A stretch of DNA of 64,000 bases from Anaerolineales bacterium (GTDB taxonomy: Bacteria > Chloroflexota > Anaerolineae > Aggregatilineales > UBA2796): NCBI GenBank assembly GCA_015075625.1, contig JABTTZ010000003.1, positions 620,001 through 684,000 on the forward strand. The letters are read 5' to 3'. Below the pieces are notes generated by a model. It was given only the letters and a program-made list of their open reading frames with translations, did no database searches and was not told where the DNA came from. Of this stretch, positions 1 to 64,000 are shown piece after piece. A program made the position numbers and the translations under genes. Within the stretch, counting starts at the first letter, position 1; each line of letters begins with the position of its first letter.

Positions 1-780
1 TGGGTTGTGATGTGTAGGCGCTATGTAAATCAGGCGAGGCTTGTGAGTGTTAATTGCCGCATCCAAAAGATCGGTGCGCAGTCCGTGATCATCCATCGGT
101 ACGCCAATGACGCCGACCCGCCGAATTCGGCAAATATCCAAAATGCCTAAATAGGTAGGATTTGTCGTCAACAAAATATCGCCTTCGGTGAGCAGCGCTT
201 GAATTGCCAAATCAAGCGCTTGTTGGCAGCCACCGGTGATCAACACCTGATCTGGGGTGCAGCGAATTCCTAATGCAGCACTGTATTGGCTGACAATTTC
301 TCGTAGAGGGTGATAGCCCTCGGTTTCCTCATAAGCGACGGCAGTTGCACCATCGCGCCGGAGGACATGATTGATCGCGGCTTGAATGGCACTTACGGGG
401 AGAAATTCCTCAGCCGGTGCGCCGCCACTGAAGGCGATCATGCCTGGTTTCCCGGCAAGGCGATAGACGGATTGGTTAATAGGGTTCGCCGCGATAGAGG
501 GAAGCGTCCGTGCATCACCCCCTCCACCAGCGGCGGCAGCGGTGATGAACGTTCCTCGCCCGGGGCGTGCCTCAACCAAGCCTGCCTCTTGGAGGTAAGC
601 ATAGGCATTCACAATACTGATGCGACTAACATCAAGCATTTGGGCAAGATCGCGGCTGGGGGGCAGACGTTCGCCCGGACGAAGGATGCCCTCGGCAATC
701 TGCGCTTTGATCAGGCGAATAACCTGTTGGTAAAGGGGTTCAACACTGTGTTTATCAACGGTGAGGTGGAAGGTGGTCAT
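1..780 (-). CDS. MocR/PdxR-type GntR regulator with aminotransferase-like domain (partial, C-terminus outside window)
   Basis: The first 260 residues are visible and the gene runs off the left edge. Residues 1-75 form a GntR winged helix: EPLYQQVIRLIK, then PGERLPPSRDLAQ, then GLVEARPGRGTF. This is followed by the start of a fold-type I aminotransferase domain (FSGGAPAEEFLP, YEETEGYHPLRE, ITGGCQQALDLA, TTNPTYLG). That architecture defines MocR regulators, which bind PLP and often control amino-acid, vitamin B6 or GABA genes. The ATG follows a GAGGAGG-like site 7 nt upstream. It lies 15 bp behind the roadblock gene on the same strand, so the two are probably co-transcribed. The PLP lysine is beyond the window, so it is unknown whether the catalytic domain is intact, and the target genes are unknown. 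Confidence 0.88.
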   Translation of the reverse strand, partial: MTTFHLTVDKHSVEPLYQQVIRLIKAQIAEGILRPGERLPPSRDLAQMLDVSRISIVNAYAYLQEAGLVEARPGRGTFITAAAAGGGGDARTLPSIAANPINQSVYRLAGKPGMIAFSGGAPAEEFLPVSAIQAAINHVLRRDGATAVAYEETEGYHPLREIVSQYSAALGIRCTPDQVLITGGCQQALDLAIQALLTEGDILLTTNPTYLGILDICRIRRVGVIGVPMDDHGLRTDLLDAAINTHKPRLIYIAPTHHNP

Positions 781-795
781 AGACACCTCCTCGCC

Positions 796-1332
796 TTAGA
801 CGCCAGCAAGATCATTGGGGTCACGCGGTTCACGTCGATTGCCGCGATTTTGCCTATCGCCACCCGCTGCCAACCAGTTAGAAACAGACTCGATTAGGTC
901 TTGGACATCAAATTCATCAAAGGGGGATGACTTCCGTTGGGAACGCTCAGGGAGCGACTGGGGAGATTGTAGCTGGTTCAGCGCGTTGGTGATTGTGCTT
1001 TCGGGAATGTTACGGAGTGTTTGTTGTATGGTCGTTGTGATTGCTTCAAGGGGGGCGTTGACACCGGTTAGGAGAATTAAATAGTAGGCAGCCCCGCAGG
1101 GTATAACAAGGATATGCCCGTCTTGTGTGGTCAATTGGAGCAAGTGCATCTCACCACGTCCGAGGGCATCGGCAAGCCCGCGAGCTAAGACCTCTGCGGC
1201 ACGGATCATTGAAGCCACGCGGCGAGCCTCACTGCCAATCCGATTGGAAGTCGCCACTAAGCGCCCTGTCTGATCCACAAGCAGTGCCACATCGACATGT
1301 GGACTGTGGGTAAGGTCGTAAAACCAGTCCAT
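796..1332 (-). CDS. Roadblock/LC7 domain protein
   Basis: A 178-residue cytosolic protein. Residues 1-110 match the roadblock/LC7 pattern: a helix, then VDVALLVDQTGRLVATS, a long helix over VASMIRAAEVLARG, and strands LLQLTTQDGHILVIP and YLILLTG. Roadblock proteins dimerise and, in bacteria, often act with small Ras-like GTPases (MglB-MglA) or as scaffolds. No MglA-like GTPase is in this window. The C-terminal 60 residues are polar and probably disordered. The gene sits between dprA and the MocR regulator in a leftward cluster. The fold assignment is firm but the role is not known. Confidence 0.8.
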   Translation of the reverse strand: MDWFYDLTHSPHVDVALLVDQTGRLVATSNRIGSEARRVASMIRAAEVLARGLADALGRGEMHLLQLTTQDGHILVIPCGAAYYLILLTGVNAPLEAITTTIQQTLRNIPESTITNALNQLQSPQSLPERSQRKSSPFDEFDVQDLIESVSNWLAAGGDRQNRGNRREPRDPNDLAGV

Positions 1333-1362
1333 GAAAAATGCCCCCTACACGTCTCTTGTTTC

Positions 1363-1368
1363 ATTATA
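1363..1368 (-). promoter_or_regulatory. Candidate -10 element for the roadblock-MocR pair
   Basis: Read on the minus strand this is TATAAT, about 30 bp before the roadblock start, in the 99-bp gap after dprA. No convincing -35 was found at the right spacing, so this is only a candidate. Confidence 0.35.
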
Positions 1369-1431
1369 ATGCAGGCGATCAAGAGTTCTGCCTTGCTGAG
1401 ATACCCCCTTATGCTTAGCCCCCTATGTAAA

Positions 1432-2574
1432 CTACACTGGCAACCCATAGATCAAGACCCCTACTTGATCCACTTGCCCCATAAGTTCTAAGATGCTGAG
1501 CGTTGCTGTCACCTCGGCAATGGGCAAGCCGCACCCCAGCGCCACATCATTTACATGTGCCGCGCCCTGCTTTAAATAGGTGAGAATCGTTTTTTCTGTT
1601 GGTGTTAGGGCACCTTTAGGTGGTTTGGAGATAGGTACAGGCGGCGAAGGCATACTCACAGGGACACTTTGATGATGACGAGAGGGTGAGGGTGTTCCCA
1701 AGCCAAAAGCATTCAAGACATCCTCTACGCTTGTAATGACCCCTGCCCCTTCTTGAATGAGCCTGTTTGTCCCAACGCTGGCGGGTGAAAGGGCATTCCC
1801 CGGCACTGCGAATACGTCCCGCCCTTGCTCTAATGCGGCGTCCGTCGTATGCCGCGTTCCCGTTCGCCCCCCTGCCTCCACAACCAATACCGCCCGCGCT
1901 AACCCGCTGATGATGCGAGCGCGTGGGGGAAAACTTTTATCGGTGATCAGCGCTCCGGGGGGGCGTTCAGAAACAAGCGCCCCCTGCGCGGCAATCATCG
2001 CCGCGAGATCGCTGTGATCTTTAGGAATCGGTTCAGTCACACCACCGGGGAGTACCGCAATCGTCCGCCCGCCTGCCTCCAATGCGGCATGGTGGGCATA
2101 ACCATCGATCCCATGCGCCAAGCCGCTGATGATGGTCACCCCTGCTGCTGCCACGCCGAAGGCAATGCGCCGTGTCATACCCTTTCCATACTCCGTTGCT
2201 AAGCGAGTCCCCACGATGGCAAGCGCATTTCTATCGGCTGGGGTAAGCGTTCCTTTTACATAAAGGACGAACGGTGGATCAGGAATCTCCCGCAGCAAGG
2301 AAGGGTAGGTTTCATCGGTGAGGATGAGGGGTGTAACGCCTTGTTTTTCGAGCCCACGAAGGAACGTTTCAGGGTGAAAGGTACGACGCTCTACAGCGAG
2401 GTTTGCCAGCGCACGCGATTCCACACCGAGGCGGTAAAGCGCCTCGGTGGGGGCGCCCCATGCTGCCTCCGCATTGCCAAAGTGGGTAAGAAGGGTGCGA
2501 AAGGTTGCCCCTCCAATCCCCTTAACGCGGCTAAAGCCAACCCAATAGCCGCGCTCTAGCGCCTGATCTGCCAC
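1432..2574 (-). CDS. dprA: DNA-processing protein DprA (Smf)
   Basis: A 380-residue DprA, full family length. An N-terminal helical (SAM-like) region (GYWVGFSRVKGIGGATF) is followed by the Rossmann-like core with AIVGTRLATEYGK, ISGLAHGIDGYAHHAAL, PPRARIISGLARAVLVVEA and FAVPGN. A proline-rich linker leads to a winged helix (TPTEKTILTYLKQ, ELMGQVDQVG). DprA protects incoming single-stranded DNA and loads RecA during natural transformation. It starts 15 bp after the membrane-protein gene and has a GAGAGGTGG ribosome site. Together with comEA at 8.6 kb it suggests that at least part of a competence apparatus is kept. Confidence 0.95.
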   Translation of the reverse strand: MADQALERGYWVGFSRVKGIGGATFRTLLTHFGNAEAAWGAPTEALYRLGVESRALANLAVERRTFHPETFLRGLEKQGVTPLILTDETYPSLLREIPDPPFVLYVKGTLTPADRNALAIVGTRLATEYGKGMTRRIAFGVAAAGVTIISGLAHGIDGYAHHAALEAGGRTIAVLPGGVTEPIPKDHSDLAAMIAAQGALVSERPPGALITDKSFPPRARIISGLARAVLVVEAGGRTGTRHTTDAALEQGRDVFAVPGNALSPASVGTNRLIQEGAGVITSVEDVLNAFGLGTPSPSRHHQSVPVSMPSPPVPISKPPKGALTPTEKTILTYLKQGAAHVNDVALGCGLPIAEVTATLSILELMGQVDQVGVLIYGLPV

Positions 2575-2589
2575 ATGCCACCACCTCTC

Positions 2590-4620
2590 TCAATCGGATT
2601 GCCACCCATATAAGGTATAGCCCCCCATCCCGTCCGACCAGATCAGGCGAAGCGCTCCCACTGCCTCCCGAAACTGACGGTTCGCCGTTAGGAAACGCCC
2701 GGTCTGCCCAATGTAGAAATTCAACCCGGCGTCATGCACCAAGAGATAGCCTTCGCCCGCGGCTTGCCATTGGGCAAAAACCGTTTCTGGCGTCCCCGTC
2801 CCCAACGCCCGTACCCAATGGTCAAGCAAGACATCTGGTAGACAGCGCACCGCTGCCGGGCAGTAAAACCCACGTGGCTCCCACATCAGCCGGACGATGC
2901 TCCCCGGTGGAAGCGTCGCCAACTGCGCCATTGCCACCGTATAACTTCCCATGTTCCGTGTGAGGTAGGCGGGACGATCTCCATTCAAGAGATAGGCGGG
3001 AACGCCATCCGTCATGGTTTTGTCTACAAGTTCAACCGCATGAAAAACGAGTGTGAGGAGGAATAGCGCCCGCACAATGAACCCCACATCAAACGGTTTA
3101 CGGGGTGTATTCACCAACCCATGAAAGGTTATCCCCCCGAGGATAGCTGCCGCCCCAAAGCCCATGCTCATCAGACGTGTTTGCATCCCCACAGGCGAGA
3201 GAACTGCCGCCACCGCCCAAAACAAGAGGATCGGGGCGGCGAATATGAAGGTAGTTCGCCCAGCCGCCCGCCCGCCATTGCCGATCCAACGCCAAACCCC
3301 GATCAACAAAAGAGGCAATGCCAAAAGCCACGCTCCGGCGGTGAAAAAATAAGACCCACCCGGGAGGACGGCGCTTTTCTCTACACCAAAAACGGTGGCG
3401 GCGAGGGGCAACATGGGTAGCTGCCAAAGCCCACCACTTTCGACCAACCCAACCTCTGCTGTGGCAAAGGTGCGCGTTCGTTCCGCATCCCAATTCAGCC
3501 CATTGAACACAAGCGGGTAAACAGGGTTGCCATAGAGCGTCATGCCCTTGATTGCCCATGGGAGGTAAATCAGGGTGATGATCGCGCCGATCAGTGCAAC
3601 GCGCCGAAATATCGCTTGATAGTCGCGCCCGGTGGTGAAGATCACAACGGTAATCACAGCAAGAATTAAGCCCGCCCCAGTGTATTTTGTGGCAAAGGCG
3701 AATCCCGCATACACGCCTGCGGCGACCAACCAACGCCCCCCTTGATTCTTTTCCCCATCTCGCCATGCGCCGAGGGCGACGAGCGCCGCCGTCCCATAGG
3801 CAAACAGCGCCAGATCAACATACGCCCATCCCATCAGCAGCCACAAACTGTATGCCGTCAGGGGAAGAAGTCCGGCGAGCCAGCCCGCCGCCACCGTCGT
3901 CTGACGGCGGACATAGCCGGCGCCGAGCATGATCCCATACATGCCAAACAAAAAATGGATCGGCGCGGCGGCGGAATCACTGCCAAACATACCCACTGCC
4001 AGCCCATAGACGACTTCGGCATTTTGGGGGAAGCCAAAATAGGCATTTTCGGGATGCGCCGCGATTCGCCCCTCAGCGAGGTAGGTTTGTGGGGCGCTGA
4101 GGTGGTAAGCAAGGGAATCCCACGCCAGAGGGGGGGCGAGGGCGTGCATAGCGGCAGTCACGGTGAACAAGGTGGCAAAGCCCGCAATCAGGCGCAGCCA
4201 AGCCGTATTCGCCGTTTGCAACGCGCTGTTTATTGCCCGCCACAAACCGCTGAGCCAGCCAAACAAGGCAGGAAAGGTGAGGATGGTCAATCCAAGCAGT
4301 GTCATCCAGATAGCGGCGGAGGTATACGCACCGATCATTCCCAGCGCCCACCCAACAAGACCCATCCCGCCCAAGCCGATTGTCCCCTCAAGGGCGATAC
4401 GTTCGGCGCGGGTGAGCCGCTCCAGCCGAAGGGAGCGCAAAAGCCTCCGCCCAACGCCGCCAGACACGGCGGCAACCAGCGCCGTGCTGAGCAGATCACG
4501 GCAGAGCGCGAGGAAGGCAGCGGCTTGGGGTAAGGTGATCGGTTTGTGCGCCCAATAGTATGCGGCAAGCAGCGCCAACACTGCGCCGAGGGTGAGTGTG
4601 TAGGTTAATGTTCGCCGCAC
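2590..4620 (-). CDS. Polytopic membrane protein, GT-C glycosyltransferase-like (GT39/PMT type)
   Basis: A 676-residue protein with roughly 11-13 predicted membrane helices. The first long loop after a helix carries LAWDSLAYHLSAPQTYL, the position where GT-C enzymes (PMT, ArnT, PglF-like) hold a conserved acidic residue for a polyprenyl-phosphate sugar donor. A second loop has NPVYPLVFNGLNW, also common in this group. The soluble C-terminal 100 residues (IVRLMWEPRGFYCPAAVRCLP) resemble the extracytoplasmic tail of such proteins. The likely job is transfer of sugar to an envelope protein or lipid, and the substrate cannot be read. It is the first gene of the leftward cluster with dprA. Confidence 0.7.
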   Translation of the reverse strand: MRRTLTYTLTLGAVLALLAAYYWAHKPITLPQAAAFLALCRDLLSTALVAAVSGGVGRRLLRSLRLERLTRAERIALEGTIGLGGMGLVGWALGMIGAYTSAAIWMTLLGLTILTFPALFGWLSGLWRAINSALQTANTAWLRLIAGFATLFTVTAAMHALAPPLAWDSLAYHLSAPQTYLAEGRIAAHPENAYFGFPQNAEVVYGLAVGMFGSDSAAAPIHFLFGMYGIMLGAGYVRRQTTVAAGWLAGLLPLTAYSLWLLMGWAYVDLALFAYGTAALVALGAWRDGEKNQGGRWLVAAGVYAGFAFATKYTGAGLILAVITVVIFTTGRDYQAIFRRVALIGAIITLIYLPWAIKGMTLYGNPVYPLVFNGLNWDAERTRTFATAEVGLVESGGLWQLPMLPLAATVFGVEKSAVLPGGSYFFTAGAWLLALPLLLIGVWRWIGNGGRAAGRTTFIFAAPILLFWAVAAVLSPVGMQTRLMSMGFGAAAILGGITFHGLVNTPRKPFDVGFIVRALFLLTLVFHAVELVDKTMTDGVPAYLLNGDRPAYLTRNMGSYTVAMAQLATLPPGSIVRLMWEPRGFYCPAAVRCLPDVLLDHWVRALGTGTPETVFAQWQAAGEGYLLVHDAGLNFYIGQTGRFLTANRQFREAVGALRLIWSDGMGGYTLYGWQSD

Positions 4621-4715
4621 AAGCCGTTTCCTTTGCTCATTGGTTCAGTACATTCAGTCTATCGCTCTGAGGTAGAATCCCTTCAAAGTTGGCATGTCTT
4701 CGTGGAGACGTTCAC

Positions 4716-6158
4716 ATGAATTTTACCTTCAAAATGCTCATTGATGGCGCATGGGTAGACGCCCAAAATGGCAAAACATGGGAGGTGATTAACCCCGCCG
4801 ATGAATCGGTGATCGCCACTGTTCCCTTTGGCGATGCTGCTGATGCGCACCTCGCCATTGCCGCCGCTGCCCGCGCTCAAAGCGGGTGGGCAGCGATGAC
4901 CGCCTATGAACGGGGTGAGGTACTCGAACGCACCGCCGCGCTGATCCGCGAAAACATCACCGATCTCGCCCTGATCATGACCCGTGAGGCGGGAAAGCCC
5001 CTTGCCGAATCGAAAGGGGAGTGGAACGCCAGCGCTGATCTTTTTGATTGGTTTGCCGAGGAAGGCAAACGCGCCTATGGGAGGCTGATCCCCGCCCGCC
5101 GCAAAGATCGCCGCCTGATGACGATTCCCACCCCCGTTGGTGTTGTCGGGGCAATCACCGCATGGAATTTTCCAGCGCTGCTTCTAGCACGAAAGATCAG
5201 CGCATCGTTGGCGGCGGGCTGTAGTGTGGTTGCCCGTCCAAGCGAGCTAACGCCCATGACGGGCATGGCAATAGCAGGGATTCTTGTGGCGGCGGGTGTT
5301 CCGGCAGGCGTTGTGAACCTTGTGAACGGCGATCCGGCAGGGATTGGCGAGGCATTCTGTACAAGCCCGCTGATGAACAAGATCAGTTTCACCGGATCAC
5401 AGCGCGTCGGGCGCATCCTGATGGCACAAGCAGCGGGAACACTAAAACGATTTTCGTTAGAATTGGGAGGGAATGCGCCTGTTCTCGTCTTTCCCGATGC
5501 TGATCCCGAAAAGGCGGCGCGGCTGGTGGGTATTGGAAAATTTCGCAACAGTGGGCAGGTGTGCATCGCCCCCAATCGGGTTTATGTTCACCACAGCCGC
5601 TACGAAGAATTTGTTGATGCCAGCAAGCATTACGCGGAGTCGCTGCGGTTAGGCGAAGGGACAGGCGGCGGCGTCACGGTGGGTCCGATGGTCAGTGCGG
5701 GCGGGCGGGCGAAAATCGAAGCGCTCGTCGCTGATGCAGTGAGCAAAGGGGCGCGTATCGTCACGGGCGGCACACGCCCCGATGCCCTGACGACGGGCTA
5801 TTTTTATCGCCCCACTGTCCTCACCGACATTACGGGGGATATGGCGCTCCATAATGAGGAAATTTTCGGACCCATCTTGCCAATCAACACCTTTGGGACG
5901 GTGGAAGAAGGGCTGAAATTGGCAAATGAGACGCCCTACGGTCTTGCCGCTTACGTGATCACCGATGACATGGAAACAGCGATCCGCGCCTATGAGGGAC
6001 TGCGCTTTGGGGTTATCGGGGTCAACGAAACTGTTCCGGCGACGGCAGAAGCGCCTTTTGGCGGCTTGAAACAGAGCGGCTATGGGCATGAAGGCGGGGT
6101 AGAGGGTTTGCAGGCATACATGGATACAAAGTTCGTCTCCATCACCTTGAAAGGGTAA
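4716..6158 (+). CDS. NAD(P)-dependent aldehyde dehydrogenase, succinate-semialdehyde dehydrogenase-like
   Basis: A 480-residue aldehyde dehydrogenase of normal length. It has the oxyanion Asn in TAWNFPALL, the general base Glu in LELGGNAPV, the nucleophilic Cys in NSGQVCIAPNR, and NEEIFGPILP. Overall it is closest in style to succinate-semialdehyde dehydrogenase (GabD) and related enzymes, so it probably oxidises a small semialdehyde to the acid. I chose the ATG at 4716 because GGAGA sits 8 nt upstream; an in-frame TTG at 4689 is less likely. In the cofactor loop the usual VVxKP lysine is Arg (VVARPSELTP). The gene stands alone, divergent from the membrane-protein cluster. The exact substrate is uncertain. 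Confidence 0.88.
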   Translation: MNFTFKMLIDGAWVDAQNGKTWEVINPADESVIATVPFGDAADAHLAIAAAARAQSGWAAMTAYERGEVLERTAALIRENITDLALIMTREAGKPLAESKGEWNASADLFDWFAEEGKRAYGRLIPARRKDRRLMTIPTPVGVVGAITAWNFPALLLARKISASLAAGCSVVARPSELTPMTGMAIAGILVAAGVPAGVVNLVNGDPAGIGEAFCTSPLMNKISFTGSQRVGRILMAQAAGTLKRFSLELGGNAPVLVFPDADPEKAARLVGIGKFRNSGQVCIAPNRVYVHHSRYEEFVDASKHYAESLRLGEGTGGGVTVGPMVSAGGRAKIEALVADAVSKGARIVTGGTRPDALTTGYFYRPTVLTDITGDMALHNEEIFGPILPINTFGTVEEGLKLANETPYGLAAYVITDDMETAIRAYEGLRFGVIGVNETVPATAEAPFGGLKQSGYGHEGGVEGLQAYMDTKFVSITLKG

Positions 6159-6180
6159 AGGGGGTGTAAGACAACCTACA

Positions 6181-6209
6181 TTGTTTGCAGACCGTCCGGC
6201 GGGTACAAT
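6181..6209 (+). promoter_or_regulatory. Candidate promoter for the TPR/SH3-comEA-methyltransferase cluster
   Basis: TTGTTT at 6181 and TACAAT at 6204 are separated by 17 bp and lie 37 bp before the start at 6246. The -35 is weak but the spacing is ideal. Confidence 0.4.
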
Positions 6210-6245
6210 CGCTTTTGATTTCATACTCGGAGATGATCATTACGC

Positions 6246-8597
6246 ATGGCGACGCTACAAAACCAGCTTGCCGATCTGCGCCAACGCCTTCAGGCACTCC
6301 CCGCAGACGCCCGTCCCGCCGAACTAACGCCCTTAGAGGCAGAGGCGCGTTCTCTGCTCATCGCCAGCAAAAACACGCCCTTTGAGGACGAGGCGAAAGG
6401 GTTGCTTGCCGATCTCGCCCGTCGCACTGCTGCGCCCACCCCAGAAATTGCCTCTATCCGCAGCCTGATCCGTCGGGCGCGAATTCGGATGGAGATGGCA
6501 GCCGGCGATGATGATGTGGACGAAGCCATTGATATTCTTGGCGAGGCGTTGGGGCAGGATGTTGATAACGGCGATGTGCTGTCCCTTTTGGCACAAGCAG
6601 CCGAGCGAAGCGCTCAACACGAGATGAAAGTGCGTGATTTGCTGGATCGCTATGGGATTACCTACGAACCGCCTCCCCCAGATCGCCCTACCTTCCCCCC
6701 CCCGCAAACACCCTCTTACCAACCAACCGACCCAGAGGGGGATTCCCCCCCAGTGGATTACCCGCCGCCTATGCCCGCCCGCAGCGGAGGCAACGGCAAT
6801 ACGCTAGAAACACTGATGGCAGAAGCGGCTCAGGCGTATTACGCAGGGGATTATCAGCGGACGATTGAGGTGGTCAACCGTGTTTTAGCCGCACAGCCAG
6901 AGAATGCCGCCGCCCTTGATTACCGCCAAAAATCGGAGGACAACCTGATTCGGGGTATTGTCCCTGATCATCGGATTCCCTTTGACGCCCGTGTTGCCTA
7001 TAACCGAGCGAATTCCCTCGTTCGGGCGGGAAATTACGAAGAAGCGCGGCGGCTTTACCGCGAAGCCCGCGATATTGCCGAACGTGCCGGAATCTTGAGT
7101 TGGAAAGATGCTGAACAAGCGCTCCTTGATATTGAGGATTTGGCGCTGGCGCGGGAACTCCTTGCCGATGGGGATCGCTTGTTGGCGAATGACGATTGGA
7201 ACGAGGCGCTCCATAAATATGAGGGGGCGCTGCGCGTCGTGCCGAGCGATCCAATGGCGCAGGATCGCATTGATCAAGTGAAGCAGGTGCAAGAGCAGTA
7301 CGACAAGGCGTCCGTCGCCCTAAACATGATGACAGGCAGTTTGCCAGATCGGGTGACGAACCTTCAAAACCTTTTAAATACCCTTGCCGCGCTCCGGCAG
7401 GTTTTGCCCGGGAGCGCCCGGTTGCGCGTTATGGCAGAGGAAGCGGCGCGGCGTATTCAGACGGTGAAAGCGCAGTTGATCGATCAGGGCAAGGGAGCGC
7501 TCACCCGTGCTGACAGCGCGACCACGCTAGATGAAAAATACCGCCTTGTGGGGGAAGCCGTCCGCGCCTTTGAGACGGCGACGACGATTGATCCGGGCGA
7601 TACAGCGCTTAGTCAGGATGTTCAAGCGGCACGCCAAGCCGAGGCACAGACTGCCGAAGCGCGGGGGATTATTGAGCGGGCAGCGGCGTTGATCCTCCAA
7701 AATTTTGACAACGAACTATTCCAAGCGCGGAATATGTTGGCGGGCTTACGAAACCATGCCCAAGACCCCAAATATCGGGCGGTGGTGGGCGATTTGTTGA
7801 TGCATTTCGTGGATCGCGTCGAGGCGGCGATTGACCGGGGGGATATTCCGACGGCGGAGCGCTGGCTGGCACTGGCGAAAGATGAACCCTTCCGAACATT
7901 GGGACGGCGTTCTGAACTGCTCCAACTGGACGATGAAATTCGGGGGTTGCAGCGCCGCCGCGCCGTTCGCAATGGGGTGATGGTGTTGAGCATCGTCATC
8001 TTGTTAGGGTTTATCGCCTTCCTAACGCGAGGCGTGTGGCTACCATTGGTCACCGCCCCCACCGAGACGATCACCCCGACAGTGACCTATACGCCATCTG
8101 CCTCCCCCACCCCTAGCGATACCCCGACGGCATCGCATACGCCGACAGATACCAGTACGCCCACGGCAACCTTCACCCCCACCGATACACCCACAGCGAC
8201 GAATACCCACACGCCTTCACACACGCCGACAGCGACCTTCACGCCGACAGATACGAGTACACCAACGGCAACCTTCACACCCACCGACACGCCAACCCCG
8301 ACGTTCACGCCATCGATCACCCTGACGCCCTCGGCGACCTTTACGCCGTCGATTACACCAACCCCGCGCATCCGCTGTGTGGTCACGACAACTGCGCCCA
8401 CCCTGATTTATGCCGAACCAACCCTTGCTGGTACCCGTGTTGGGACGATTCCGGTTGGGCAGCAGTTGAACGTGATCGGAATTCGGGCGGTGGATGGTTT
8501 TGCGTGGTATTTTGTCGATTACCGAATTCAAGATAGCAGTGTGAGCGGTTGGGTGCAGGCAAGCCGCGTCCGCGAAGTAGGGGGTGTGTGCCAGTAA
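6246..8597 (+). CDS. Membrane-anchored TPR-like protein with Thr/Pro stalk and extracellular SH3-like domain
   Basis: A 783-residue protein with a clear order of parts. Residues 1-575 are cytosolic and helical, with TPR-like segments ([52 protein letters not shown]) and a Pro-rich break near 145-180. One membrane helix follows at about 576-600 ([19 protein letters not shown]). Then comes a 100-residue Thr/Pro stalk made of short TPT/TDT repeats. The last 70 residues are SH3-like ([36 protein letters not shown]), a fold that often binds cell-wall peptides. It probably links a cytosolic scaffold to the wall. Its stop overlaps the comEA ATG (TAATG), which implies coupled translation. No enzyme motif is seen. 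Confidence 0.82.
8080..8369 (+). repeat. Intragenic tandem repeat encoding the Thr/Pro stalk
   Basis: Degenerate units such as ACGCCGACAGATAC and CCACGGCAACCTTCAC recur every 12-36 bp in frame. They encode repeated [11 protein letters not shown] blocks. Copy number could change by slippage without breaking the frame. Confidence 0.75.
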
Positions 8598-9202
8598 TGC
8601 CCATCTTGGAGCGCTTTAAATACCCAATCTTGCTTGGGGTTGGGGTGATGATCGCTATTGGCGTGGTGGCGCTGCTCACCTATGAGCCGCCCGCCGTCGC
8701 CATCACCATTTACCCGCCCGCACCCTCGGCAACCCCACCGCCAACGGATATTCCTCCACCCACAAACACCCCCGCACCGTTGTTGATTTACGTTACGGGG
8801 GCAGTGCAGCGCTCCAACGAAACATACGCCCTCCCGAAAGGCAGCCGTGTGCAAGATGCCATTCAAGCAGCGGGGGGCTATACAACAGATGCTGACCCAA
8901 GAGCGCTAAATCCGGTGCGTCTTTTGCGTGATGGCGAACAGATTGATGTCCCCAAGATCGGGGCGAACCTTCCCACCGCGACCCCACGTGGGACAGCCTC
9001 TATCGATGATCCGGTCTATATCAACACGGCTGATCTTCAGGAATTGACGCGCTTGCCTGGTGTGGGAGAGACCCTTGCCAAAGCAATTTTGACCTATCGG
9101 GAGCAGCACGGAGCATTCAAAGCGATGGCGGATTTAGACGCTGTGCCGGGCATAGGGGCGGGACGTTTGGCACAGTGGGAGGGATTGATTATCTTTGAGT
9201 GA
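8597..9202 (+). CDS. comEA: ComEA-type DNA-binding competence protein
   Basis: A 201-residue protein with an N-terminal membrane helix (YPILLGVGVMIAIGVVALLTY), a Pro-rich linker, an SLBB domain (IYVTGAVQRSNETYALPKG, QAAGGYTTDADP) and two helix-hairpin-helix motifs at the end (INTADLQELTRLPGVGETLA, LDAVPGIGAGRLAQWE). This is the standard ComEA layout: membrane-tethered and extracytoplasmic, binding double-stranded DNA and passing it to the ComEC channel. No comEC is in the window. I place the start at the ATG overlapping the previous stop, because it leaves a clean hydrophobic N-terminus. An in-frame GTG 48 bp upstream would add only basic residues. Confidence 0.93.
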   Translation: MPILERFKYPILLGVGVMIAIGVVALLTYEPPAVAITIYPPAPSATPPPTDIPPPTNTPAPLLIYVTGAVQRSNETYALPKGSRVQDAIQAAGGYTTDADPRALNPVRLLRDGEQIDVPKIGANLPTATPRGTASIDDPVYINTADLQELTRLPGVGETLAKAILTYREQHGAFKAMADLDAVPGIGAGRLAQWEGLIIFE

Positions 9203-10059
9203 TACCATCGATTATGAATGGGGAACACAGGTATCCGATAAACACGATGAGGCATCCCCCTCTTAGCAATTCTGGAGCAGCCTTTGATGCCCTTGCCGCC
9301 AATTACGACGTTGAGGCGGTGAATCATCTTGTCTCGCGGTGGATTCGGGAAATTGTTTGGGAGCGTTTGGGGCGGCTTTTCCCACCGGGAAGCACTGTCT
9401 TAGAGATTGGCTGTGGGACAGGTGAGGATGCCTTGTTTTTGGCAAGACAGGGTGTTCATGTGGTGGCTACCGACGCTGCGCCGATGATGCTAGAACAAAC
9501 CGCACAAAAAGCACAAGATGCCGGTCTTAATCATCTGATCGAAACACGCCAGCTTGATTTGACTGATGCGGCGGTGTGGGCGCTCCCCACAGGGGGCTTT
9601 GACGGCGTTCACTCGAATTATGGCGTCCTCAACTGCATTGGGGAATGGTCACCCCTTGCTAAATGCTTGACAAGGGCAGTACGCCCGGGCGGGCGAATGG
9701 GCTTTGCGGTGATGGGACGTTTTTGTTTGATTGAAACCGTCTGGAGCATCCGCCACCGTCAGTTTGATCAGGCACAGCGCCGTTGGAGCGGGCGATCTAC
9801 AGCGACCATCGGCGGGGTGACGTTTCCCGTTTATTACCCCTCCCCGAAGCGCCTTTCGAGGGCGTTTAGAGAGGCTGGTTTTCGTCAGCGCCACTTGCTT
9901 GGGTTAGGCGTCTGTTTGCCGCCGAGCGATCTGTATGTGGGGTTGGCAAAACGCCCCCGATTGGGGGCATGGCTGCGACGCATGGAAAGTATTCTCGCGC
10001 CGCTCCCCGTTTTTCGGACGCTAGGCGATCATTATTGGATCGAATTTACCCGCTGTTGA
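9199..10059 (+). CDS. Class I SAM-dependent methyltransferase
   Basis: The Rossmann core shows motif I (TVLEIGCGTGEDALFLA), the acidic residue after strand 2 (VVATDAAPMMLE) and a post-motif GGFDGVHSNYGVLNCI, where a catalytic Asp or Asn often sits, then CLTRAVRPGGRMGFAVMG. About 286 residues from the GTG at 9199, which overlaps the comEA stop; the ATG at 9214 is an equally possible start. It resembles small-molecule or quinone methyltransferases of the UbiE/Methyltransf_11 group, but the substrate cannot be told. The tight link to comEA may be only transcriptional. Confidence 0.82.
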   Translation: MIPSIMNGEHRYPINTMRHPPLSNSGAAFDALAANYDVEAVNHLVSRWIREIVWERLGRLFPPGSTVLEIGCGTGEDALFLARQGVHVVATDAAPMMLEQTAQKAQDAGLNHLIETRQLDLTDAAVWALPTGGFDGVHSNYGVLNCIGEWSPLAKCLTRAVRPGGRMGFAVMGRFCLIETVWSIRHRQFDQAQRRWSGRSTATIGGVTFPVYYPSPKRLSRAFREAGFRQRHLLGLGVCLPPSDLYVGLAKRPRLGAWLRRMESILAPLPVFRTLGDHYWIEFTRC

Positions 10060-10064
10060 TCACC

Positions 10065-10463
10065 TCATTTCATCCCGCAATACGTCCACACGCCGTTTTC
10101 CTGAAGGGCTTTGTATTGGCGTGCGCCCAAGTCCAGTGTACGTGATTCGCCCGCGTAAGTGGTCGTCATAGACCCCGTGCAGCTAACAAGGGTGAATTCG
10201 CCATCGACTGCGCCGGTGGTGCAAGACAAGCCCGTGATCTCTGCTTGCATGGGTTTGAAACTGGCGGCAGTATCGCGCCCTTCTTGTTCCCGCGCCTTGC
10301 AGACAAGGGGGAGAATCGCATTTTCGTCACCGCCCGTGCGGGTGCGGAGGAAGTTTTCAATGGCGGCGGCGGGTGAAGCCTCGGTGGGTGAGGTGCTGTT
10401 TGCGTTGTTACAGGCGGCGAGAATGAGCATGAGGGCGAGAACAACAACGATTCGAGCGTGCAT
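10065..10463 (-). CDS. Small secreted lipoprotein of unknown function
   Basis: 132 residues with a lipoprotein signal (MHARIVVVLALMLILAACNN) and a lipobox LAAC at 15-18, so it should be lipid-anchored outside the membrane. The mature part has a helical start (AAAIENFLRTRTGGDENAIL) followed by a beta-rich region with four cysteines (VCKAR, LSCTTG, VSCTGS, WTYCGMK). These could pair as disulfides. The size and helix-then-strand layout resemble NTF2-like or DUF4878-type lipoproteins, but this is not certain. It is convergent with the methyltransferase, 5 bp away. Confidence 0.7.
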   Translation of the reverse strand: MHARIVVVLALMLILAACNNANSTSPTEASPAAAIENFLRTRTGGDENAILPLVCKAREQEGRDTAASFKPMQAEITGLSCTTGAVDGEFTLVSCTGSMTTTYAGESRTLDLGARQYKALQENGVWTYCGMK

Positions 10464-10602
10464 AACGATTGGCTATCTCCTTTGTGAACGACCCCGCAGA
10501 TGATACCATACTCCCCCTTGAGTCCCCCTCCGCCCTGTTTGTTAGAGCAAGAGGGGAGAAGGGAGCGGGTTATTGAGAGATTGCCCTGCGGAATTACCCG
10601 GA

Positions 10603-10980
10603 TTAGCCCTTTAATCTGCGTGGATCAAGGGCATCCCCCAATCCATCGCCTACAAAATTGATGCTGAGGACGGCGATCACGATCAGAATACCAGCATATA
10701 TCCACATCCAGGGGGTGGTGGCAAGGTAATCGTAGCCAATCTGCATCATGTTTCCCCATGTTGGTGTTTTGCTATCCACCCCCAAGCCCAAAAAGCTGAC
10801 ATAGAGTGTTAAGGGTGAGGTGGTCATAGCGCCCTCTTTTAGGAATAGCAAATACGCGGATCGAACCATGTGTAGGCAATATCGGTCAGTAGTTGGAACA
10901 CAATCACCGAGACGGTGGTAAGGATGAGGATTCCTACAAATCCAAGCCAATCAGCGTGATCACCATGAGGAAAGTTCCTT
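10603..10980 (-). pseudogene. Decayed peptide ABC-transporter permease pair (dppB and dppC C-termini)
   Basis: Reading leftward, 10977-10839 encodes the end of a DppB/OppB permease (VGILILTTVSVIVFQLLTDI, then AYTWFDPRI, then a stop). Just after, an ATG at 10827 opens a short frame that goes straight into the end of a DppC/OppC permease (VSFLGLGVDSKTPTWGNMM, then GDGLGDALDPRRLKG). Intact permeases are about 300 residues each; here roughly 40 and 75 remain. The dppB part has at least one frame break near 10935, and dppC has lost the region between its first few residues and SFLGLGV, including the EAA loop. No binding protein or ATPase is nearby. I read it as a remnant of a deleted operon. Confidence 0.8.
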
Positions 10981-11018
10981 CAAACGAACTACCAGCGCGA
11001 CATATAAAATGCCAATGC

Positions 11019-11072
11019 TATACTCGTCATATCAATTCTTTTCGACGAGCCATCAGGTAGATTATATATAAT
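11019..11072 (+). promoter_or_regulatory. Candidate -10 elements for the lipase-like gene
   Basis: An extended -10 (TGCTATACT, hexamer at 11019-11024) and a TATAAT at 11067-11072 both precede the start at 11101. The surrounding 60 bp is unusually AT-rich for this window. No clear -35 was found for either. Confidence 0.35.
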
Positions 11073-11100
11073 CCTCATTGAGTCAAGAAGGTGGTTTCTT

Positions 11101-11988
11101 ATGCGACATCAGGTTAAGACGATAACTTTGCGGGATGGGGTACGCATGGCGTATCAGGTGTGGCAGCCAGAGGGTGCGGTGCGGGGGACATTGATTCTTG
11201 TCCATGGGGTGGGTGAACACGGGGGGCGCTATGGGCATGTTGCCGAGTATTTTATCGAGCAGGGGTATGCTTGTTATGCACTGGATCACCGAGGACACGG
11301 GCGGAATGCCACTGCTGCACCGGGGTTGGCGATGGGATATTTCCCAAGCCTTGCCGAAGTCGTTGATGATCTTCATGAGTTTGTTGGCGAGGTAAACAAA
11401 GCACGCCCCGCCAACCGCCCCGTGTTCATGATTGGGCATAGCATGGGAGGGTTGGTAACGCTTTATTACCTGATTCGCCACCATCCGCCGCCAAGCCTGA
11501 TACGCGGCGTGGTGACCTCCGGCGCGGCGCTTGATGTGGGGGATGGAACGCCCATCCTGCAAAAATCACTCCTCTTGAACATCATTAGCCCACTTTTCCC
11601 AAAGTTTGGGGTGCAGGCAATCCCGCCAGAGTATGTCTCCCGCGATGTGGCAACGGTGGAAGGATATAAGACCGATCCCCTCGTCTTTCATGGGAAGGTT
11701 TTTGCGCGTGTTGCGGCAGAGTTGTTTCGAGGGTGTGCTTACGTAAAGGAAAATCTTGCCAAAATTACCTTACCCATGCTCATTTTGCATGGTGGGGAGG
11801 ATAAGGTTGTCAGCCCCAAGTGTGCGTCAATCCTTCACGCTGGAATCAGCAGCCCCAATAAGCAAATGAAACTTTACGAGGGGTTGTATCACGAGATATT
11901 CAATGAGCCAGAGCGGAATCGCGTCATGGGCGATGTGTGGGTGTGGCTGGCAGCGCACGGCGCAACGGGGGAATTAAAGAAGGGCTAA
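11101..11988 (+). CDS. Alpha/beta hydrolase, monoacylglycerol lipase/lysophospholipase-like
   Basis: 295 residues of the serine aminopeptidase S33 / PldB type. The visible triad is Ser114 in IGHSMGGL, Asp234 in HGGEDKVV and His264 in GLYHEIFNEP. The oxyanion strand LILVHGVGEHGGRY and the ALDHRGHGRN turn are typical of bacterial monoacylglycerol lipases. The likely role is hydrolysis of monoglycerides or lysophospholipids; there is no signal peptide, so it is cytosolic or peripheral. The stop codon and the bases after it coincide with the head of a family A repeat. Confidence 0.88.
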   Translation: MRHQVKTITLRDGVRMAYQVWQPEGAVRGTLILVHGVGEHGGRYGHVAEYFIEQGYACYALDHRGHGRNATAAPGLAMGYFPSLAEVVDDLHEFVGEVNKARPANRPVFMIGHSMGGLVTLYYLIRHHPPPSLIRGVVTSGAALDVGDGTPILQKSLLLNIISPLFPKFGVQAIPPEYVSRDVATVEGYKTDPLVFHGKVFARVAAELFRGCAYVKENLAKITLPMLILHGGEDKVVSPKCASILHAGISSPNKQMKLYEGLYHEIFNEPERNRVMGDVWVWLAAHGATGELKKG

Positions 11989-12080
11989 GTACAGCCACAG
12001 TGAAAAGGCAGCATGGCGCATGATCCCGACGCTAATGCGTCGGGCTGAAAGCAGCCGCCCCTTCGAGGCTTGAAAGGCAT
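11984..12080 (+). repeat. Family A palindromic repeat, copy 1
   Basis: A 97-bp element with head CTAAGTACAGCCACAGTGAA, a stem around CCCGACGC/GCGTCGGG, then GCTGAAAGCAGC and a CCCCTTCGAGGCTTG hairpin, ending GAAAGGCATT. It matches the copies at 30.5 kb (same strand), 21.6 kb and 43.6 kb (opposite strand). The rest of the 315-bp gap to eno holds a CACCACAAA/TTTGTGGTG hairpin at 12108-12130 and the eno promoter region; no gene is seen. Confidence 0.85.
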
Positions 12081-12251
12081 TAATCGCGCAGGTTTTTCTA
12101 CGTTCTTCACCACAAAGGATTTTTGTGGTGGTATTTAGGCGTGCTGGATAGCACAGCCACGTAAGTGGGCAAAACCACCGTAGGTCGCAGAGAAAACTCC
12201 CCCAGCGCCCTTTTGGACAGACCGCCCTAACCCCGTTTTCCTCACATGGTC

Positions 12252-12257
12252 TATAAT
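12252..12257 (+). promoter_or_regulatory. Candidate -10 element for eno-pyk
   Basis: TATAAT lies 46 bp before the eno start. No good -35 was recognised. Confidence 0.4.
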
Positions 12258-12267
12258 CCCCGCGTAG

Positions 12268-13605
<1,338 letters not shown>

Positions 13606-13609
13606 GCGC

Positions 13610-15112
13610 GTGGTCAGGAAATTTGACGTTAAACGAACGAAGATCGTCTGTACGATTGGACCGAAATCCTCGGACGAGGCAACCCTGCGGGAGATGATCC
13701 GCTTAGGGATGGACGTGGCGCGGATCAACTTTAGTCATGGGGATTATGCCACCCACCAACGGAATATTGAGACCATCCGCCGCATCGCCGCCGAAGAAGG
13801 CGCGGTGGTGGCGGTCATGGCAGACTTGCAGGGACCGAAAATCCGCTTGGGGATGCTTGCCAACGAACCTATCTTGATCAAGCACGGCGATCAGTTGACG
13901 CTGACCACAAACCCCGATGCCGACGGCACGAACATGGTTTTTCCCTTGCCTCACCCCGAATTTCTGCAAGATGTCAAAGAGGGGCAGCGCCTTCTGCTGG
14001 ATGATGGAAACTTCCAATTCCAAGTTTTGGCACGGCAGGGTGATGATGTTCTCTGTAAAGTGATTGTTGGTGGAGAAATCCGCAGTCGGAAGGGTGTCAG
14101 CGCCCCGGAATCGAAACTGAAGATGTCCGCCCTGACGCCAAAAGATATTGAAGATGTGAAATTTGCCATGGGGGTAGGCGTCGATTATGTCGCCATGTCC
14201 TTTGTCCGCAGCGCCAATGACATGCGCGAGCTTCGCTGGCTGTGCAAACACAGTGGCGAGGACGATATTGCCCTGATCGCCAAGATTGAAAAACAGGATG
14301 CCCTTCAAAATTTTGAGGAAATCCTCGCTGAGTCGGATGGAATCATGGTGGCGCGGGGTGATTTGGGAGTAGAGACGCCCGCCGAAGCCGTTCCGATCCA
14401 TCAAAAAGAGATCATCCGCAGGTGCAATGCGGCGGGTAAACCGGTGATCACCGCGACGCAGATGCTCCAATCGATGACGGAAAACCCTCGCCCCACCCGC
14501 GCCGAGGCAAGTGACGTGGCGAACGCTATCCTTGACGGGACGGATGCGGTCATGCTCTCCAACGAGACCGCCGCAGGCGATTTCCCAGTGGAAGCGGTCA
14601 AAACGATGGCGACCATCGCGCTGATGACCGAAAAGCACTATGCGGAACTCTCGCATGAGTACCAGCGCCCGCAGCAAACCGTGGTGACGCCGCTGAACCT
14701 TGTGGACGACCCGGAAAATATCTCCATCGCCACCAGCCGCGCCGCCAGCCTGATCGCGGATTCGTTGAATGCCCGCCTGATTGTGACGGCAAGTTATACT
14801 GGGACAACGGCACGGCTCATCGCCCGCACGCGCCCCCGAACGTCGATTCTGTGTGCCACGACAAACGAACTCACTTGCCGCCGGCTCGCCCTTGTGTGGG
14901 GGGTATACCCTATGCTTGTGCCGCAGTTCACGTCAATTGACGAGATGATCGCTAAGATCGTCGGGACAGCACACGATGCCGATATGGTGCAGTGGGGTGA
15001 TACGCTTGTCTTGATCGCTGGTGTGCCGTTTGGCTTGGTTGGGCAGGCAAATTTCCTAAAAATTCATCGTGTTGGAGAGGCATCAGAAGTCCCCGCTCCG
15101 GTGGGTGGGTAA
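13610..15112 (+). CDS. pyk: Pyruvate kinase
   Basis: A 500-residue pyruvate kinase converting PEP and ADP to pyruvate and ATP. Motifs in order: RTKIVCTIGPKSS, ARINFSHGD, ADLQGPKIRLG, ALIAKIEKQDALQNF (catalytic Lys), GIMVARGDLGVE (metal ligands), TATQMLQSM and PTRAEASDVANAILDG. The C-terminal allosteric domain is present but carries no extra PEP-utiliser domain. The start is a GTG 4 bp after the eno stop; no ATG lies close. The TAA stop lies inside the conserved head TAAGTATCTAT of a family B repeat, so the exact C-terminus may have been set by that element. Confidence 0.97.
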   Translation: MVRKFDVKRTKIVCTIGPKSSDEATLREMIRLGMDVARINFSHGDYATHQRNIETIRRIAAEEGAVVAVMADLQGPKIRLGMLANEPILIKHGDQLTLTTNPDADGTNMVFPLPHPEFLQDVKEGQRLLLDDGNFQFQVLARQGDDVLCKVIVGGEIRSRKGVSAPESKLKMSALTPKDIEDVKFAMGVGVDYVAMSFVRSANDMRELRWLCKHSGEDDIALIAKIEKQDALQNFEEILAESDGIMVARGDLGVETPAEAVPIHQKEIIRRCNAAGKPVITATQMLQSMTENPRPTRAEASDVANAILDGTDAVMLSNETAAGDFPVEAVKTMATIALMTEKHYAELSHEYQRPQQTVVTPLNLVDDPENISIATSRAASLIADSLNARLIVTASYTGTTARLIARTRPRTSILCATTNELTCRRLALVWGVYPMLVPQFTSIDEMIAKIVGTAHDADMVQWGDTLVLIAGVPFGLVGQANFLKIHRVGEASEVPAPVGG

Positions 15113-15245
15113 GTATCTATTCGTAACTTAAAAGGTGAACCGTAGGGGCAATCCCTCACCCCCTAGCCCCTCTCCCGCTGTGCGGGAGAGGGGGAGTAAT
15201 ATCTTTTTCGGGAGGGGCTGCGCCCCTCCCGTACCCCTCATGGAG
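15109..15245 (+). repeat. Family B CT-rich palindromic repeat, copy 1
   Basis: Head TAAGTATCTATTCGT, then GTGAACCGTAGGGGCAAT, then two hairpins: CCCCTCTCCCG/CGGGAGAGGGG and GGGAGGGG/CCCCTCCC. The head and order match the inverted copy at 33.0 kb. It takes up most of the 325-bp gap between pyk and the next gene. The remaining bases (15246-15437) hold a weak extended -10 (TGGCATACT at 15395) and no gene. Confidence 0.8.
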
Positions 15246-15437
15246 GAGGCAGGCATTTTGCCAAGAGGGACGCTTACACCTCACCGCCGAGATTTACGGA
15301 TAGGCTCTAACACCGTTCCCGTTCGAGGACTGCCTTCGCTTTGCATGGGCGCACCGCTGTTGTGTGCGCTTAGTAGATCACGGCGGCGGTTTGTGGCATA
15401 CTAGAAAGAATCATCTAGTCCGCTGGAGAGGTTGCCC

Positions 15438-16550
15438 GTGACCGCCCGAACGCCCACCCCCAAACCCGAAGAAACCCCCATCTCCACCGACTCAGTGGGG
15501 AGTTCCGAACTACCCTCGGAAGTGACCATCCCTGAGATCATCGTTGATCCCAAACCACGCCGGGGCGATACCTCGATCTTGGGTGCAGCGCGAACAGAGG
15601 GGGTGGAGGTCTTCATTGCTCCCGACACCGTGATAGATGAAGCCCGTTTGCGAACGCTGACTGATCCCTTTCGGCGTTCTGGACAGGCACGCCCTCCAGC
15701 GAGTGAGATCATTCGCCCCGACGCCATTCGGAATACAACCATGCTGCGGCAGTTTGTCACCCAAGAGCGGCTGAACGCCCTTTGGAAGAAAATCGAAGAC
15801 CTTCAACGCGAGGTGGTGAAGCATGTCACCGCAGACCGCACCAACACAGACGCTTATCAGCTTGACCTTCTTTTTGCCAGTTCACTCCTCTTGCAATCAA
15901 GCGCCAATTACGAGGAAGCACGGCAGATAGCCTATCGGATCGAGTCCGATTTGGCACGGGAAGATCACATCAGGGCGAACATTATCAAATATCGCCCCCG
16001 TCTCCTTGCCTATTACCTGATCTGCGCTCTAATCGTCCTCCTTGCCTTCAGTTTGGATGCCAACTACCGCGCCTTGGTGCCTGACACCCTCGGTATTTTG
16101 AAAATGGCATGGCTGCCGATCATGTTTGGGGCGCTTGGGGCAATCTTCAACGGGATGATGGCGATTCACGAACACACCACCATTGAGCATAATTTCGACC
16201 CGATTCACGTCAGTTGGTATATTCTGAACCCCTTTATGGGGGCGATTATGGGCATTGTCGTCTTGATTTTCTTCGCCGTAACCAGCAACACCTTCAACAC
16301 GCAAACGCCTGATTACAGCCAATCTGCGCCGCTGGTGATCTGGCTTTTGGCGTTTGCGGTGGGCTGGCAGCAAAATCTCGTCTTTCGCTTGCTAAACCGC
16401 TTCCTCAAAACCTTCCTCGGTGATGATAAAACGGCGCAGCGGACTCCGGCATCGCAAGTGACCGTTGCCCCGCCCTCCGGCATCAGTCCGATGGATGCAG
16501 CACTGTTGAACGAACTACAACGGCTGCGCGGTGGGGGCGAGAACCGCTGA
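15438..16550 (+). CDS. Four-helix membrane protein of unknown function
   Basis: 370 residues. The first 190 are soluble and polar, with a helical stretch (RLNALWKKIEDLQREVVKHV, QLDLLFASSLLLQSSANYEE). Four membrane helices follow (LAYYLICALIVLLAFSL, WLPIMFGALGAIFNGMMAI, FMGAIMGIVVLIFFAVTS, LVIWLLAFAVGWQQNLVFRL). I place the start at the GTG at 15438 because GGAGAG lies 7 nt upstream; a TTG two codons earlier is too close to it. The stop overlaps the ATG of the next gene, so translation is coupled. I do not recognise a family. The neighbours suggest an envelope role. Confidence 0.75.
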   Translation: MTARTPTPKPEETPISTDSVGSSELPSEVTIPEIIVDPKPRRGDTSILGAARTEGVEVFIAPDTVIDEARLRTLTDPFRRSGQARPPASEIIRPDAIRNTTMLRQFVTQERLNALWKKIEDLQREVVKHVTADRTNTDAYQLDLLFASSLLLQSSANYEEARQIAYRIESDLAREDHIRANIIKYRPRLLAYYLICALIVLLAFSLDANYRALVPDTLGILKMAWLPIMFGALGAIFNGMMAIHEHTTIEHNFDPIHVSWYILNPFMGAIMGIVVLIFFAVTSNTFNTQTPDYSQSAPLVIWLLAFAVGWQQNLVFRLLNRFLKTFLGDDKTAQRTPASQVTVAPPSGISPMDAALLNELQRLRGGGENR

Positions 16551-17935
16551 TGCGCCTTTCGCCTGTGCTTACCGTATTGTCTGCCCTCGCTGCTGTTGTT
16601 CTCTTTGGGCTTGTTGGGGCGCCTCTCATTGCGCCGAATCGACCCTTGTTGGAAAACGTTGCCTTCAGCGTGAATATCATTAGCCCCAATGCTGATGGCG
16701 ATTCTGACCTGACGAAGATTCGCTACACCGTGAACAAAACGGCGCGGGTGAGCGTTGTTTTTACCGAGACGACAACCGGGGAAACTTTCCGCTTCCGTGA
16801 CGAGGCAACCCGCGCCCCAAATACCTATGAAGTGTTGTTTAGCGGTGTTGTAGAGGGTTACACCTTACCAGATGAACGCATAGAGGGGGTTATTGAGCGG
16901 CGGCTGATCCCCAATGGACTCTACCGTTGGACGCTGACGACAACCACAGAGACGGGCGAGATGTCCAGTGTTGAGGGTGACTTGACGATCAGCGGCGTCG
17001 ATTCGCGCCTACCCGCTTTAACAACCTTTGAAGTGTCCCCCAAAGAATTCACCCCAAACCAAGATGGCTATGATGATCGGGTAAGTATCAATCTGACACT
17101 GGAAAAGCCAGCGACGCTCACTGTCTGGTTGGAAAACGATACGAATGGTCCGTATTACATCGCTGAGCGGGTGATTGCAGCAGCAACGGCGGACGGGGCG
17201 GGCGCACGGGAATTTGATTACGATGGCGGCGTTGATAACAACATGACCCCGCCCCCTGATGGCGAGTATCGCCTGATCGCCGTTGCCCAAGATGCCGAAG
17301 GGCAGCGCGTTCGTCGGGAGACGACGATTCAACTGCGGGATGGGGGCTTGCCCAATGCCGAGATTGTCGCCCAGAGCAGTGGGCGCACAGTGACATGGGC
17401 AGCCAGCACATGGGAAGATCGTTTTTTCCATGATCGCCAGACGCGGGGCGCTTTAGTTGAGCCGCCGCTCACGGTGCAATCCACCCAAGCACAGATTAGC
17501 CTTCCACAAGGAGACTTGCTGGTCTTTGCCATGACCGTTTCTAATTATGGCACGACGCCCATTCGCACCATTGGACCGTTCCCCGGCACAGCTTACAGCT
17601 ATGATCAGACGGATGCGGCAATGACCGCCCCCGAAAGGCGAGAGGCGTTCAGCGGTGCGTGGCGGGTGGGTGTCCAGTGTGAACGCTCGGAATCATCTTA
17701 CCCCTGGCGGTGGGCGTTAGGGTCGCCAGACGCCCTGACAACGGTTGAGCGTGATGGTGAAACGCTTTATTACCTTCTGCCAGGGCAAAAGGCGCTTGTT
17801 TGGGGTGCGGTGCGCATGACGCGCCTGATCCCCACCCGCAACCCCCAAAAATGTTTTGCCGCCCTGATTCATGAAGATGTGGCGATTCCACCCCGCCAGA
17901 ACCGTATTGGCGAAATTGACGTGCGGCTAGAGTAA
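16550..17935 (+). CDS. Exported protein with FlgD/Ig-like repeats, function unknown
   Basis: 461 residues with an N-terminal signal or anchor helix (VLTVLSALAAVVLFGLVGAP). The rest is beta-rich and looks extracytoplasmic. Two segments carry the calcium-loop-like pattern seen at the start of FlgD-type Ig domains (ISPNADGDSDLTKI at about 43 and FTPNQDGYDDRVSI at about 164), each followed by strands and a LIPNGLYRWTL or PPDGEYRLIA edge. The last 150 residues are different and contain two cysteines. It is coupled to the membrane protein before it and followed 11 bp later by ftsK. No enzymatic motif is visible. Confidence 0.72.
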   Translation: MRLSPVLTVLSALAAVVLFGLVGAPLIAPNRPLLENVAFSVNIISPNADGDSDLTKIRYTVNKTARVSVVFTETTTGETFRFRDEATRAPNTYEVLFSGVVEGYTLPDERIEGVIERRLIPNGLYRWTLTTTTETGEMSSVEGDLTISGVDSRLPALTTFEVSPKEFTPNQDGYDDRVSINLTLEKPATLTVWLENDTNGPYYIAERVIAAATADGAGAREFDYDGGVDNNMTPPPDGEYRLIAVAQDAEGQRVRRETTIQLRDGGLPNAEIVAQSSGRTVTWAASTWEDRFFHDRQTRGALVEPPLTVQSTQAQISLPQGDLLVFAMTVSNYGTTPIRTIGPFPGTAYSYDQTDAAMTAPERREAFSGAWRVGVQCERSESSYPWRWALGSPDALTTVERDGETLYYLLPGQKALVWGAVRMTRLIPTRNPQKCFAALIHEDVAIPPRQNRIGEIDVRLE

Positions 17936-17946
17936 AGGCTTTGCGC

Positions 17947-20883
17947 ATGGCAAAACAACCCGCCGCTCCCCCAACCAGGAAACCGACGCCGGTAGGGGCT
18001 TCTAAAGCGCCCCCCAAGAGCGGAACACCAAAAACACCACGCAAGCGGCGGAATGTCCCCCCGCCTGATTTGCTGATCCCCAAACGACAGCAAGGACACC
18101 CGCTAAAACTGGTTGCCCAGACGCACAAAGCCGGACAGCCCGATCCCTTCTTACGCCGCCTTGTGCGCACCCCACGCACCACCATACGGGAAATGATCCT
18201 GAATCGGGCGGCGTGGGTCGACGATCTGGCTGCCATTGGCTTGATTTTAGTTGGGACGGTCTCTGCCCTGGCGTTGATCAACTTGCAGCCAATTGAACGC
18301 TCCTCCCTGTCCGATTACTGGGGCGATTTTTTGAGTCAGTTGTTTGGGCGTTTTGGAGCAATTCTTTTTTCTGGTTTTCTTGTTGGTGGCGGCATCTTGA
18401 TTGTCCTGCCCCGTTTGGGGATTGTTTTTGACCTGACATGGCGGCGCATCTTGGGGACAGAACTCGCCTTTGCTGGCTTGTTGGCGACGATTCACCTGCT
18501 TGCCCGCGATAACGAACCCCGCGCCCTTGCCCGCAGCGGGTTGGGCGGAGGGCATGTGGGGTGGGCGCTTGGTGAGATTGCCAACCGTTTTCTGGGATCG
18601 GCGTTGGCAACCTTCCTGTTTCTCGCCCTGACGATTCTCGGCATCAGCATGGTCATTGGGATTCGGCGGAAACACATCCGCAGCGGGGCAAAGCGCCTAA
18701 GTACGAGTTTAGAACGTGTTAGCATGGTTGCGCAGGCGGTTGCCAATGCGTCGCGTTCAAATTTGCCCCGTCCGCGCTTGCCCAGTGCAGTGGGGAACTT
18801 GAGAACACGCTTAAGCGACTTAAGGCGTCGTCCAGCGCAAGCCACACCCATGCCAACGATGACACCGCCTCCCTCTCCCCCTCCGCCATTGAAGCCTTCC
18901 ATTACAAGTACAGATGAGGAAGGGTATCGCTCTCCCTACATACCAACCGGGACTCCCGCCGCCCCTGTCTATACGCCTCCACCCGAAGAACGGGCTGTGG
19001 AGCAAGATGGAACAATCGTCCCTCGTCCGGCTGCTATCGCGCCGACGTATGGGCGTTCCCCCGCCTCAAAGCCCGTTGCTGAACCGATAGCCGAACCCAT
19101 GACGCCGCGCAAACTTTCGCCGCTGCCGACACCAAGCCTGATGCCAACGGCTGTTCCAACGGACGATGCGGACGATACGCTCATCCCGCCCTCACCTATC
19201 CCGCCAAAATCAACGCCGGTTGCCCCTGCTGCAATCAGCCGCGCCATAGGGAAAACCTCTCCGCGCCCCGAACCGCTGCCGCGTCGAATCCGGCATTTTA
19301 CGGTGGAAGATTTTAAGGAAGTCAAATACCCCTACACACGTCCCGTTGGGCTGCCGCCCCTGACACTCCTCAATGATACAGAACTCTCGCCGCCAAGCGA
19401 GGAGGAGATCAACGGGAACGCCCGCATTATCGAGAACACCCTCCTTGATTTCGATCTGGATGTGGAAGTCGTTGACGCAAAAATCGGACCCACCGTCACC
19501 CAATATGCGGTGCAGCCCTTCCGAGAGGTGACAAACACGTCCGGGGAGGTCGTCACGCAGCGCGTTCGGGTCAACAAGATCGTCTCACTTGCCAGCGATT
19601 TGGGTTTGGCGTTGGCGGCAAAACGGCTGCGGATTCAACCTTACGTTCCCGGTTTCTCTTATATGGGTATTGAAGTTCCCAACCGCAGTCCCTCTATTGT
19701 GGCGCTCCGTCCTTTGATGGAGACGGAAGCCTTCGCCCGCGCCTACCTGAAACCCGATCCCGATGCACCGGGAGGCGTTCGCCAAGCGCCGTTGGTTGTC
19801 CCGCTAGGGCGAGATGTCTCTGGTGAGCCAGTGATCATGGATTTGGCGCTGATGCCCCATTTGCTCATTGCCGGAACGACAGGATCGGGAAAATCCGTCT
19901 GTATCACGGCGACGATTGCCGCATTGATCATGAACAACACGCCCGAACGCTTGAAACTCATCTTGCTTGATCCCAAGATGGTTGAACTGACCCGTTTCAA
20001 TGGATTGCCCCACCTTTTGGGTCCCGTTGAGACGGATCATGAGCGGATTATTGGTGTTTTGCGTTGGGCAACACGAGAGATGGATCGGCGTTACAAACTC
20101 TTAGAAACAGAGGCGGCACGCAACATTGAAGCCTATAACCGAGCGTTGGGCGCGGCGCGGATAGAGGAACACCTTCCCTACATTGTGATCCTTGTGGATG
20201 AGATCGGTGATCTGATGCTCTCGCGCCCAGAGGAAATGGAACGGACGGTGACCCGCCTTGCGCAGATGGCACGCGCTGTTGGGATGCATCTGATGGTTGC
20301 CACCCAACGCCCTAGTGTGGACATTATCACGGGGTTGATCAAGGCAAATTTCCCAGCGCGAATTTCCTTCAGCGTTGTCTCAAATACCGATTCGCGGGTT
20401 ATCTTGGATGCCCCCGGCGCGGAAACGCTCATCGGACGGGGCGACATGCTCTACCTTGCCCCCGATGCGGCGGTGGCGCGGCGCGTGCAAGGGGCGTTTC
20501 TCTCCGATGCGGAGATCGATGGCTTGGTTGCCTATTGGAAAGACTGGGCAGCGCAACAGCAAGCCGCTGGCGCACCGCCGCCCGAACAAGCCCCATGGGA
20601 ACGGGGCATGACGCGGCGGGAAGCCCTCTCTGAAACGGAATCCATGTTGGAGGAAGCCATTTCGGTTGTCGTCCGCGTGGGGGAGGCGTCTACATCCTTG
20701 ATCCAACGCCAACTGAACATCCCTTACGTTCGTGCGGCGCAGATTATGGATTTGCTCAACCAGTTGGGGATTTTGGGGGGAATTAAAGAGGATGGGCGAA
20801 CGCGGGAAGTGACCCTGAAGCAAGGGACAGACCCTTACCGCAAGCTGATGGCGAAAGTGAAGAAAAACGAAGGCGCGGGCTAA
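17947..20883 (+). CDS. ftsK: DNA translocase FtsK/SpoIIIE
   Basis: 978 residues with the FtsK order: four membrane helices between about 75 and 240, a long Pro-rich linker (about 280-440), then the motor. The motor has Walker A GTTGSGKS with Lys649, Walker B IVILVDEIGDL and LMVATQRPSVDIITG. The C-terminal winged gamma domain (SLIQRQLNIPYVRAAQIMDL) normally reads KOPS-like sites. It pumps chromosome ends through the closing septum. I chose the ATG at 17947 over a TTG at 17941. A hairpin follows the stop. Two unknown envelope genes lie immediately upstream on the same strand. Confidence 0.95.
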   Translation: MAKQPAAPPTRKPTPVGASKAPPKSGTPKTPRKRRNVPPPDLLIPKRQQGHPLKLVAQTHKAGQPDPFLRRLVRTPRTTIREMILNRAAWVDDLAAIGLILVGTVSALALINLQPIERSSLSDYWGDFLSQLFGRFGAILFSGFLVGGGILIVLPRLGIVFDLTWRRILGTELAFAGLLATIHLLARDNEPRALARSGLGGGHVGWALGEIANRFLGSALATFLFLALTILGISMVIGIRRKHIRSGAKRLSTSLERVSMVAQAVANASRSNLPRPRLPSAVGNLRTRLSDLRRRPAQATPMPTMTPPPSPPPPLKPSITSTDEEGYRSPYIPTGTPAAPVYTPPPEERAVEQDGTIVPRPAAIAPTYGRSPASKPVAEPIAEPMTPRKLSPLPTPSLMPTAVPTDDADDTLIPPSPIPPKSTPVAPAAISRAIGKTSPRPEPLPRRIRHFTVEDFKEVKYPYTRPVGLPPLTLLNDTELSPPSEEEINGNARIIENTLLDFDLDVEVVDAKIGPTVTQYAVQPFREVTNTSGEVVTQRVRVNKIVSLASDLGLALAAKRLRIQPYVPGFSYMGIEVPNRSPSIVALRPLMETEAFARAYLKPDPDAPGGVRQAPLVVPLGRDVSGEPVIMDLALMPHLLIAGTTGSGKSVCITATIAALIMNNTPERLKLILLDPKMVELTRFNGLPHLLGPVETDHERIIGVLRWATREMDRRYKLLETEAARNIEAYNRALGAARIEEHLPYIVILVDEIGDLMLSRPEEMERTVTRLAQMARAVGMHLMVATQRPSVDIITGLIKANFPARISFSVVSNTDSRVILDAPGAETLIGRGDMLYLAPDAAVARRVQGAFLSDAEIDGLVAYWKDWAAQQQAAGAPPPEQAPWERGMTRREALSETESMLEEAISVVVRVGEASTSLIQRQLNIPYVRAAQIMDLLNQLGILGGIKEDGRTREVTLKQGTDPYRKLMAKVKKNEGAG

Positions 20884-20885
20884 AA

Positions 20886-20908
20886 GGGGCAACAAAGAAG
20901 GTTGCCCC
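20886..20908 (-). terminator. Hairpin terminator between ftsK and a convergent gene
   Basis: GGGGCAAC / GTTGCCCC with a 7-nt loop. On the minus strand it is followed by TTTTA, so it best serves the leftward gene ending at 20919. It may also stop ftsK transcripts. Confidence 0.65.
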
Positions 20909-20918
20909 GCCAAACCAC

Positions 20919-21287
20919 TCACCCTCTTCCCTTGCGGGTGACCATGTACCAGAGCGCGTCGCGGCTGCGGAGCGCCGAATCACGCTGCCAGCGTAATACC
21001 TTGATCAGGTGATTATAGCTCTCCACCCCGCCGTTAAATGCCTTGATCTGTACCTCGGCTTGGGCAATCTTGACATCGGCACAGGCAAAGCCTCTTTGAA
21101 TAGCCCTCAGATCGAACATGGTTGTCTCTAACTGCTGAATGGCTGCCGCCAGACTTTCCCGCGCCTCGTGGATTGCCTCTGCCAGTGTCTCGCGGCGGGT
21201 TGCTTCGGCAAGGTAATCCGTCACTGGATCAGCATCCTCGTCGTCGTAATCATGGTAATCATGGGGATCGGGGCGTGGGATTCTCAT
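20919..21287 (-). CDS. Hypothetical helical protein
   Basis: 122 residues from the ATG at 21287, which overlaps the stop of the upstream small gene (ATGA). The N-terminus is acidic and His/Asp-rich (DPHDYHDYDDEDADP). The rest is one long helix-rich region (ETLAEAIHEARESLAAAIQQ, AEVQIKAFNGGVESYNHLIK) likely to form a coiled coil, and the C-terminus is basic. No family recognised. A longer start at 21443 would add low-complexity residues that read over the neighbouring gene, so I reject it. Confidence 0.55.
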   Translation of the reverse strand: MRIPRPDPHDYHDYDDEDADPVTDYLAEATRRETLAEAIHEARESLAAAIQQLETTMFDLRAIQRGFACADVKIAQAEVQIKAFNGGVESYNHLIKVLRWQRDSALRSRDALWYMVTRKGRG

Positions 21288-21577
21288 TGCCACCCCTCCG
21301 CCCGTATGGGGAACACTTTTTTCGTGATCGTCAGCGCCGCTCGAAGTTCGGTGTCCATCTCCTCCCGCGTGCGGAAGGGAATTCCGGTCAGCCGTTCCAG
21401 CGCGGCAAAACTGAACTGCCCTTCCCCAACCTGATCCCGACAAAGGTAAGGAAAATTATCCTCAACCTCAAACAACCCAAAATCAACAGCAATTTGGGGC
21501 GGGCAAACGACACATCTTGCTGGCAGAAGTCCGGCGATGCGCAGCGCAGGTAAACACAGTTGCCTTTCAAGCCCCAA
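21284..21577 (-). CDS. Small hypothetical protein, 5' end uncertain
   Basis: Up to 97 residues. Its end (FAALERLTGIPFRTREEMDT, ELRAALTITKKVF) looks like real coding sequence and its stop overlaps the next start by ATGA. The furthest upstream start (TTG at 21577) lies inside a family A repeat, and the first 30 residues have no clear ATG or ribosome site. The true start may be nearer 21475, or the repeat may have cut the original N-terminus. Function unknown. Confidence 0.4.
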   Translation of the reverse strand: MGLERQLCLPALRIAGLLPARCVVCPPQIAVDFGLFEVEDNFPYLCRDQVGEGQFSFAALERLTGIPFRTREEMDTELRAALTITKKVFPIRAEGWQ

Positions 21578-21617
21578 AGGGGTGGTTATCCTCAGCCCGC
21601 TGCTTTACCGGCGGGCG
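21561..21617 (-). repeat. Family A palindromic repeat, copy 2 (truncated)
   Basis: On the minus strand: CCCGCCGGTAAAGCAGCGGG, then GCTGAGGATAACCACC, CCCCTTTGGGG and CTTGAAAGGCA. It lacks the TAAGTAC head found in the other three copies. Confidence 0.75.
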
Positions 21618-21629
21618 ATAGGGGCGTCC

Positions 21630-22127
21630 CTACGGGATGCGGGTCACCGTTGAGAGCGGGGCGGGGCGGGGCGTTCGGGTGGGGGTTTTTGTCGGCTGGC
21701 TTGGGTAAATCACACTCTCGTGCATGTACCCAACGCGGGGGATTGGCTCACCGGGATCAAGGTTGATCTCGTACCATTCCGGCGCTGTGAGAGAGCGCCC
21801 CCACACGCAGAATTTGGCGTATTGATAAGGACGTTCCAGCGTCTCACATTCCTCGCTAGGGCATTTGCGCACCCGCGCCCGAACCACTGTCACATAAAAT
21901 TCCAGGCAAGCAGGCTGCGGGGTGGGGGTGGTGAAGATGTAATTCAAGGAGCGAAGGGTAGGCGCTTCTGTTAGGGTGATCGCTGGCAGTTCGGGGGTTA
22001 GGGTGGGGAAATCACCGCCCGTCTCGACAAAATCGACGACGCCGCGCAGCAAGAAGGCAAACCCTCCACCCAACAGCAGCAGAATCAGCACTCCCCACCA
22101 AAACGAATGTCCCTGTGTTTCCCGCAT
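21630..22127 (-). CDS. Membrane-anchored protein with SH3-like extracellular domain
   Basis: 165 residues. One N-terminal membrane helix (FWWGVLILLLLGGGFAFLL) is followed by a Thr/Pro linker and a domain with SH3b features (YVTVVRARVRKCPSEECETL, then KFCVWGRS, EWYEINLD and GYMHESVI). Four cysteines may form two disulfides. It ends in a basic Thr/Pro tail. The fold suggests contact with the cell wall; no catalytic residue is seen. It is the same general design as the SH3 proteins at 6.2 and 54.5 kb. Confidence 0.68.
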   Translation of the reverse strand: MRETQGHSFWWGVLILLLLGGGFAFLLRGVVDFVETGGDFPTLTPELPAITLTEAPTLRSLNYIFTTPTPQPACLEFYVTVVRARVRKCPSEECETLERPYQYAKFCVWGRSLTAPEWYEINLDPGEPIPRVGYMHESVIYPSQPTKTPTRTPRPAPLSTVTRIP

Positions 22128-22221
22128 AGCATCCTACGCCACATGTCCGCACGTGCCGACACTTTATCACAGTTCGGGGTTGTTTCGAGCGTTTCTCAGC
22201 GAACCCTGAGCAAGCGGCGCA

Positions 22222-23049
22222 TCACAAGACAAAATCCTGGCTGTCTGCATCAACGGCTAAAACCCCGCGCAGTTCGTCCACATCGGGATAGGTTTCGGCA
22301 ATCTCATCAATGCCGCCTGCCTTCACCCCGCGCCCACACAGGGAACGGTATTGGCATAGACGGCACAAACGCTCATTTTCGGTCAGAGGAAACACCGTCA
22401 CATCGAGGGTCAAAAGGCGTGTAATTACCGCGTCAAGATAGCGCCTGTCCTCGTCCATACGCTCTGCGTTGTAGGAGAAAGTTTCTGTTGCCCCACCATC
22501 TTCGGCAAACCAATAGACCAACTGCACCTGTTCAGGGGCAACGTGTCGTCCGATGAGTCCGGCTGACGCCTCAACGAAGAGAAGTGGGTAAAGAATCGTC
22601 TGTAGACGGCGATTCAACAGTTTGAGCGGTGTTCGCTTGGAGGTTTTCCAATCGAGGATCACCACTGTGCCATCGGCATCATAGGCAAGCAGATCGAAGG
22701 TTGCTGTGAAGCGCTGATCCCCCAAGCGGGCGGACAGTGTGATCTCTGGACGACGGTGAGTGCTTGGAATATTGGGGGGCGGGTTTGCCTCAAATGCCGC
22801 CCACCAACGCCCTAACGGAGATGCCCAATCAAGGGGCGGAAGGGGCGCTCCACGCCAATAGCGCTCCATTCGTAAATGAAAGCGCTTGCCCAATTCGGCG
22901 GCATCTTCTGTCGCCATGAGTGGTTCGGCAGCGGGGGCAGGATAATCCTGCTCCATGAGGTAGCGGAGTTGAAAACGACGGGCGCAATCCACAAAATCTT
23001 GAAGGCTTGATTGACTAAAGTGAAAAGCAGGTGGCAGTTGGCGTGTCAT
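22222..23049 (-). CDS. PD-(D/E)XK nuclease, Cas4/AddB-like with probable Fe-S cluster
   Basis: 275 residues. The nuclease core shows an Asp in TATFDLLAYD, the D-x-K pair in VVILDWKTSK and the QxxxY-type motif in LQTILYPLLF. Four cysteines, one near the N-terminus (FVDCARRFQLRYL) and three near the C-terminus (LCRLCQYRSLCGRG), match the split 4Fe-4S ligand set of Cas4 and of the AddB nuclease domain. It probably cuts DNA ends in repair or recombination. There are no cas genes, no CRISPR repeats and no helicase partner in the window, so I do not call it Cas4. Confidence 0.85.
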   Translation of the reverse strand: MTRQLPPAFHFSQSSLQDFVDCARRFQLRYLMEQDYPAPAAEPLMATEDAAELGKRFHLRMERYWRGAPLPPLDWASPLGRWWAAFEANPPPNIPSTHRRPEITLSARLGDQRFTATFDLLAYDADGTVVILDWKTSKRTPLKLLNRRLQTILYPLLFVEASAGLIGRHVAPEQVQLVYWFAEDGGATETFSYNAERMDEDRRYLDAVITRLLTLDVTVFPLTENERLCRLCQYRSLCGRGVKAGGIDEIAETYPDVDELRGVLAVDADSQDFVL

Positions 23050-23084
23050 AAGGGTTATCGTGATCTGTCCGTTCAGTGTCTAGC

Positions 23085-23340
23085 GGTAAATTATAGGTAA
23101 CGTTTAGGGCAAACCCTCACCCCCTAGCCCCCTCTCCCCTCATGGGCTGAGGAGGGATTATCTTGTGAGGGGGGCTGCCCCTCGCAAGCCCTTTCTTGAT
23201 TAGGACTTACACAGTTGAACATGTTTACCCCGTATTCATCGAAAGAGGTAGATTAAGGGGGAAGCCCCCTCAAAACCTCTTTTCCCCCATCTCCCTGAGG
23301 GAGATGGGGGTAGGGGATGAGGGCAAGAGCGCAACCCCTA
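23085..23340. repeat. Two family B repeats in opposite orientation, copies 2 and 3
   Basis: Copy 2 (about 23095-23195) reads GGTAACGTTTAGGGCAAACC, CCCTCACCCCCTAGCCCC and a TGAGGGGGGCTGCCCCTCGC arm. Copy 3 (about 23245-23335) is the reverse arrangement, with GGGGGAAGCCCCCTC and CCCCCATCTCCC/GGGAGATGGGGG. Together they form a large imperfect inverted repeat across the 415-bp gap. No gene is seen there. Confidence 0.75.
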
Positions 23341-23464
23341 TTGATGATATTTGGAGAAACATGCCATGCTTACTAACGGTATGTTTCTCAGCACTGCTCT
23401 GATTACAAGCCAAATCCGAAGTTGTCGATAGATTGTTAGGGCATATCCCTTGTTTTGAGGAAGG

Positions 23465-24286
23465 CTACCTCAAGAGCGCACCGATATTTCCCACAAACAA
23501 GACCAGCCCCAACCCTGTCACAAAGAGGGCAAAAAGGGCACGAAGGCGTTCGGGGTCGGTGTGTTGTCCTAGTTTTGCCCCAAACACCGCCCCCACAATT
23601 CCAGCGACGGCAAAAACCCCAACAATGTGCAGATCAATCGCCACATTGTTCAACTGCCCTAAAAATCCGGCAAGGCTGTTCATTGTAATGATCATCATCG
23701 ATGTGCTAACGGCATAATTCATCGGTAGGTGAAGGATCATCACAAGGGTGGGAACGATCAGAAAGCCTCCCCCAACACCTAACAACCCTGTCAGCAAGCC
23801 AACACCCATCCCACTTCCAAGAACGACACGAACATCCAACGGGCTATCGGGGGGGGGCGGAGCGGATTTAAGCACTGCCCCGGTCAGGATGCCAACGCCC
23901 GGTTCAGGGTGAGCCATTGGACGGCGGCGCAACATCAACCCGCCGATGAGGATCATCAGCACCGCAAACATGACCATTCGCAGAGCAGGTGGGAGCGCTT
24001 TAGAAAAACTTGCCCCCCAATAGGCAGCAACCATCCCCGCCCCGCCAAACAAAATAGCGATGCGCCAATTGACCGTCCCTTGTGCGCGGTGGAGAAGCAC
24101 CCCCGCTGCGCTGGTTGTCCCAACGATAATCAAGGATGTGGTTGTCGCTGCTTGAAGCGGCAGCCCAACAATATAGACAAGGGCGGGAACAGTGAGAATC
24201 GCGCCGCCCCCACCAAGAAAGCCTAAGATTGTGCCGATCACAACGCCCAAACTGCTATGCAGAACGAATGCAATTATGCCGGGCAT
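23465..24286 (-). CDS. Sulfite exporter TauE/SafE family membrane protein
   Basis: 273 residues with about eight membrane helices in two DUF81/TauE halves. Each half starts with the family loop: GTILGFLGGGGAILTVPALV and GLLTGLLGVGGGFLIVPTLV. These proteins export small sulfur anions such as sulfite, thiosulfate or sulfoacetate. The start at 24286 lies inside the end of the MBL-rhodanese gene (13-bp overlap), so they are translated together; an upstream start in the same frame would read deep into that gene. The pairing implies removal of the sulfite or thiosulfate made by the enzyme. Confidence 0.9.
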   Translation of the reverse strand: MPGIIAFVLHSSLGVVIGTILGFLGGGGAILTVPALVYIVGLPLQAATTTSLIIVGTTSAAGVLLHRAQGTVNWRIAILFGGAGMVAAYWGASFSKALPPALRMVMFAVLMILIGGLMLRRRPMAHPEPGVGILTGAVLKSAPPPPDSPLDVRVVLGSGMGVGLLTGLLGVGGGFLIVPTLVMILHLPMNYAVSTSMMIITMNSLAGFLGQLNNVAIDLHIVGVFAVAGIVGAVFGAKLGQHTDPERLRALFALFVTGLGLVLFVGNIGALLR

Positions 24287-25683
24287 ACTGCCGTCCGAAA
24301 AGCGTGTTCCCAAACCCGTTTCCCCTCGCCAAGCGTGACAACATTCGTGAAACCCTTCGCCCGCAGCCAACTGGCGGCGATCTGCGAACGGTAGCCGCTG
24401 CTGCATTGGGCGACAATGAGGTGATCTTTGGGAAGGGCGTCTAGGCGAAGGGGGAGATCGCCAAGCGGGAGGTGCTGCGCTCCAGCGATATGCCCTTCGC
24501 AGAATTCACTTTGCCCACGCACATCAAGGATGGTGATTACTTCTGAGGGCAGGCGTGCGGCAAGCTCTGGGACAGTAATCGTTGGGAGTGTTTCACCCTC
24601 ATCAAGAATTCTATCGGCAAGGGCGTACCCGCTCACCTGATCAACGCCGATTCCCCGCAAAGCGGTGAGCATGTCGGGAAGGACAGCACCCCGATCAAGA
24701 ATCAGGTAGGTGGGGCGGGTGTAATCCACAAACCAACCGACATAGGTGGTGAAGTTGCGGCTGGCTGCCGGAATACTGATCGTCCCCGGTAGGTGGGCTT
24801 CGGCAAAATCATTCCGTGCGCGGAGGTCAATCACCAGATCGCCGTTCTGGATCGCCGCACGCAGGGCGGTTTTGTCCATTGGTGCGGGGTGAGGGAGCGT
24901 GCGCAGCAGGGCTGCCCCCGCTTTGTTCACGCTCTTCATTTGGGCAAAGTAGCGCGGGGCTTCTGGCTGCCCATCTAAAAGCCAGCGGACGAACGCATCC
25001 TCATCGGTGAATTGGAAGGCAGGGTTAAACAGCTTTTCGTAGCCAAGCGTTGTTGAGGGAATTGCGCCTAGCGCCTTGCCACAAGCGCTTCCCGCGCCGT
25101 GTCCGGGCAAAATTTGAAGGTAATCAGGGAGACTCTTAAACCGCTGGACAGTATGGAACTGCTGGCGTGCGCCGGGGTCTTTTGTTCCGCTGATGCCCGC
25201 TGCCACTTCGAGCAAATCGGGGCGACCCACATCACCCACAAAGAGAAAGTCGCCGGTGAAGATACCCATTGGCTTATCGGCGGCGGCGGTATCGGTGAAC
25301 TGAAAACTGAGGTGCTCAGGGGTGTGTCCGGGAGTGTGCAGCACTTCGATGCGCACATTACCAACCATGAAGGTATCGCCATCATAGAGAAGCCGTACAT
25401 TTGGGGCGTGGGCATCAGCATATTTCCAATCGGCGTCGCCCATATCGCTGAGGTAGAGCGTTGCTCCGGTGATAGCGGCAAGCTCACGCACGCCGCTGAC
25501 GAAATCGGCGTGGATGTGCGTTTCGGTGACATGGGTGATCCGCAGCCCCTCTTGGTCGGCAAGGGCAAGGTAGGGCGTGATATCTCGTGCGGGGTCGATC
25601 ACGAGTGCCTCGCCCGTCGCCGCACAGCCTACAAGGTAGGATGCTTGGGCGAGGCGATCATCATAAAAATAGGCTAAACGCAT
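24274..25683 (-). CDS. MBL-fold persulfide dioxygenase-rhodanese fusion (CstB/ETHE1-like)
   Basis: 469 residues in three parts. The first 240 are a metallo-beta-lactamase domain of the persulfide dioxygenase type: THIHADFVSG, HTPGHTPEHLSFQF, FTGDFLFVGDVGRPDLLE and LPGHGAGSACGK. The first rhodanese domain (about 270-360, LVIDLRARNDFAEAHLPG) has no Cys at the active-site loop and is probably structural. The second (about 375-465, ILDVRGQSEFCEGHIAG) has the catalytic Cys in VAQCSSGYRSQ. Such fusions oxidise low-molecular-weight persulfides to sulfite and then to thiosulfate, handling sulfide stress. It overlaps the TauE-type exporter gene. Confidence 0.9.
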   Translation of the reverse strand: MRLAYFYDDRLAQASYLVGCAATGEALVIDPARDITPYLALADQEGLRITHVTETHIHADFVSGVRELAAITGATLYLSDMGDADWKYADAHAPNVRLLYDGDTFMVGNVRIEVLHTPGHTPEHLSFQFTDTAAADKPMGIFTGDFLFVGDVGRPDLLEVAAGISGTKDPGARQQFHTVQRFKSLPDYLQILPGHGAGSACGKALGAIPSTTLGYEKLFNPAFQFTDEDAFVRWLLDGQPEAPRYFAQMKSVNKAGAALLRTLPHPAPMDKTALRAAIQNGDLVIDLRARNDFAEAHLPGTISIPAASRNFTTYVGWFVDYTRPTYLILDRGAVLPDMLTALRGIGVDQVSGYALADRILDEGETLPTITVPELAARLPSEVITILDVRGQSEFCEGHIAGAQHLPLGDLPLRLDALPKDHLIVAQCSSGYRSQIAASWLRAKGFTNVVTLGEGKRVWEHAFRTAVCPA

Positions 25684-25878
25684 GGATGAGGGTCCTGTTG
25701 AGTCTTTATGGAGAGTCTAACACCAAAGAATCATTTTTTGTGCGCTAAAGGCTATAATGAACTCGATTCAAAGGCGAATTCAATCCAATCAAGGCAAAAT
25801 CGGGATTATATGTTACGCAGTTACCCCCGCGCCTTTGAAGAACACAGGGAAATTATGCCGGCTGGGCTAGGTTGGTGC

Positions 25879-27153
25879 TTAACTCTGGTAGGCGATCTCG
25901 CCGTCTTTTATGACCGTGTGGGCTAAATTTCCACCAAAACGATACGCCAAAAAGCGGTAATCTTCGGCATCCCAAAGGACGAGATCGGCTTTCTTGCCAA
26001 CCTCGATACTACCCACTTGATCACCGCGATCTACGGCAAAGGCGGCGTTGATTGTGGCAGCGGCAAGGGATTGTGCGGGCGTCATCCCCAAATTTCGTGC
26101 TGCCAACGCCAAGACAAACTGCATGTTCTCACACCAGGCGGTGCCGGGGTTGCAATCCGTTCCTAAGGCAACCACCGCCCCGGCTTCGATCAAAGCGCGG
26201 GCGGGGGCGGTGTTGGTGATTCCCAAGCCAAACGGCGTGGCGGGCAGCAAGGTAGCGATTGTCTCCGATGCCGCGAGTAAACGCACCTGATCCACTGGCG
26301 TTACCAAGAGATGATCCACACTCCGTGCGCCGGCTGCTACGGCGAGAGGAACACCGCCGAGAGCGGCAAACTCATCAGCGTGTAACCGGGGGGTCATCCC
26401 CGCCATTCGCGCCATCTCAAAAATACGTTCTGTTTGGGCAACGCTGAAAGCGCCTTGCTCGCAAAAAACATCGCAATAAAGAATGCCCGGATAGAGTTCT
26501 GCCTTCCAAACGGCTACCTTCGGGATCATCTCATTCACAATCAGATCGACATAGCCATCACTATCCTCGGCAAACTCTGGAGGAATATCGTGCGCCCCCA
26601 TAAAGGTGGGGACAAGATCGATGCGCTGCTCCATATCTAGCAAAGCAATAGCGTTCAGTAGCGTGATCTCAGTCGCCGTGTTTAAGCCGTAACCGGTCTT
26701 ACATTCAAGGGTGGTTGTCCCATGCTGAAGGGCGCGAAGAAGGCGCGGCGCGGTTTGGTTGATCAACGATTCTAAGGTGGCGGCGCGGGTTTCGCGGACA
26801 GTCCGGTTAATTCCCCCCCCTGCCGCATTAATTTCCATATAGGTTGCCCCGTTGATGCGCTGTTCCAGTTCGGCAGCGCGATCCCCTGCCCACACCATAT
26901 GGGTGTGGGGATCGACCAACCCCGGTGTGACCAAGCGCCCTTCGGCATCGGTGATCGCGTTGGGGGAGTAGGCGGCAAGAACTGCCTCGCGTTCGCCAAC
27001 GGCAACAATTCGCCCATGAAGCATGGCAACAGCGGCGTTTTGAATCAACCCTAAATCGCCCAAATATTCCCCACGCTGGGGTTTCCCCTCATGAGCAGGC
27101 ATGACACACAACTGCCCAATCCGATCCACAATTCGATCAACAATCATTGGCAT
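25879..27153 (-). CDS. hutI: Imidazolonepropionase
   Basis: 424 residues of the amidohydrolase fold. It shows the metal-binding pair DPHTHMVWAGDR, the substrate loop ECKTGYGLNTATE, LHADEFAALGG and the catalytic Asp in GTDCNPGTAW. It hydrolyses 4-imidazolone-5-propionate to N-formimino-glutamate, the third step of histidine breakdown. The ATG has AGGAGAG 8 nt upstream. The other hut genes (hutH, hutU, hutG or hutF) are not next to it. The downstream gap 25684-25878 holds a stray TATAAT but no gene. Confidence 0.95.
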   Translation of the reverse strand: MPMIVDRIVDRIGQLCVMPAHEGKPQRGEYLGDLGLIQNAAVAMLHGRIVAVGEREAVLAAYSPNAITDAEGRLVTPGLVDPHTHMVWAGDRAAELEQRINGATYMEINAAGGGINRTVRETRAATLESLINQTAPRLLRALQHGTTTLECKTGYGLNTATEITLLNAIALLDMEQRIDLVPTFMGAHDIPPEFAEDSDGYVDLIVNEMIPKVAVWKAELYPGILYCDVFCEQGAFSVAQTERIFEMARMAGMTPRLHADEFAALGGVPLAVAAGARSVDHLLVTPVDQVRLLAASETIATLLPATPFGLGITNTAPARALIEAGAVVALGTDCNPGTAWCENMQFVLALAARNLGMTPAQSLAAATINAAFAVDRGDQVGSIEVGKKADLVLWDAEDYRFLAYRFGGNLAHTVIKDGEIAYQS

Positions 27154-27176
27154 ATTGACTCTCTCCTAGAAAAAAT

Positions 27177-27890
27177 CTATTGGGGCAGATCATACTGACT
27201 GCCAACAGATGGTTCTTCCTCATCAACATAGGGAAGGGGTGCTGTTCGGCGGACGTTTACCCGCGTCAAAATGGGAATATCATCTTCTTGGAGCGGGACG
27301 CCGAATTCCTCCGCATGGGGGTGATCATGATCATCACTTAGGGGGGGAAGGGCATCATCTGTCCGGCGGTGGATAAAGGCGCCAAAGATGACCATCCCTA
27401 TTCCCCCGACAATGACTATCGCCAGCAACGCCCCTAACGCCGCTACCCCCAGACGGACAGGGAGCGTGAGCGGAATATAAAGAATAGATTCCTGTACTGC
27501 TGGCGCGGCTAGACGTACTGCACCAAGTTCCCGCGTCAGTCGTTCCGCCGCCCCAAGCTGCAAGACAACCGCCTCTGACGCGCTATACTCTGGGTGACTC
27601 ACATGCAAGGTGTATTGAGCGGGAGGAACGCCCTCAAAACAAAATGGAGCGGGAGCAATGGTCACATGGTTTGCTACGACCACGTTGGCGATGTTTCGCA
27701 AGGTGACATTCATCGCCATGAGCGCTTCTTCGCCCGCATCCCGAACGCCGTTCTCGTTCGTATCACCGTAAGCAACGACGCAGATTGTCCCCATTTCCCC
27801 GCCTTGTGCGGCGATGGGGCGCGGCAGCAGCAATCCAACGGCAAGGAACAGCCCCAAACAAACACATGCACGCTTCATCATCACATCCAC
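27177..27890 (-). CDS. Exported, membrane-anchored protein with SdrD B-like domain
   Basis: 237 residues: a signal peptide (CVCLGLFLAVGLLLPRPIAAQ), then a small beta domain beginning CVVAYGDTNENGVRDAGEEAL, the Ca-binding start of SdrD/Cna B-type domains, and ending FEGVPPAQYTLHVSHPEYSA. One membrane helix (about 147-172) and an acidic His/Asp-rich cytosolic tail follow. It probably displays a single Ig-like module outside the cell. It lies 23 bp upstream of hutI on the same strand; a functional link is not obvious. Confidence 0.72.
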   Translation of the reverse strand: MDVMMKRACVCLGLFLAVGLLLPRPIAAQGGEMGTICVVAYGDTNENGVRDAGEEALMAMNVTLRNIANVVVANHVTIAPAPFCFEGVPPAQYTLHVSHPEYSASEAVVLQLGAAERLTRELGAVRLAAPAVQESILYIPLTLPVRLGVAALGALLAIVIVGGIGMVIFGAFIHRRTDDALPPLSDDHDHPHAEEFGVPLQEDDIPILTRVNVRRTAPLPYVDEEEPSVGSQYDLPQ

Positions 27891-27966
27891 ACCCTCAAAC
27901 TTGGCAAGGGATTATAGCACGGGCGGGCTTTCCCTTCCCCACGTCCACCCTACGAGAGGACTACCC

Positions 27967-29100
27967 ATGCGCGTTCTGATGATTTCCAAAGCCTGTGTGG
28001 TGGGTATTTACCAACGAAAATTGGAGCAGATCGCCGCACTTGGCGTTGACCTGATGCTTGTTGTGCCACCCGTTTGGGCGGATAAAAGTGGGGCGATTCC
28101 GCTTGAACGCGCTCATATGAAGGGGTATCAGGTGGCGGTGATTCCTCCGCGTTTCAATGGAAACTACCATCTTCATGTCTACCCTGGGTTGGGTCGCCTG
28201 ATCCAAGAGTGGCAACCAGACATCGTTCATAGTGATGAAGAACCTTACAATCTCGCCACATGGCAAGCGCTCTGGCACGCCCGACGAATCGGGGCAAAAA
28301 CGCTTTATTTTAGTTGGCAGAACATCTGCCGCCGTTACCCGCCGCCTTTTTCGTGGGGGGAGCGATGGGTCTTGTATCGTGCTGATCAGGGCATTATGGG
28401 AACAGAAAGTGCCGCAGAGGTCTTTCGAGCAAAAGGGCATCGCGGCGGGTTGACGGTGATCCCGCAGTTTGGCGTTGATTTGGCAGATTTTCCTTTCCGT
28501 CCGCACACCATTGACCCACAGGGGGAAAGGGACGGCGCGGAACGAGTCGTCGGCTTTATTGGAAGGCTTGTTCCCGAAAAGGGCGTTGATCTCTTGCTGC
28601 GGGCGGCGCAGGAGGTGATCGCGGGAGGGCAAGCAATTCGTCTTATGATCGTTGGGCAAGGGAGCGAACGGGAAGCCCTAGAACGCTTGGCGGCGACACT
28701 TGGCATTGCTGAACAAGTGACCTTTTTCGGGCATGTGCCGTCGCTGCAAATGCCCACCCTTTACCCCCAATTGGATGTCCTCTGTTTGCCCTCACGGACG
28801 CTGCCAACATGGAAAGAGCAGTTCGGGCGGGTGATCCTAGAGGCAATGGCATCGGGTGTCCCGGTCATTGGCTCAGACAGTGGGGCAATTCCCGATGTGA
28901 TTGGGGATGCAGGCGTTATTGTCCCAGAGGAAAACCCGCACGCCCTAGCTGAAGCGCTGCGGGGGCTACTCTCCGATCCAGCGCGACACGCTGATCTTGC
29001 CCAGAAGGGGCGGGCGCGGGTAGAGGCGTACTTCACCCATCAACGCATTGCCGAGGCGACAGTGCGCGTTTACGAACGCCTTTGGCGGAAGCCTTTATGA
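27967..29100 (+). CDS. GT4 family glycosyltransferase
   Basis: 377 residues of the GT-B fold. The N-terminal half has MRVLMISKACVVGIYQRKLE and PDIVHSDEEPYNLA. The C-terminal half has FIGRLVPEKGVDLLLRAAQE, LMIVGQGSEREALERLA and the E-x7-E type motif in EQFGRVILEAMASGVPVIG, typical of GT4 retaining enzymes. The donor is a nucleotide sugar and the acceptor is unknown. GAGAGGA sits 7 nt before the ATG at 27967, which rules out longer starts that read over the divergent gene. Confidence 0.92.
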   Translation: MRVLMISKACVVGIYQRKLEQIAALGVDLMLVVPPVWADKSGAIPLERAHMKGYQVAVIPPRFNGNYHLHVYPGLGRLIQEWQPDIVHSDEEPYNLATWQALWHARRIGAKTLYFSWQNICRRYPPPFSWGERWVLYRADQGIMGTESAAEVFRAKGHRGGLTVIPQFGVDLADFPFRPHTIDPQGERDGAERVVGFIGRLVPEKGVDLLLRAAQEVIAGGQAIRLMIVGQGSEREALERLAATLGIAEQVTFFGHVPSLQMPTLYPQLDVLCLPSRTLPTWKEQFGRVILEAMASGVPVIGSDSGAIPDVIGDAGVIVPEENPHALAEALRGLLSDPARHADLAQKGRARVEAYFTHQRIAEATVRVYERLWRKPL

Positions 29101-29144
29101 GGGCAACTGCGTAACGCCCAGCCTTCATTTTACTCAGCCGCTGG

Positions 29145-30308
29145 TTAGGTAATGCGATTAATCAGGATTTCAAAAATGCTGCCTTTCACTCTATGTGGAA
29201 TCAGTCCGGGATTATCCTTGCTTATTTCTTCAAGCACTTTTTGAAGTTTCGATGACCCTTTATAGCGAATAGGGGTAACTGGAAACAAATCCTTCAATGC
29301 CTGACCGATAGACGTTGGTTTTACCCACCCCCCTGTGCTTTCTACGTTCGGGTTTTTAACGACACTGACATATGCCGCCAAAACCATGTAAAGCCCAATC
29401 TCTTGAGGCAATCGCAGGCGATGAGACACTGGCTTTGTATCCGATTGCTCCTCAATTTCAAACCATTTGGGGAACACAGTGGCGAAAGATGTCACCATCA
29501 TTGCCACTTCTTTTGAACTCAATTGAGCGTTCGTAGGTTGTTTTTTGACCTCAGCCATCAAGGCGGGCAGTTGAATCCATCCATCATTTGTTTGTGAAGA
29601 CGCGGGAATGCTTTGATGTGCGTTAATCAACGCTCTCAGAAACAGAGAATCAAAAGGGCTTTTGGGAGGCGGTTCGGTGTTTGGCTGCGTATTTACGGCT
29701 GGCGAGGGTGCTAGTTTTTTTTCGTTCCCACTAGGTGTGGGCTTAGTCTGTACCGAAGGCGAGGCGGCGGTTGGCTTCTTATTGTCGCCATTGGCTGTGG
29801 ACGGTGCGGGCTTGGTCTGTACCGAAGGTATTGTTTCTACCGGTTTGTTTTGGGTAACATCTGGGTCCGGCGGCACTATCTCATCGAACTCGAGAAAGCG
29901 TGAACAAGCGCTGCGAAGGGTTGGCGGTGTATTCTTTTCGCCAATCCCTAACACATACTTGCCCTCATTTTTGAGTCGCGTTGCCAATGCCGTATAATCG
30001 GAGTCACTAGCGATGATGCAAAAGTGTGTAATATCTTTTTGGGTGTAGTGCATCTCCATGACATCAATCACAAGGGAGATATCAACACTATTTTTACCTG
30101 ATCCGGTATTGCTTGGCACCCAAACGGGATGTATTCCGTGCTGTCCAGCAGTTTTCTCCCACTGATCCAGTGAGTTTTTACCAAAAAAGACCTTCGCCAT
30201 ACGAGGGTTTAGATTCTTTTTTAGCTTTTTCCATACCTCTATAAATCGTGTCGTGGATATGTTGTCCCCATCAATGAAAACGGCAAAGACAGGATTGGGT
30301 GAAGACAT
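29145..30308 (-). CDS. NYN-domain (LabA/MARF1-like) protein with two OST-HTH/LOTUS-like domains
   Basis: 387 residues from the ATG at 30308. Residues 1-155 form a PIN-like NYN nuclease domain: VFAVFIDGDNISTTRF, the acidic residues in DISLVIDVMEMHYTQK and IIASDSDYTALATRLKNEGK, and VLGIGEKNTP. A low-complexity Lys/Pro/Thr linker with repeated VQTKPAPS-like units (about 165-225) leads to two C-terminal regions resembling OST-HTH/LOTUS domains (FLRALINAHQSIPASSQT, GWIQLPALMAEV; then GGWVKPTSIGQALKDLFPV). The likely role is cleavage or binding of RNA. Its base composition looks lower in GC than its neighbours, which may indicate transfer. Confidence 0.8.
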   Translation of the reverse strand: MSSPNPVFAVFIDGDNISTTRFIEVWKKLKKNLNPRMAKVFFGKNSLDQWEKTAGQHGIHPVWVPSNTGSGKNSVDISLVIDVMEMHYTQKDITHFCIIASDSDYTALATRLKNEGKYVLGIGEKNTPPTLRSACSRFLEFDEIVPPDPDVTQNKPVETIPSVQTKPAPSTANGDNKKPTAASPSVQTKPTPSGNEKKLAPSPAVNTQPNTEPPPKSPFDSLFLRALINAHQSIPASSQTNDGWIQLPALMAEVKKQPTNAQLSSKEVAMMVTSFATVFPKWFEIEEQSDTKPVSHRLRLPQEIGLYMVLAAYVSVVKNPNVESTGGWVKPTSIGQALKDLFPVTPIRYKGSSKLQKVLEEISKDNPGLIPHRVKGSIFEILINRIT

Positions 30309-30404
30309 AGGGCGGCGCACAGCTTTCACTGATACAGAGAAACTGCCTATAATATTACCCCCCCCAATACAAAAATCAAGATGGGAAATCATACAGGGTT
30401 GTCC

Positions 30405-30462
30405 TTACCCCTTCTCCTATTAGCGCTGCGCAGCAGGGAGAGGGGGCAAGGGGTGAAAGCTG
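30405..30462 (+). repeat. Family B repeat, copy 4 (short)
   Basis: CTTACCCCTTCTCCTATTAG and CAGGGAGAGGGGGCAAGGGG form paired arms around GCGCTGCGC. It lies upstream of the NYN gene and beside a family A copy. Confidence 0.6.
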
Positions 30463-30473
30463 TGAAGGATTTT

Positions 30474-30572
30474 CCTAGTACAACCACAATGAACAGGCAG
30501 CATAATAGCACATGATCCCGCCGCTAAAGAGCAGCGGGCTGAAAGCAGCCACCCCTTCGGGGCTTGGAATGC
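30474..30572 (+). repeat. Family A palindromic repeat, copy 3
   Basis: Head CCTAGTACAACCACAATGAA, then CATGATCCCGCCGCT / AGCAGCGGG, then GCTGAAAGCAGCC, the perfect CCCCTTCGGGG hairpin and CTTGGAATGC. The 297-bp gap 30309-30605 holds only this, family B copy 4 and the NYN gene upstream region. Confidence 0.85.
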
Positions 30573-30605
30573 GTCCCATCCCCCACTATCCGCCAAGCCT
30601 GAATC

Positions 30606-31529
30606 TCATGGTTGTTTCTCCGCGATGCTTTCCTCCAAAGGCGTCACGATGCGGAAGCCAATATGGTGATCTTGATAGTTGGGCGGGTCTTCAAAGTGTT
30701 TGTACGCGGAACGGGCAACAAAGCCATTGCTCCCCCACCAGCCACCTTTTTCCATCTTCCTCAGTCCGCTTTCGGGGCCTGTTGGATCCTCTTTGATCTT
30801 CAACCGAGGGTAATCCGCGCTTAGCCAGTCTGCCACCCATTCCATCGCATTGCCCGCCATATCATGAGCGCCAACCCAACTAATACCCTCTGGATAGCTC
30901 CCTACCGGCATTGGCGCTTTTGTCCCCACCACATTCGCTTTTAGAGGGTCAAACTCGTTCCCCCAGGGGTACATCAGGGATTCCGTCCCCCGTGCAGCAA
31001 ATTCCCATTCCGCCTCTGTAGGCAATCGTCCACCCCGCCAATGAGCATAGGCTTCCGCCTCGTACCATGTAACGCACAGACGGGGGAAATCATCCTCGCT
31101 AAATTCACAGGGGAGGGGGAGTTTCGAGACGTTCTGTCGCTTTAGCCACTTCAATCCGTCTGGTGACCAGTGAGCCTCTGTTGTGTACCCGCCATCCTCC
31201 ACAAATGCCCCATATGCCTTGTTCGTCACTTCATACGTATCGATCCAATAGCCCTTCGTCAAGCATGTTTCACGGGCGGGGGATTCATATTGGAGCGCAC
31301 TTGCCACCCATGACGGCGCATTCAGTGTTTTGATCAACGCCTGTGCCTCTTTGTAATCTGTCCCCATGATAAAACAGCCCGGCGGAACAAAGACTTGGGC
31401 AATGCCTTTATCATCGGTGCGGCTGTCTCCCGCGCTTGGTGTATCCCCCATTACTCGCCGGCCTCCTGTGATCACGATAATGCTCATTATCGTCACTAAT
31501 ATTCCCAAACTGACCTGTCGGCGGTTCAT
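30606..31529 (-). CDS. SUMF1/FGE-fold (EgtB/PvdO-like) exported protein, not a formylglycine-generating enzyme
   Basis: 307 residues with an N-terminal membrane helix or signal (LGILVTIMSIIVITGGR). The SUMF1 fold follows: FVPPGCFIMGTDY, KGYWIDTYEVTNKAY, WYEAEAYAHWRGGRLPTEAE, ARGTESLMYPWGNEFD, HDMAGNAMEWVADW, KGGWWGSNGFVARSAY and HIGFRIVTP. The pair of active-site cysteines expected near the C-terminal RSAY segment in true formylglycine-generating enzymes is absent, so that activity is unlikely. SUMF1-like domains also serve as binding modules. It is divergent from an HTH-TPR regulator 86 bp away. Confidence 0.85.
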   Translation of the reverse strand: MNRRQVSLGILVTIMSIIVITGGRRVMGDTPSAGDSRTDDKGIAQVFVPPGCFIMGTDYKEAQALIKTLNAPSWVASALQYESPARETCLTKGYWIDTYEVTNKAYGAFVEDGGYTTEAHWSPDGLKWLKRQNVSKLPLPCEFSEDDFPRLCVTWYEAEAYAHWRGGRLPTEAEWEFAARGTESLMYPWGNEFDPLKANVVGTKAPMPVGSYPEGISWVGAHDMAGNAMEWVADWLSADYPRLKIKEDPTGPESGLRKMEKGGWWGSNGFVARSAYKHFEDPPNYQDHHIGFRIVTPLEESIAEKQP

Positions 31530-31615
31530 ATTCTCTCCTTGCTTGTCCGTACCGTTCAGGAAATACTATCCTGACCGGTAATTCTGATCGCCATCCGGCA
31601 AGAAAGTGGCACAGA

Positions 31616-32911
31616 GTGGCACACCGAGGTGATACGATTGCGAGCGCCTTTGCCTCCCAATTAAAGGCATATATAGCCAACGCCGGGGTAAACGCCAGTG
31701 AGCTTGCCCGCCAAGCCGGGCTGCCCCGCCGCACCGTAGCAAACTGGCTCAACGGCGAAGCCCGCCGCCCCCGCTATTGGGAAGATGTTCTCAAGATTGC
31801 ACGCAGCCTTGCCCTAACCACAGCCCAAACAGATGATCTGCTCCATTGTGCCGGCTTTCCCTCCCTAGTCCATTTGCGCCGTCATTCCCCTCACCACCCC
31901 CTTCTAAAAGAGCGCACAGTGCAGGCGTTGGAGGGTGAATTAGGTGGATGGGTGATCGCCATCTTAGGTGAGAGCGAAGGGCGTTTGTTGGGAGACCTTC
32001 CCCCCACCAAAGCAGTTTATATCTTAGAACATACCCTTTACCTTGCCGAAGTTCTGGGACGGACTGAGTTCAATACGCGCTTGCGACTGGAATTAGGGAT
32101 GTGCCTGTATGCTTTAGGACGCTACAGGGATGCCTATCAAGCATTTGCCGCTACCCTACACTGTGCATCCGGCTATCCACTGGGCGAAATCGTTGCTCAG
32201 GCACTCCCCATGATATTATGGACGTTAGCTCAGAGCGATTTTGCGGCAGCCGAAGGGGATTCCTACGCGGGCATGTTAGAGAGACTCTACCCTGATCTGG
32301 AAGATGAACCGGTACGCCTACGCGGGCTGAACGCGCTTGGCATGTGGGCAGCCTACCGCAGGCACTATGGGGATGCAGAACAGTATTATACGGCATTACA
32401 GGTGTTGGCAGAGGGGGTGGCAAGCCCCGAAGGTGAACGCTATGGACTGATCGCCTTGAATAACCTGGGTGATCTTTTTGCCCGTTGTCATGATCTTGCC
32501 CGTGCTGAAAACTATTTCGAGCAAGCCAGTGCCTATGTTGAGCGTTATCCGGCATTGCTCCCCGCCGCCGTGCCTCTCTGGGTGAATCGCGGTATAGCCC
32601 AAAGCAGCCAAGGGCATTATGCAGCGGCTCTTATTTATTTTGACCGTGCGGCATCCTACTGTGTGATGGAGAAAACCCCCTCTCTCGCCTTCGTGATCAC
32701 CGTCAATCGCGGTGATGCGCTCCTTCATCAGAGGGATATGCGTGGCGCTGCGGCAGCCTTTGAGCAAGCACAAGACTTTAGTGAGGCAGGCGCAAGTCCT
32801 GAGATAGATGTATTGGTCACAGGGGTGATCACCGCATTCAAAAACGGCGAAGGCGATCACCTGCTGATTGATCAAGGTTACAACAAGGTGATCGCTTACA
32901 CCCGCCGTTAG
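31616..32911 (+). CDS. HTH (XRE-like) regulator with TPR-rich C-terminus
   Basis: About 431 residues. The N-terminal 60 form an XRE-type helix-turn-helix (FASQLKAYIANAGVNASELA, LPRRTVANWLNGEARRPRYW). The remainder is helical with TPR-like repeats (LRLELGMCLYALGRYRDAYQ, ALNNLGDLFARCHDLARAEN, RGIAQSSQGHYAAALIYFDR, RGDALLHQRDMRGAAAAFEQ). This resembles regulators whose TPR part senses a peptide or protein. No ATG lies at the beginning. GTG at 31616 is the longest start, and a later start near 31637 behind GAGGTG is possible. It may regulate the divergent SUMF1-like gene. Confidence 0.75.
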   Translation: MAHRGDTIASAFASQLKAYIANAGVNASELARQAGLPRRTVANWLNGEARRPRYWEDVLKIARSLALTTAQTDDLLHCAGFPSLVHLRRHSPHHPLLKERTVQALEGELGGWVIAILGESEGRLLGDLPPTKAVYILEHTLYLAEVLGRTEFNTRLRLELGMCLYALGRYRDAYQAFAATLHCASGYPLGEIVAQALPMILWTLAQSDFAAAEGDSYAGMLERLYPDLEDEPVRLRGLNALGMWAAYRRHYGDAEQYYTALQVLAEGVASPEGERYGLIALNNLGDLFARCHDLARAENYFEQASAYVERYPALLPAAVPLWVNRGIAQSSQGHYAAALIYFDRAASYCVMEKTPSLAFVITVNRGDALLHQRDMRGAAAAFEQAQDFSEAGASPEIDVLVTGVITAFKNGEGDHLLIDQGYNKVIAYTRR

Positions 32912-32965
32912 TAGGTAACCATGATTCTTAGAGCCTATTTCGGAGTTGGTGTGTGAGTGCTGTTA

Positions 32966-33080
32966 TCACCACAGGGGTGGTGAGGGGCAGCGCCCCTCAG
33001 AGGAATAATCCCCCCTCGCCTCCTGTGTGGGCGAGGGGGTGTGCCTACCGTTCACATGGTTCAGACGGATAGATACTTAG
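32966..33080 (-). repeat. Family B repeat, copy 5 (reverse orientation)
   Basis: On the minus strand it begins CTAAGTATCTATCCGTCTGA, then GTGAACGGTAGG, CCCCCTCGCC / GGCGAGGGGG, GATTATTCCTC and GAGGGGCGCTGCCCCTC. It matches copy 1 at 15.1 kb in head, order and length. It fills the gap between two genes. Confidence 0.8.
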
Positions 33081-33097
33081 GATGTGTTGCTGAAACA

Positions 33098-33106
33098 TGG
33101 TATACT
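33098..33106 (+). promoter_or_regulatory. Extended -10 element for the hydrolase gene
   Basis: TGGTATACT, 36 bp before the start at 33143, just beyond the end of the family B repeat. Confidence 0.4.
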
Positions 33107-33142
33107 TTCTAGAACGAATTTTCTATTGGCGAGAGCGAATCG

Positions 33143-33946
33143 ATGCCTACCTTAGCACACAATGGCGGAGAGATTTATTATGAGGTTGCCGGTGAAGGGT
33201 CGCCGCTTGTTCTCATTCATGCTGGCGTTGCCGATCAGACGATGTGGGATTACCAGTGGACAGCGTTCACAGCGCGTCACAGAACGATTCGCTATGACAC
33301 ACGGGGATGGGGAAAAACGACCAGCACGGATGTTACCTTCTCCAATCGGGATGATTTGCGGGCGCTGCTCGATCATCTAGGGGTAGCGAAGGCAGCCGTG
33401 ATGGGCGTCTCTCGTGGGGGGCAAATTGCCACCGATTTCACCCTTGAATTCCCCGAACGGGTTTCAGCGCTCATCCCTGTGGCGGCAGGTTTAGGCGGAT
33501 TTGAAGCCCCCGTAACGCCTGCCGAAGAAGCTCTTTTTGCCGCCGCTGAAGCTGCTGGAGAAAGAAAGGCATGGGACGAACTGACCGATCTGGAAGTCCA
33601 AATTTGGGTGCAAGGACCTTACCGCCGCCCAAATGAGGTCGATTCGGCTGTATTAGACCATGCCCGACGGATGATTCGAGGGAGTTACGCCCTTCACGAG
33701 AGTGAGACGCTCACGCCAATCACCCTAACTCCTCCGGCTGTTGGGCGGCTTGCGGAGATTGCTTGCCCAACCCTTGTCATTTGGGGCGATAAAGATGTCA
33801 GCGAGGTCGCAGCAAACTGTGAAGCACTCGTGGCGGGGATCGCCGGAGCGCGGAAGGTGATACTCCCCAATGCAGCGCACTTGCCGAATATGGAATACCC
33901 GGAGAAATTTGCTGAAATGGTGCTGAGTTTCTTGGGGAGTATTTAA
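33143..33946 (+). CDS. Alpha/beta hydrolase
   Basis: 267 residues of the enol-lactonase / epoxide hydrolase-like group. The nucleophile elbow is GVSRGGQ (Ser90), the acid is Asp in IWGDKDVSE and the base is His246 in NAAHLPNMEYP. The N-terminal strand PLVLIHAGVADQTMW and RYDTRGWGKT are typical. The His-Ala-Gly oxyanion loop is as in 3-oxoadipate enol-lactonase, but no aromatic-degradation genes are nearby, so the substrate is open. No signal peptide. Confidence 0.88.
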   Translation: MPTLAHNGGEIYYEVAGEGSPLVLIHAGVADQTMWDYQWTAFTARHRTIRYDTRGWGKTTSTDVTFSNRDDLRALLDHLGVAKAAVMGVSRGGQIATDFTLEFPERVSALIPVAAGLGGFEAPVTPAEEALFAAAEAAGERKAWDELTDLEVQIWVQGPYRRPNEVDSAVLDHARRMIRGSYALHESETLTPITLTPPAVGRLAEIACPTLVIWGDKDVSEVAANCEALVAGIAGARKVILPNAAHLPNMEYPEKFAEMVLSFLGSI

Positions 33947-34010
33947 GCGGTAATTGGGGAAGGGCGCGTAGGTCGATAGACGTATGCGTCCTTGATGTCA
34001 CTATGCAGCA

Positions 34011-34030
34011 GGCGATCCAGTTGGATCGCC
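34011..34030. terminator. Perfect hairpin between convergent genes
   Basis: GGCGATCCAGTTGGATCGCC, a 9-bp stem with a 2-nt loop, lies between gene ends at 33946 and 34056. There is no T-run, so its use as a terminator is a guess. Confidence 0.4.
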
Positions 34031-34055
34031 CGTTCTGATTGTCCCTAAGCGCAGG

Positions 34056-35489
34056 TTAGGGGATAACGCTCGCCAACTTTGCGCAGGCGGGGCAAGACCG
34101 ATCCCGACGGATGATCGCGTAGCCCGCCATGGGGTCGCCACCATCGAAGACGGGGAAGTCCACGTTCCAGACGATCATCAAGCGGACGCGGTTTGCCGCA
34201 GACAGCACGGCTGCCTCAGCTAACCAATCGCGCTGGTTAGCAATCGTCACGTTTTGCGCCCAAGCAAAACCACCGGGCAGCGCCCCGTAGCCTTCCGGCG
34301 TCAGGTAGCCAAGCTCCGTAAAGCAGGCACGTTCGCCCGGGAAGGACGCCAAGCCACGCGCCAACATCGTCCCGAAGTAACGGGTTGGGTAGTTATCACG
34401 GGGGTCGCCGCTGGATTGACCAGGGCTGACGATGCCTTCGTTATAGTGCAAGCCGATGCAATCCGCATACTGACCAGCACCCGCCGCCGCCATTTCCGCC
34501 ATGTACACATCGTCGTTCCAGAAGGCAGCAGATTTGCCACCCGCCGCGCCGCCGGTGGGGGCGGGCGCACCGCTGATCACGATGGTATTCGGGTTAGCGG
34601 CTTTGATGGCGGCATATGCCTTCGCCAAAAGTTGCGTGTAGACTTGCGGGCTAATCTGCCCATTGGGCCACTCGCGGTCAAGGTTCTGCTCGTTCCACAC
34701 CTCAATCGCATCAGCGCCGGCTGCGGCAAGGCTGCCCACCCACGCGGCATATTCCGTGTGGTAGTTCGGGTCCATAGCGCGACTCTTATCGCCTACCACG
34801 CCAAGCATAATCTTGAACCCATTCGCCTTGGCTTGGCTGATGTAGGACGGACCCTCACCGCCGCGAACCTGCTTCTTCACCCAACGCATCTTGGCTTCCT
34901 TCATGCGTTGGACGGTGTTCGCGTTCAATTCCTGAGCGTGACCGCCCAATTCAAAATCGCCAGAGACAACCGACCCCGTGCCACCCGAAATCGGGCTGCC
35001 CGATGCGCCAGTTCCGGCGATGCCGCAATCGTAGACCTTCGAGAGGTCAATCTTCACGCGGATGTCGTAGATATTGCTATCACCGAGGGGCTGAATGGTG
35101 ATTTTATAGCCCGGCGTATCCCCCTTGATGGAGGTTTCGCCGGAAACCTGACAGCCCAACGTCGTGTCGGGGAACATGAGCAAGTCCCATGTCCAGTTGG
35201 TGACATACTTCAGGTTTTTGTTGATCTTCTTTGTCAGGTAGGCGCGGGCGGCATTAAATGCCTGCCACTCTGGAGGGGCTGCCGTTGCCCCAGCGGGCGG
35301 CGCGGCGACGGGCGGCTCAACGGGTTGAGCGCCACCCCCTACCGGGGTTGCCGTGATGATAACAATAGCAGGGGTCGAATTTCCCTGTGCGCCAACATGC
35401 CCTACCGACGGCGCGATCATGAGCATGACCACCGCGCAGAACATTCCAACAACTGCGAAAATACGTGCCAGTTTCAACGTTTCCTCCAA
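34056..35489 (-). CDS. Secreted clan-A glycoside hydrolase-like protein
   Basis: 477 residues with a signal peptide (VVGMFCAVVMLMIAPSVGHV, cleavage near AQG), a Thr/Pro linker, a 100-residue beta region with a Cys pair (LGCQVSG, YDCGIAG), then a TIM-barrel-like domain. It shows the two-Glu pattern of clan A retaining glycosidases: Glu267 in IEVWNEQNLDREW as likely acid/base and Glu392 in ACFTELGYLTPEG as likely nucleophile, with GLHYNEG between them. The family closest in style is GH39/GH5-like, but the substrate cannot be named. Extracellular polysaccharide processing is likely. Confidence 0.75.
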   Translation of the reverse strand: MEETLKLARIFAVVGMFCAVVMLMIAPSVGHVGAQGNSTPAIVIITATPVGGGAQPVEPPVAAPPAGATAAPPEWQAFNAARAYLTKKINKNLKYVTNWTWDLLMFPDTTLGCQVSGETSIKGDTPGYKITIQPLGDSNIYDIRVKIDLSKVYDCGIAGTGASGSPISGGTGSVVSGDFELGGHAQELNANTVQRMKEAKMRWVKKQVRGGEGPSYISQAKANGFKIMLGVVGDKSRAMDPNYHTEYAAWVGSLAAAGADAIEVWNEQNLDREWPNGQISPQVYTQLLAKAYAAIKAANPNTIVISGAPAPTGGAAGGKSAAFWNDDVYMAEMAAAGAGQYADCIGLHYNEGIVSPGQSSGDPRDNYPTRYFGTMLARGLASFPGERACFTELGYLTPEGYGALPGGFAWAQNVTIANQRDWLAEAAVLSAANRVRLMIVWNVDFPVFDGGDPMAGYAIIRRDRSCPACAKLASVIP

Positions 35490-35617
35490 TACAACCTACA
35501 CTTCAAGAGCAAAGTGGAGGGGTTTTCGGCGGTAAAGGATACCCTAGAAACGCCTCCTGTGTCGAGTGTGAATTCATCAGATGCTCACACGGTGGGCAAA
35601 CGTCAGGATTGCGTAGG

Positions 35618-36925
35618 TTACGGCGTTAGGCGGTTAATGTCACGCGGGAACAGCACCGCGCTGCGGACATTTTCCAAGCCCAAAAGCTGTGTTACAAAGC
35701 GCTCTGAGCCAATGGCAAAGCCGCCATGTGGGGGCATTCCAAATTTGAACGCCTCAAAGTAATGCTGAAAAGCGTCCAGCGCATATTTGAAGCGCCCCGC
35801 CGCCTCAAGATAATCCTCATGCTTATGGAGGCGCTGCCCACCCGTGACCAGTTCCACCCCTCGAAAAAGGAGGTCAAAGCTGTTTGAGTAACGCGGATCG
35901 GCGGGGTTGGGGTGTGTATAGAAAGGGCGTTTCACCATCGGGTAACCGGTGACGAAAAGAAAATCGCTGCCATAGGTTTCCTTTGCCCATTTGCCTAAGA
36001 TGCGCTCATGTTCGGGAGCAAGGTCAGGCTCACCGAGGGCATCTTTCACCCCAAATTGATCATGAAGCATCTGCTGTGCGTCGGGAAAGTAAATATGCGG
36101 GACGTTTTCAGGCAGCATTGGCATGTCCACCTCAAGGAGGGAGAGTTCCGCCGCGCAATGGGTTTGGAGGTAGATCAGAATCCCCCGCACTGTTTCAGCA
36201 AGCATTGCCATCACATCAAAATGATCGCGGATGAATCCGAACTCCACATCGAGGCTGACATACTCGTTCAGGTGGCGGCTGGTGGCGTGCGGTTCGGCGC
36301 GGAACACCGGTCCAACCTCATAAACGCGCTCAAAAACACCGACCATAATTTGCTTATAGAACTGCGGGCTTTGGGCAAGGTATGCCGTCCGTCCGAAATA
36401 CTCCACCGGAAACACGTTTGCCCCGCTCTCTGTTGCCGAGGCAACGAGTTTCGGGGTTTGAATCTCCGTAAAGCCTTTCCCTTGCAGAGTCTCGCGGAAC
36501 CCGCGCATAACACCCGCAAGCAGGCGTACCACCGCCCGCCGCTCCAATGCCCGGTGTCCAAACACAGCATGATCAAGGAAAACAGGTAGCGATGCCCGGA
36601 CACGATCTTTGTACAAGGCAAAGGGGGCAGCCTCCCGCACCGGAGTGATCACCTCTAAGACGGGATCAAAGAGTTCATAGCCGCCCGGCGCTTGCGCATT
36701 CTCTACCACACGTCCCGTCACAGCAAGGATCGTCTCCACATGAAGACCATCTAAGGGAGTGAGCGCCTCTGCCGAGGCGACGGCTTGGGCAACGCCCGTC
36801 CGGTCTCGGATGATCACGAAATTGACGCCACCCAACGCCCGCAGCCGGTGCAGCCAGCCGACGATGCGCACGGTTTCCCCAACGTGCTGCCCAATTTCCG
36901 CTGTATAGGTTCGTTCCAACGTCAT
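35618..36925 (-). CDS. aspS: Aspartyl-tRNA synthetase, short archaeal-type (likely non-discriminating)
   Basis: 435 residues, the length of archaeal/eukaryotic-type AspRS rather than the 580-600 of standard bacterial AspS, because the GAD insertion is missing. An OB-fold anticodon domain (RIVGWLHRLRALGGVNFVII) is followed by class II motifs: FTEIQTPKLVAS, motif 2 VFRAEPHATSRHLNEYVSLD, FPRDINRL and motif 3 GGFAIGSERF. Enzymes of this type often also charge tRNA-Asn with Asp, which GatCAB then amidates; that is inference here. The ATG at 36925 gives the usual N-terminus. A TTGACG-N18-TACATT promoter lies upstream. Confidence 0.93.
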   Translation of the reverse strand: MTLERTYTAEIGQHVGETVRIVGWLHRLRALGGVNFVIIRDRTGVAQAVASAEALTPLDGLHVETILAVTGRVVENAQAPGGYELFDPVLEVITPVREAAPFALYKDRVRASLPVFLDHAVFGHRALERRAVVRLLAGVMRGFRETLQGKGFTEIQTPKLVASATESGANVFPVEYFGRTAYLAQSPQFYKQIMVGVFERVYEVGPVFRAEPHATSRHLNEYVSLDVEFGFIRDHFDVMAMLAETVRGILIYLQTHCAAELSLLEVDMPMLPENVPHIYFPDAQQMLHDQFGVKDALGEPDLAPEHERILGKWAKETYGSDFLFVTGYPMVKRPFYTHPNPADPRYSNSFDLLFRGVELVTGGQRLHKHEDYLEAAGRFKYALDAFQHYFEAFKFGMPPHGGFAIGSERFVTQLLGLENVRSAVLFPRDINRLTP

Positions 36926-36980
36926 GCGCGACAAGCCCCCATATATCTGTTTTGTCAGCCATATTTGTGAATGAAAGCGC

Positions 36981-37010
36981 AATGTAGCACACACAGAAGG
37001 GCGGCGTCAA
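36981..37010 (-). promoter_or_regulatory. Candidate sigma-70-type promoter for aspS
   Basis: On the minus strand: TTGACG (37010-37005), an 18-bp spacer, TACATT (36986-36981), about 55 bp before the aspS ATG. Confidence 0.5.
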
Positions 37011-37164
37011 TTGGCAATGAGGGGATCGGAAGGGATCGCCACGCCAGTAGCCCACCGACGATCTTCTCAGCGCCATGTAACACGTTCAACGGGGTAAGTC
37101 GTAGTACGAATAGCCGTTCATCGATTGCCATGGGGATAGGCTGCCAACGGCACCGTAACCTTCG

Positions 37165-37521
37165 TTAATCTTTCAACCCGATCACCTTGATCTCATCGCT
37201 TGAACCGGGAGGATTATAACGTCCGATGAGCGCCCAAAAGATAAAATTCAAGACCAACGCCCAGACCACTGCCGTATTCACCGTCGCATAGGCGATCATC
37301 TCCTGCCGCGCCCGAAAATTGAGTCCCAAACACATGATCGGAAAGGGGAGCGTACATTCGTTTGTGATGCGGTAGATGCCATAGCCAGAGACAATCGGCG
37401 CGGCGAACAGAATCAGGATGATGAACGTGGCAAACCGGCGGTTTTTCTCCGCCCGTTGGATGAGAAAGACCAACAAGGTAAACAAGGCGGTCAGCAGCAG
37501 CACACCGCTGGAATGAATCAC
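37165..37521 (-). CDS. Small membrane protein with three helices, unknown function
   Basis: 118 residues from a GTG at 37521 with GGAG 10 nt upstream. Three hydrophobic segments are seen: SGVLLLTALFTLLVFLI, RFATFIILILFAAPIVSGYG and VNTAVVWALVLNFIFWALIG. A short loop has NECTLPFPIMCLGLNF with two cysteines. A longer version starting near 37884 would overlap the divergent FHA gene and is rejected. No family recognised. A minus-strand TATAAT lies about 47 bp upstream. Confidence 0.62.
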   Translation of the reverse strand: MIHSSGVLLLTALFTLLVFLIQRAEKNRRFATFIILILFAAPIVSGYGIYRITNECTLPFPIMCLGLNFRARQEMIAYATVNTAVVWALVLNFIFWALIGRYNPPGSSDEIKVIGLKD

Positions 37522-37663
37522 GCTTAGTACGCTCCATCTGTGCAAACAATCACAAAGATACTGTAGATTATAATGCGAGACGCCCGCACTTGCTCTGAAA
37601 TCGTGTACAATGAAAGCGCCACAGAGAAACACGCCACAAAGAAACAAGGGAGCAGCACCGTCC

Positions 37664-38344
37664 ATGCCTGAAGGTCTCGCTAAAATTTCATGGGACGACC
37701 CGCAGACCCAAGAGAAGCGTGAATTCGTCCTCGTTGAGGGCGCCACCGCCAGCATCGGACGCGCCCCAGAAAATGACATCAGTATTCCCGAACGGCATGT
37801 CAGCCGCCAACACGCTGTTGTCGCCTTTCGGGATGGCGTGTTCACCATCACCGATTTAGGCAGCGCCAACGGGACATTTGTCAACGACCAACGCCTTAGT
37901 GCGCCATTCCCCCTTGCGCATGGCGACCAAATTCGGCTCTACGTCCCCCAAATGTCATTTAGCGCGATTGTCACTGAGGAGGAGCAAGAATTCGCCCGCA
38001 AGACGGGGACGATCATTGTTCCGGCTATCGGCACAGGGCGACCCAAACTGATCGCCACGAATGGTCCCCACGAAGGCTCAGAGTTCACGCTTGCCGAAGA
38101 CATTATCACCATTGGGCGCTCAACAGTGGACGCAGCATGGGATATTTCGCTCTCAGACCGTGCCGTGAGCCGCCCGCACTGCCGCCTGACGAAAAAAGGG
38201 GAGATGTGGGTTCTGATGGATTTGGGAAGCGCCAACGGGACGGTGCTGAACGGGAATACTGTTGGGGCGCAGCCCATCCCCCTGAAGGATGGCGATGTGG
38301 TGAAGGTGGGGGAATCGACATTGATGTTCCGCTTGGCAAAATAA
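37664..38344 (+). CDS. Tandem FHA-domain protein
   Basis: 226 residues with two forkhead-associated domains. Domain 1 has ASIGRAPENDISIPERHVSR and SANGTFVNDQRLSAP; domain 2 has ITIGRSTVDAAWDISLSDRA, VSRPHCRLTKKG and SANGTVLNGNTV. The GR, SRxH and SANGT motifs that bind phosphothreonine are kept in both. FHA proteins usually read phosphorylation by Ser/Thr kinases such as the one at 48.4 kb, but that link is a guess. I chose the ATG at 37664, which leaves a short natural N-terminus behind AAGGGAG. Confidence 0.9.
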   Translation: MPEGLAKISWDDPQTQEKREFVLVEGATASIGRAPENDISIPERHVSRQHAVVAFRDGVFTITDLGSANGTFVNDQRLSAPFPLAHGDQIRLYVPQMSFSAIVTEEEQEFARKTGTIIVPAIGTGRPKLIATNGPHEGSEFTLAEDIITIGRSTVDAAWDISLSDRAVSRPHCRLTKKGEMWVLMDLGSANGTVLNGNTVGAQPIPLKDGDVVKVGESTLMFRLAK

Positions 38345-38366
38345 CAAAGAGCATCCCCTTTCTAAA

Positions 38367-38394
38367 AACCCTCAACGCTTTTAGGTTGAGGGTT
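38367..38394 (-). terminator. Rho-independent terminator, minus strand
   Basis: AACCCTCAAC / GTTGAGGGTT with an 8-nt loop. On the minus strand it is followed by TTTTT, fitting the gene ending at 38419; it also lies just after the convergent FHA gene. Confidence 0.72.
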
Positions 38395-38418
38395 ATCTCA
38401 TGCTTGGTTAAGCTGCCA

Positions 38419-39600
38419 TCATTCCGCTCTCATGCCCACTTGGACAACATAACTCAACCCCAACAACGCCACCTCTGGCGAAAATTTAGCCCGATCAGCC
38501 AAGTTCATCGTCAGCAAAGGGCAGCACAGCAGAGCGGCGCTCAGCAGGTCGTCATAGTAGGCGCGGGGCGTCTTGTCAATCTGGGTGAGATGGTCAACCA
38601 GCGGGAGGTAGACTCGCTCGATCTTGCTTTGCTTGAACATCCCCCGAATCAACGAGGGGCGGTAGTCATGTTCGATGGTGAGCGTCTGCCCATCGTCGTG
38701 GAGGGTTATCGTGAGGGCTGCCCCCACCTCTGCCGGATGGTACATCCAGGTTGCCGCCGTGTTGTGAAAAAGCGGCTTTGCTAAATCCAACAGGGGCGAA
38801 TGGCGTCCGCCAAAGGCTGGATCGAAGTAGAGCAGCCCCTCAGCGGTGAAAAACACATTTCCATTGTGGGCATCGCCATGTCCCACCACCGACCAGCCAT
38901 GCTTGGCGGGAGTTAGCAGGCGTCGGGCGTCGCCCAGCGCCTCGCCAAGTGTCCTCTCAAATGCCGTCCCGTTGATCACCCACCGCCGCTCTAGAATGTC
39001 CTCCCATAGAAGGGTTTCCCCGTTGGGAAGGGTGAAGGGTTTCCCCGCGTAAAATTCCTGATAACGGCTTCCGGCAAGGCGGTGATGGAACAACTGATGA
39101 ATGGGCGCGTTTGCCGCGTCGCTATCAACCTGCCATTGGAGCGTGTTCAGGTAAATCTGAAGAAGGGTATCATCGGCGGCGTGCTGCGCGGCGGCAAGGG
39201 CGTGCAGATCGTCCCGCTCACCGCGCTCCAAAGCACGTGCTACATCAAAGACAGAGGGCGACTCGATCACGTCGTAGATCAGAACTTGCCGTCCATAGTC
39301 GGTGGAGGCACGGATCGGTTTGAGGATGGGATAACCCGCCTCGGCAAGCAGATCGCTGTTGTAATATTCGCTGACGACGCTCCCTGGCTCCACATGGGAT
39401 TTGAAGAACAGCCGCCGCCCATCGCTGAGCGTCAGAAAGCCATTGAAGGAATTCAGCGAGACGGCAAGCGGGCGTAGCTCCACGTGAAACGCCATGAGAT
39501 CGGGAAAGGTCTCCCGCACAAAGGCGAGCAGAAGCGCCTCGGCAGCGGGTTTATCGGTGAATTGGAGCGCTTGTATCTGGCGAAGGCGCGAATCGGACAT
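38419..39600 (-). CDS. Aminoglycoside phosphotransferase (APH)-fold kinase-like protein
   Basis: 393 residues from the ATG at 39600. It shows the APH/choline-kinase fold: LSDGRRLFFKSHVEPGSVVS (ATP-binding Lys region), IKPIR-like and LIYDVIESPSVF in the N-lobe, VVGHGDAHNGNVFF as the catalytic loop (HGDxxxxN) and LYFDPAFGGRHSPLLDLAKP as the metal-binding Asp. It probably phosphorylates a small molecule. Resistance is not implied, because most APH-fold proteins in such genomes have metabolic or unknown substrates. A good terminator follows it. Confidence 0.82.
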   Translation of the reverse strand: MSDSRLRQIQALQFTDKPAAEALLLAFVRETFPDLMAFHVELRPLAVSLNSFNGFLTLSDGRRLFFKSHVEPGSVVSEYYNSDLLAEAGYPILKPIRASTDYGRQVLIYDVIESPSVFDVARALERGERDDLHALAAAQHAADDTLLQIYLNTLQWQVDSDAANAPIHQLFHHRLAGSRYQEFYAGKPFTLPNGETLLWEDILERRWVINGTAFERTLGEALGDARRLLTPAKHGWSVVGHGDAHNGNVFFTAEGLLYFDPAFGGRHSPLLDLAKPLFHNTAATWMYHPAEVGAALTITLHDDGQTLTIEHDYRPSLIRGMFKQSKIERVYLPLVDHLTQIDKTPRAYYDDLLSAALLCCPLLTMNLADRAKFSPEVALLGLSYVVQVGMRAE

Positions 39601-39780
39601 GAGTACCTGTGCTGAACGTTTAAGTATCGGTGGCGCATAATCGTTGTAACAGAGATTGTAGCCTATCGCTCTCCCCCCACCCAAACGGGTAGGGTGTCCC
39701 TCTGCGAACGGGGGATACCTACCACCCGCCGCTTAGCGTATCCTTTGCCTAATGTACAAACGAAACAAGGGATACCCCCC

Positions 39781-40677
39781 ATGTCTGATATGGTGAAATC
39801 ACTCTCTGATGCCCTCGCCGCCAGCGTTGCCACCACCGGGCAAAGCATCCTTCGTATGGAAACCCGCCGCCGGATGCCTGCTACGGGCGTCGCCTACCGC
39901 GCCGATGGCGTGATCGTGACCTCTAACCACGTCGTAGACCGCGACGATAACCTTCGTGTTGGCTTGCCCAATGGCGATACCGTTGAAGCGAAGCTCATCG
40001 GGCGTGACCCCTCTACTGACCTCGCCCTGCTGAAAGTGGAGGGCGTGACGCTCACCCCACCGGCATGGGCAGATGTCAAGGACATTAAAGTAGGACACCT
40101 CGTCCTTGCCCTCGGACGCCCCGGACGGGAAGTAACGGCAACACTGGGCGTCGTCAGCGCCTTTGAATCCGCAGAGAAGATGCGCATCGGGGCGCAGTTG
40201 GATTACTACCTGCAAACGGATGTGACCATGTATCCGGGCTTTTCCGGCGGGGCGCTGCTCAGCGCCAGCGGACATGTCTACGGGATCAACACCTCCGCCC
40301 TTATGGATGGCGTGAGTCTGACGATCACGACGGCGACCATCGTCCGCGTTGCCGAACACCTTCTAAAGCACGGCAAGATGAGTCGCGGCTTCCTCGGTGT
40401 GGGGACACAACCCGTCAAGCTCCCCGCGCTGGTGGCAGAGGCGCTCAAGCAAGAGACGGGCTTGATGGTGATGACCGTCGAGAGCGACAGTCCCGCTGAA
40501 AAGGGCGGCTTGTTCCTCGGTGATACGCTCGTCTCGCTGGAAGGAAAGGCGCTCCACACCCCGGAAACGCTGCGGGGGATGCTCAGCAGCGAGATGGTCG
40601 GGCGGGCAATAACGCTCCGCGTCTTGCGCGGTGGGCAGCTTCAGGATGTCAGTGTGACGATTGGAGAGCGCAAATAA
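39781..40677 (+). CDS. HtrA/DegP-like trypsin-fold protease with PDZ domain
   Basis: 298 residues. The trypsin-like triad is His50 in VTSNHVVDRD, Asp80 in PSTDLALLKV and Ser155 in YPGFSGGALLS. A single PDZ domain follows (SRGFLGVGTQPVKLPAL, VESDSPAEKGGLFLGDTLVS, LRGMLSSEMVGRAITLRVLR). No signal peptide or membrane helix is seen at the N-terminus, unlike standard HtrA, so it may be cytosolic or depend on a partner. The Ser motif has GFSGG instead of GNSGG. Its stop overlaps the ATG of a second protease gene. Confidence 0.9.
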   Translation: MSDMVKSLSDALAASVATTGQSILRMETRRRMPATGVAYRADGVIVTSNHVVDRDDNLRVGLPNGDTVEAKLIGRDPSTDLALLKVEGVTLTPPAWADVKDIKVGHLVLALGRPGREVTATLGVVSAFESAEKMRIGAQLDYYLQTDVTMYPGFSGGALLSASGHVYGINTSALMDGVSLTITTATIVRVAEHLLKHGKMSRGFLGVGTQPVKLPALVAEALKQETGLMVMTVESDSPAEKGGLFLGDTLVSLEGKALHTPETLRGMLSSEMVGRAITLRVLRGGQLQDVSVTIGERK

Positions 40678-41348
40678 TGGATGGTTTTGAGATTGGGCGG
40701 GCGCTCAACGAGAGCCTCGCCGCCATTTCGGGAGCAGCCCGCCGCAGCTTGGTGCAGATCAGCAGCGGGCAGGGAATGCGTCAGGGGGCGGGGGCGGGGA
40801 TGATCTGGCACAAAGATGGGGTGATCGTCACCAATGCCCACGTCGTTGGGCGCGGGAATGTGCAAGTGACCCTTCCCGATGGGGAAACCGTCAGCGCTCG
40901 GCTGATCGCCGCTGACCCAGAGCGCGATCTTGCCGCCTTGCACATTGATGCCCACGATCTGGCGACAGCCCGTGCCGCCACCGCGCCTGCCCTGCCCGGA
41001 CAATGGGTGACGGCAGTGGGACACCCCTGGGGGGTGTTGGGCGCGTCTACCAGCGGGATTGTGATCGGCACGGGGCGCGAATTCCCCGACATGATGCCGA
41101 TGGCGAAGGATTGGGTGATCGCCAGTTTGCGGATGCGCCCGGGTCATTCGGGCGGGGCGCTTGTCGATGCCGAAGGGCATGTCGTGGGGATCAATACCAT
41201 GATCACCGGACCGACCATCGGCTTGGCAATTCCGGTCAGCGCTGTGCAGACCTTCCTTGATCAGGTGATTGGCGGGATCGCCCTGCCACCCCACACTGAG
41301 GCGGATGGTGATCTGAACGTAGACGAGCAATTTTTGGACATTCTCTAA
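40677..41348 (+). CDS. HtrA-like trypsin-fold protease without PDZ domain
   Basis: 223 residues, translationally coupled to the previous gene (TAATG). The triad is His55 in VTNAHVVGRG, Asp84 in ERDLAALHID and Ser158 in RPGHSGGALVD. It has the full protease domain but ends soon after, with an acidic tail (ADGDLNVDEQFLDIL) where a PDZ domain would begin. Again no signal sequence. The pair looks like a duplication followed by domain loss, perhaps forming a mixed oligomer. Confidence 0.88.
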   Translation: MDGFEIGRALNESLAAISGAARRSLVQISSGQGMRQGAGAGMIWHKDGVIVTNAHVVGRGNVQVTLPDGETVSARLIAADPERDLAALHIDAHDLATARAATAPALPGQWVTAVGHPWGVLGASTSGIVIGTGREFPDMMPMAKDWVIASLRMRPGHSGGALVDAEGHVVGINTMITGPTIGLAIPVSAVQTFLDQVIGGIALPPHTEADGDLNVDEQFLDIL

Positions 41349-41357
41349 CGTCCACTC

Positions 41358-41398
41358 ACGCACCGATCCGCAGCCCTCAGGGGTGAGGGTTGGTGCGT
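41358..41398 (+). terminator. Hairpin after the protease pair
   Basis: Outer stem ACGCACC/GGTGCGT and inner stem CCCTCA/TGAGGG. The U-rich tail is weak (CTCCCCTTTC), so it is a probable but not strong terminator. Confidence 0.5.
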
Positions 41399-41422
41399 CT
41401 CCCCTTTCAAGACGCAATCCGG

Positions 41423-41431
41423 TGCTATAAT
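41423..41431 (+). promoter_or_regulatory. Extended -10 promoter element for the sigma factor gene
   Basis: TGCTATAAT, 34 bp before the start at 41466. The -35 region is poorly conserved, as is common for extended -10 promoters. Confidence 0.5.
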
Positions 41432-41465
41432 CCCCTCTCGGTCAGACCTTCCGACGGGATGGGGC

Positions 41466-42092
41466 ATGGACGACGAACACGACGAACAGGCGCTCATTGC
41501 AGCGGCGCGGCGGGGGACGGTGGAGGCATTCAACGCCTTGATCGAACGCCATCAGCGCCGCGCCTATAATCTTGCCTATCGTCTGATTGGTGATCCCGAC
41601 GCGGCAGCGGATGCCACCCAAGAGGCGGTCATTGCCGCCTATAACAATTTAGGCAGTTATCGGGGCGGTAGTTTTCGCGGCTGGCTGATGCGCATTGTGA
41701 CGAATACCAGCTATGATGAACTCCGCCGCCGCAAGCGCCGTCCTACCCTTTCCACCGACCAAATTGACCCCGACGACCCCGAACGGGCATCGGACATCAC
41801 CTTCCTTGCCGACCCTGACGATGAACCCGAGGAAGTAGCGCTCCGCCACGCTTTAAACGATGTGATTCAAGCCTGTTTGGATGGGCTTAGTGTGGAGTTT
41901 CGCATGGTTGCCGTTCTTGCTGATGTGCAAGGCTATGATTACAGCGAGATTGCCGCGATTGTGAACACCTCACTAGGGACGGTCAAATCGCGCCTGAGCC
42001 GCGCCCGTGAACGTCTGCGGACGTGTCTGCAAGGGGCGGGGGAACTTTTGCCCGCCCGCTTTCGTCTACGGGATCAGAACACAACGGACTAA
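41466..42092 (+). CDS. ECF-family RNA polymerase sigma factor
   Basis: 208 residues of the sigma-E/RpoE group. Region 2 has AFNALIERHQRRAYNLAYRL, DAAADATQEAVIAAYNNL and GSFRGWLMRIVTNTSYDELR. After an acidic linker, region 4 has VEFRMVAVLADVQGYDYSEI and VNTSLGTVKSRLSRARERLR. It directs RNA polymerase to a stress- or envelope-type regulon. The next gene, 28 bp downstream, looks like its anti-sigma factor. Confidence 0.95.
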   Translation: MDDEHDEQALIAAARRGTVEAFNALIERHQRRAYNLAYRLIGDPDAAADATQEAVIAAYNNLGSYRGGSFRGWLMRIVTNTSYDELRRRKRRPTLSTDQIDPDDPERASDITFLADPDDEPEEVALRHALNDVIQACLDGLSVEFRMVAVLADVQGYDYSEIAAIVNTSLGTVKSRLSRARERLRTCLQGAGELLPARFRLRDQNTTD

Positions 42093-42120
42093 CCCAAAAT
42101 CAGGGTAAACCACGAACACC

Positions 42121-43413
42121 ATGACGACCCCGCCCACCCGATCCCCTTTTGAGCCGCAGCCGCCCGCTGATGAGGAACTCATCTCGGCATACCTTGACGA
42201 CGCCTTGCGGACGGCGGATCGGGCTGCCTTTGAACAGCGCCTTGCAGCCGAGGCAAACTTACGGGCGCTCTATGATGCCTACCACGAGACTCGGGCGATT
42301 TTGCGGGCTGCCCCAGAGGTGGCACTCCCGCGTTCGTTCCTTCTGAATCCGGCAGAGTTTCGCCGTGTCACGCCATGGTGGGCGCGGTATGAGGCGCTCC
42401 GCTTGATGAGTACAGTAGGGGCGGCAGCAGCCGTCCTGTTGATCACCGTTGGGGTCTTGCTCTCTGGAACGCCTTCCGCGCCGTCTCCCATGCCTTCCTC
42501 GGCGGGCGTGGCACTTCTGGCTACGGAAACCCCTCTAGAAACGGTGACCACCACAAGGGCAGAAAGCGTAGAAACGGCAGAAGGCGTTGGGGAAATGCTT
42601 CTTGAAAGCACAGCAGCCACCCCCGCCGGAAATATCGTCGGAATTCCCCCTTCGATGCCTACGGTGCTGCCCTCAATGCCCCCCCTAGCCACCATGCCCC
42701 CCTTCCCTAGCCCTACAGGGCAATCGAATGTGGGGCGTTCCGGTATTTTCGATGGTACGGCGTCACCCTTTCCTCTGCCAACGACAACGATGCTTCTCAA
42801 GGCAAGCGAGGAAAGCCTGCCGCCCGCTCCGGGTTATTCCGCCACAACTATGGGCTATGCCTATCCCACCGAGACATACGAGGGAATAGACTTTTCCTTT
42901 AAGAGTCCCACGCCAGCAGCCACCTTTACCAAGACTGCTGCCCCGCCGTCGGGGGGAAATCTTTCCGCCATCACCAACACGCCACCCTTAACCATCACCA
43001 GCCCCGCCCGCCTTATGCATACTGCCACCCCTACCATAAATCCGGGCGGAGCCGCCTTCGCTGACCCCTCCCTAGAGTCACCTGCCGCGCCGATGATGGG
43101 CGCAGCGGGCGGGGCTGCCGAAGATAGTACGGATGAAAGCGAAACACCGCCCTCGCCCTCCCTTCAAGGGGATCGAACGACACCAGCGGCTGACCTCATG
43201 GCACAAGAGACGGCAACCTTAGGGATAGAGAGGGAAGCCACCGAAGCCGCCGCCCCCGCCGATCTCACCACCCCTGTTGGCGACGATAAGGGGCGTGTCA
43301 CCCGCCGCGAGGTGGAAGTGAATATTGGGGCGCGGCTGCTGATCGTCGGCGGCATCAGTGTGGGGATTCTCTCCCTGACTGTGCTGCTCATTCTTATTGG
43401 GCGACGGCGGTGA
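42121..43413 (+). CDS. Probable membrane anti-sigma factor with Thr/Pro-rich extracellular region
   Basis: 430 residues. The cytosolic N-terminus (ADEELISAYLDDALRTADRA, FEQRLAAEANLRALYDAYHE) fits the anti-sigma helical domain. The zinc-binding H-x3-C-x2-C motif is absent, so it would be a non-zinc type. A membrane helix at about 95-116 is followed by about 285 residues rich in Pro, Thr, Ser and Ala, then a second helix at about 404-426 (ARLLIVGGISVGILSLTVLL) and GRRR. The layout suggests an outside sensor loop held at both ends. It is co-transcribed with the ECF sigma gene. Confidence 0.78.
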   Translation: MTTPPTRSPFEPQPPADEELISAYLDDALRTADRAAFEQRLAAEANLRALYDAYHETRAILRAAPEVALPRSFLLNPAEFRRVTPWWARYEALRLMSTVGAAAAVLLITVGVLLSGTPSAPSPMPSSAGVALLATETPLETVTTTRAESVETAEGVGEMLLESTAATPAGNIVGIPPSMPTVLPSMPPLATMPPFPSPTGQSNVGRSGIFDGTASPFPLPTTTMLLKASEESLPPAPGYSATTMGYAYPTETYEGIDFSFKSPTPAATFTKTAAPPSGGNLSAITNTPPLTITSPARLMHTATPTINPGGAAFADPSLESPAAPMMGAAGGAAEDSTDESETPPSPSLQGDRTTPAADLMAQETATLGIEREATEAAAPADLTTPVGDDKGRVTRREVEVNIGARLLIVGGISVGILSLTVLLILIGRRR

Positions 43414-43478
43414 TCGCTTTGCTCACGCCCTTGCTCAGTCCGTTACCTAGTACCCGACGACACAAATCGTTATAGCTC

Positions 43479-43525
43479 CCCTCACCGCCGCGCAAACGGG
43501 GAGGGGGATAGGGATTCTTTAGGAA
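43479..43525 (+). repeat. Family B-like repeat, copy 6 (short, divergent)
   Basis: CTCCCCTCACCGCCGCGCAA followed by CGGGGAGGGGGATAGGG forms one arm pair. It lies in the 379-bp gap upstream of PBP2 together with a family A copy; no gene is seen. Confidence 0.5.
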
Positions 43526-43598
43526 ATTTTTTGACGAACTACTAAGTACCGTCACAAAAGTCCTTTGGGGTAAAGAAGGTAGAACAATCGGTGCAGCG

Positions 43599-43695
43599 AT
43601 GCCTTTTAAGCCCCGAAGGGGTGGCTGTTTTCAGCCCGCTGCTAAAGCAGCGGGATCATGCGTTATCCCGCCTTTTCATTGTGTTTGTACTTAGA
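43599..43695 (-). repeat. Family A palindromic repeat, copy 4
   Basis: On the minus strand: TCTAAGTACAAACACAATGA, AAGGCGGGATAACGCATGAT, then CCCGCTGCTTTAGCAGCGGG, GCTGAAAACAGCC, CCCCTTCGGGG and CTTAAAAGGCAT. All three nested hairpins are intact. Confidence 0.85.
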
Positions 43696-43792
43696 CGCTC
43701 TCATTCATGAGTCCTTGCCGAATCTTCCTTGCCACTTCACCATACCGCGCTAAGATTGCCCTATTCGGATGGTTACTGTGGGCGGATTCAGG

Positions 43793-46126
43793 ATGCAAAA
43801 GCGGCTACTTCCCTTTCAAGGTCCCCGTTTGGTGATCTTCACTGGCGTAATCATCGTCATCTTTGCCTTGCTGATCCTGCGCACCTACCACCTTCAATTT
43901 GTTGAATACGATAGCTCGCTGGCGGCGGCGCGAGAAAACAGCGTTCAGAGTGTCCCACTCCCCGCGCCACGCGGCGTCATTTATGACCGCTATGGCAAAG
44001 CGTTGGCGCTGAATGCTCCGGCGTTCAATGTCTCGATTACCCCCGCCGCCTTGCCTGATGATGAAAACGAGACACTGCGTGTCTTGAACCGTCTTGCTGC
44101 CTTGATTGAAGTGCCAGCGACCCGTGCGGCGGCGGATGCTGCTGGAAAGCGGTTTGTCGTCAGCTTACAGGAAATGGTCATTGTTGGGCAAGGGATCGCC
44201 CCCTATCGCCCCGTGATCGTCGCCAGTGATGTCCCGCAAGGGATTGCCCAGACGATTCTTGAAGATATTGCCAACCTTCCCGGCGTCCGGGTGGAGGCGA
44301 TCTCCGTGCGGCAGTATCCCAGTGGGTCTACCACTGCGCAAATTGTGGGGTATCTTGGACCCATCGGCGCAGAAGAAGCAGACAAACTCCGCGAACAGGG
44401 CTATAACCCCTCGTTTGAGCGGGTGGGGTACGCCGGTGTGGAGGCTTACCTTGATGAAGAACTCTCTGGAAAACGCGGGTTGTTAACGCAGACGGTAGAC
44501 GTGGCAGGCTTGCCAATCACCGTTATCCAGCGCGATCCGCCCGTCGCCGGGCGCAATATCCGCCTGACACTCGATCTCACCCTGCAAAAATTTGCCGAAC
44601 AGCAGCTTCAAGATCGGATCAACATCATCAATGCCGAAGCGCAGAAACTTCAAACCCTCTCCGGCGTTGTGATTGCCATGAATCCACAAACGGGCGAAAT
44701 CTTGGCGATGGTCAGCTTACCTACCTATGACAACACGCGCTTTGCCCGTTCGATTGACGGCGAATACTACCTGCGTATTGCCAAAGAGCCGCAAACGCCG
44801 CTGGTAAACCATGCCATTCAGTCGCTCTACCCGCCGGGATCGGTTTGGAAGTTGATTTCCGCCGCTGGAATCCTTCAGGAGAAGGTGATCGCCGCCGATT
44901 ACCAACTCTATGATGGGGGGGACTTGTTCATCGAAAACAAGTTTGCGGTGGGGGATATTGGGCAACGGCAGCGCTTTGTCTGTTGGCTGCGCACGGGGCA
45001 TCAACGGGTAGATATGGTACACGGTATTGCCTGGAGTTGCGATGTCTATTTTTACCAAGTTGGGGGCGGCAACCCCGATCCAAATTTGGTGGCGCTGCGC
45101 CCAGGCGGGCTTGGTATCCGCGATTTATACCGCTATGCTACAGCGCTCAATATTGGCGTGGAGACAGGCATTGAACTGCCCTACGAAAACCCGGGACAAA
45201 TGCCCGATGAAACATGGAAACGCCGTGTCTATGGCGAAAGTTGGTCTACGGGGGATACCTACAATGCCGCCTTCGGGCAGGGGTATGTCGTCACCTCCCC
45301 GATTCAACTTCTTTCGGCAACCTCCGCTCTGATGAACGGCGGAACGCTCTACCAACCGACGATCATCCGCGAATGGCTTGATGCCGAAGGGAATGTCATT
45401 ATTCCCTTCACGCCGCGTGTTCACCGCACCGTAACCCTCCCTCCGGTGGGACAGCCTATTATCCTGAACCTAAAAGAGGACATGCTGATTCGAGGGAAAA
45501 ACAGCCTTGCCTGCACCTGCGAACCCCGCAGCCCCTACCGCAACCCGGAAAACCCAGATTACGATCCCAACCTACAGCAGTGTACTGATGACTTCGTAAA
45601 AAATTATCGCGGGCAAGTCAATCACCACGAATTCGGCGTGATCGATTACCAAGTGAACATCCCCTATGGCTATATTTTCGGAGGGGTCTGTAATCAACGG
45701 CAGATTAATGACAGTCTCTACAGCAACTATCAGCCACCGTTCGTTGCCCAGGAATACATTCGGATCATTGAACAGGGAATGTACGAAGCCGTCATGAATC
45801 CCGAAGGGACGGCAAAAACAGCCGCCCTGGGTTACATCCAAGTGGGTGGCAAAACTGGCACAGCAGAATATTGCGACGATATTGCCTTTGCCTTAGGGTT
45901 ATGCAAACAAGGAGAGTGGCCCTCTCATGCGTGGTATGTTGGCTATGCGCCCTTTGAGAACCCCGAAATTGCGGTGATTGCCTTTGTCTACAATGCAGGG
46001 GAGGGATCGAAAAACTCGCTGCCCATCGTCAAAAATGTGATCGACTGCTACTTTCGCCTTAAAACAGAGCGCGGGCGGCTTGGGGCGAATGCCGATCTGC
46101 CCCCGTGCAATATTCCGCAGCAGTGA
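43793..46126 (+). CDS. mrdA: Penicillin-binding protein 2 (class B, elongation) with cysteine-rich insertion
   Basis: About 777 residues. One N-terminal membrane helix is followed by the class B dimerisation domain (APRGVIYDRYGKALALNAPA, GYLGPIGAEEADKLREQGYN, VEAYLDEELSGKRG). The transpeptidase domain has SVWK (Ser350), SCD (the SxD form normal in PBP2) and KTGT. It crosslinks peptidoglycan during side-wall growth. Between SxD and KTGT there is an insertion of over 100 residues with at least four cysteines (SLACTCEPRS, LQQCTDDF, GGVCNQRQ), and more occur near KTGT (EYCDDI, LCKQGEW). The start may instead be the ATG at 43769. Confidence 0.93.
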   Translation: MQKRLLPFQGPRLVIFTGVIIVIFALLILRTYHLQFVEYDSSLAAARENSVQSVPLPAPRGVIYDRYGKALALNAPAFNVSITPAALPDDENETLRVLNRLAALIEVPATRAAADAAGKRFVVSLQEMVIVGQGIAPYRPVIVASDVPQGIAQTILEDIANLPGVRVEAISVRQYPSGSTTAQIVGYLGPIGAEEADKLREQGYNPSFERVGYAGVEAYLDEELSGKRGLLTQTVDVAGLPITVIQRDPPVAGRNIRLTLDLTLQKFAEQQLQDRINIINAEAQKLQTLSGVVIAMNPQTGEILAMVSLPTYDNTRFARSIDGEYYLRIAKEPQTPLVNHAIQSLYPPGSVWKLISAAGILQEKVIAADYQLYDGGDLFIENKFAVGDIGQRQRFVCWLRTGHQRVDMVHGIAWSCDVYFYQVGGGNPDPNLVALRPGGLGIRDLYRYATALNIGVETGIELPYENPGQMPDETWKRRVYGESWSTGDTYNAAFGQGYVVTSPIQLLSATSALMNGGTLYQPTIIREWLDAEGNVIIPFTPRVHRTVTLPPVGQPIILNLKEDMLIRGKNSLACTCEPRSPYRNPENPDYDPNLQQCTDDFVKNYRGQVNHHEFGVIDYQVNIPYGYIFGGVCNQRQINDSLYSNYQPPFVAQEYIRIIEQGMYEAVMNPEGTAKTAALGYIQVGGKTGTAEYCDDIAFALGLCKQGEWPSHAWYVGYAPFENPEIAVIAFVYNAGEGSKNSLPIVKNVIDCYFRLKTERGRLGANADLPPCNIPQQ

Positions 46127-46142
46127 CCGTAAGCCGTTAGAA

Positions 46143-46170
46143 TGGGGTGCAACAAGCCATCTGCACCCCA
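46143..46170. terminator. Hairpin between convergent PBP2 and DsbA-like genes
   Basis: TGGGGTGCA / TGCACCCCA with a 10-nt loop. There is no T-run, so termination is possible but not shown. Confidence 0.45.
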
Positions 46171-46186
46171 CTCAACTGGACGGACG

Positions 46187-46984
46187 TTAAGGGTTTTGGG
46201 CGATGAGTTCAGCAACCATCTGCGCCGTAACCCCCGACGGAAAATCTTGCCCGTTCACTTTGAAATAGTGCAACGTCACCCCGCCATCCAACGAATACAT
46301 GAGCGTTGGCGTGCCGGAAATTTTGGCGCTTTTCGCCATTGACAGCCCACTTTCCAAAACGGGGAAGGCTTTTTGTTCGGTGACACAACTTTGGAGTTTG
46401 GGGAAGTCCAAGTCTCTTGCCGTCACTATCTCCTCAATCACCGCCCACGATAACCCCTGTCGTCCCTGCAACTCGTAAAGGGCATCGTGCATCTTCCAAT
46501 ACCCCCCTTGCTGATCGGCACAAATCGCCACATTCGCTGCGAAAAAAGAGGCATCTTCGACATCAAAAAAAAGCGTGACCATTGCCAGCCGTGCCTTCCC
46601 CGTATCAACCTGCTCTTTGATAATCGTATTGATCACCGGGGCATAGTTTTTGCAGTGGGAACAGCCAAAGTTCATAAATTCCACCAGCAGCACCTTTGCC
46701 TCTGGACTCCCAATGACGGGTAAGCCAGTGACCAAGTTGGACATCACGCGGGAGGGGGGGACGGTGGCATTCGCCTCTGGAAGCCCTGCGGTTGTGGGCG
46801 ATTGCTGCGCAAAAACGACAACGGCCGCCAGCAATCCAGCAAAAAGCACGCCCACTGTCCCCAAGACAACCAAGACAAGGCGCGGATCATAGGGGCGCTC
46901 GGTTCGTTTGGGGTTCAGCGGCGCGATCACTGGTTCAGCAGGGGGTGGGGTGGATGACTCAGGCGGATTGATGGGCGTGAACAT
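46187..46984 (-). CDS. DsbA-family thiol oxidoreductase, membrane-anchored
   Basis: 265 residues. One membrane helix at about 35-60 (LVLVVLGTVGVLFAGLLAAV) leaves the rest outside. The thioredoxin fold carries the active site CSHC in EFMNFGCSHCKNYAPV, the helical insertion typical of DsbA (WKMHDALYELQGRQGLSWAV), and a cis-Pro in ISGTPTLMYS. Such proteins make or rearrange disulfides in exported proteins. It faces the PBP2 gene, whose extracellular domain is unusually rich in cysteine. No DsbB or VKOR partner is visible in the window. Confidence 0.9.
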   Translation of the reverse strand: MFTPINPPESSTPPPAEPVIAPLNPKRTERPYDPRLVLVVLGTVGVLFAGLLAAVVVFAQQSPTTAGLPEANATVPPSRVMSNLVTGLPVIGSPEAKVLLVEFMNFGCSHCKNYAPVINTIIKEQVDTGKARLAMVTLFFDVEDASFFAANVAICADQQGGYWKMHDALYELQGRQGLSWAVIEEIVTARDLDFPKLQSCVTEQKAFPVLESGLSMAKSAKISGTPTLMYSLDGGVTLHYFKVNGQDFPSGVTAQMVAELIAQNP

Positions 46985-47047
46985 GGTTTGTGTCTTTCGT
47001 TGAATTTCTCATCTACGAATCTAACGTATTGCCAACTACCGTCAAGC

Positions 47048-47053
47048 TATAAT
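47048..47053 (+). promoter_or_regulatory. Candidate -10 for the phosphorylase gene
   Basis: TATAAT, 40 bp before the start at 47094. No well-spaced -35 was found. Confidence 0.4.
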
Positions 47054-47093
47054 AGGATGTGCGCCAGACGTTCTTAGGAGTTATTTAGCCATC

Positions 47094-48410
47094 ATGCGTG
47101 CCGTCGATATTATTGCCCACAAACGGGATGGGGGAGAACTCAGCAGCGAAGAAATCGCCTTCTTCATTGAGGGGTACACCAGAGGAACAATTACCGATTA
47201 TCAGGCATCGGCATGGCTCATGGCAGTCTATTGGCGGGGAATGACCGAACGCGAGATCGTTGATCTGACGAACGCTATGGCACACAGTGGCGATGTCCTT
47301 GATTTTACGAACATCCTCCCCATCGTCGTTGATAAACATTCCTCCGGTGGGGTTGGGGATAAAACGACCTTGATTGTCCTCCCTATTGTAGCCGCTTGTG
47401 GGGTGCCAGTGGCAAAGATGAGCGGGCGCGGCTTGGGCTATTCGGGGGGGACAATCGATAAATTGGAAGCCATCCCCGGCTATCGAGTGATTCTTTCCGA
47501 AGATGAATTTATCCAGCAAGTGAAAAAAATCGGAATCGTCCTCACCAGCCAAAGCGCAAATCTTGCCCCCGCCGATGGGAAATTGTATGCCCTACGGGAT
47601 GTAACCGCCACTGTCCCAAGCCTGCCCCTCATCGCCAGCAGCATCATGAGCAAAAAGATCGCGGCAGGCGCTCAGGCAATTGTCCTTGATGTCAAGGTGG
47701 GCATGGGCGCATTTATGCCCACTATTGAAGAAGCGCGGGTGTTGGCAAAGATGATGGTTGGCATTGGGCGTGGTGTGGGACGGCAAACGGTTGCCATGCT
47801 CTCCGATATGAACCAACCCCTAGGAAGCGCCGTAGGGAACGCCCTAGAGGTTGCCGAAGCTGTAGAGTGCCTTCACAACAAGGGGGCGCAAGACCTCCGC
47901 GACCACTGCCTGACCGTCGCCGCCTATATGCTGTGGCTGGCGAATGGTGGCAAGCCCGATGATGATATTCAAACCTATACCCGCCAAGCCTCGGATAAGC
48001 TCCGCAGCGGGGCTGCGTTCGAGAAATTTGTCACCTTGATCAAGGCACAAGGGGGCGATCCGAAGGTGATTAACGATCCCTCTCTGTTATCCAAAGCCCG
48101 TTATACAGAAACCCTCACCGCCACCCGCGATGGTTATGTGCGCCAGATTAACGCCCTTCATGTGGGAATGGCGGCGGTGGAACTTGGGGCGGGGCGAGCG
48201 CGTAAAGATGATTCTATCGATCATGCGGTGGGAATCATCGTCCATAAGAAAGTGGGCGAGACGATTATGGTGGGAGAGCCAACCTTCACCATTCACGCCA
48301 ACGACACAACCAAACTCGCACGGGCGAAGCAGATGCTGCACAACACCCTTGTTTACAGCGACCAAGCAACGCTGCCCTTGCCAACCTTCTACGATATTTT
48401 CACCGATTAA
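47094..48410 (+). CDS. pdp: Pyrimidine-nucleoside/thymidine phosphorylase
   Basis: 438 residues matching the phosphorylase family in full: MRAVDIIAHKRDGGELSSEE, VDKHSSGGVGDKTTL, the signature SGRGLGYSGGTIDKLEA, SKKIAAGAQAIVLDVKVGMG and ALEVAEAVECL. The C-terminal cradle domain has NALHVGMAAVELGAGRARK and VGIIVHKKVGETI. It splits thymidine, deoxyuridine or uridine with phosphate to give the base and sugar-1-phosphate. Sequence alone does not settle deoA versus pdp specificity. It lies 30 bp before the kinase gene on the same strand. Confidence 0.94.
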   Translation: MRAVDIIAHKRDGGELSSEEIAFFIEGYTRGTITDYQASAWLMAVYWRGMTEREIVDLTNAMAHSGDVLDFTNILPIVVDKHSSGGVGDKTTLIVLPIVAACGVPVAKMSGRGLGYSGGTIDKLEAIPGYRVILSEDEFIQQVKKIGIVLTSQSANLAPADGKLYALRDVTATVPSLPLIASSIMSKKIAAGAQAIVLDVKVGMGAFMPTIEEARVLAKMMVGIGRGVGRQTVAMLSDMNQPLGSAVGNALEVAEAVECLHNKGAQDLRDHCLTVAAYMLWLANGGKPDDDIQTYTRQASDKLRSGAAFEKFVTLIKAQGGDPKVINDPSLLSKARYTETLTATRDGYVRQINALHVGMAAVELGAGRARKDDSIDHAVGIIVHKKVGETIMVGEPTFTIHANDTTKLARAKQMLHNTLVYSDQATLPLPTFYDIFTD

Positions 48411-48440
48411 ATACCGCTTAGGCTGTGGGGGGATTGCACT

Positions 48441-51400
48441 ATGGAGCGCATTGGGGCATACACACTCATCGACATCATTGGCTTGGGCGGCATGGCAACC
48501 GTCTATCGTGCCAAACGGGATGCGGATACCACAGAGATTGCCCTCAAGGTCATTCGTGGCGAGATGGCGGCGGAAAAAGGCATTGCCGCACGCTTTGATC
48601 GCGAAGCGCAGACGATGTTGGCGCTTAAGCACCCCCACATCCTGACCGTCTACGAACACGGCACAGTTGATGCAATGCTTTATCTTGCCGAAGAACTTCT
48701 CCCCGGTACAGGGCTGCTAGGCTTGATTCGGGAGCGGAAGATCGCCCTCGATCAGGCAAATCGACTCATTGGGCAAATTGCCTCTGCCCTGATCTATGCC
48801 CATGAGCTGGGGGTGATTCACCGCGACCTAAAGCCGCATAACATCCTCTTGCGGGGGAATGGCGATGCCGTGCTGACCGATTTTGGCTTAGCCCGCCTCC
48901 TTGATGAAGATGCGGCGGCAAAGACGGCGCTCACCCAGACCGGAGCGCAAATTGGGACGCCTGCTTACATGCCCCCCGAACAATGGGTGGGTGATGCCGC
49001 CGATGTCCGCTCTGATGTCTATGCCTTCGGCTTGCTCATTTACGAGATTTTGACCGGAGAGCAAGCCTTCAAAGGCGAAAATGCCTACGATTTGATGCAT
49101 AAACACCTCTACATGCCCCCACCGACCTTGCGCAAGGATCGCCCCGATCTGCCTGTTGGGGTAGATGCTGTTGTACGGCGGGCGCTGGCGAAAGAGCGCC
49201 ACGAGCGCTATCAGACTGTTCAGGAACTCTACGATGCCTACAAACTTGCCTTCCTCGGCGTGACGCTACCACACTATGCCGAAAAAGGCGCTGATATGAT
49301 GACGCGCATTGTCAGCCCCTCTCAGGCAAAGAAGCAAGAGGCACGGGCAATTGCCGATCTTGAAGCCGAACTCGCCCGTCAAAACCCAACCCCCTCACGT
49401 TCTACACAAACGATCAATCTGCTCCCCCAAGATGTGAGCGGGCGGTATCTAGGGCGTTCGCGGGAGGTTGGCGATATTATCAGTCTGATCCGCGAACGCG
49501 CCCGCCTGATCAGTATCTATGGGCGTGGCGGGGTAGGCAAGACCGCCCTCGCCTGCAAAGCCCTGACCGATCTCATGGATTCATCCTTGCACCCTGATGG
49601 GGTTGTCTCCCTGAGCGCAATCAGCACAGGGATCAGCTTGGATCGCATCCTAACCGGCTTTGGAAAGCTGCTTGGCGGCTCGGATCAACTGCTGATGGAA
49701 TTTCTCAGCCGTGATGCCAGCACTCCACCGGCTCAAAAAGCAAACGCCTTGCTCGAAAAGTTAGAGGGCGGGCGCTATGTTCTGCTGCTCGATAACCTCG
49801 AAACACTGCAAACCCCCGGCTCGGGCGAACTAACCGATGCTGGCTTAAACGCTTTTCTGGAAACAGCGCTAGAGCGGGGCGGCAGTTTATCCATCCTCAT
49901 CACCAGCCGTGAACCACTGGCACTCCCCCGCCTTCTCAAAACGTGGGAACGCCTGATCCCCCTTGACGAGGGCTTAGCGCGGGCGGATGCTATTGCCTTG
50001 CTCCGCGCCTTTGACCCCGATGGGGCAGCGGGCTTGCAAGAGGCAAGCGAGGACGCCCTCGGAAAGTTAGTGGATCGAGCGGGGGGCTTTCCCCGTGCGT
50101 TGGAGGCAATCGCTGGTCTGCTTTTGGAAGACCCATTGCTCTCTGTCGATTCGCTCGTCAGTGACATGACCTTGATCACCTCGGAGGTCGTTCCCCTGAT
50201 TGTCAAACAGGCGATTTCACGGTTGACACCAGAGGCAGTGCGCGTCATGGAGGCATTGGCGGTCTTGGAATTTCCCGCCCCCCAAAGCGCGGTGGAATAC
50301 ATGCTTGCACCCTATATGGATACGACCTCTATGCGGGCGATTTTGGCGCGGCTGGTGCGTGGCTACTTCGTGGGATTCAATCGCGCAACAGGGCATTTCT
50401 CGCTGCACCCGATTGATCGAGACTATTGTTACAACGCGATCACCGTAGGGGAATCGGGCGACTCACGTCTTAATCCCCCTCCCTATTCACGGGTGGCGCT
50501 GCATGGGCGGGCGGCGGAGTACTACCGCCGTTTGGTAAAGCCCCGTGATCAGTGGCGTAACGTGGAAACGATCAGCCCCCAGATCAACGCAATTTACCAC
50601 CTGACAAAAGCGGGCGAATATGACGAGGCGCACCGCGTGTTGATAACCATTGACAAGTACCATCTTTGGGAGTGGGGGCAAATTGATACCCTCGAAAAAC
50701 TTTACACGCCACTGGTGGGAAAGGTCATTGACCCCCATTTGTCTCGGCAGATGCGCTTGCGGATGAACATGTATTACTACTTCTGGGAGAAACCAGCAGA
50801 ACATGAACGGCTCACCCGTGAACTGATTGCCGAAGCGCACGCCGCCGGGGATACCCAGAGCGAGGCAGAAGCCTATGACGATCTCGGACAGGCGCTGCGG
50901 TTGGTGTCCCAATTGCCAGCAGGGGTTGCCGCCCACCAAAAGGCGTATGAACTTCAACGCCAACTAGGAAATCGCTTAGGGCAGGCGGAGTCGCTCGGCG
51001 GGATTGGCTCAACGCTTGCCTTTATCGATCCCTCGAATGCTGTCCAGCCGTTGGAAGAAGCCCTCGCCATTCAACGGGAATACAACAATCCGGGAAACAT
51101 CTCGTATCTGCTCATTGAGCTTGCCGATGTCTATACCGATCTCGGTGATCTAAAAAAAGCCCATGCCTGTGCCAGCGAAGCCTTAGAAGTGGCAGAGGGC
51201 AGCAGCCCGATGAACATCATCCGGGCGATGGGCGTGCTGAGCCAAACCTATGTCTATATGGGGCTTTACGATCAGGCGATTGCGTTGGCGAAGCGTGCGA
51301 TGAGCGATGCCCAAAAATACCCGCCCATGCGCGGCGTGCGCGATGTGCTGATTGTCATGGCACAGTCCTACATGATTCAGGCGGAATTAACACGCGGGAA

Positions 51401-51917
51401 CACCGCAGAAGCATTGGCAATCGTGCAGCAGATTTCCAAAGACCTTTTATACGATCTTCGGGATGCCGCCCCTGCCCACTTCATTCGCCTGACCTCAGCC
51501 TTGGCGTTTCTTTTTGAGGGCGATTTAGCCACCGTACAGCGGCTTATGGCGATCTATGACAGCATCTCAAGGGGGGTGTTTTTCTCCATCATTGGAGCGT
51601 TTTACCTCTATATCCACGCCTTCTTGGGAAATAGCGAAACGGTGCGCCGCCAGTTTGATATTGTGATGGCAAACATCAATCCAGCAGGTGCGCAGTATTA
51701 TATGTTGGACGTGTGGAAGGCGCTTTTGGCTGCTATCAAGATGGTGATTGGCGGTGAAGTTGAGGATGCGCTCGAACGCTATGGCAAGGTTATTCCGACG
51801 ATGCCCAAAGGAATTCGGGCGATGCACGAATCGCTTATTTCCCGTCTTGCCGAACGAACAAGCCATCCCGACCTGATGCGGGTAAAGGCAGAAATTTTCG
51901 GGGTAACTGTGTCCTAA
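48441..51917 (+). CDS. Serine/threonine protein kinase fused to NB-ARC-type ATPase and TPR repeats
   Basis: 1158 residues in three blocks. Residues 1-275 are a Hanks-type kinase: GLGGMATVYRAK, IALKVIRG (ATP Lys near 36), VIHRDLKPHNILL (Asp near 128), LTDFGLARLL, GTPAYMPPEQW and SDVYAFGLLIYEILTG. After a linker comes a STAND/NB-ARC P-loop (SIYGRGGVGKTALACKAL, Lys367) with Walker B YVLLLDNLETL and SILITSREPLALP. A winged-helix-like region and C-terminal TPR-like repeats (about 700-1100) follow. There is no membrane helix, unlike PknB. It probably works as a ligand-gated signalling switch. Inputs and targets are unknown. Confidence 0.9.
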   Translation: MERIGAYTLIDIIGLGGMATVYRAKRDADTTEIALKVIRGEMAAEKGIAARFDREAQTMLALKHPHILTVYEHGTVDAMLYLAEELLPGTGLLGLIRERKIALDQANRLIGQIASALIYAHELGVIHRDLKPHNILLRGNGDAVLTDFGLARLLDEDAAAKTALTQTGAQIGTPAYMPPEQWVGDAADVRSDVYAFGLLIYEILTGEQAFKGENAYDLMHKHLYMPPPTLRKDRPDLPVGVDAVVRRALAKERHERYQTVQELYDAYKLAFLGVTLPHYAEKGADMMTRIVSPSQAKKQEARAIADLEAELARQNPTPSRSTQTINLLPQDVSGRYLGRSREVGDIISLIRERARLISIYGRGGVGKTALACKALTDLMDSSLHPDGVVSLSAISTGISLDRILTGFGKLLGGSDQLLMEFLSRDASTPPAQKANALLEKLEGGRYVLLLDNLETLQTPGSGELTDAGLNAFLETALERGGSLSILITSREPLALPRLLKTWERLIPLDEGLARADAIALLRAFDPDGAAGLQEASEDALGKLVDRAGGFPRALEAIAGLLLEDPLLSVDSLVSDMTLITSEVVPLIVKQAISRLTPEAVRVMEALAVLEFPAPQSAVEYMLAPYMDTTSMRAILARLVRGYFVGFNRATGHFSLHPIDRDYCYNAITVGESGDSRLNPPPYSRVALHGRAAEYYRRLVKPRDQWRNVETISPQINAIYHLTKAGEYDEAHRVLITIDKYHLWEWGQIDTLEKLYTPLVGKVIDPHLSRQMRLRMNMYYYFWEKPAEHERLTRELIAEAHAAGDTQSEAEAYDDLGQALRLVSQLPAGVAAHQKAYELQRQLGNRLGQAESLGGIGSTLAFIDPSNAVQPLEEALAIQREYNNPGNISYLLIELADVYTDLGDLKKAHACASEALEVAEGSSPMNIIRAMGVLSQTYVYMGLYDQAIALAKRAMSDAQKYPPMRGVRDVLIVMAQSYMIQAELTRGNTAEALAIVQQISKDLLYDLRDAAPAHFIRLTSALAFLFEGDLATVQRLMAIYDSISRGVFFSIIGAFYLYIHAFLGNSETVRRQFDIVMANINPAGAQYYMLDVWKALLAAIKMVIGGEVEDALERYGKVIPTMPKGIRAMHESLISRLAERTSHPDLMRVKAEIFGVTVS

Positions 51918-51924
51918 ACACGGC

Positions 51925-52015
51925 TACCCTCCATACCCTAACCCCTTTCTCTCATTGGGAGAAAGGGGTATGAGAGGGTTGAGGAGGAATCCCCCTCAAC
52001 CTACCCCTTTTGTAA
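51925..52015 (+). repeat. Family B-like repeat, copy 7
   Basis: TACCCTAACCCCTTTCTCTC / GGGAGAAAGGGGTA followed by GAGGGTTGAGG / CCCCCTCAACCTACCCC. Two hairpins in the 150-bp gap between converging genes; it could act in termination. Confidence 0.65.
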
Positions 52016-52066
52016 ACCACAGGGTAAACGAAACCAAGCGCGTAAGGTCTAGGCGAATCGTCTTGA

Positions 52067-53623
52067 TCACTGCGTTTGGAAGTAAACGACCATCTCCGCC
52101 ACACAAGACATATCCAGTGTGGCAGTGGGATTCGCCAAGAACGCTGCCAAGATCGAATCTGGGCAGGGGTCGTAGTCGGAGATGCCGTGTGTCAGATTCG
52201 GAAACTCCACGTAGGTTGCATTGGGGAGCGTTTCCGCCGCCTTCTTCGCCCATTCTGGGGGTGTCAGCGGGTCGAAATGACCCACCAACATCAAGACGGG
52301 TATATCGCTCTTTACTGCCTCATTTTCAAGGGGGTCACCCGGCGTCACCGCCCAGTTTTCGCAATCGCTAAACTCCCGAACAATGATCTTCTCCAAGCTG
52401 GCTTTCATTGCCTCTGGTGCATCACTAATCAGGGCAATCCCTTTTTCTTTGCTGTTGAAAGGAAATTCCTCACTACATTCCACCGAAAGACGTGCGCCCT
52501 CGGCATCAGAAGTATCCCCTTCGGAGGGCTGCGCTGGCTGGAGCATGGAACGTCCGGGAATGTGGTTGTTCCCCGCCAGGGGGTTGATCCCCATGACCAG
52601 AGGGAGAAAGTCGTAGTTGCCCATAGCAAAGAGCGCCAGCAAACCGGGGATGGCGGGGATAATATCTTCCCCCCCCAGACCGAGGTAAAGGCGGTCAATA
52701 ATATCGTCCCCAGTGACGATGAATTTGAGCGGTTTACCCGTCTCGATACTTTGCCCTTCCACCTCCTGTGGTTCGGCGTTCAGATCAGTGACGACCTTGT
52801 AGAAAATCTGATCCAACCCCGGAAAGGTACTCCCGCACGCCTCATCTGCGGCACAGGCATCCCAAAGGCGTTGGAAGGCAGAGAGCATCAATACACCAAT
52901 CGATTCTATCGAATTCACATTCGGGGGGTAGATCGAATCGAGGACGACGGCGCGAATCCCTTCTGGGTGGTCGCGCATCAGCGTAAGGGCGAGGCGCGTT
53001 CCATAGGAAATTCCCAACACATCCCATGATTCATAGCCGAGGGCAAGGCGTAGGTCAGCAATATCGGCGGCACTCTCGCGGCTGTTATAGCCATCCAGAT
53101 CAATGCCGGACTTGATAAGGCGATCATGGCACGCCCGGACATCCTCCGGCGGGGCAGGAAAGCCCTTCCCTTCCATTTCGGGGCAGTTCAGGTTGGGTTC
53201 GCTGAAGCCCGTCCCGCGTTGATCGATCATGACAAAATCATAAGGAACGGTGATTTCGCTCTGAAGCCACGCGCCCAACTGCATCGTTGCGCTCCCGCCT
53301 GGTCCACCGGCAAGGTAAACAACGGGTTGCGGGTTGGGTTGGTCACTTTTGATTACGGCAACAAAAATCTTGATTGTTCGGCTGTTGGGGTTTCGCCGGT
53401 TTTCGGGAACGGTTAAGTACCCACATTCAACTGGTGCGCCAAAGGCAGCGTCCATGGGGCAACGAACTGTTTCATAAACCGGCTTTTGTGCATCAGCACG
53501 CGGGAGAGGGGTTACCCCTAATGGTGAGATCACTACCATCGCAAGCAGCAACCATTTCAAAAGGGTTTGTACCCGAAATTGGCTTGCCCTCGTTACAATT
53601 GCAGTATGCATCATCTGAATCAT
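52067..53623 (-). CDS. Secreted alpha/beta hydrolase, tripeptidyl aminopeptidase (TAP)-like
   Basis: 518 residues with a signal peptide (LLKWLLLAMVVISPLGVTPL, then ADAQ). The S33 core shows PVVYLAGGPGGSAT, MIDQRGTGFSEPN, the nucleophile Ser206 in LGISYGTRLALT, Asp in LVGHFDPLTPPEW and His in FPNLTHGISDY. The last 100 residues are the TAP-like C-terminal domain. Several paired cysteines (RCPMD..VECGY, LNCPE..RACHD, DACAADEACG) fit an exported enzyme. It probably trims peptides outside the cell as a proline or tripeptidyl aminopeptidase. Confidence 0.9.
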   Translation of the reverse strand: MIQMMHTAIVTRASQFRVQTLLKWLLLAMVVISPLGVTPLPRADAQKPVYETVRCPMDAAFGAPVECGYLTVPENRRNPNSRTIKIFVAVIKSDQPNPQPVVYLAGGPGGSATMQLGAWLQSEITVPYDFVMIDQRGTGFSEPNLNCPEMEGKGFPAPPEDVRACHDRLIKSGIDLDGYNSRESAADIADLRLALGYESWDVLGISYGTRLALTLMRDHPEGIRAVVLDSIYPPNVNSIESIGVLMLSAFQRLWDACAADEACGSTFPGLDQIFYKVVTDLNAEPQEVEGQSIETGKPLKFIVTGDDIIDRLYLGLGGEDIIPAIPGLLALFAMGNYDFLPLVMGINPLAGNNHIPGRSMLQPAQPSEGDTSDAEGARLSVECSEEFPFNSKEKGIALISDAPEAMKASLEKIIVREFSDCENWAVTPGDPLENEAVKSDIPVLMLVGHFDPLTPPEWAKKAAETLPNATYVEFPNLTHGISDYDPCPDSILAAFLANPTATLDMSCVAEMVVYFQTQ

Positions 53624-53687
53624 GACTGGACTCCTTGAGGTTCGGAGATGATGCTACCACAAGATTCAAACGAAATGATCACGAACT

Positions 53688-54461
53688 ATGCACCGTTTTT
53701 ATATCCACCCCACCTTTCGTCAGGGTGAGGTGATTACCTTTCCCACAGAGATTGCCCACCAACTCCATCGTGTCCTGCGGATGCGTCCCCATGAGACGGT
53801 GATTGCCTTTGATGGCTCTGGTGTGGACTATGTGGTGCGGCTGGCGGTGGTCGAACGAGGGGAGGCACTTGGGCAAATCATTGGCGAACGCCCCGGACGG
53901 AGCGAACCACCTGTTGCCATCACACTCTATCAAAGTTTGCTTAAACGAGATAATTTTGAATGGGCGTTGGCGAAGTGTACCGAGGTAGGCGTGGCAAAGA
54001 TCGTCCCTATCATCAGCCAGCGAACGATCCGCCACGAACGAAGCGAGGAGGGGCGGCGCGAAAAACAGCAGGAACATCGCCATGAGCGCTGGCGGCGGGT
54101 GATCGTTGAGGCAGTGGAACAGTGTGAACGCTCGGTTGTCCCTACGCTTTCCGAAACAATCCCTTTTGAAAAGGCAATTCAGGGCGGGCAAGGTGAGGAA
54201 CACTACAATGTGCGTCTGCTTTGTTACGAAAGCGAAGAAAAAATTACGCTGAAAACTGTCCTCGCCGCGTATCATCGCCAACGCGCTCAGGCGACCCCTA
54301 AAATCGCCATCATCATTGGACCAGAAGGCGGTTTCACCGAAGAAGAAGTGCGTGCGGCAAGGGATGCAGGTTGGCAATCTGTCTCACTTGGGGGGCAAAT
54401 TTTGCGGGCAGAGACAGCGGGCGTTGTGGCAGCAGCCTGTATTTTGTACGAATGGCGGTAA
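53688..54461 (+). CDS. rsmE: 16S rRNA (uracil-1498-N3)-methyltransferase
   Basis: 257 residues of the SPOUT superfamily. The N-terminal PUA-like domain has MHRFYIHPTFRQGEVITF and HQLHRVLRMRPHETVIAF. The catalytic domain has ALAKCTEVGVAKIVPIISQR, the knot motifs IIIGPEGGFTEEEV and SLGGQILRAETAGVVA. It methylates U1498 of 16S rRNA at the decoding site with SAM. Length and motifs are standard. It is divergent from the TAP-like gene. Confidence 0.95.
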   Translation: MHRFYIHPTFRQGEVITFPTEIAHQLHRVLRMRPHETVIAFDGSGVDYVVRLAVVERGEALGQIIGERPGRSEPPVAITLYQSLLKRDNFEWALAKCTEVGVAKIVPIISQRTIRHERSEEGRREKQQEHRHERWRRVIVEAVEQCERSVVPTLSETIPFEKAIQGGQGEEHYNVRLLCYESEEKITLKTVLAAYHRQRAQATPKIAIIIGPEGGFTEEEVRAARDAGWQSVSLGGQILRAETAGVVAAACILYEWR

Positions 54462-54474
54462 GCGCCGTCTTTGT

Positions 54475-54480
54475 TATAAT
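54475..54480 (+). promoter_or_regulatory. Candidate -10 for the SH3-containing exported protein
   Basis: TATAAT, 44 bp before the ATG at 54525, just after rsmE. No clear -35 was found. Confidence 0.4.
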
Positions 54481-54524
54481 TGCCTCACCCATCGCACATT
54501 CAGCCCCGTAAGGATACGCTCATT

Positions 54525-56717
54525 ATGAGATTAGCCCGCCAAGTCCTGTTCGTTTTCCTGCTGGTTACTTTAGCGATTCCACCCCGAACAACCAACGCCC
54601 AAACAGGCAACACGGCAACAATCAGTGCCTCAGAAGTGGAGGTCTTGCTTCCGTCGGGCTGGAACATCTCTTTTGCGGGGGGGCAAAGTGTGGGCATTGC
54701 CAACGCGACCACCGTTCGCGCTAATGGTGAGCAAATCACACAGACGCGGGTAGGGGCAGCCGAATCGTTCCTCACCTTTGTTGGCTTACAACCGCAGCGC
54801 AATTTACAGACAAGCGCCACCTCTGCCGCCCGCAGCCTAACAAATTTCCTTGCCGGACGCAGCCGCACAGAAACCATTGATGGGGTGGCAGTTGCTGTTG
54901 TTGAACTGACGCCCCTCAGCGGGGGGCGCGGCATCACCTCAGCCGTCTACCTTATTGGCGATGGGGAGGGTGCGTTTTTGACAATTTTCTTCAGCGGGTC
55001 GCCTGCCCAATACACAAACGATAAAGATACCGCGATCCGCGTCGCCGCCTCAGTGAAACCCGCTAGAGCCTCTGAGGTTTTGAAAGAAACCGTCAATGTC
55101 CGCCCTACCCCTAACGCGACCCTTTTAAGCCAAGAGGTGAGCGGGACGGGTTGGAAAATGCGCCTCCCCGCCACCTTTAAGCCGCTCACTAGTTTGTCGG
55201 AGATGGGCGAGATGGCAAGCCTGAGCAATTTACTGGGGTATGGGGCATATGTTGGACCATCCAGCTACCCCAATAGCACTCTTGTCATCTTTGTCATACC
55301 CTCTAGCGCTCCAGCAGTAGGGGTGCGGTTTTCCCTCGTACAAGCATTCGCGGACATGTCTGGCGGATTGGGCTATAACCGAGGTCCCGTCCTTCAACGT
55401 AACCTAAATGGGCGCTTGGCGGCGGTCATGGAGGAAGGAACATTCTTCACCGTCTCGCTGATGGGTGTCGCCGTGAAAACGGACAATGATGATGTGAACT
55501 CGCTGGTTGTTTGGCTTTCCGGCGATGTCCCGCCGAAACCGTTTACGGCGAAGGAACAGGAAATTATCTACAGCATTGCTGCGTCAGTGGAATCGACGCG
55601 GACGGTACGCCCCGCCGCAGAAACAGCAAGCGGGGGCGGGGAAAGTGGCTCTGGTGGGGGTACAAGCAGTGGGGCAAGCGTTGAATCGACTCCGATTGCT
55701 TATGGCGAAGAAATGACGGTGACGATCCCTGCCCAGACGAGTATCTACCTCCGCTTCAGCGGAAAAAAGGGCGATGTCGCCTTTGCACGGGGAAAGGTTG
55801 ATGATGCCGTTGTGAGTCTAGGGCTGTATAGGGAATCGATGCGTATTCTGGATGACAGCGCTCCCTATGCCCCTTATCAAAATACCTCTGTTGTTTTGCC
55901 CGAAGATGGCGTGTACCTGATCAAAGTCCAAAATTTCATGCGCAGGGAGGTGAAAATCCCCCTCAGCCTGACGCAGCTTATCCCCGATGAGGGGGTGACG
56001 ACGGGCGGCGTGCTGAGCCTTGAACAGCCCGTGACGAAATACATCGGCGCTTATGAAGAAGACTCATGGCAGTATGTGGCGCGGGCGGGGGAAACGCTTT
56101 ATGTTGCCTTCAATGGTGTGGGAACGCTGAATTTTCGCGCCCAAAGCGGGCAGTACATCGGGCAACATTTTGGGTTTAAGTTTGCCGAAGCGCCCTACAA
56201 GATCGTTGTCAAAACAAATACGACTATCCAAATCGGCATCAAAAGTGCCTCGGCGCAGCTCTACACCTTGAAACTTTCGGCAGCGGAGACAGTGACTGCT
56301 GAGACGGGGCAGGTATCGGAGACACCGCCTAGCTCGCCCGCCGAACGAGGTGGGGAAAGTTCTGCCCTTGTTCCGCCTGCCACCCCAATCGTGAATCCCG
56401 ACGAACGCGGCGGGGAAAGCTCTAGCATCTCCCCTACAGCACAACCAGCCGCGATAAACTGTCCGGGGAGTCTCCCCTCGCGGTTGATTGTTGGGGGTGA
56501 GGCGCACGTCCTTCCGGGCGAGTCGAACAACCTTCGCTCCGGTGCAGGGCGGAACTTTCGGGTGCTGCTGGCGATTCCGGCAGGTGGGGTGATGCGCGTT
56601 TTGGACGGTCCCACCTGTGCAGGCGGCTTCGCGTGGTGGCGGGTCAACTATCGCGGGACCATTGGCTGGACGGTGGAAAGTGGCGATGGCGTCTATTGGG
56701 TAGAGTCACTCCGCTAA
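54525..56717 (+). CDS. Large exported protein with C-terminal SH3-like domain
   Basis: 730 residues with a signal peptide (ARQVLFVFLLVTLAIPPRTT, then NAQ). Residues 30-360 contain two related halves resembling lipoprotein-type alpha/beta domains (VEVLLPSGWNISFAGG and GTGWKMRLPATFKPL). A Gly/Ser linker is followed by a jelly-roll-like region of the pre-peptidase (PPC) type (EEMTVTIPAQTSIYLRFSGK, EDGVYLIKVQNFM). After a linker with a repeated ERGGESS block comes an SH3b domain (NNLRSGAGRNFRVLLAIPAG, WWRVNYRGTIGW). It has no catalytic motif and probably sits at the wall. ATG chosen for its clean signal peptide and AAGGA. Confidence 0.75.
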   Translation: MRLARQVLFVFLLVTLAIPPRTTNAQTGNTATISASEVEVLLPSGWNISFAGGQSVGIANATTVRANGEQITQTRVGAAESFLTFVGLQPQRNLQTSATSAARSLTNFLAGRSRTETIDGVAVAVVELTPLSGGRGITSAVYLIGDGEGAFLTIFFSGSPAQYTNDKDTAIRVAASVKPARASEVLKETVNVRPTPNATLLSQEVSGTGWKMRLPATFKPLTSLSEMGEMASLSNLLGYGAYVGPSSYPNSTLVIFVIPSSAPAVGVRFSLVQAFADMSGGLGYNRGPVLQRNLNGRLAAVMEEGTFFTVSLMGVAVKTDNDDVNSLVVWLSGDVPPKPFTAKEQEIIYSIAASVESTRTVRPAAETASGGGESGSGGGTSSGASVESTPIAYGEEMTVTIPAQTSIYLRFSGKKGDVAFARGKVDDAVVSLGLYRESMRILDDSAPYAPYQNTSVVLPEDGVYLIKVQNFMRREVKIPLSLTQLIPDEGVTTGGVLSLEQPVTKYIGAYEEDSWQYVARAGETLYVAFNGVGTLNFRAQSGQYIGQHFGFKFAEAPYKIVVKTNTTIQIGIKSASAQLYTLKLSAAETVTAETGQVSETPPSSPAERGGESSALVPPATPIVNPDERGGESSSISPTAQPAAINCPGSLPSRLIVGGEAHVLPGESNNLRSGAGRNFRVLLAIPAGGVMRVLDGPTCAGGFAWWRVNYRGTIGWTVESGDGVYWVESLR

Positions 56718-56839
56718 GCCTGTTGCTTTCTGTAACGTTGCCAACCGTGCTGTATGATCTCTCTAGGTGTTGTGTAGAACACCCCTTTTCTTGGGGGATT
56801 CTTATGCACTACAGATGGTGGTGTTTGTGAAAATGCCTT

Positions 56840-56845
56840 TATAAT
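56840..56845 (+). promoter_or_regulatory. Candidate -10 for the BI-1 family gene
   Basis: TATAAT, 64 bp before the start at 56910. Confidence 0.35.
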
Positions 56846-56909
56846 ATGAGGTGACGTAAACTCCCTTTTGGGGGATGATGTGTGGTAATGAACAAATGTG
56901 GAGGTTGCA

Positions 56910-57641
56910 ATGGGATTCTCTACCTATTCGGAATCGCGTGCTGAGGTCAGCAGCCTCGATTTCTCAAAAATCATGCGTGCGGTGTACCTATGGCTGGCGA
57001 TTGGCTTGAGCGTAGGGTTCGGCATTGCCCTTATGATGCGTACCGCCGGACAAGCGGCGATTGCCTCTGGCGATCCGACGAAATTTGCCCTGTTTAGCCC
57101 CGGTGTGATGCTCGTTACAGGCATTGCCTACATTGTGTTGGCAATTGCCTTCCAGCCCCTGGTAATGCGTTCCAAGCCTGCCATTGGCTCGGTTCTCTAT
57201 CTTGCCCTGACGGTTGTCTTTGGCTTGATGATCTCCGTGACGCTGACCTTCTATTCGGATCGGGCGATCATCGCGGCGTTCGCGGCAACGGCGGGTATGT
57301 TCGGCGTTATGTCCATTCTGGGCTACACAACGAAAATGGACTTGTCGAAAATTGGCTCGGTGTTGATCATGGCGTTGATCGGCTTGGTCATTGCCAGCAT
57401 CATCAACATCTTCCTAAAAAGCCCTGCCCTCTATTGGCTAATTACCTATGCGGGTGTGATCATCTTTGCCGGATTGACGGCATGGGACACCCAGAAGATC
57501 AAGCAAACGGCGGCTGAGGTGGCAGTGACGAATGACGGCGCAATGGCGCAGCGTGTAGCGCTCATCGGGGCGTTCACCCTCTTCTTGGACTTCGTGAACT
57601 TGTTCCTCTACTTGCTGCGCATCTTCGGCAGCCGCGACTAA
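56910..57641 (+). CDS. Bax inhibitor-1/YccA (LFG/TMBIM) family membrane protein
   Basis: 243 residues with seven membrane helices. The N-terminus (SLDFSKIMRAVYLWLAIGLS) and the C-terminal family signature (GVIIFAGLTAWDTQKIKQTA, LIGAFTLFLDFVNLFLYLLR) match BI-1/YccA proteins. Members conduct Ca2+ in a pH-dependent way or regulate membrane proteases such as FtsH; the role here is not known. GGAGG lies 6 nt before the ATG at 56910. A strong terminator follows. Confidence 0.93.
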   Translation: MGFSTYSESRAEVSSLDFSKIMRAVYLWLAIGLSVGFGIALMMRTAGQAAIASGDPTKFALFSPGVMLVTGIAYIVLAIAFQPLVMRSKPAIGSVLYLALTVVFGLMISVTLTFYSDRAIIAAFAATAGMFGVMSILGYTTKMDLSKIGSVLIMALIGLVIASIINIFLKSPALYWLITYAGVIIFAGLTAWDTQKIKQTAAEVAVTNDGAMAQRVALIGAFTLFLDFVNLFLYLLRIFGSRD

Positions 57642-57691
57642 CCCTTCAAAAGGGGGGTATCCCTTCCCATTGCTTGGGAGAATGGGTGAAT

Positions 57692-57726
57692 AAAAAACGG
57701 CGGGCAATAGCCCCGCCGTTTTTTAT
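57692..57726 (+). terminator. Rho-independent terminator after the BI-1 family gene
   Basis: ACGGCGGG / CCCGCCGT with loop CAATAGC, flanked by A-run and TTTTTT, so it can work in both directions. Confidence 0.9.
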
Positions 57727-57841
57727 TGTGTGGGATATTTATAGGATAAGCCGGCAAAAGTATCCTCAGCGCCAAAACACTGGGGCAAGATAGTTTGTTG
57801 GGGTTAACAAAGCAATTGCCAAGAACGTATTTCAAAAAAAA

Positions 57842-57903
57842 CTATCCCCTACCTCCTTTCCCTGCAAGCGGGGAAAGGGGGTAAACAACCCCTCTCTGTG
57901 TTA
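57842..57903 (+). repeat. Family B-like repeat, copy 8 (interrupted)
   Basis: TATCCCCTACCTCCTTTCCC / GGGGAAAGGGGG, then CAACCCCTCTCTG. Similar G-rich and C-rich sequence (ACAGGGAAAGGGGAGAAATT, GGGGGACAGGGGGTGAGAG) resumes at about 58528-58580, on the other side of the IS remnant. Confidence 0.55.
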
Positions 57904-58525
57904 GGGCTGAGGAGAGGACATGTTTTCAAGTGAACCTTATGTCTGGGATAAAGGGTAATCCTAAACACAAGGTTTGGCGTTGAACAACTTGCACGAAGTA
58001 GCGCAAGCCTTCCCGAAACAAGCTCCAGAGCCGCCGGAACGACCCGTCGGGACGACGAACGAGCGGTTGGGCGATACCAGCAGCAACGGCTTGGCTGCCG
58101 AGGGCGACCATCCACGTGTAGGCAATGGTCAACAGAACCAGCCGGTTGGCGATATGCTGCTTCCAGCAGGGCGCGAATCATCTCCACCTGTCCTTCGGCA
58201 AAAAAGGCTGTTAGGTCGAGCGCTTTATTAGCGAGCCAGCGGCGAAAGCGCCGCGCCGTACTCTCTACCTGTTCTCCGCAACTCGCCGCCCGCGCAATCG
58301 CTCCTTGCTGACAGTTCTCCGCTTGAATCACCCCATAGCTAAACAGGCTTACATTTTGCTGCTGCCAACCATTGAAACACGGTAGATGGGCTGACAAGTG
58401 CTGCTCTAATTGGTACAGTAGTTTGTAGTTCATCGTTCCTCACTGGGTTTCTTGGTCGATTTCCAGTTTGAACGATGAACTCTCTATTTTTCAACCCGCC
58501 TTCCAAACATATCCTCTCCTCAGCC
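57904..58525 (-). mobile_element. IS4-family remnant with terminal inverted repeats
   Basis: The left end GGGCTGAGGAGAGGACATGT and the right end (read inward) GGCTGAGGAGAGGATATGTT are inverted repeats of about 20 bp that flank a deleted transposase gene. The 622-bp element is too short for an active IS4-family copy. No clear target duplication is visible. The end sequence also resembles family B text (GGGCTGAGGAGGG at 23.1 kb), so part of the inverted repeat could belong to the surrounding repeat. Confidence 0.7.
57926..58433 (-). pseudogene. IS4-family transposase with internal deletion and frameshift
   Basis: The gene begins in one frame with MNYKLLYQLEQHLSAHLPCF, then ESTARRFRRWLANKALDL and FFAEGQVEMIRALLEAAY, which is the N-terminal part of an IS4-like transposase. 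At about 58155 it jumps to another frame reading NRLVLLTIAYTWMVALGSQA and RPDGSFRRLWSLFREGLRYF, which is the C-terminal part. The catalytic DDE core that normally lies between them is gone. It cannot encode a working transposase. Confidence 0.82.
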
Positions 58526-58667
58526 GTAGACAGGGAAAGGGGAGAAATTCTGCGGGCAAGGGGGACAGGGGGTGAGAGCAATTGCATAACAGATGCGGTT
58601 TGGTAAGAGTTACCCCCCGATGGGGCGTCCAAAGGGTAATGATGGCTTCAATAAGGATAAGATCAGG

Positions 58668-59081
58668 ATGCCTCTCACCCAGAATGAGGATTTGAAAACA
58701 ATCCTCAGCGAGACAAAGACAATCGCTGTTGTCGGTTGGTCGAACAAAGCGAACCGCCCTAGCAACGAGGTTGCTGCCTATCTAACATCTGCTGGCTACA
58801 GTGTCTATCACGTGAATCCGGTGATCGCCTCGACGCCGGAACAGCCCGTCTATGCGACGCTTGCCGAGGTTCCCGTCCCGATTGATGTGGTGGACGTGTT
58901 CCGCCGTTCAGAGGATGTCCCCGATGTGGTGGAGGCAGCAATCCGTGTGGGGGCAAACGTTGTTTGGATGCAGGAGGGAATCACAAATGACGCCGCTGCG
59001 CAGCGTGCCGAAGATGCCGGGTTGAAGGTCGTCCAAGATCGCTGTATGAAGATAACACACCGAAAACTGATGGGCAGCTAA
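58668..59081 (+). CDS. CoA-binding domain protein (YccU-like)
   Basis: 137 residues, normal for this family. The Rossmann-like fold has KTIAVVGWSNKANRPSNEVA, YLTSAGYSVYHVNPVI, IDVVDVFRRSEDVPDVVEAA, NVVWMQEGITNDAAAQRAED and VVQDRCMKITHRKL. These proteins bind CoA or a nucleotide; their biological role is poorly defined. I chose the ATG at 58668 rather than the longer start at 58593, which would begin inside repeat-derived sequence. The next gene starts directly at the base after its stop. Confidence 0.9.
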   Translation: MPLTQNEDLKTILSETKTIAVVGWSNKANRPSNEVAAYLTSAGYSVYHVNPVIASTPEQPVYATLAEVPVPIDVVDVFRRSEDVPDVVEAAIRVGANVVWMQEGITNDAAAQRAEDAGLKVVQDRCMKITHRKLMGS

Positions 59082-60815
59082 ATGCATTTTGACGTATTCA
59101 CCATTGCCGCACTCGTCCGCGAGTTCAACGAGATACTCGTTGGGGGAAAGGTGCAAGATACCCTTGAATTGGGCAGTGAGGCACTTGGTCTGGAAATTTA
59201 CGCGGCGCACCAACGCCAATACCTGATCGTCAGTGCCGATCAGCAAACCGCCCGCGTTCATCTAGTGAGGGAGCGTGTCCGGCGGGGGGTAGAAAACCCC
59301 TCCCCCATTGGACTTATGCTGCGCCGCTATGTGGAAGGCGGGCGTTTTGTGAGCGCCTCTCAACCGGATTGGGAACGTGTTATGCGCCTTGAGTTCGTTG
59401 GGGCGGAGGGCGCACTGACGCTGATTGCCGAGCCGATGGAACGACGGGGGAATATCCTCCTGCTGCGGGATGGAATCATCATGGATTGCGTCCGGCGGGT
59501 GGGCGCTGATGAAAACCGCTTTCGGGTGAGTTTGCCCGGTCACCCCTACAATCCGCCGCCGCCGCAAAGCCTGAAACGCGCCCCAACCACACTGACCCTT
59601 GCCGACCTCAGCGAGAGACTAGACGCCGACCCAGGCAAACTGGCATGGCGCGTGCTGACCGAAAGCCTTTTAGGGTTCAGCCCCACACTGGCAAAAGAGG
59701 TGATCTATCGGGCAGCGGGGCGTGTGGATGGGGTGCGGGCGGGAGATGTAAGCACCCGCGCTTTGTTAGGCGTGATCGACGGGCTGGTTGGCGCGCTTAT
59801 GGCGGGGCAGTTCACCCCCGGTGTGTGCCGCCAGAACGGGGAAATCTCTGCCTTTGCCGCTTATGAATTGACCTTCCTCCCCGGTTGGGAGAAGCGCGAA
59901 TCGATGAGCGCGGCGCTGGCAGATTACTACGGTGCGCCCGTTGGCGAGGAAGCCTATGAAAATGCCAAAGCGCCCGTCCGCGCCCAACTAAACGAAGCGC
60001 TGGAAAAGGTGTCCCGTCGCGTTGAATCGCTCCAACAGCAAACCCGCGATGATCGGGAGCGGGAGCGGCTGCGCCAAAGTGGGGAATTGATCCTCGCCTA
60101 CCAATATCAGGTGGGGAAGGGGCAGACGATGCTCAGCGCTCAGTATGATTTTGACGCACCGCCGTTGGAGATCGCCATCGATCCCCGCCTGACGTCCGTC
60201 GAAAACGCAAAGGCGTATTTTGAGCGCTACGAAAAGGCAAAGCGTGCCGCTGCTGAGATTCCCGCCCTCTTGAAGGCGGCACAGGCAGAATTGGACTATC
60301 TGCGGCAACTCGATACGGATGTGACGCTTGCCGCGAATTACCCAGAGATTGGCGAGGTGCAAGAGATTCTCCAAGCGCATGGCTATTGGCGGGGAGCGCG
60401 GCACGCTCACCCACGCGGGGGGAAATCAGCGCCGTTGAAAATTGCTACTGGAGAAGGGTTTGTCATTTGGGTGGGGCGCAATTCCCGCCAGAATGACGAG
60501 GTGACCTTTGGCAAAGGGCGTCCAGAGGATATATGGCTGCACGCACGGGGTGTACCGGGTGCGCATGTGATCATCAAGAGCGGAGGGCGCAGCGTCCCGC
60601 TTGGGGTGTTACAACGGGCGGCGAACCTTGCCGCCTATTACAGCGCGTCAAGGGCAGAGGGGCGCGTGTTGGTCGATGTGACCGAACGCCGCCATGTGCG
60701 GAAGATGCGCGGCGGCAAGGCGGGGATGGTCACCTATCGGAATGAACAGCCGATGGAGGCGATTCCGGCGGAGGCAAAGACCGAGAAAGCCGATACCACC
60801 ACCACGCCCCGCTGA
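59082..60815 (+). CDS. rqcH: Ribosome quality-control protein RqcH (NFACT, Rqc2 homologue)
   Basis: 577 residues in NFACT order. NFACT-N has FDVFTIAALVREFNEILVGG, ARVHLVRERVRRGVENPSP, MLRRYVEGGRF and EPMERRGNILLL. A helix-hairpin-helix region (LTESLLGFSPTLAKEVIYRA) and a long coiled coil (EALEKVSRRVESLQQQTRDD) follow. NFACT-R has EGFVIWVGRNSRQNDEVTF, EDIWLHARGVPGAHVIIKS and ERRHVRKMRGGKAGMVTYR. It binds stalled 50S subunits with peptidyl-tRNA and adds C-terminal Ala tails. It starts at the first base after the CoA-binding gene and its last 86 bp overlap the convergent Lgt-like gene. Confidence 0.93.
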   Translation: MHFDVFTIAALVREFNEILVGGKVQDTLELGSEALGLEIYAAHQRQYLIVSADQQTARVHLVRERVRRGVENPSPIGLMLRRYVEGGRFVSASQPDWERVMRLEFVGAEGALTLIAEPMERRGNILLLRDGIIMDCVRRVGADENRFRVSLPGHPYNPPPPQSLKRAPTTLTLADLSERLDADPGKLAWRVLTESLLGFSPTLAKEVIYRAAGRVDGVRAGDVSTRALLGVIDGLVGALMAGQFTPGVCRQNGEISAFAAYELTFLPGWEKRESMSAALADYYGAPVGEEAYENAKAPVRAQLNEALEKVSRRVESLQQQTRDDRERERLRQSGELILAYQYQVGKGQTMLSAQYDFDAPPLEIAIDPRLTSVENAKAYFERYEKAKRAAAEIPALLKAAQAELDYLRQLDTDVTLAANYPEIGEVQEILQAHGYWRGARHAHPRGGKSAPLKIATGEGFVIWVGRNSRQNDEVTFGKGRPEDIWLHARGVPGAHVIIKSGGRSVPLGVLQRAANLAAYYSASRAEGRVLVDVTERRHVRKMRGGKAGMVTYRNEQPMEAIPAEAKTEKADTTTTPR

Positions 60816-61509
60816 GGGCAAAGAGGGCGCACATCGCTTGGGAGATGTTTACCCCACTAATAAGGGACACATTATCTCGGAAGAATTCAAGGATAAACCG
60901 TCCGCCGCCGTAGAGGATGAGGTAGAGCGCGGCAATACGCCCGCTGTCCTTCCCATCCGGTGTGGGGGCAATGCGCCGCCTGAGAATCATCAAGGCAACA
61001 AAGACAGCCGCCCCCAACGCCGATTCCCATGCCCAGAGGCGGGGTAAATCCCCATTCGCCCCAATGCCCCAGTAGCCGATACTCTGCCCAAGTGCCAGCG
61101 CGGGCGCAGCGAGATCAAACCAGCGGGCGGCGGGCTGTTTCAGATAGTGGGCAAAGCGCCAGAGCATGAACGCGCCGCCGAGGAGCGCCCCCAAAAAACC
61201 TAAACCACCCGCCCACACCGCTACCGCACCTTGATTCAGATCAAAGAAGTGGGTGATCTGCCAGCCCGCATCACGCCCGATGAGGACGGCGGACTGCGGG
61301 GGGAACACAACATACCACGCCCGCGCCCCCAACAAGGCACCGGGGACGATCCATGCCAGTGCCCGCCAGACAACCCCACGCGGCAAGCCAGCCTCTTTTG
61401 CCAAGCGCCCCGCCAGCCCCGTGCTAACAAGCACCGCTGTGATGAGGAACAAGCCGAACCAGCGGAGGGTAACGCTTCCGAACTGAACGCCATCGAGGGT
61501 GAAGGTCAT
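60730..61509 (-). CDS. Divergent prolipoprotein diacylglyceryl transferase (Lgt) homologue
   Basis: 259 residues with about seven membrane helices and the Lgt order: LRWFGLFLITAVLVSTGLAG, VVWRALAWIVPGALLGARAW, AVWAGGLGFLGALLGG and YGGGRFILEFFRD. The family signature GRxGNxxNxE is replaced by GQSIGYWGIGANGD, so the key Arg is Gln and the Asn is missing, and the HPxQLYE segment reads LPRLWAWES. Activity on lipoboxes is therefore doubtful, although lipoproteins with lipoboxes are encoded here (10.1 kb). It is coupled to the flavin reductase gene by ATGA and overlaps the end of rqcH. Confidence 0.8.
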   Translation of the reverse strand: MTFTLDGVQFGSVTLRWFGLFLITAVLVSTGLAGRLAKEAGLPRGVVWRALAWIVPGALLGARAWYVVFPPQSAVLIGRDAGWQITHFFDLNQGAVAVWAGGLGFLGALLGGAFMLWRFAHYLKQPAARWFDLAAPALALGQSIGYWGIGANGDLPRLWAWESALGAAVFVALMILRRRIAPTPDGKDSGRIAALYLILYGGGRFILEFFRDNVSLISGVNISQAMCALFALSGAWWWYRLSRSLPPPESPPSAVHSDR

Positions 61510-62156
61510 GGTTGCTCTTGTTTTGTCTCGTGACGAAACGCCTCCATGAGCGGCAGACCATCCACGAGGCGGTTGAGCAGAACGAATTCTTTCTTTCCCG
61601 CCCGCGCCACCGGATTAACCTTGAGAACATCAACATACCCCTCGGCTGGATTGGGCAGCACATCGGGGTGGATATGAAAGCGCAGCACTTCGCAAATGAC
61701 AAGAGTATTGCGCGAAGGGGCGGGCATGGGGTGAATCTCGCGCACGGCACATTCGAGGGCGATCTTTGCCTCGGCTATGCGGGGCGGGCGGACGACCTCT
61801 GAGGGGAGAGCTGTCAGGCGAGTTTCGTTGAATTCATCGATCTCGGAGGGAAATTCTAAGCCGCTGAGTTCTATTTGGGGGATGAGCGATTCATCGCCAA
61901 TGTGAATGACACATTCGGAGACGGCACGAAGGTTGTTGAGGGTATCTTTCACCCGTCCATCGCGGTAGACGCCGACGGAAAAGACGACCATCGGCGGGAG
62001 GGAACTCATCGCGTTGAAGTAGCTGAAGGCGGCAAGGTTGCGGATGCCCTCGGCGCTGAGGGTAGACACCCACGCCACAGGGCGTGGGGTGATGGTGGTG
62101 GTGATCAGGTTGTAAACGACGTTTGGTTGGAGCGTCTGTGGGTCAAAGGTGAGCAA
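61506..62156 (-). CDS. Flavin reductase-like protein (FMN-binding split barrel)
   Basis: 216 residues of the flavin reductase domain family. It begins with TLQPNVVYNLITTTITPRPV and AWVSTLSAEGIRNLAAFSYF, then MVVFSVGVYRDGRVKDTLNN, CVIHIGDESLIPQIELSG and ALECAVREIHPM. These proteins bind FMN and reduce it or work as partners of monooxygenases. No partner oxygenase is nearby. Its stop overlaps the Lgt-like start (ATGA), so the two are made together. Confidence 0.9.
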   Translation of the reverse strand: MLTFDPQTLQPNVVYNLITTTITPRPVAWVSTLSAEGIRNLAAFSYFNAMSSLPPMVVFSVGVYRDGRVKDTLNNLRAVSECVIHIGDESLIPQIELSGLEFPSEIDEFNETRLTALPSEVVRPPRIAEAKIALECAVREIHPMPAPSRNTLVICEVLRFHIHPDVLPNPAEGYVDVLKVNPVARAGKKEFVLLNRLVDGLPLMEAFRHETKQEQP

Positions 62157-62210
62157 TAGGATGACCTCATGAGAAGATGAACGGACACCTTCTCAATTGT
62201 AACAAAGAGG

Positions 62211-63602
62211 TTACGCTAACCCCTTCTCTAATTCCCGTTGGAGGCGATTCGGATCGTAATCTTGATGAACGTACATGAGATCACAAATGGTTACTGCCAA
62301 ACGGATCAATTCGCGGATATTGATTTGGCGATTTTTAAGGCTTCGTGAGAGCAACGCAGAGGTTTCCCTGAGAAGATTTTGGTAGCGTTCTTTGGACGGG
62401 TTGCGATAGTCAAAGGCAACGCTATGATAGCGTAGAACCATCTTCAGAAATTTATCAATGTCTTCTTTCAAAAAGCGATTGTCTAAACGAACGACCTGAG
62501 AGGGGGTAAGCCATACTTCAACGGGCATCCGACTTTCGCTTTCGGTGGAGGCGAACAAAAAGAGGAGGTGTGCGTCGTCGGTGAAATTGACCGGATAATC
62601 CGCCCGCAGGTGATTGGGAATGGTCTCAGGATCGATCAAGCTGGCAGAGGGTCCCATCGCAGCGTGAATAAGCGCTTTGAAGAAGGCATCGGCACGCTCT
62701 CGCTGGGCTGTTTTCAAAAGTGAATAATGTTCGGACTCGTCAATCAAGACCACCAATCCGGCATAGCCAAGAGAGGCAGCTAAAGCGCTTATGGCTGTCA
62801 AGAGGTAGGCATATTGACGCGCCACCTCGCCGTTGACATAGAGAGGTGGCGGTTTTTTGAAGAATTGCCGCATGGCAGCCGTAGGTTTGATTTGAGCGCT
62901 GAGCCAATAAGCGATGTCTTCGGCAGCTTGGGCATTGTCACACAGGGATAAGGATTCAAGGGCTAGACATAGCGGGCAATCATCAATAGGACTGCGGTTC
63001 ACAAAGGCACCGAGTTGATGAGGACTTTCTAGCGCCTTTTGCAAAAGGGGTTTCAAGCCGCCTTCATCATGATCCGGGTAGCGAAGCGAGGCGATCAGAG
63101 ATCGATAAATCTCGCGTGCCTTGCCCGGCGGCACTTCAACGAGATCAAGGCTGGTATTGGCAACCAAAAAATTTTTTTCAAGGGCTTTCTGGGCGGTTAG
63201 CTCAACAAAATGGCTTTTCCCAAAACCATAGTCAGCAATGACTGCCATTGCCTCGCCGCCGTGTTCCAATGCCCGTGCGATGGCACGATCAAGGCTTGTT
63301 TGTTCTGCCTCCAAGCCAATGGTGAGGTCTTTGACCTGTTTTATCGGGACGACACCCGCACGCAGCGCCTCTAACGTCTGACGATTCAGGAATTGATCGG
63401 TTTGGGGTGGTGGAGGGACAGGATGATACCCGTTGTGGGTTGGGATATGGGCGTGAATGGACTCCGCCTCGAATTCATGGGAATGGAGGCGATAGCGCTG
63501 TCCTGAGGCGAACTTCACTTCCCAAATATAGCCACCCATAATGCTTTTGAGAAGGATGCCTTCACCAAGAGTAGGGTGTTTCACCCGACGTGCGGTTGTC
63601 AT
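62211..63602 (-). CDS. P-loop ATPase of the BREX ATP-binding (DUF2791/BrxD-like) type with N-terminal Tudor-like domain
   Basis: 463 residues. The N-terminus (RVKHPTLGEGILLKSIMGGY, WEVKFASGQRYRLHSHEFE) resembles the small Tudor-like module at the end of UvrD/PcrA helicases. After a Pro-rich linker, the ATPase has Walker A AVIADYGFGKSHFVELTAQK (Lys129), the GxGKSH form typical of BREX-associated ATPases. Walker B is LVVLIDESEHYSLLKT and a sensor is LLFLFASTESES. A CPLCLALESLSLC cluster may bind metal. BrxD-type ATPases belong to phage-defence systems. The gene upstream is cut by the window edge, so the system cannot be named. Confidence 0.75.
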   Translation of the reverse strand: MTTARRVKHPTLGEGILLKSIMGGYIWEVKFASGQRYRLHSHEFEAESIHAHIPTHNGYHPVPPPPQTDQFLNRQTLEALRAGVVPIKQVKDLTIGLEAEQTSLDRAIARALEHGGEAMAVIADYGFGKSHFVELTAQKALEKNFLVANTSLDLVEVPPGKAREIYRSLIASLRYPDHDEGGLKPLLQKALESPHQLGAFVNRSPIDDCPLCLALESLSLCDNAQAAEDIAYWLSAQIKPTAAMRQFFKKPPPLYVNGEVARQYAYLLTAISALAASLGYAGLVVLIDESEHYSLLKTAQRERADAFFKALIHAAMGPSASLIDPETIPNHLRADYPVNFTDDAHLLFLFASTESESRMPVEVWLTPSQVVRLDNRFLKEDIDKFLKMVLRYHSVAFDYRNPSKERYQNLLRETSALLSRSLKNRQINIRELIRLAVTICDLMYVHQDYDPNRLQRELEKGLA

Positions 63603-63625
63603 GATGGACGTTCCTGCTTCATCGT

Positions 63626-64000
63626 CTACGCATTATCGGCGTCAGGATATTCAGTCAATGCATCGCCCTCGCCCTGAATGATCTTTTGGGCGTCGCTGCT
63701 ATTCAGCCTTTGTTCACCTTCTTCTTTTTGTCGAAACCATTCCCCAACCAACGCCTTGACGAATAACCGTCGATGGCTAATGGCTAAAAATGATTTCATG
63801 GAGGCTTCAGCAAGCACCATGATGTTTTGGGTTTGTATCTCGTGATTCATGGACGTGCCAAAGGCAACCTCGAAGATGGGAAGTAATTTTTGCCCAATCT
63901 GATTAAGCAGATCGGTATCAGCCATATCCAAATGGTCAAGGTTGATCTGGGGGCTGAAGGGGTTGGAGCGGGAAAAATAGCCGGGTGCTTGCACACGCTG
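63626..64000 (-). CDS. Unrecognised protein, C-terminal part (runs off right edge)
   Basis: The last 124 codons or so of a leftward gene that is open to the window edge. It is largely helical and polar (HLDMADTDLLNQIGQKLLPI, VAFGTSMNHEIQTQNIMVLA, SHRRLFVKALVGEWFRQKEE). It ends 23 bp before the BREX-type ATPase gene on the same strand, so the two are probably in one operon. I do not recognise the family from this fragment. A GTG at 63994 could be a start, but the frame is open beyond it. Confidence 0.6.
   Translation of the reverse strand, partial: QRVQAPGYFSRSNPFSPQINLDHLDMADTDLLNQIGQKLLPIFEVAFGTSMNHEIQTQNIMVLAEASMKSFLAISHRRLFVKALVGEWFRQKEEGEQRLNSSDAQKIIQGEGDALTEYPDADNA

Follow-up and report, generated by a model that had tools for sequence, protein, structure and literature searches.

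A candidate defence module of paired BrxD-like ATPases, mostly followed by a BrxHI-like helicase, in a Chloroflexota genome and other bacteria

The locus

The window analysed here is a stretch of 64,000 nucleotides (G000:C3:620001-684000) of a genome of 4.68 Mb and 98% completeness. Open reading frames of the contig, extended past the window, revealed a compact operon of three minus-strand genes, A-B-C, which straddles the right window edge (Table 1). Gene A lies 5 bp upstream of B, B lies 23 bp upstream of C, and the gene that follows C is only about 55 bp away. The operon is flanked on one side by a divergent gene, which we take from reading its sequence to be that of HflX, and on the other by presumed flavin-reductase-like and lgt genes; between these, A-B-C stands alone, with PglX and BrxC/PglY absent at the locus. 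An Rfam search of the locus gave no matches. About 3.8 kb from the operon, the N-terminus of an ORF at window positions 57849-58433 (minus strand) resembles, by eye, a truncated IS transposase.

The original prediction, made from the window alone, took the genes at the right edge for the border of a likely defence or DNA-processing operon, and this reading of the locus is supported. The Walker A motif GFGKSH and the Walker B motif LVVLIDESEHY are both present in the 463-aa ORF to which they had been assigned, the window-cut upstream gene begins 23 bp away as described, and extension of the contig yielded a compact operon between ordinary genes, the upstream members of which are not genes of metabolism. 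The prediction did not foresee a paralogous ATPase as the partner, a new family for gene A or the lack of the helicase here.

Table 1. Features of the A-B-C operon. Positions without prefix are those of the window.
Feature	Position	Strand	Description	Basis
Gene C	62211..63602	-	463 aa, ATG start; N-terminal Tudor domain and BrxD-like ORC/Cdc6-type AAA+ ATPase (predicted)	
Tudor domain of gene C	63465..63602	-	residues 1-46	profile against the PDB, strands of the model
Walker A of gene C	63210..63233	-	DYGFGKSH, residues 124-131	invariance in 49 homologues
Walker B of gene C	62724..62756	-	LVVLIDESEHY, residues 283-293	invariance in 49 homologues
Gene B, part inside the window	63626..64000	-	C-terminal 124 aa	ORFs of the extended contig
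Gene B, whole	G000:C3:683626-684936	-	436 aa, predicted BrxD-like AAA+ ATPase without Tudor domain	PF10923
Gene A	G000:C3:684942-686009	-	355 aa, beyond the window	ORFs of the extended contig

Proteins of the operon

Gene C had been predicted to encode an ATPase of the BrxD/DUF2791 type, and it belongs to the BrxC_BrxD family PF10923 with an E-value of 1.2e-29, scoring 103.9 bits where the cut-off is 22.2. Among the PADLOC profiles it matched BrxD (3.3e-23) and, more weakly, SngB of Shango (2.8e-16); in the NCBIfam BrxD equivalog it reached 80.6 bits, below the cut-off of 350 bits. In an AlphaFold model built on 49 relatives (pLDDT 91.6), residues 67-463 are similar in structure to ORC/Cdc6 chains of archaea and eukaryotes, the best structural match being archaeal ORC2 (1w5t; Z 15.9, 262 residues, rmsd 3.8). 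Residues Y125, G126, G128, K129 and H131 of Walker A and D288 and E289 of Walker B are invariant in 49 homologues. By its modelled fold and both Walker motifs, gene C is predicted to be an ORC/Cdc6-type AAA+ ATPase; it shares this AAA+ fold with the ORC/Cdc6 initiators, but neither an MCM helicase nor an origin is linked to it, its context being a patchy accessory operon.

The N-terminus of gene C had been expected to form a Tudor-like barrel. In the model, four strands fall within residues 5-40 (5-9, 13-21, 26-31 and 36-40), and H9, G13, G15, G24 and F31 are invariant in the same 49 homologues. A profile of residues 1-46, built from 22 homologues, found Tudor domains of PcrA/UvrD in the PDB, with 7egt as the best match (1.7e-7), followed by 4c2t (6.1e-5) and 6yi2 (2.8e-4); single sequences fall below the Pfam cut-off. 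By profile homology, this domain is of the PcrA/UvrD type, but in those helicases it is C-terminal, whereas here it stands N-terminal on an AAA+ ATPase. In PcrA/UvrD, a helicase interaction motif mediates binding of the Tudor domain to RNA polymerase beta and to UvrB (PMC8318588). In its strict form, the PcrA-binding motif of that study is absent from the RpoB of the window genome and from the proteins of the module described below, with the exception of one D protein. A Tudor domain is also present on the UvrD-like helicase that the window genome itself encodes, so the motif may differ here.

The family of the upstream partner had been called unplaceable. The part of gene B inside the window indeed gave no match to PF10923 on its own, but the whole gene did, with an E-value of 1.5e-40 and 139.8 bits (cut-off 22.2), which identifies its product by profile as a second complete BrxD-like AAA+ ATPase and a paralogue of C.

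Gene A of the window genome matched nothing in PADLOC at an E-value of 1, its homologues (n=34) showed no consistent match to Pfam and no TerB, and no model for them was found in Pfam, NCBIfam or PADLOC; as judged from these profile searches, it is a new protein family. The structural model of a close relative, 51% identical to the protein of the window genome, has a pLDDT of 95.8 and comprises a long hairpin of helices and, after it, a mixed alpha/beta part. Searches of PDB and viral collections, which chiefly covered residues up to 150, gave no fold assignment and returned helical-bundle matches only, with E-values above 0.05.

Conservation and distribution

A helicase had been expected beside the ATPase. 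This expectation was borne out in the relatives but failed in the window genome itself: A-B-C recurs in a number of genomes from the window genome's family and order, in three of which (G025, G028, G003) a gene D follows, while D is absent from the window locus and from the whole genome, the best helicase matches of which are short and weak. D encodes a DExH helicase of about 690 aa with BrxHI (3.3e-65) and SngC (1.5e-55) as its closest PADLOC matches, and further matches of its helicase core are to the Lhr and ligase-associated DEXH families; by its profile matches, D is an SF2 helicase of the BrxHI/SngC kind.

For a scan of genome contigs, 80 of 228 relatives were kept and their loci scored with profiles of A to D. 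Where the flanking DNA sufficed on either side, 37 of 44 loci showed the order A-B-C-D, and at assessable loci the individual genes were present in 57/60 (A), 60/60 (B) and 49/56 (D) cases. Seven assessable loci besides that of the window are D-less, including L045 and L048 from the family of the window genome. Across 46 loci, the pairwise distances of the four proteins correlate with one another at 0.79-0.89, as joint inheritance of their genes would lead one to expect. According to database records, hosts of the module include Chloroflexota, Myxococcota and other Deltaproteobacteria, Planctomycetota, Acidobacteriota, Armatimonadota/Armatimonadetes, WOR-3, Fischerbacteria and UBP9; a copy in a Burkholderiales MAG is nearly identical to that of UBP9 and may be a binning error. 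A-B-C-D is thus a distinct module with a conserved gene set and order, present in many bacterial phyla. A search of open-access full text turned up no description of the four-gene set, and the module is apparently undescribed so far.

Its occurrence is patchy, with 25/298 genomes of the class (about 8%) and 11/400 of the phylum. The flanks of the module are not conserved between loci, and the chromosomal copies examined sit among ordinary genes. Viral contigs of IMG/VR contained no relatives of the module. A tblastn search of plasmids with gene A of one locus (L087) gave no match, although the profile does find A on a plasmid of Aulosira laxa. Two lines of evidence on mobility were set aside. 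In a genome of the same genus (G001), the HflX and flavin reductase neighbours are not syntenic, and the comparison yields no empty-site evidence for acquisition at the window site. A conflict between tree and taxonomy (14 changes of class labels against a minimum of 7) is open to long branches, MAG binning and paralogy, and we make no firm claim of horizontal transfer from it.

In some Chloroflexota loci, extra genes are inserted between B and C or between C and D. This cargo includes GmrSD (L070), HNH (L047), N6/N4 methyltransferases (L063, L077), AAA_21 with DUF4276 (L065), AAA_15 with PIN (L047, L060), HEPN with a nucleotidyltransferase (L065), Card1-CARF (L072), Uma2 (L028, L029, L033), and YoeB and RelE-like toxins. 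Chloroflexota commonly carry toxin-antitoxin and Uma2 genes. A single A-B-C-D operon (L065 2728-9189) holds two separate pairs of an AAA ATPase and a DUF4276-like protein and one HEPN/nucleotidyltransferase pair. The auxiliary effectors of BREX include GmrSD, HNH-OLD pairs, HEPN/MNT and PIN (PMC12839542). As evidence of defence, these cargo genes, which were counted without a background control, are suggestive only.

Relation to BREX and Shango

Reference loci were taken from plasmids, as PglZ-BrxD-helicase for BREX-2 and TerB-ATPase-helicase for Shango. In the ATPase tree, C (25 rows, SH-aLRT 100) and B (25 rows, SH-aLRT 99) form clades separate from BrxD and SngB. The Aulosira B and C have long branches, and their placement is unsure. 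In the helicase tree, D forms one clade (22 rows, SH-aLRT 100) apart from BrxHI and SngC.

With BREX type 2 the module shares a BrxD-family ORC/Cdc6 AAA+ ATPase gene beside a gene for a BrxHI (Lhr/Ski2-like) helicase. It differs in having two paralogous ATPases rather than one, the Tudor domain on C, the new gene A and separate clades, and in lacking PglZ, PglX and BrxC. The window operon falls outside BREX type 2 on the BrxD equivalog, PglZ, PglX and BrxC/PglY alike. It had been proposed as a BREX-like variant without BREX core genes, and no PglZ above the family cut-off was found anywhere in the window genome (best 24.3 against 25 bits, on another contig). Beyond B and C, a PF10923 search of this genome returned no full-length ATPase, just short Walker-motif matches.

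The Shango operon (SngA TerB, SngB ATPase, SngC helicase) is similarly short and functions without BREX core genes; in it, too, the gene of an extra protein comes first, followed by that of a BrxD-family ATPase and then that of a BrxHI-like helicase. The module differs from it in its two ATPases and in a gene A without SngA/TerB match; B, C and D lie outside the SngB/SngC clades, and their profile matches to SngB/SngC are weaker than those to BrxD/BrxHI. As the module belongs to neither BREX nor Shango, it is a third branch of the ATPase-helicase theme that these systems share. BrxHII and the BREX-Related helicases carry an N-terminal Tudor domain on a Swi2/Snf2 helicase (PMC12839542) and thus also combine such a domain with a motor protein of a BREX-like system; here, in contrast, it sits on an AAA+ ATPase, and the module core contains neither DUF499 nor a methyltransferase.

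On the conjugative plasmid AP018310 of Aulosira laxa (L138 4762-24287), the genes BrxC-PglX-PglZ-BrxD-BrxHI-A-B-C-D lie on one strand, with a complete type-2 BREX followed directly, head to tail, by A-B-C-D. The C protein of this plasmid has no Tudor domain. Two other plasmid loci were noted in passing. A three-gene operon of the halophilic archaeon DL31 (L137 1455-7505), annotated as hypothetical proteins and a DEAD/DEAH helicase, has an ATPase and a helicase that group with Shango. A locus of Deinococcus psychrotolerans (L126 4626-9419) comprises genes for a coiled-coil protein, a single BrxD-like ATPase, a helicase and an HNH protein; it lies near the BREX clade with no annotated PglZ nearby, and is possibly another ATPase-helicase variant.

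Discussion

We interpret A-B-C, joined by D in most relatives, as a distinct, patchily distributed module that probably serves in anti-phage or anti-plasmid defence, perhaps by a loader mechanism, and assign this reading a probability of about 0.62. Defence is the likeliest function of the module, and of the parts of this reading we hold it with good confidence. Shango, which has the same kind of ATPase and helicase, is experimentally anti-phage (PMC10250203), and is the nearest functionally tested relative of the module. A defence role is also favoured by the patchy occurrence with unconserved flanks and by the position directly behind a complete BREX-2 on a conjugative plasmid, and the cargo genes hint at it. 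Against it stand the lack of a nuclease or other effector in the module core, the missing D of the window genome and the absence of copies from the IMG/VR viral contigs.

BrxD has been proposed to load or activate BrxHI (PMC12839542), and the loader mechanism that we infer would extend this proposal to the module. B and C could form a hetero-oligomer around DNA, as in ORC/Cdc6 and clamp loaders, with gene A, by its helical hairpin and alpha/beta domain, as a putative adaptor or DNA-binding subunit. The Tudor domain of C might, like its PcrA/UvrD counterparts, dock the complex on a partner such as RNA polymerase or a repair factor. The assembled ATPases would then load helicase D on invading DNA, or switch it on there, and the action of D would block replication of the invader or expose its DNA to nucleases. 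Where D is absent, as in the window, A-B-C might act alone, borrow a host helicase or represent a reduced remnant. In its most specific form, the idea is that A-B-C-D would be an immune system spanning phyla, whose heteromeric ORC/Cdc6-like loader is held through the PcrA-type Tudor domain to a repair complex or to RNA polymerase during transcription and places an Lhr-like helicase on invading DNA, with the helicase-less A-B-C as a second type; this version is tentative, and we would sooner expect it to fail in some part than to hold throughout.

The same domains would also suit a chromosomal module of DNA repair or replication restart, in which ORC-like ATPases and an Lhr-like helicase act on damaged or stalled host DNA and the Tudor domain provides coupling to RNA polymerase or UvrB. 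The ORC/Cdc6 fold and PcrA/UvrD-type Tudor domain of C, the likeness of the D core to Lhr and ligase-associated DEXH families, which act in DNA damage responses, and the ordinary surroundings of the chromosomal copies are all consistent with it. A housekeeping role of this sort is nonetheless unlikely, given a module that is found in so small a fraction of the genomes of the class, without conserved flanks, that travels on a conjugative plasmid beside BREX and takes up restriction and toxin cargo, and that has its nearest homologues in BREX-2 and Shango proteins. The plasmid arrangement in Aulosira laxa, together with the homology of B and C to BrxD and of D to BrxHI, would in turn fit a module accessory to BREX type 2, in which a duplicated BrxD-BrxHI dyad and an adaptor work with BREX proteins. 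We consider this very improbable: the B, C and D clades are deeply separate, the window genome has neither a PglZ above the cut-off nor a further full-length BrxC/D ATPase, and PglZ, PglX and BrxC were not noticed beside chromosomal copies in an unsystematic look.

The absence of D from the window genome implies either that the helicase is not strictly needed or that this copy is degenerate. A decaying, non-functional remnant of a four-gene system would account for the loss of D from both locus and genome and for the short distance from C to the next gene; with A, B and C at full length, their Walker motifs intact, and the other D-less loci making the arrangement look like a stable variant, decay seems a distinctly poor bet. 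BrxD/BrxHI and Shango have an ATPase-helicase core in common, to which the module adds a third branch. Having few genes, two ATPases that are specialised and an adaptor in the form of a Tudor domain, it offers a simpler object for tests of the loader hypothesis. If its function is indeed defence, defence catalogues would gain a widespread and so far unannotated system.
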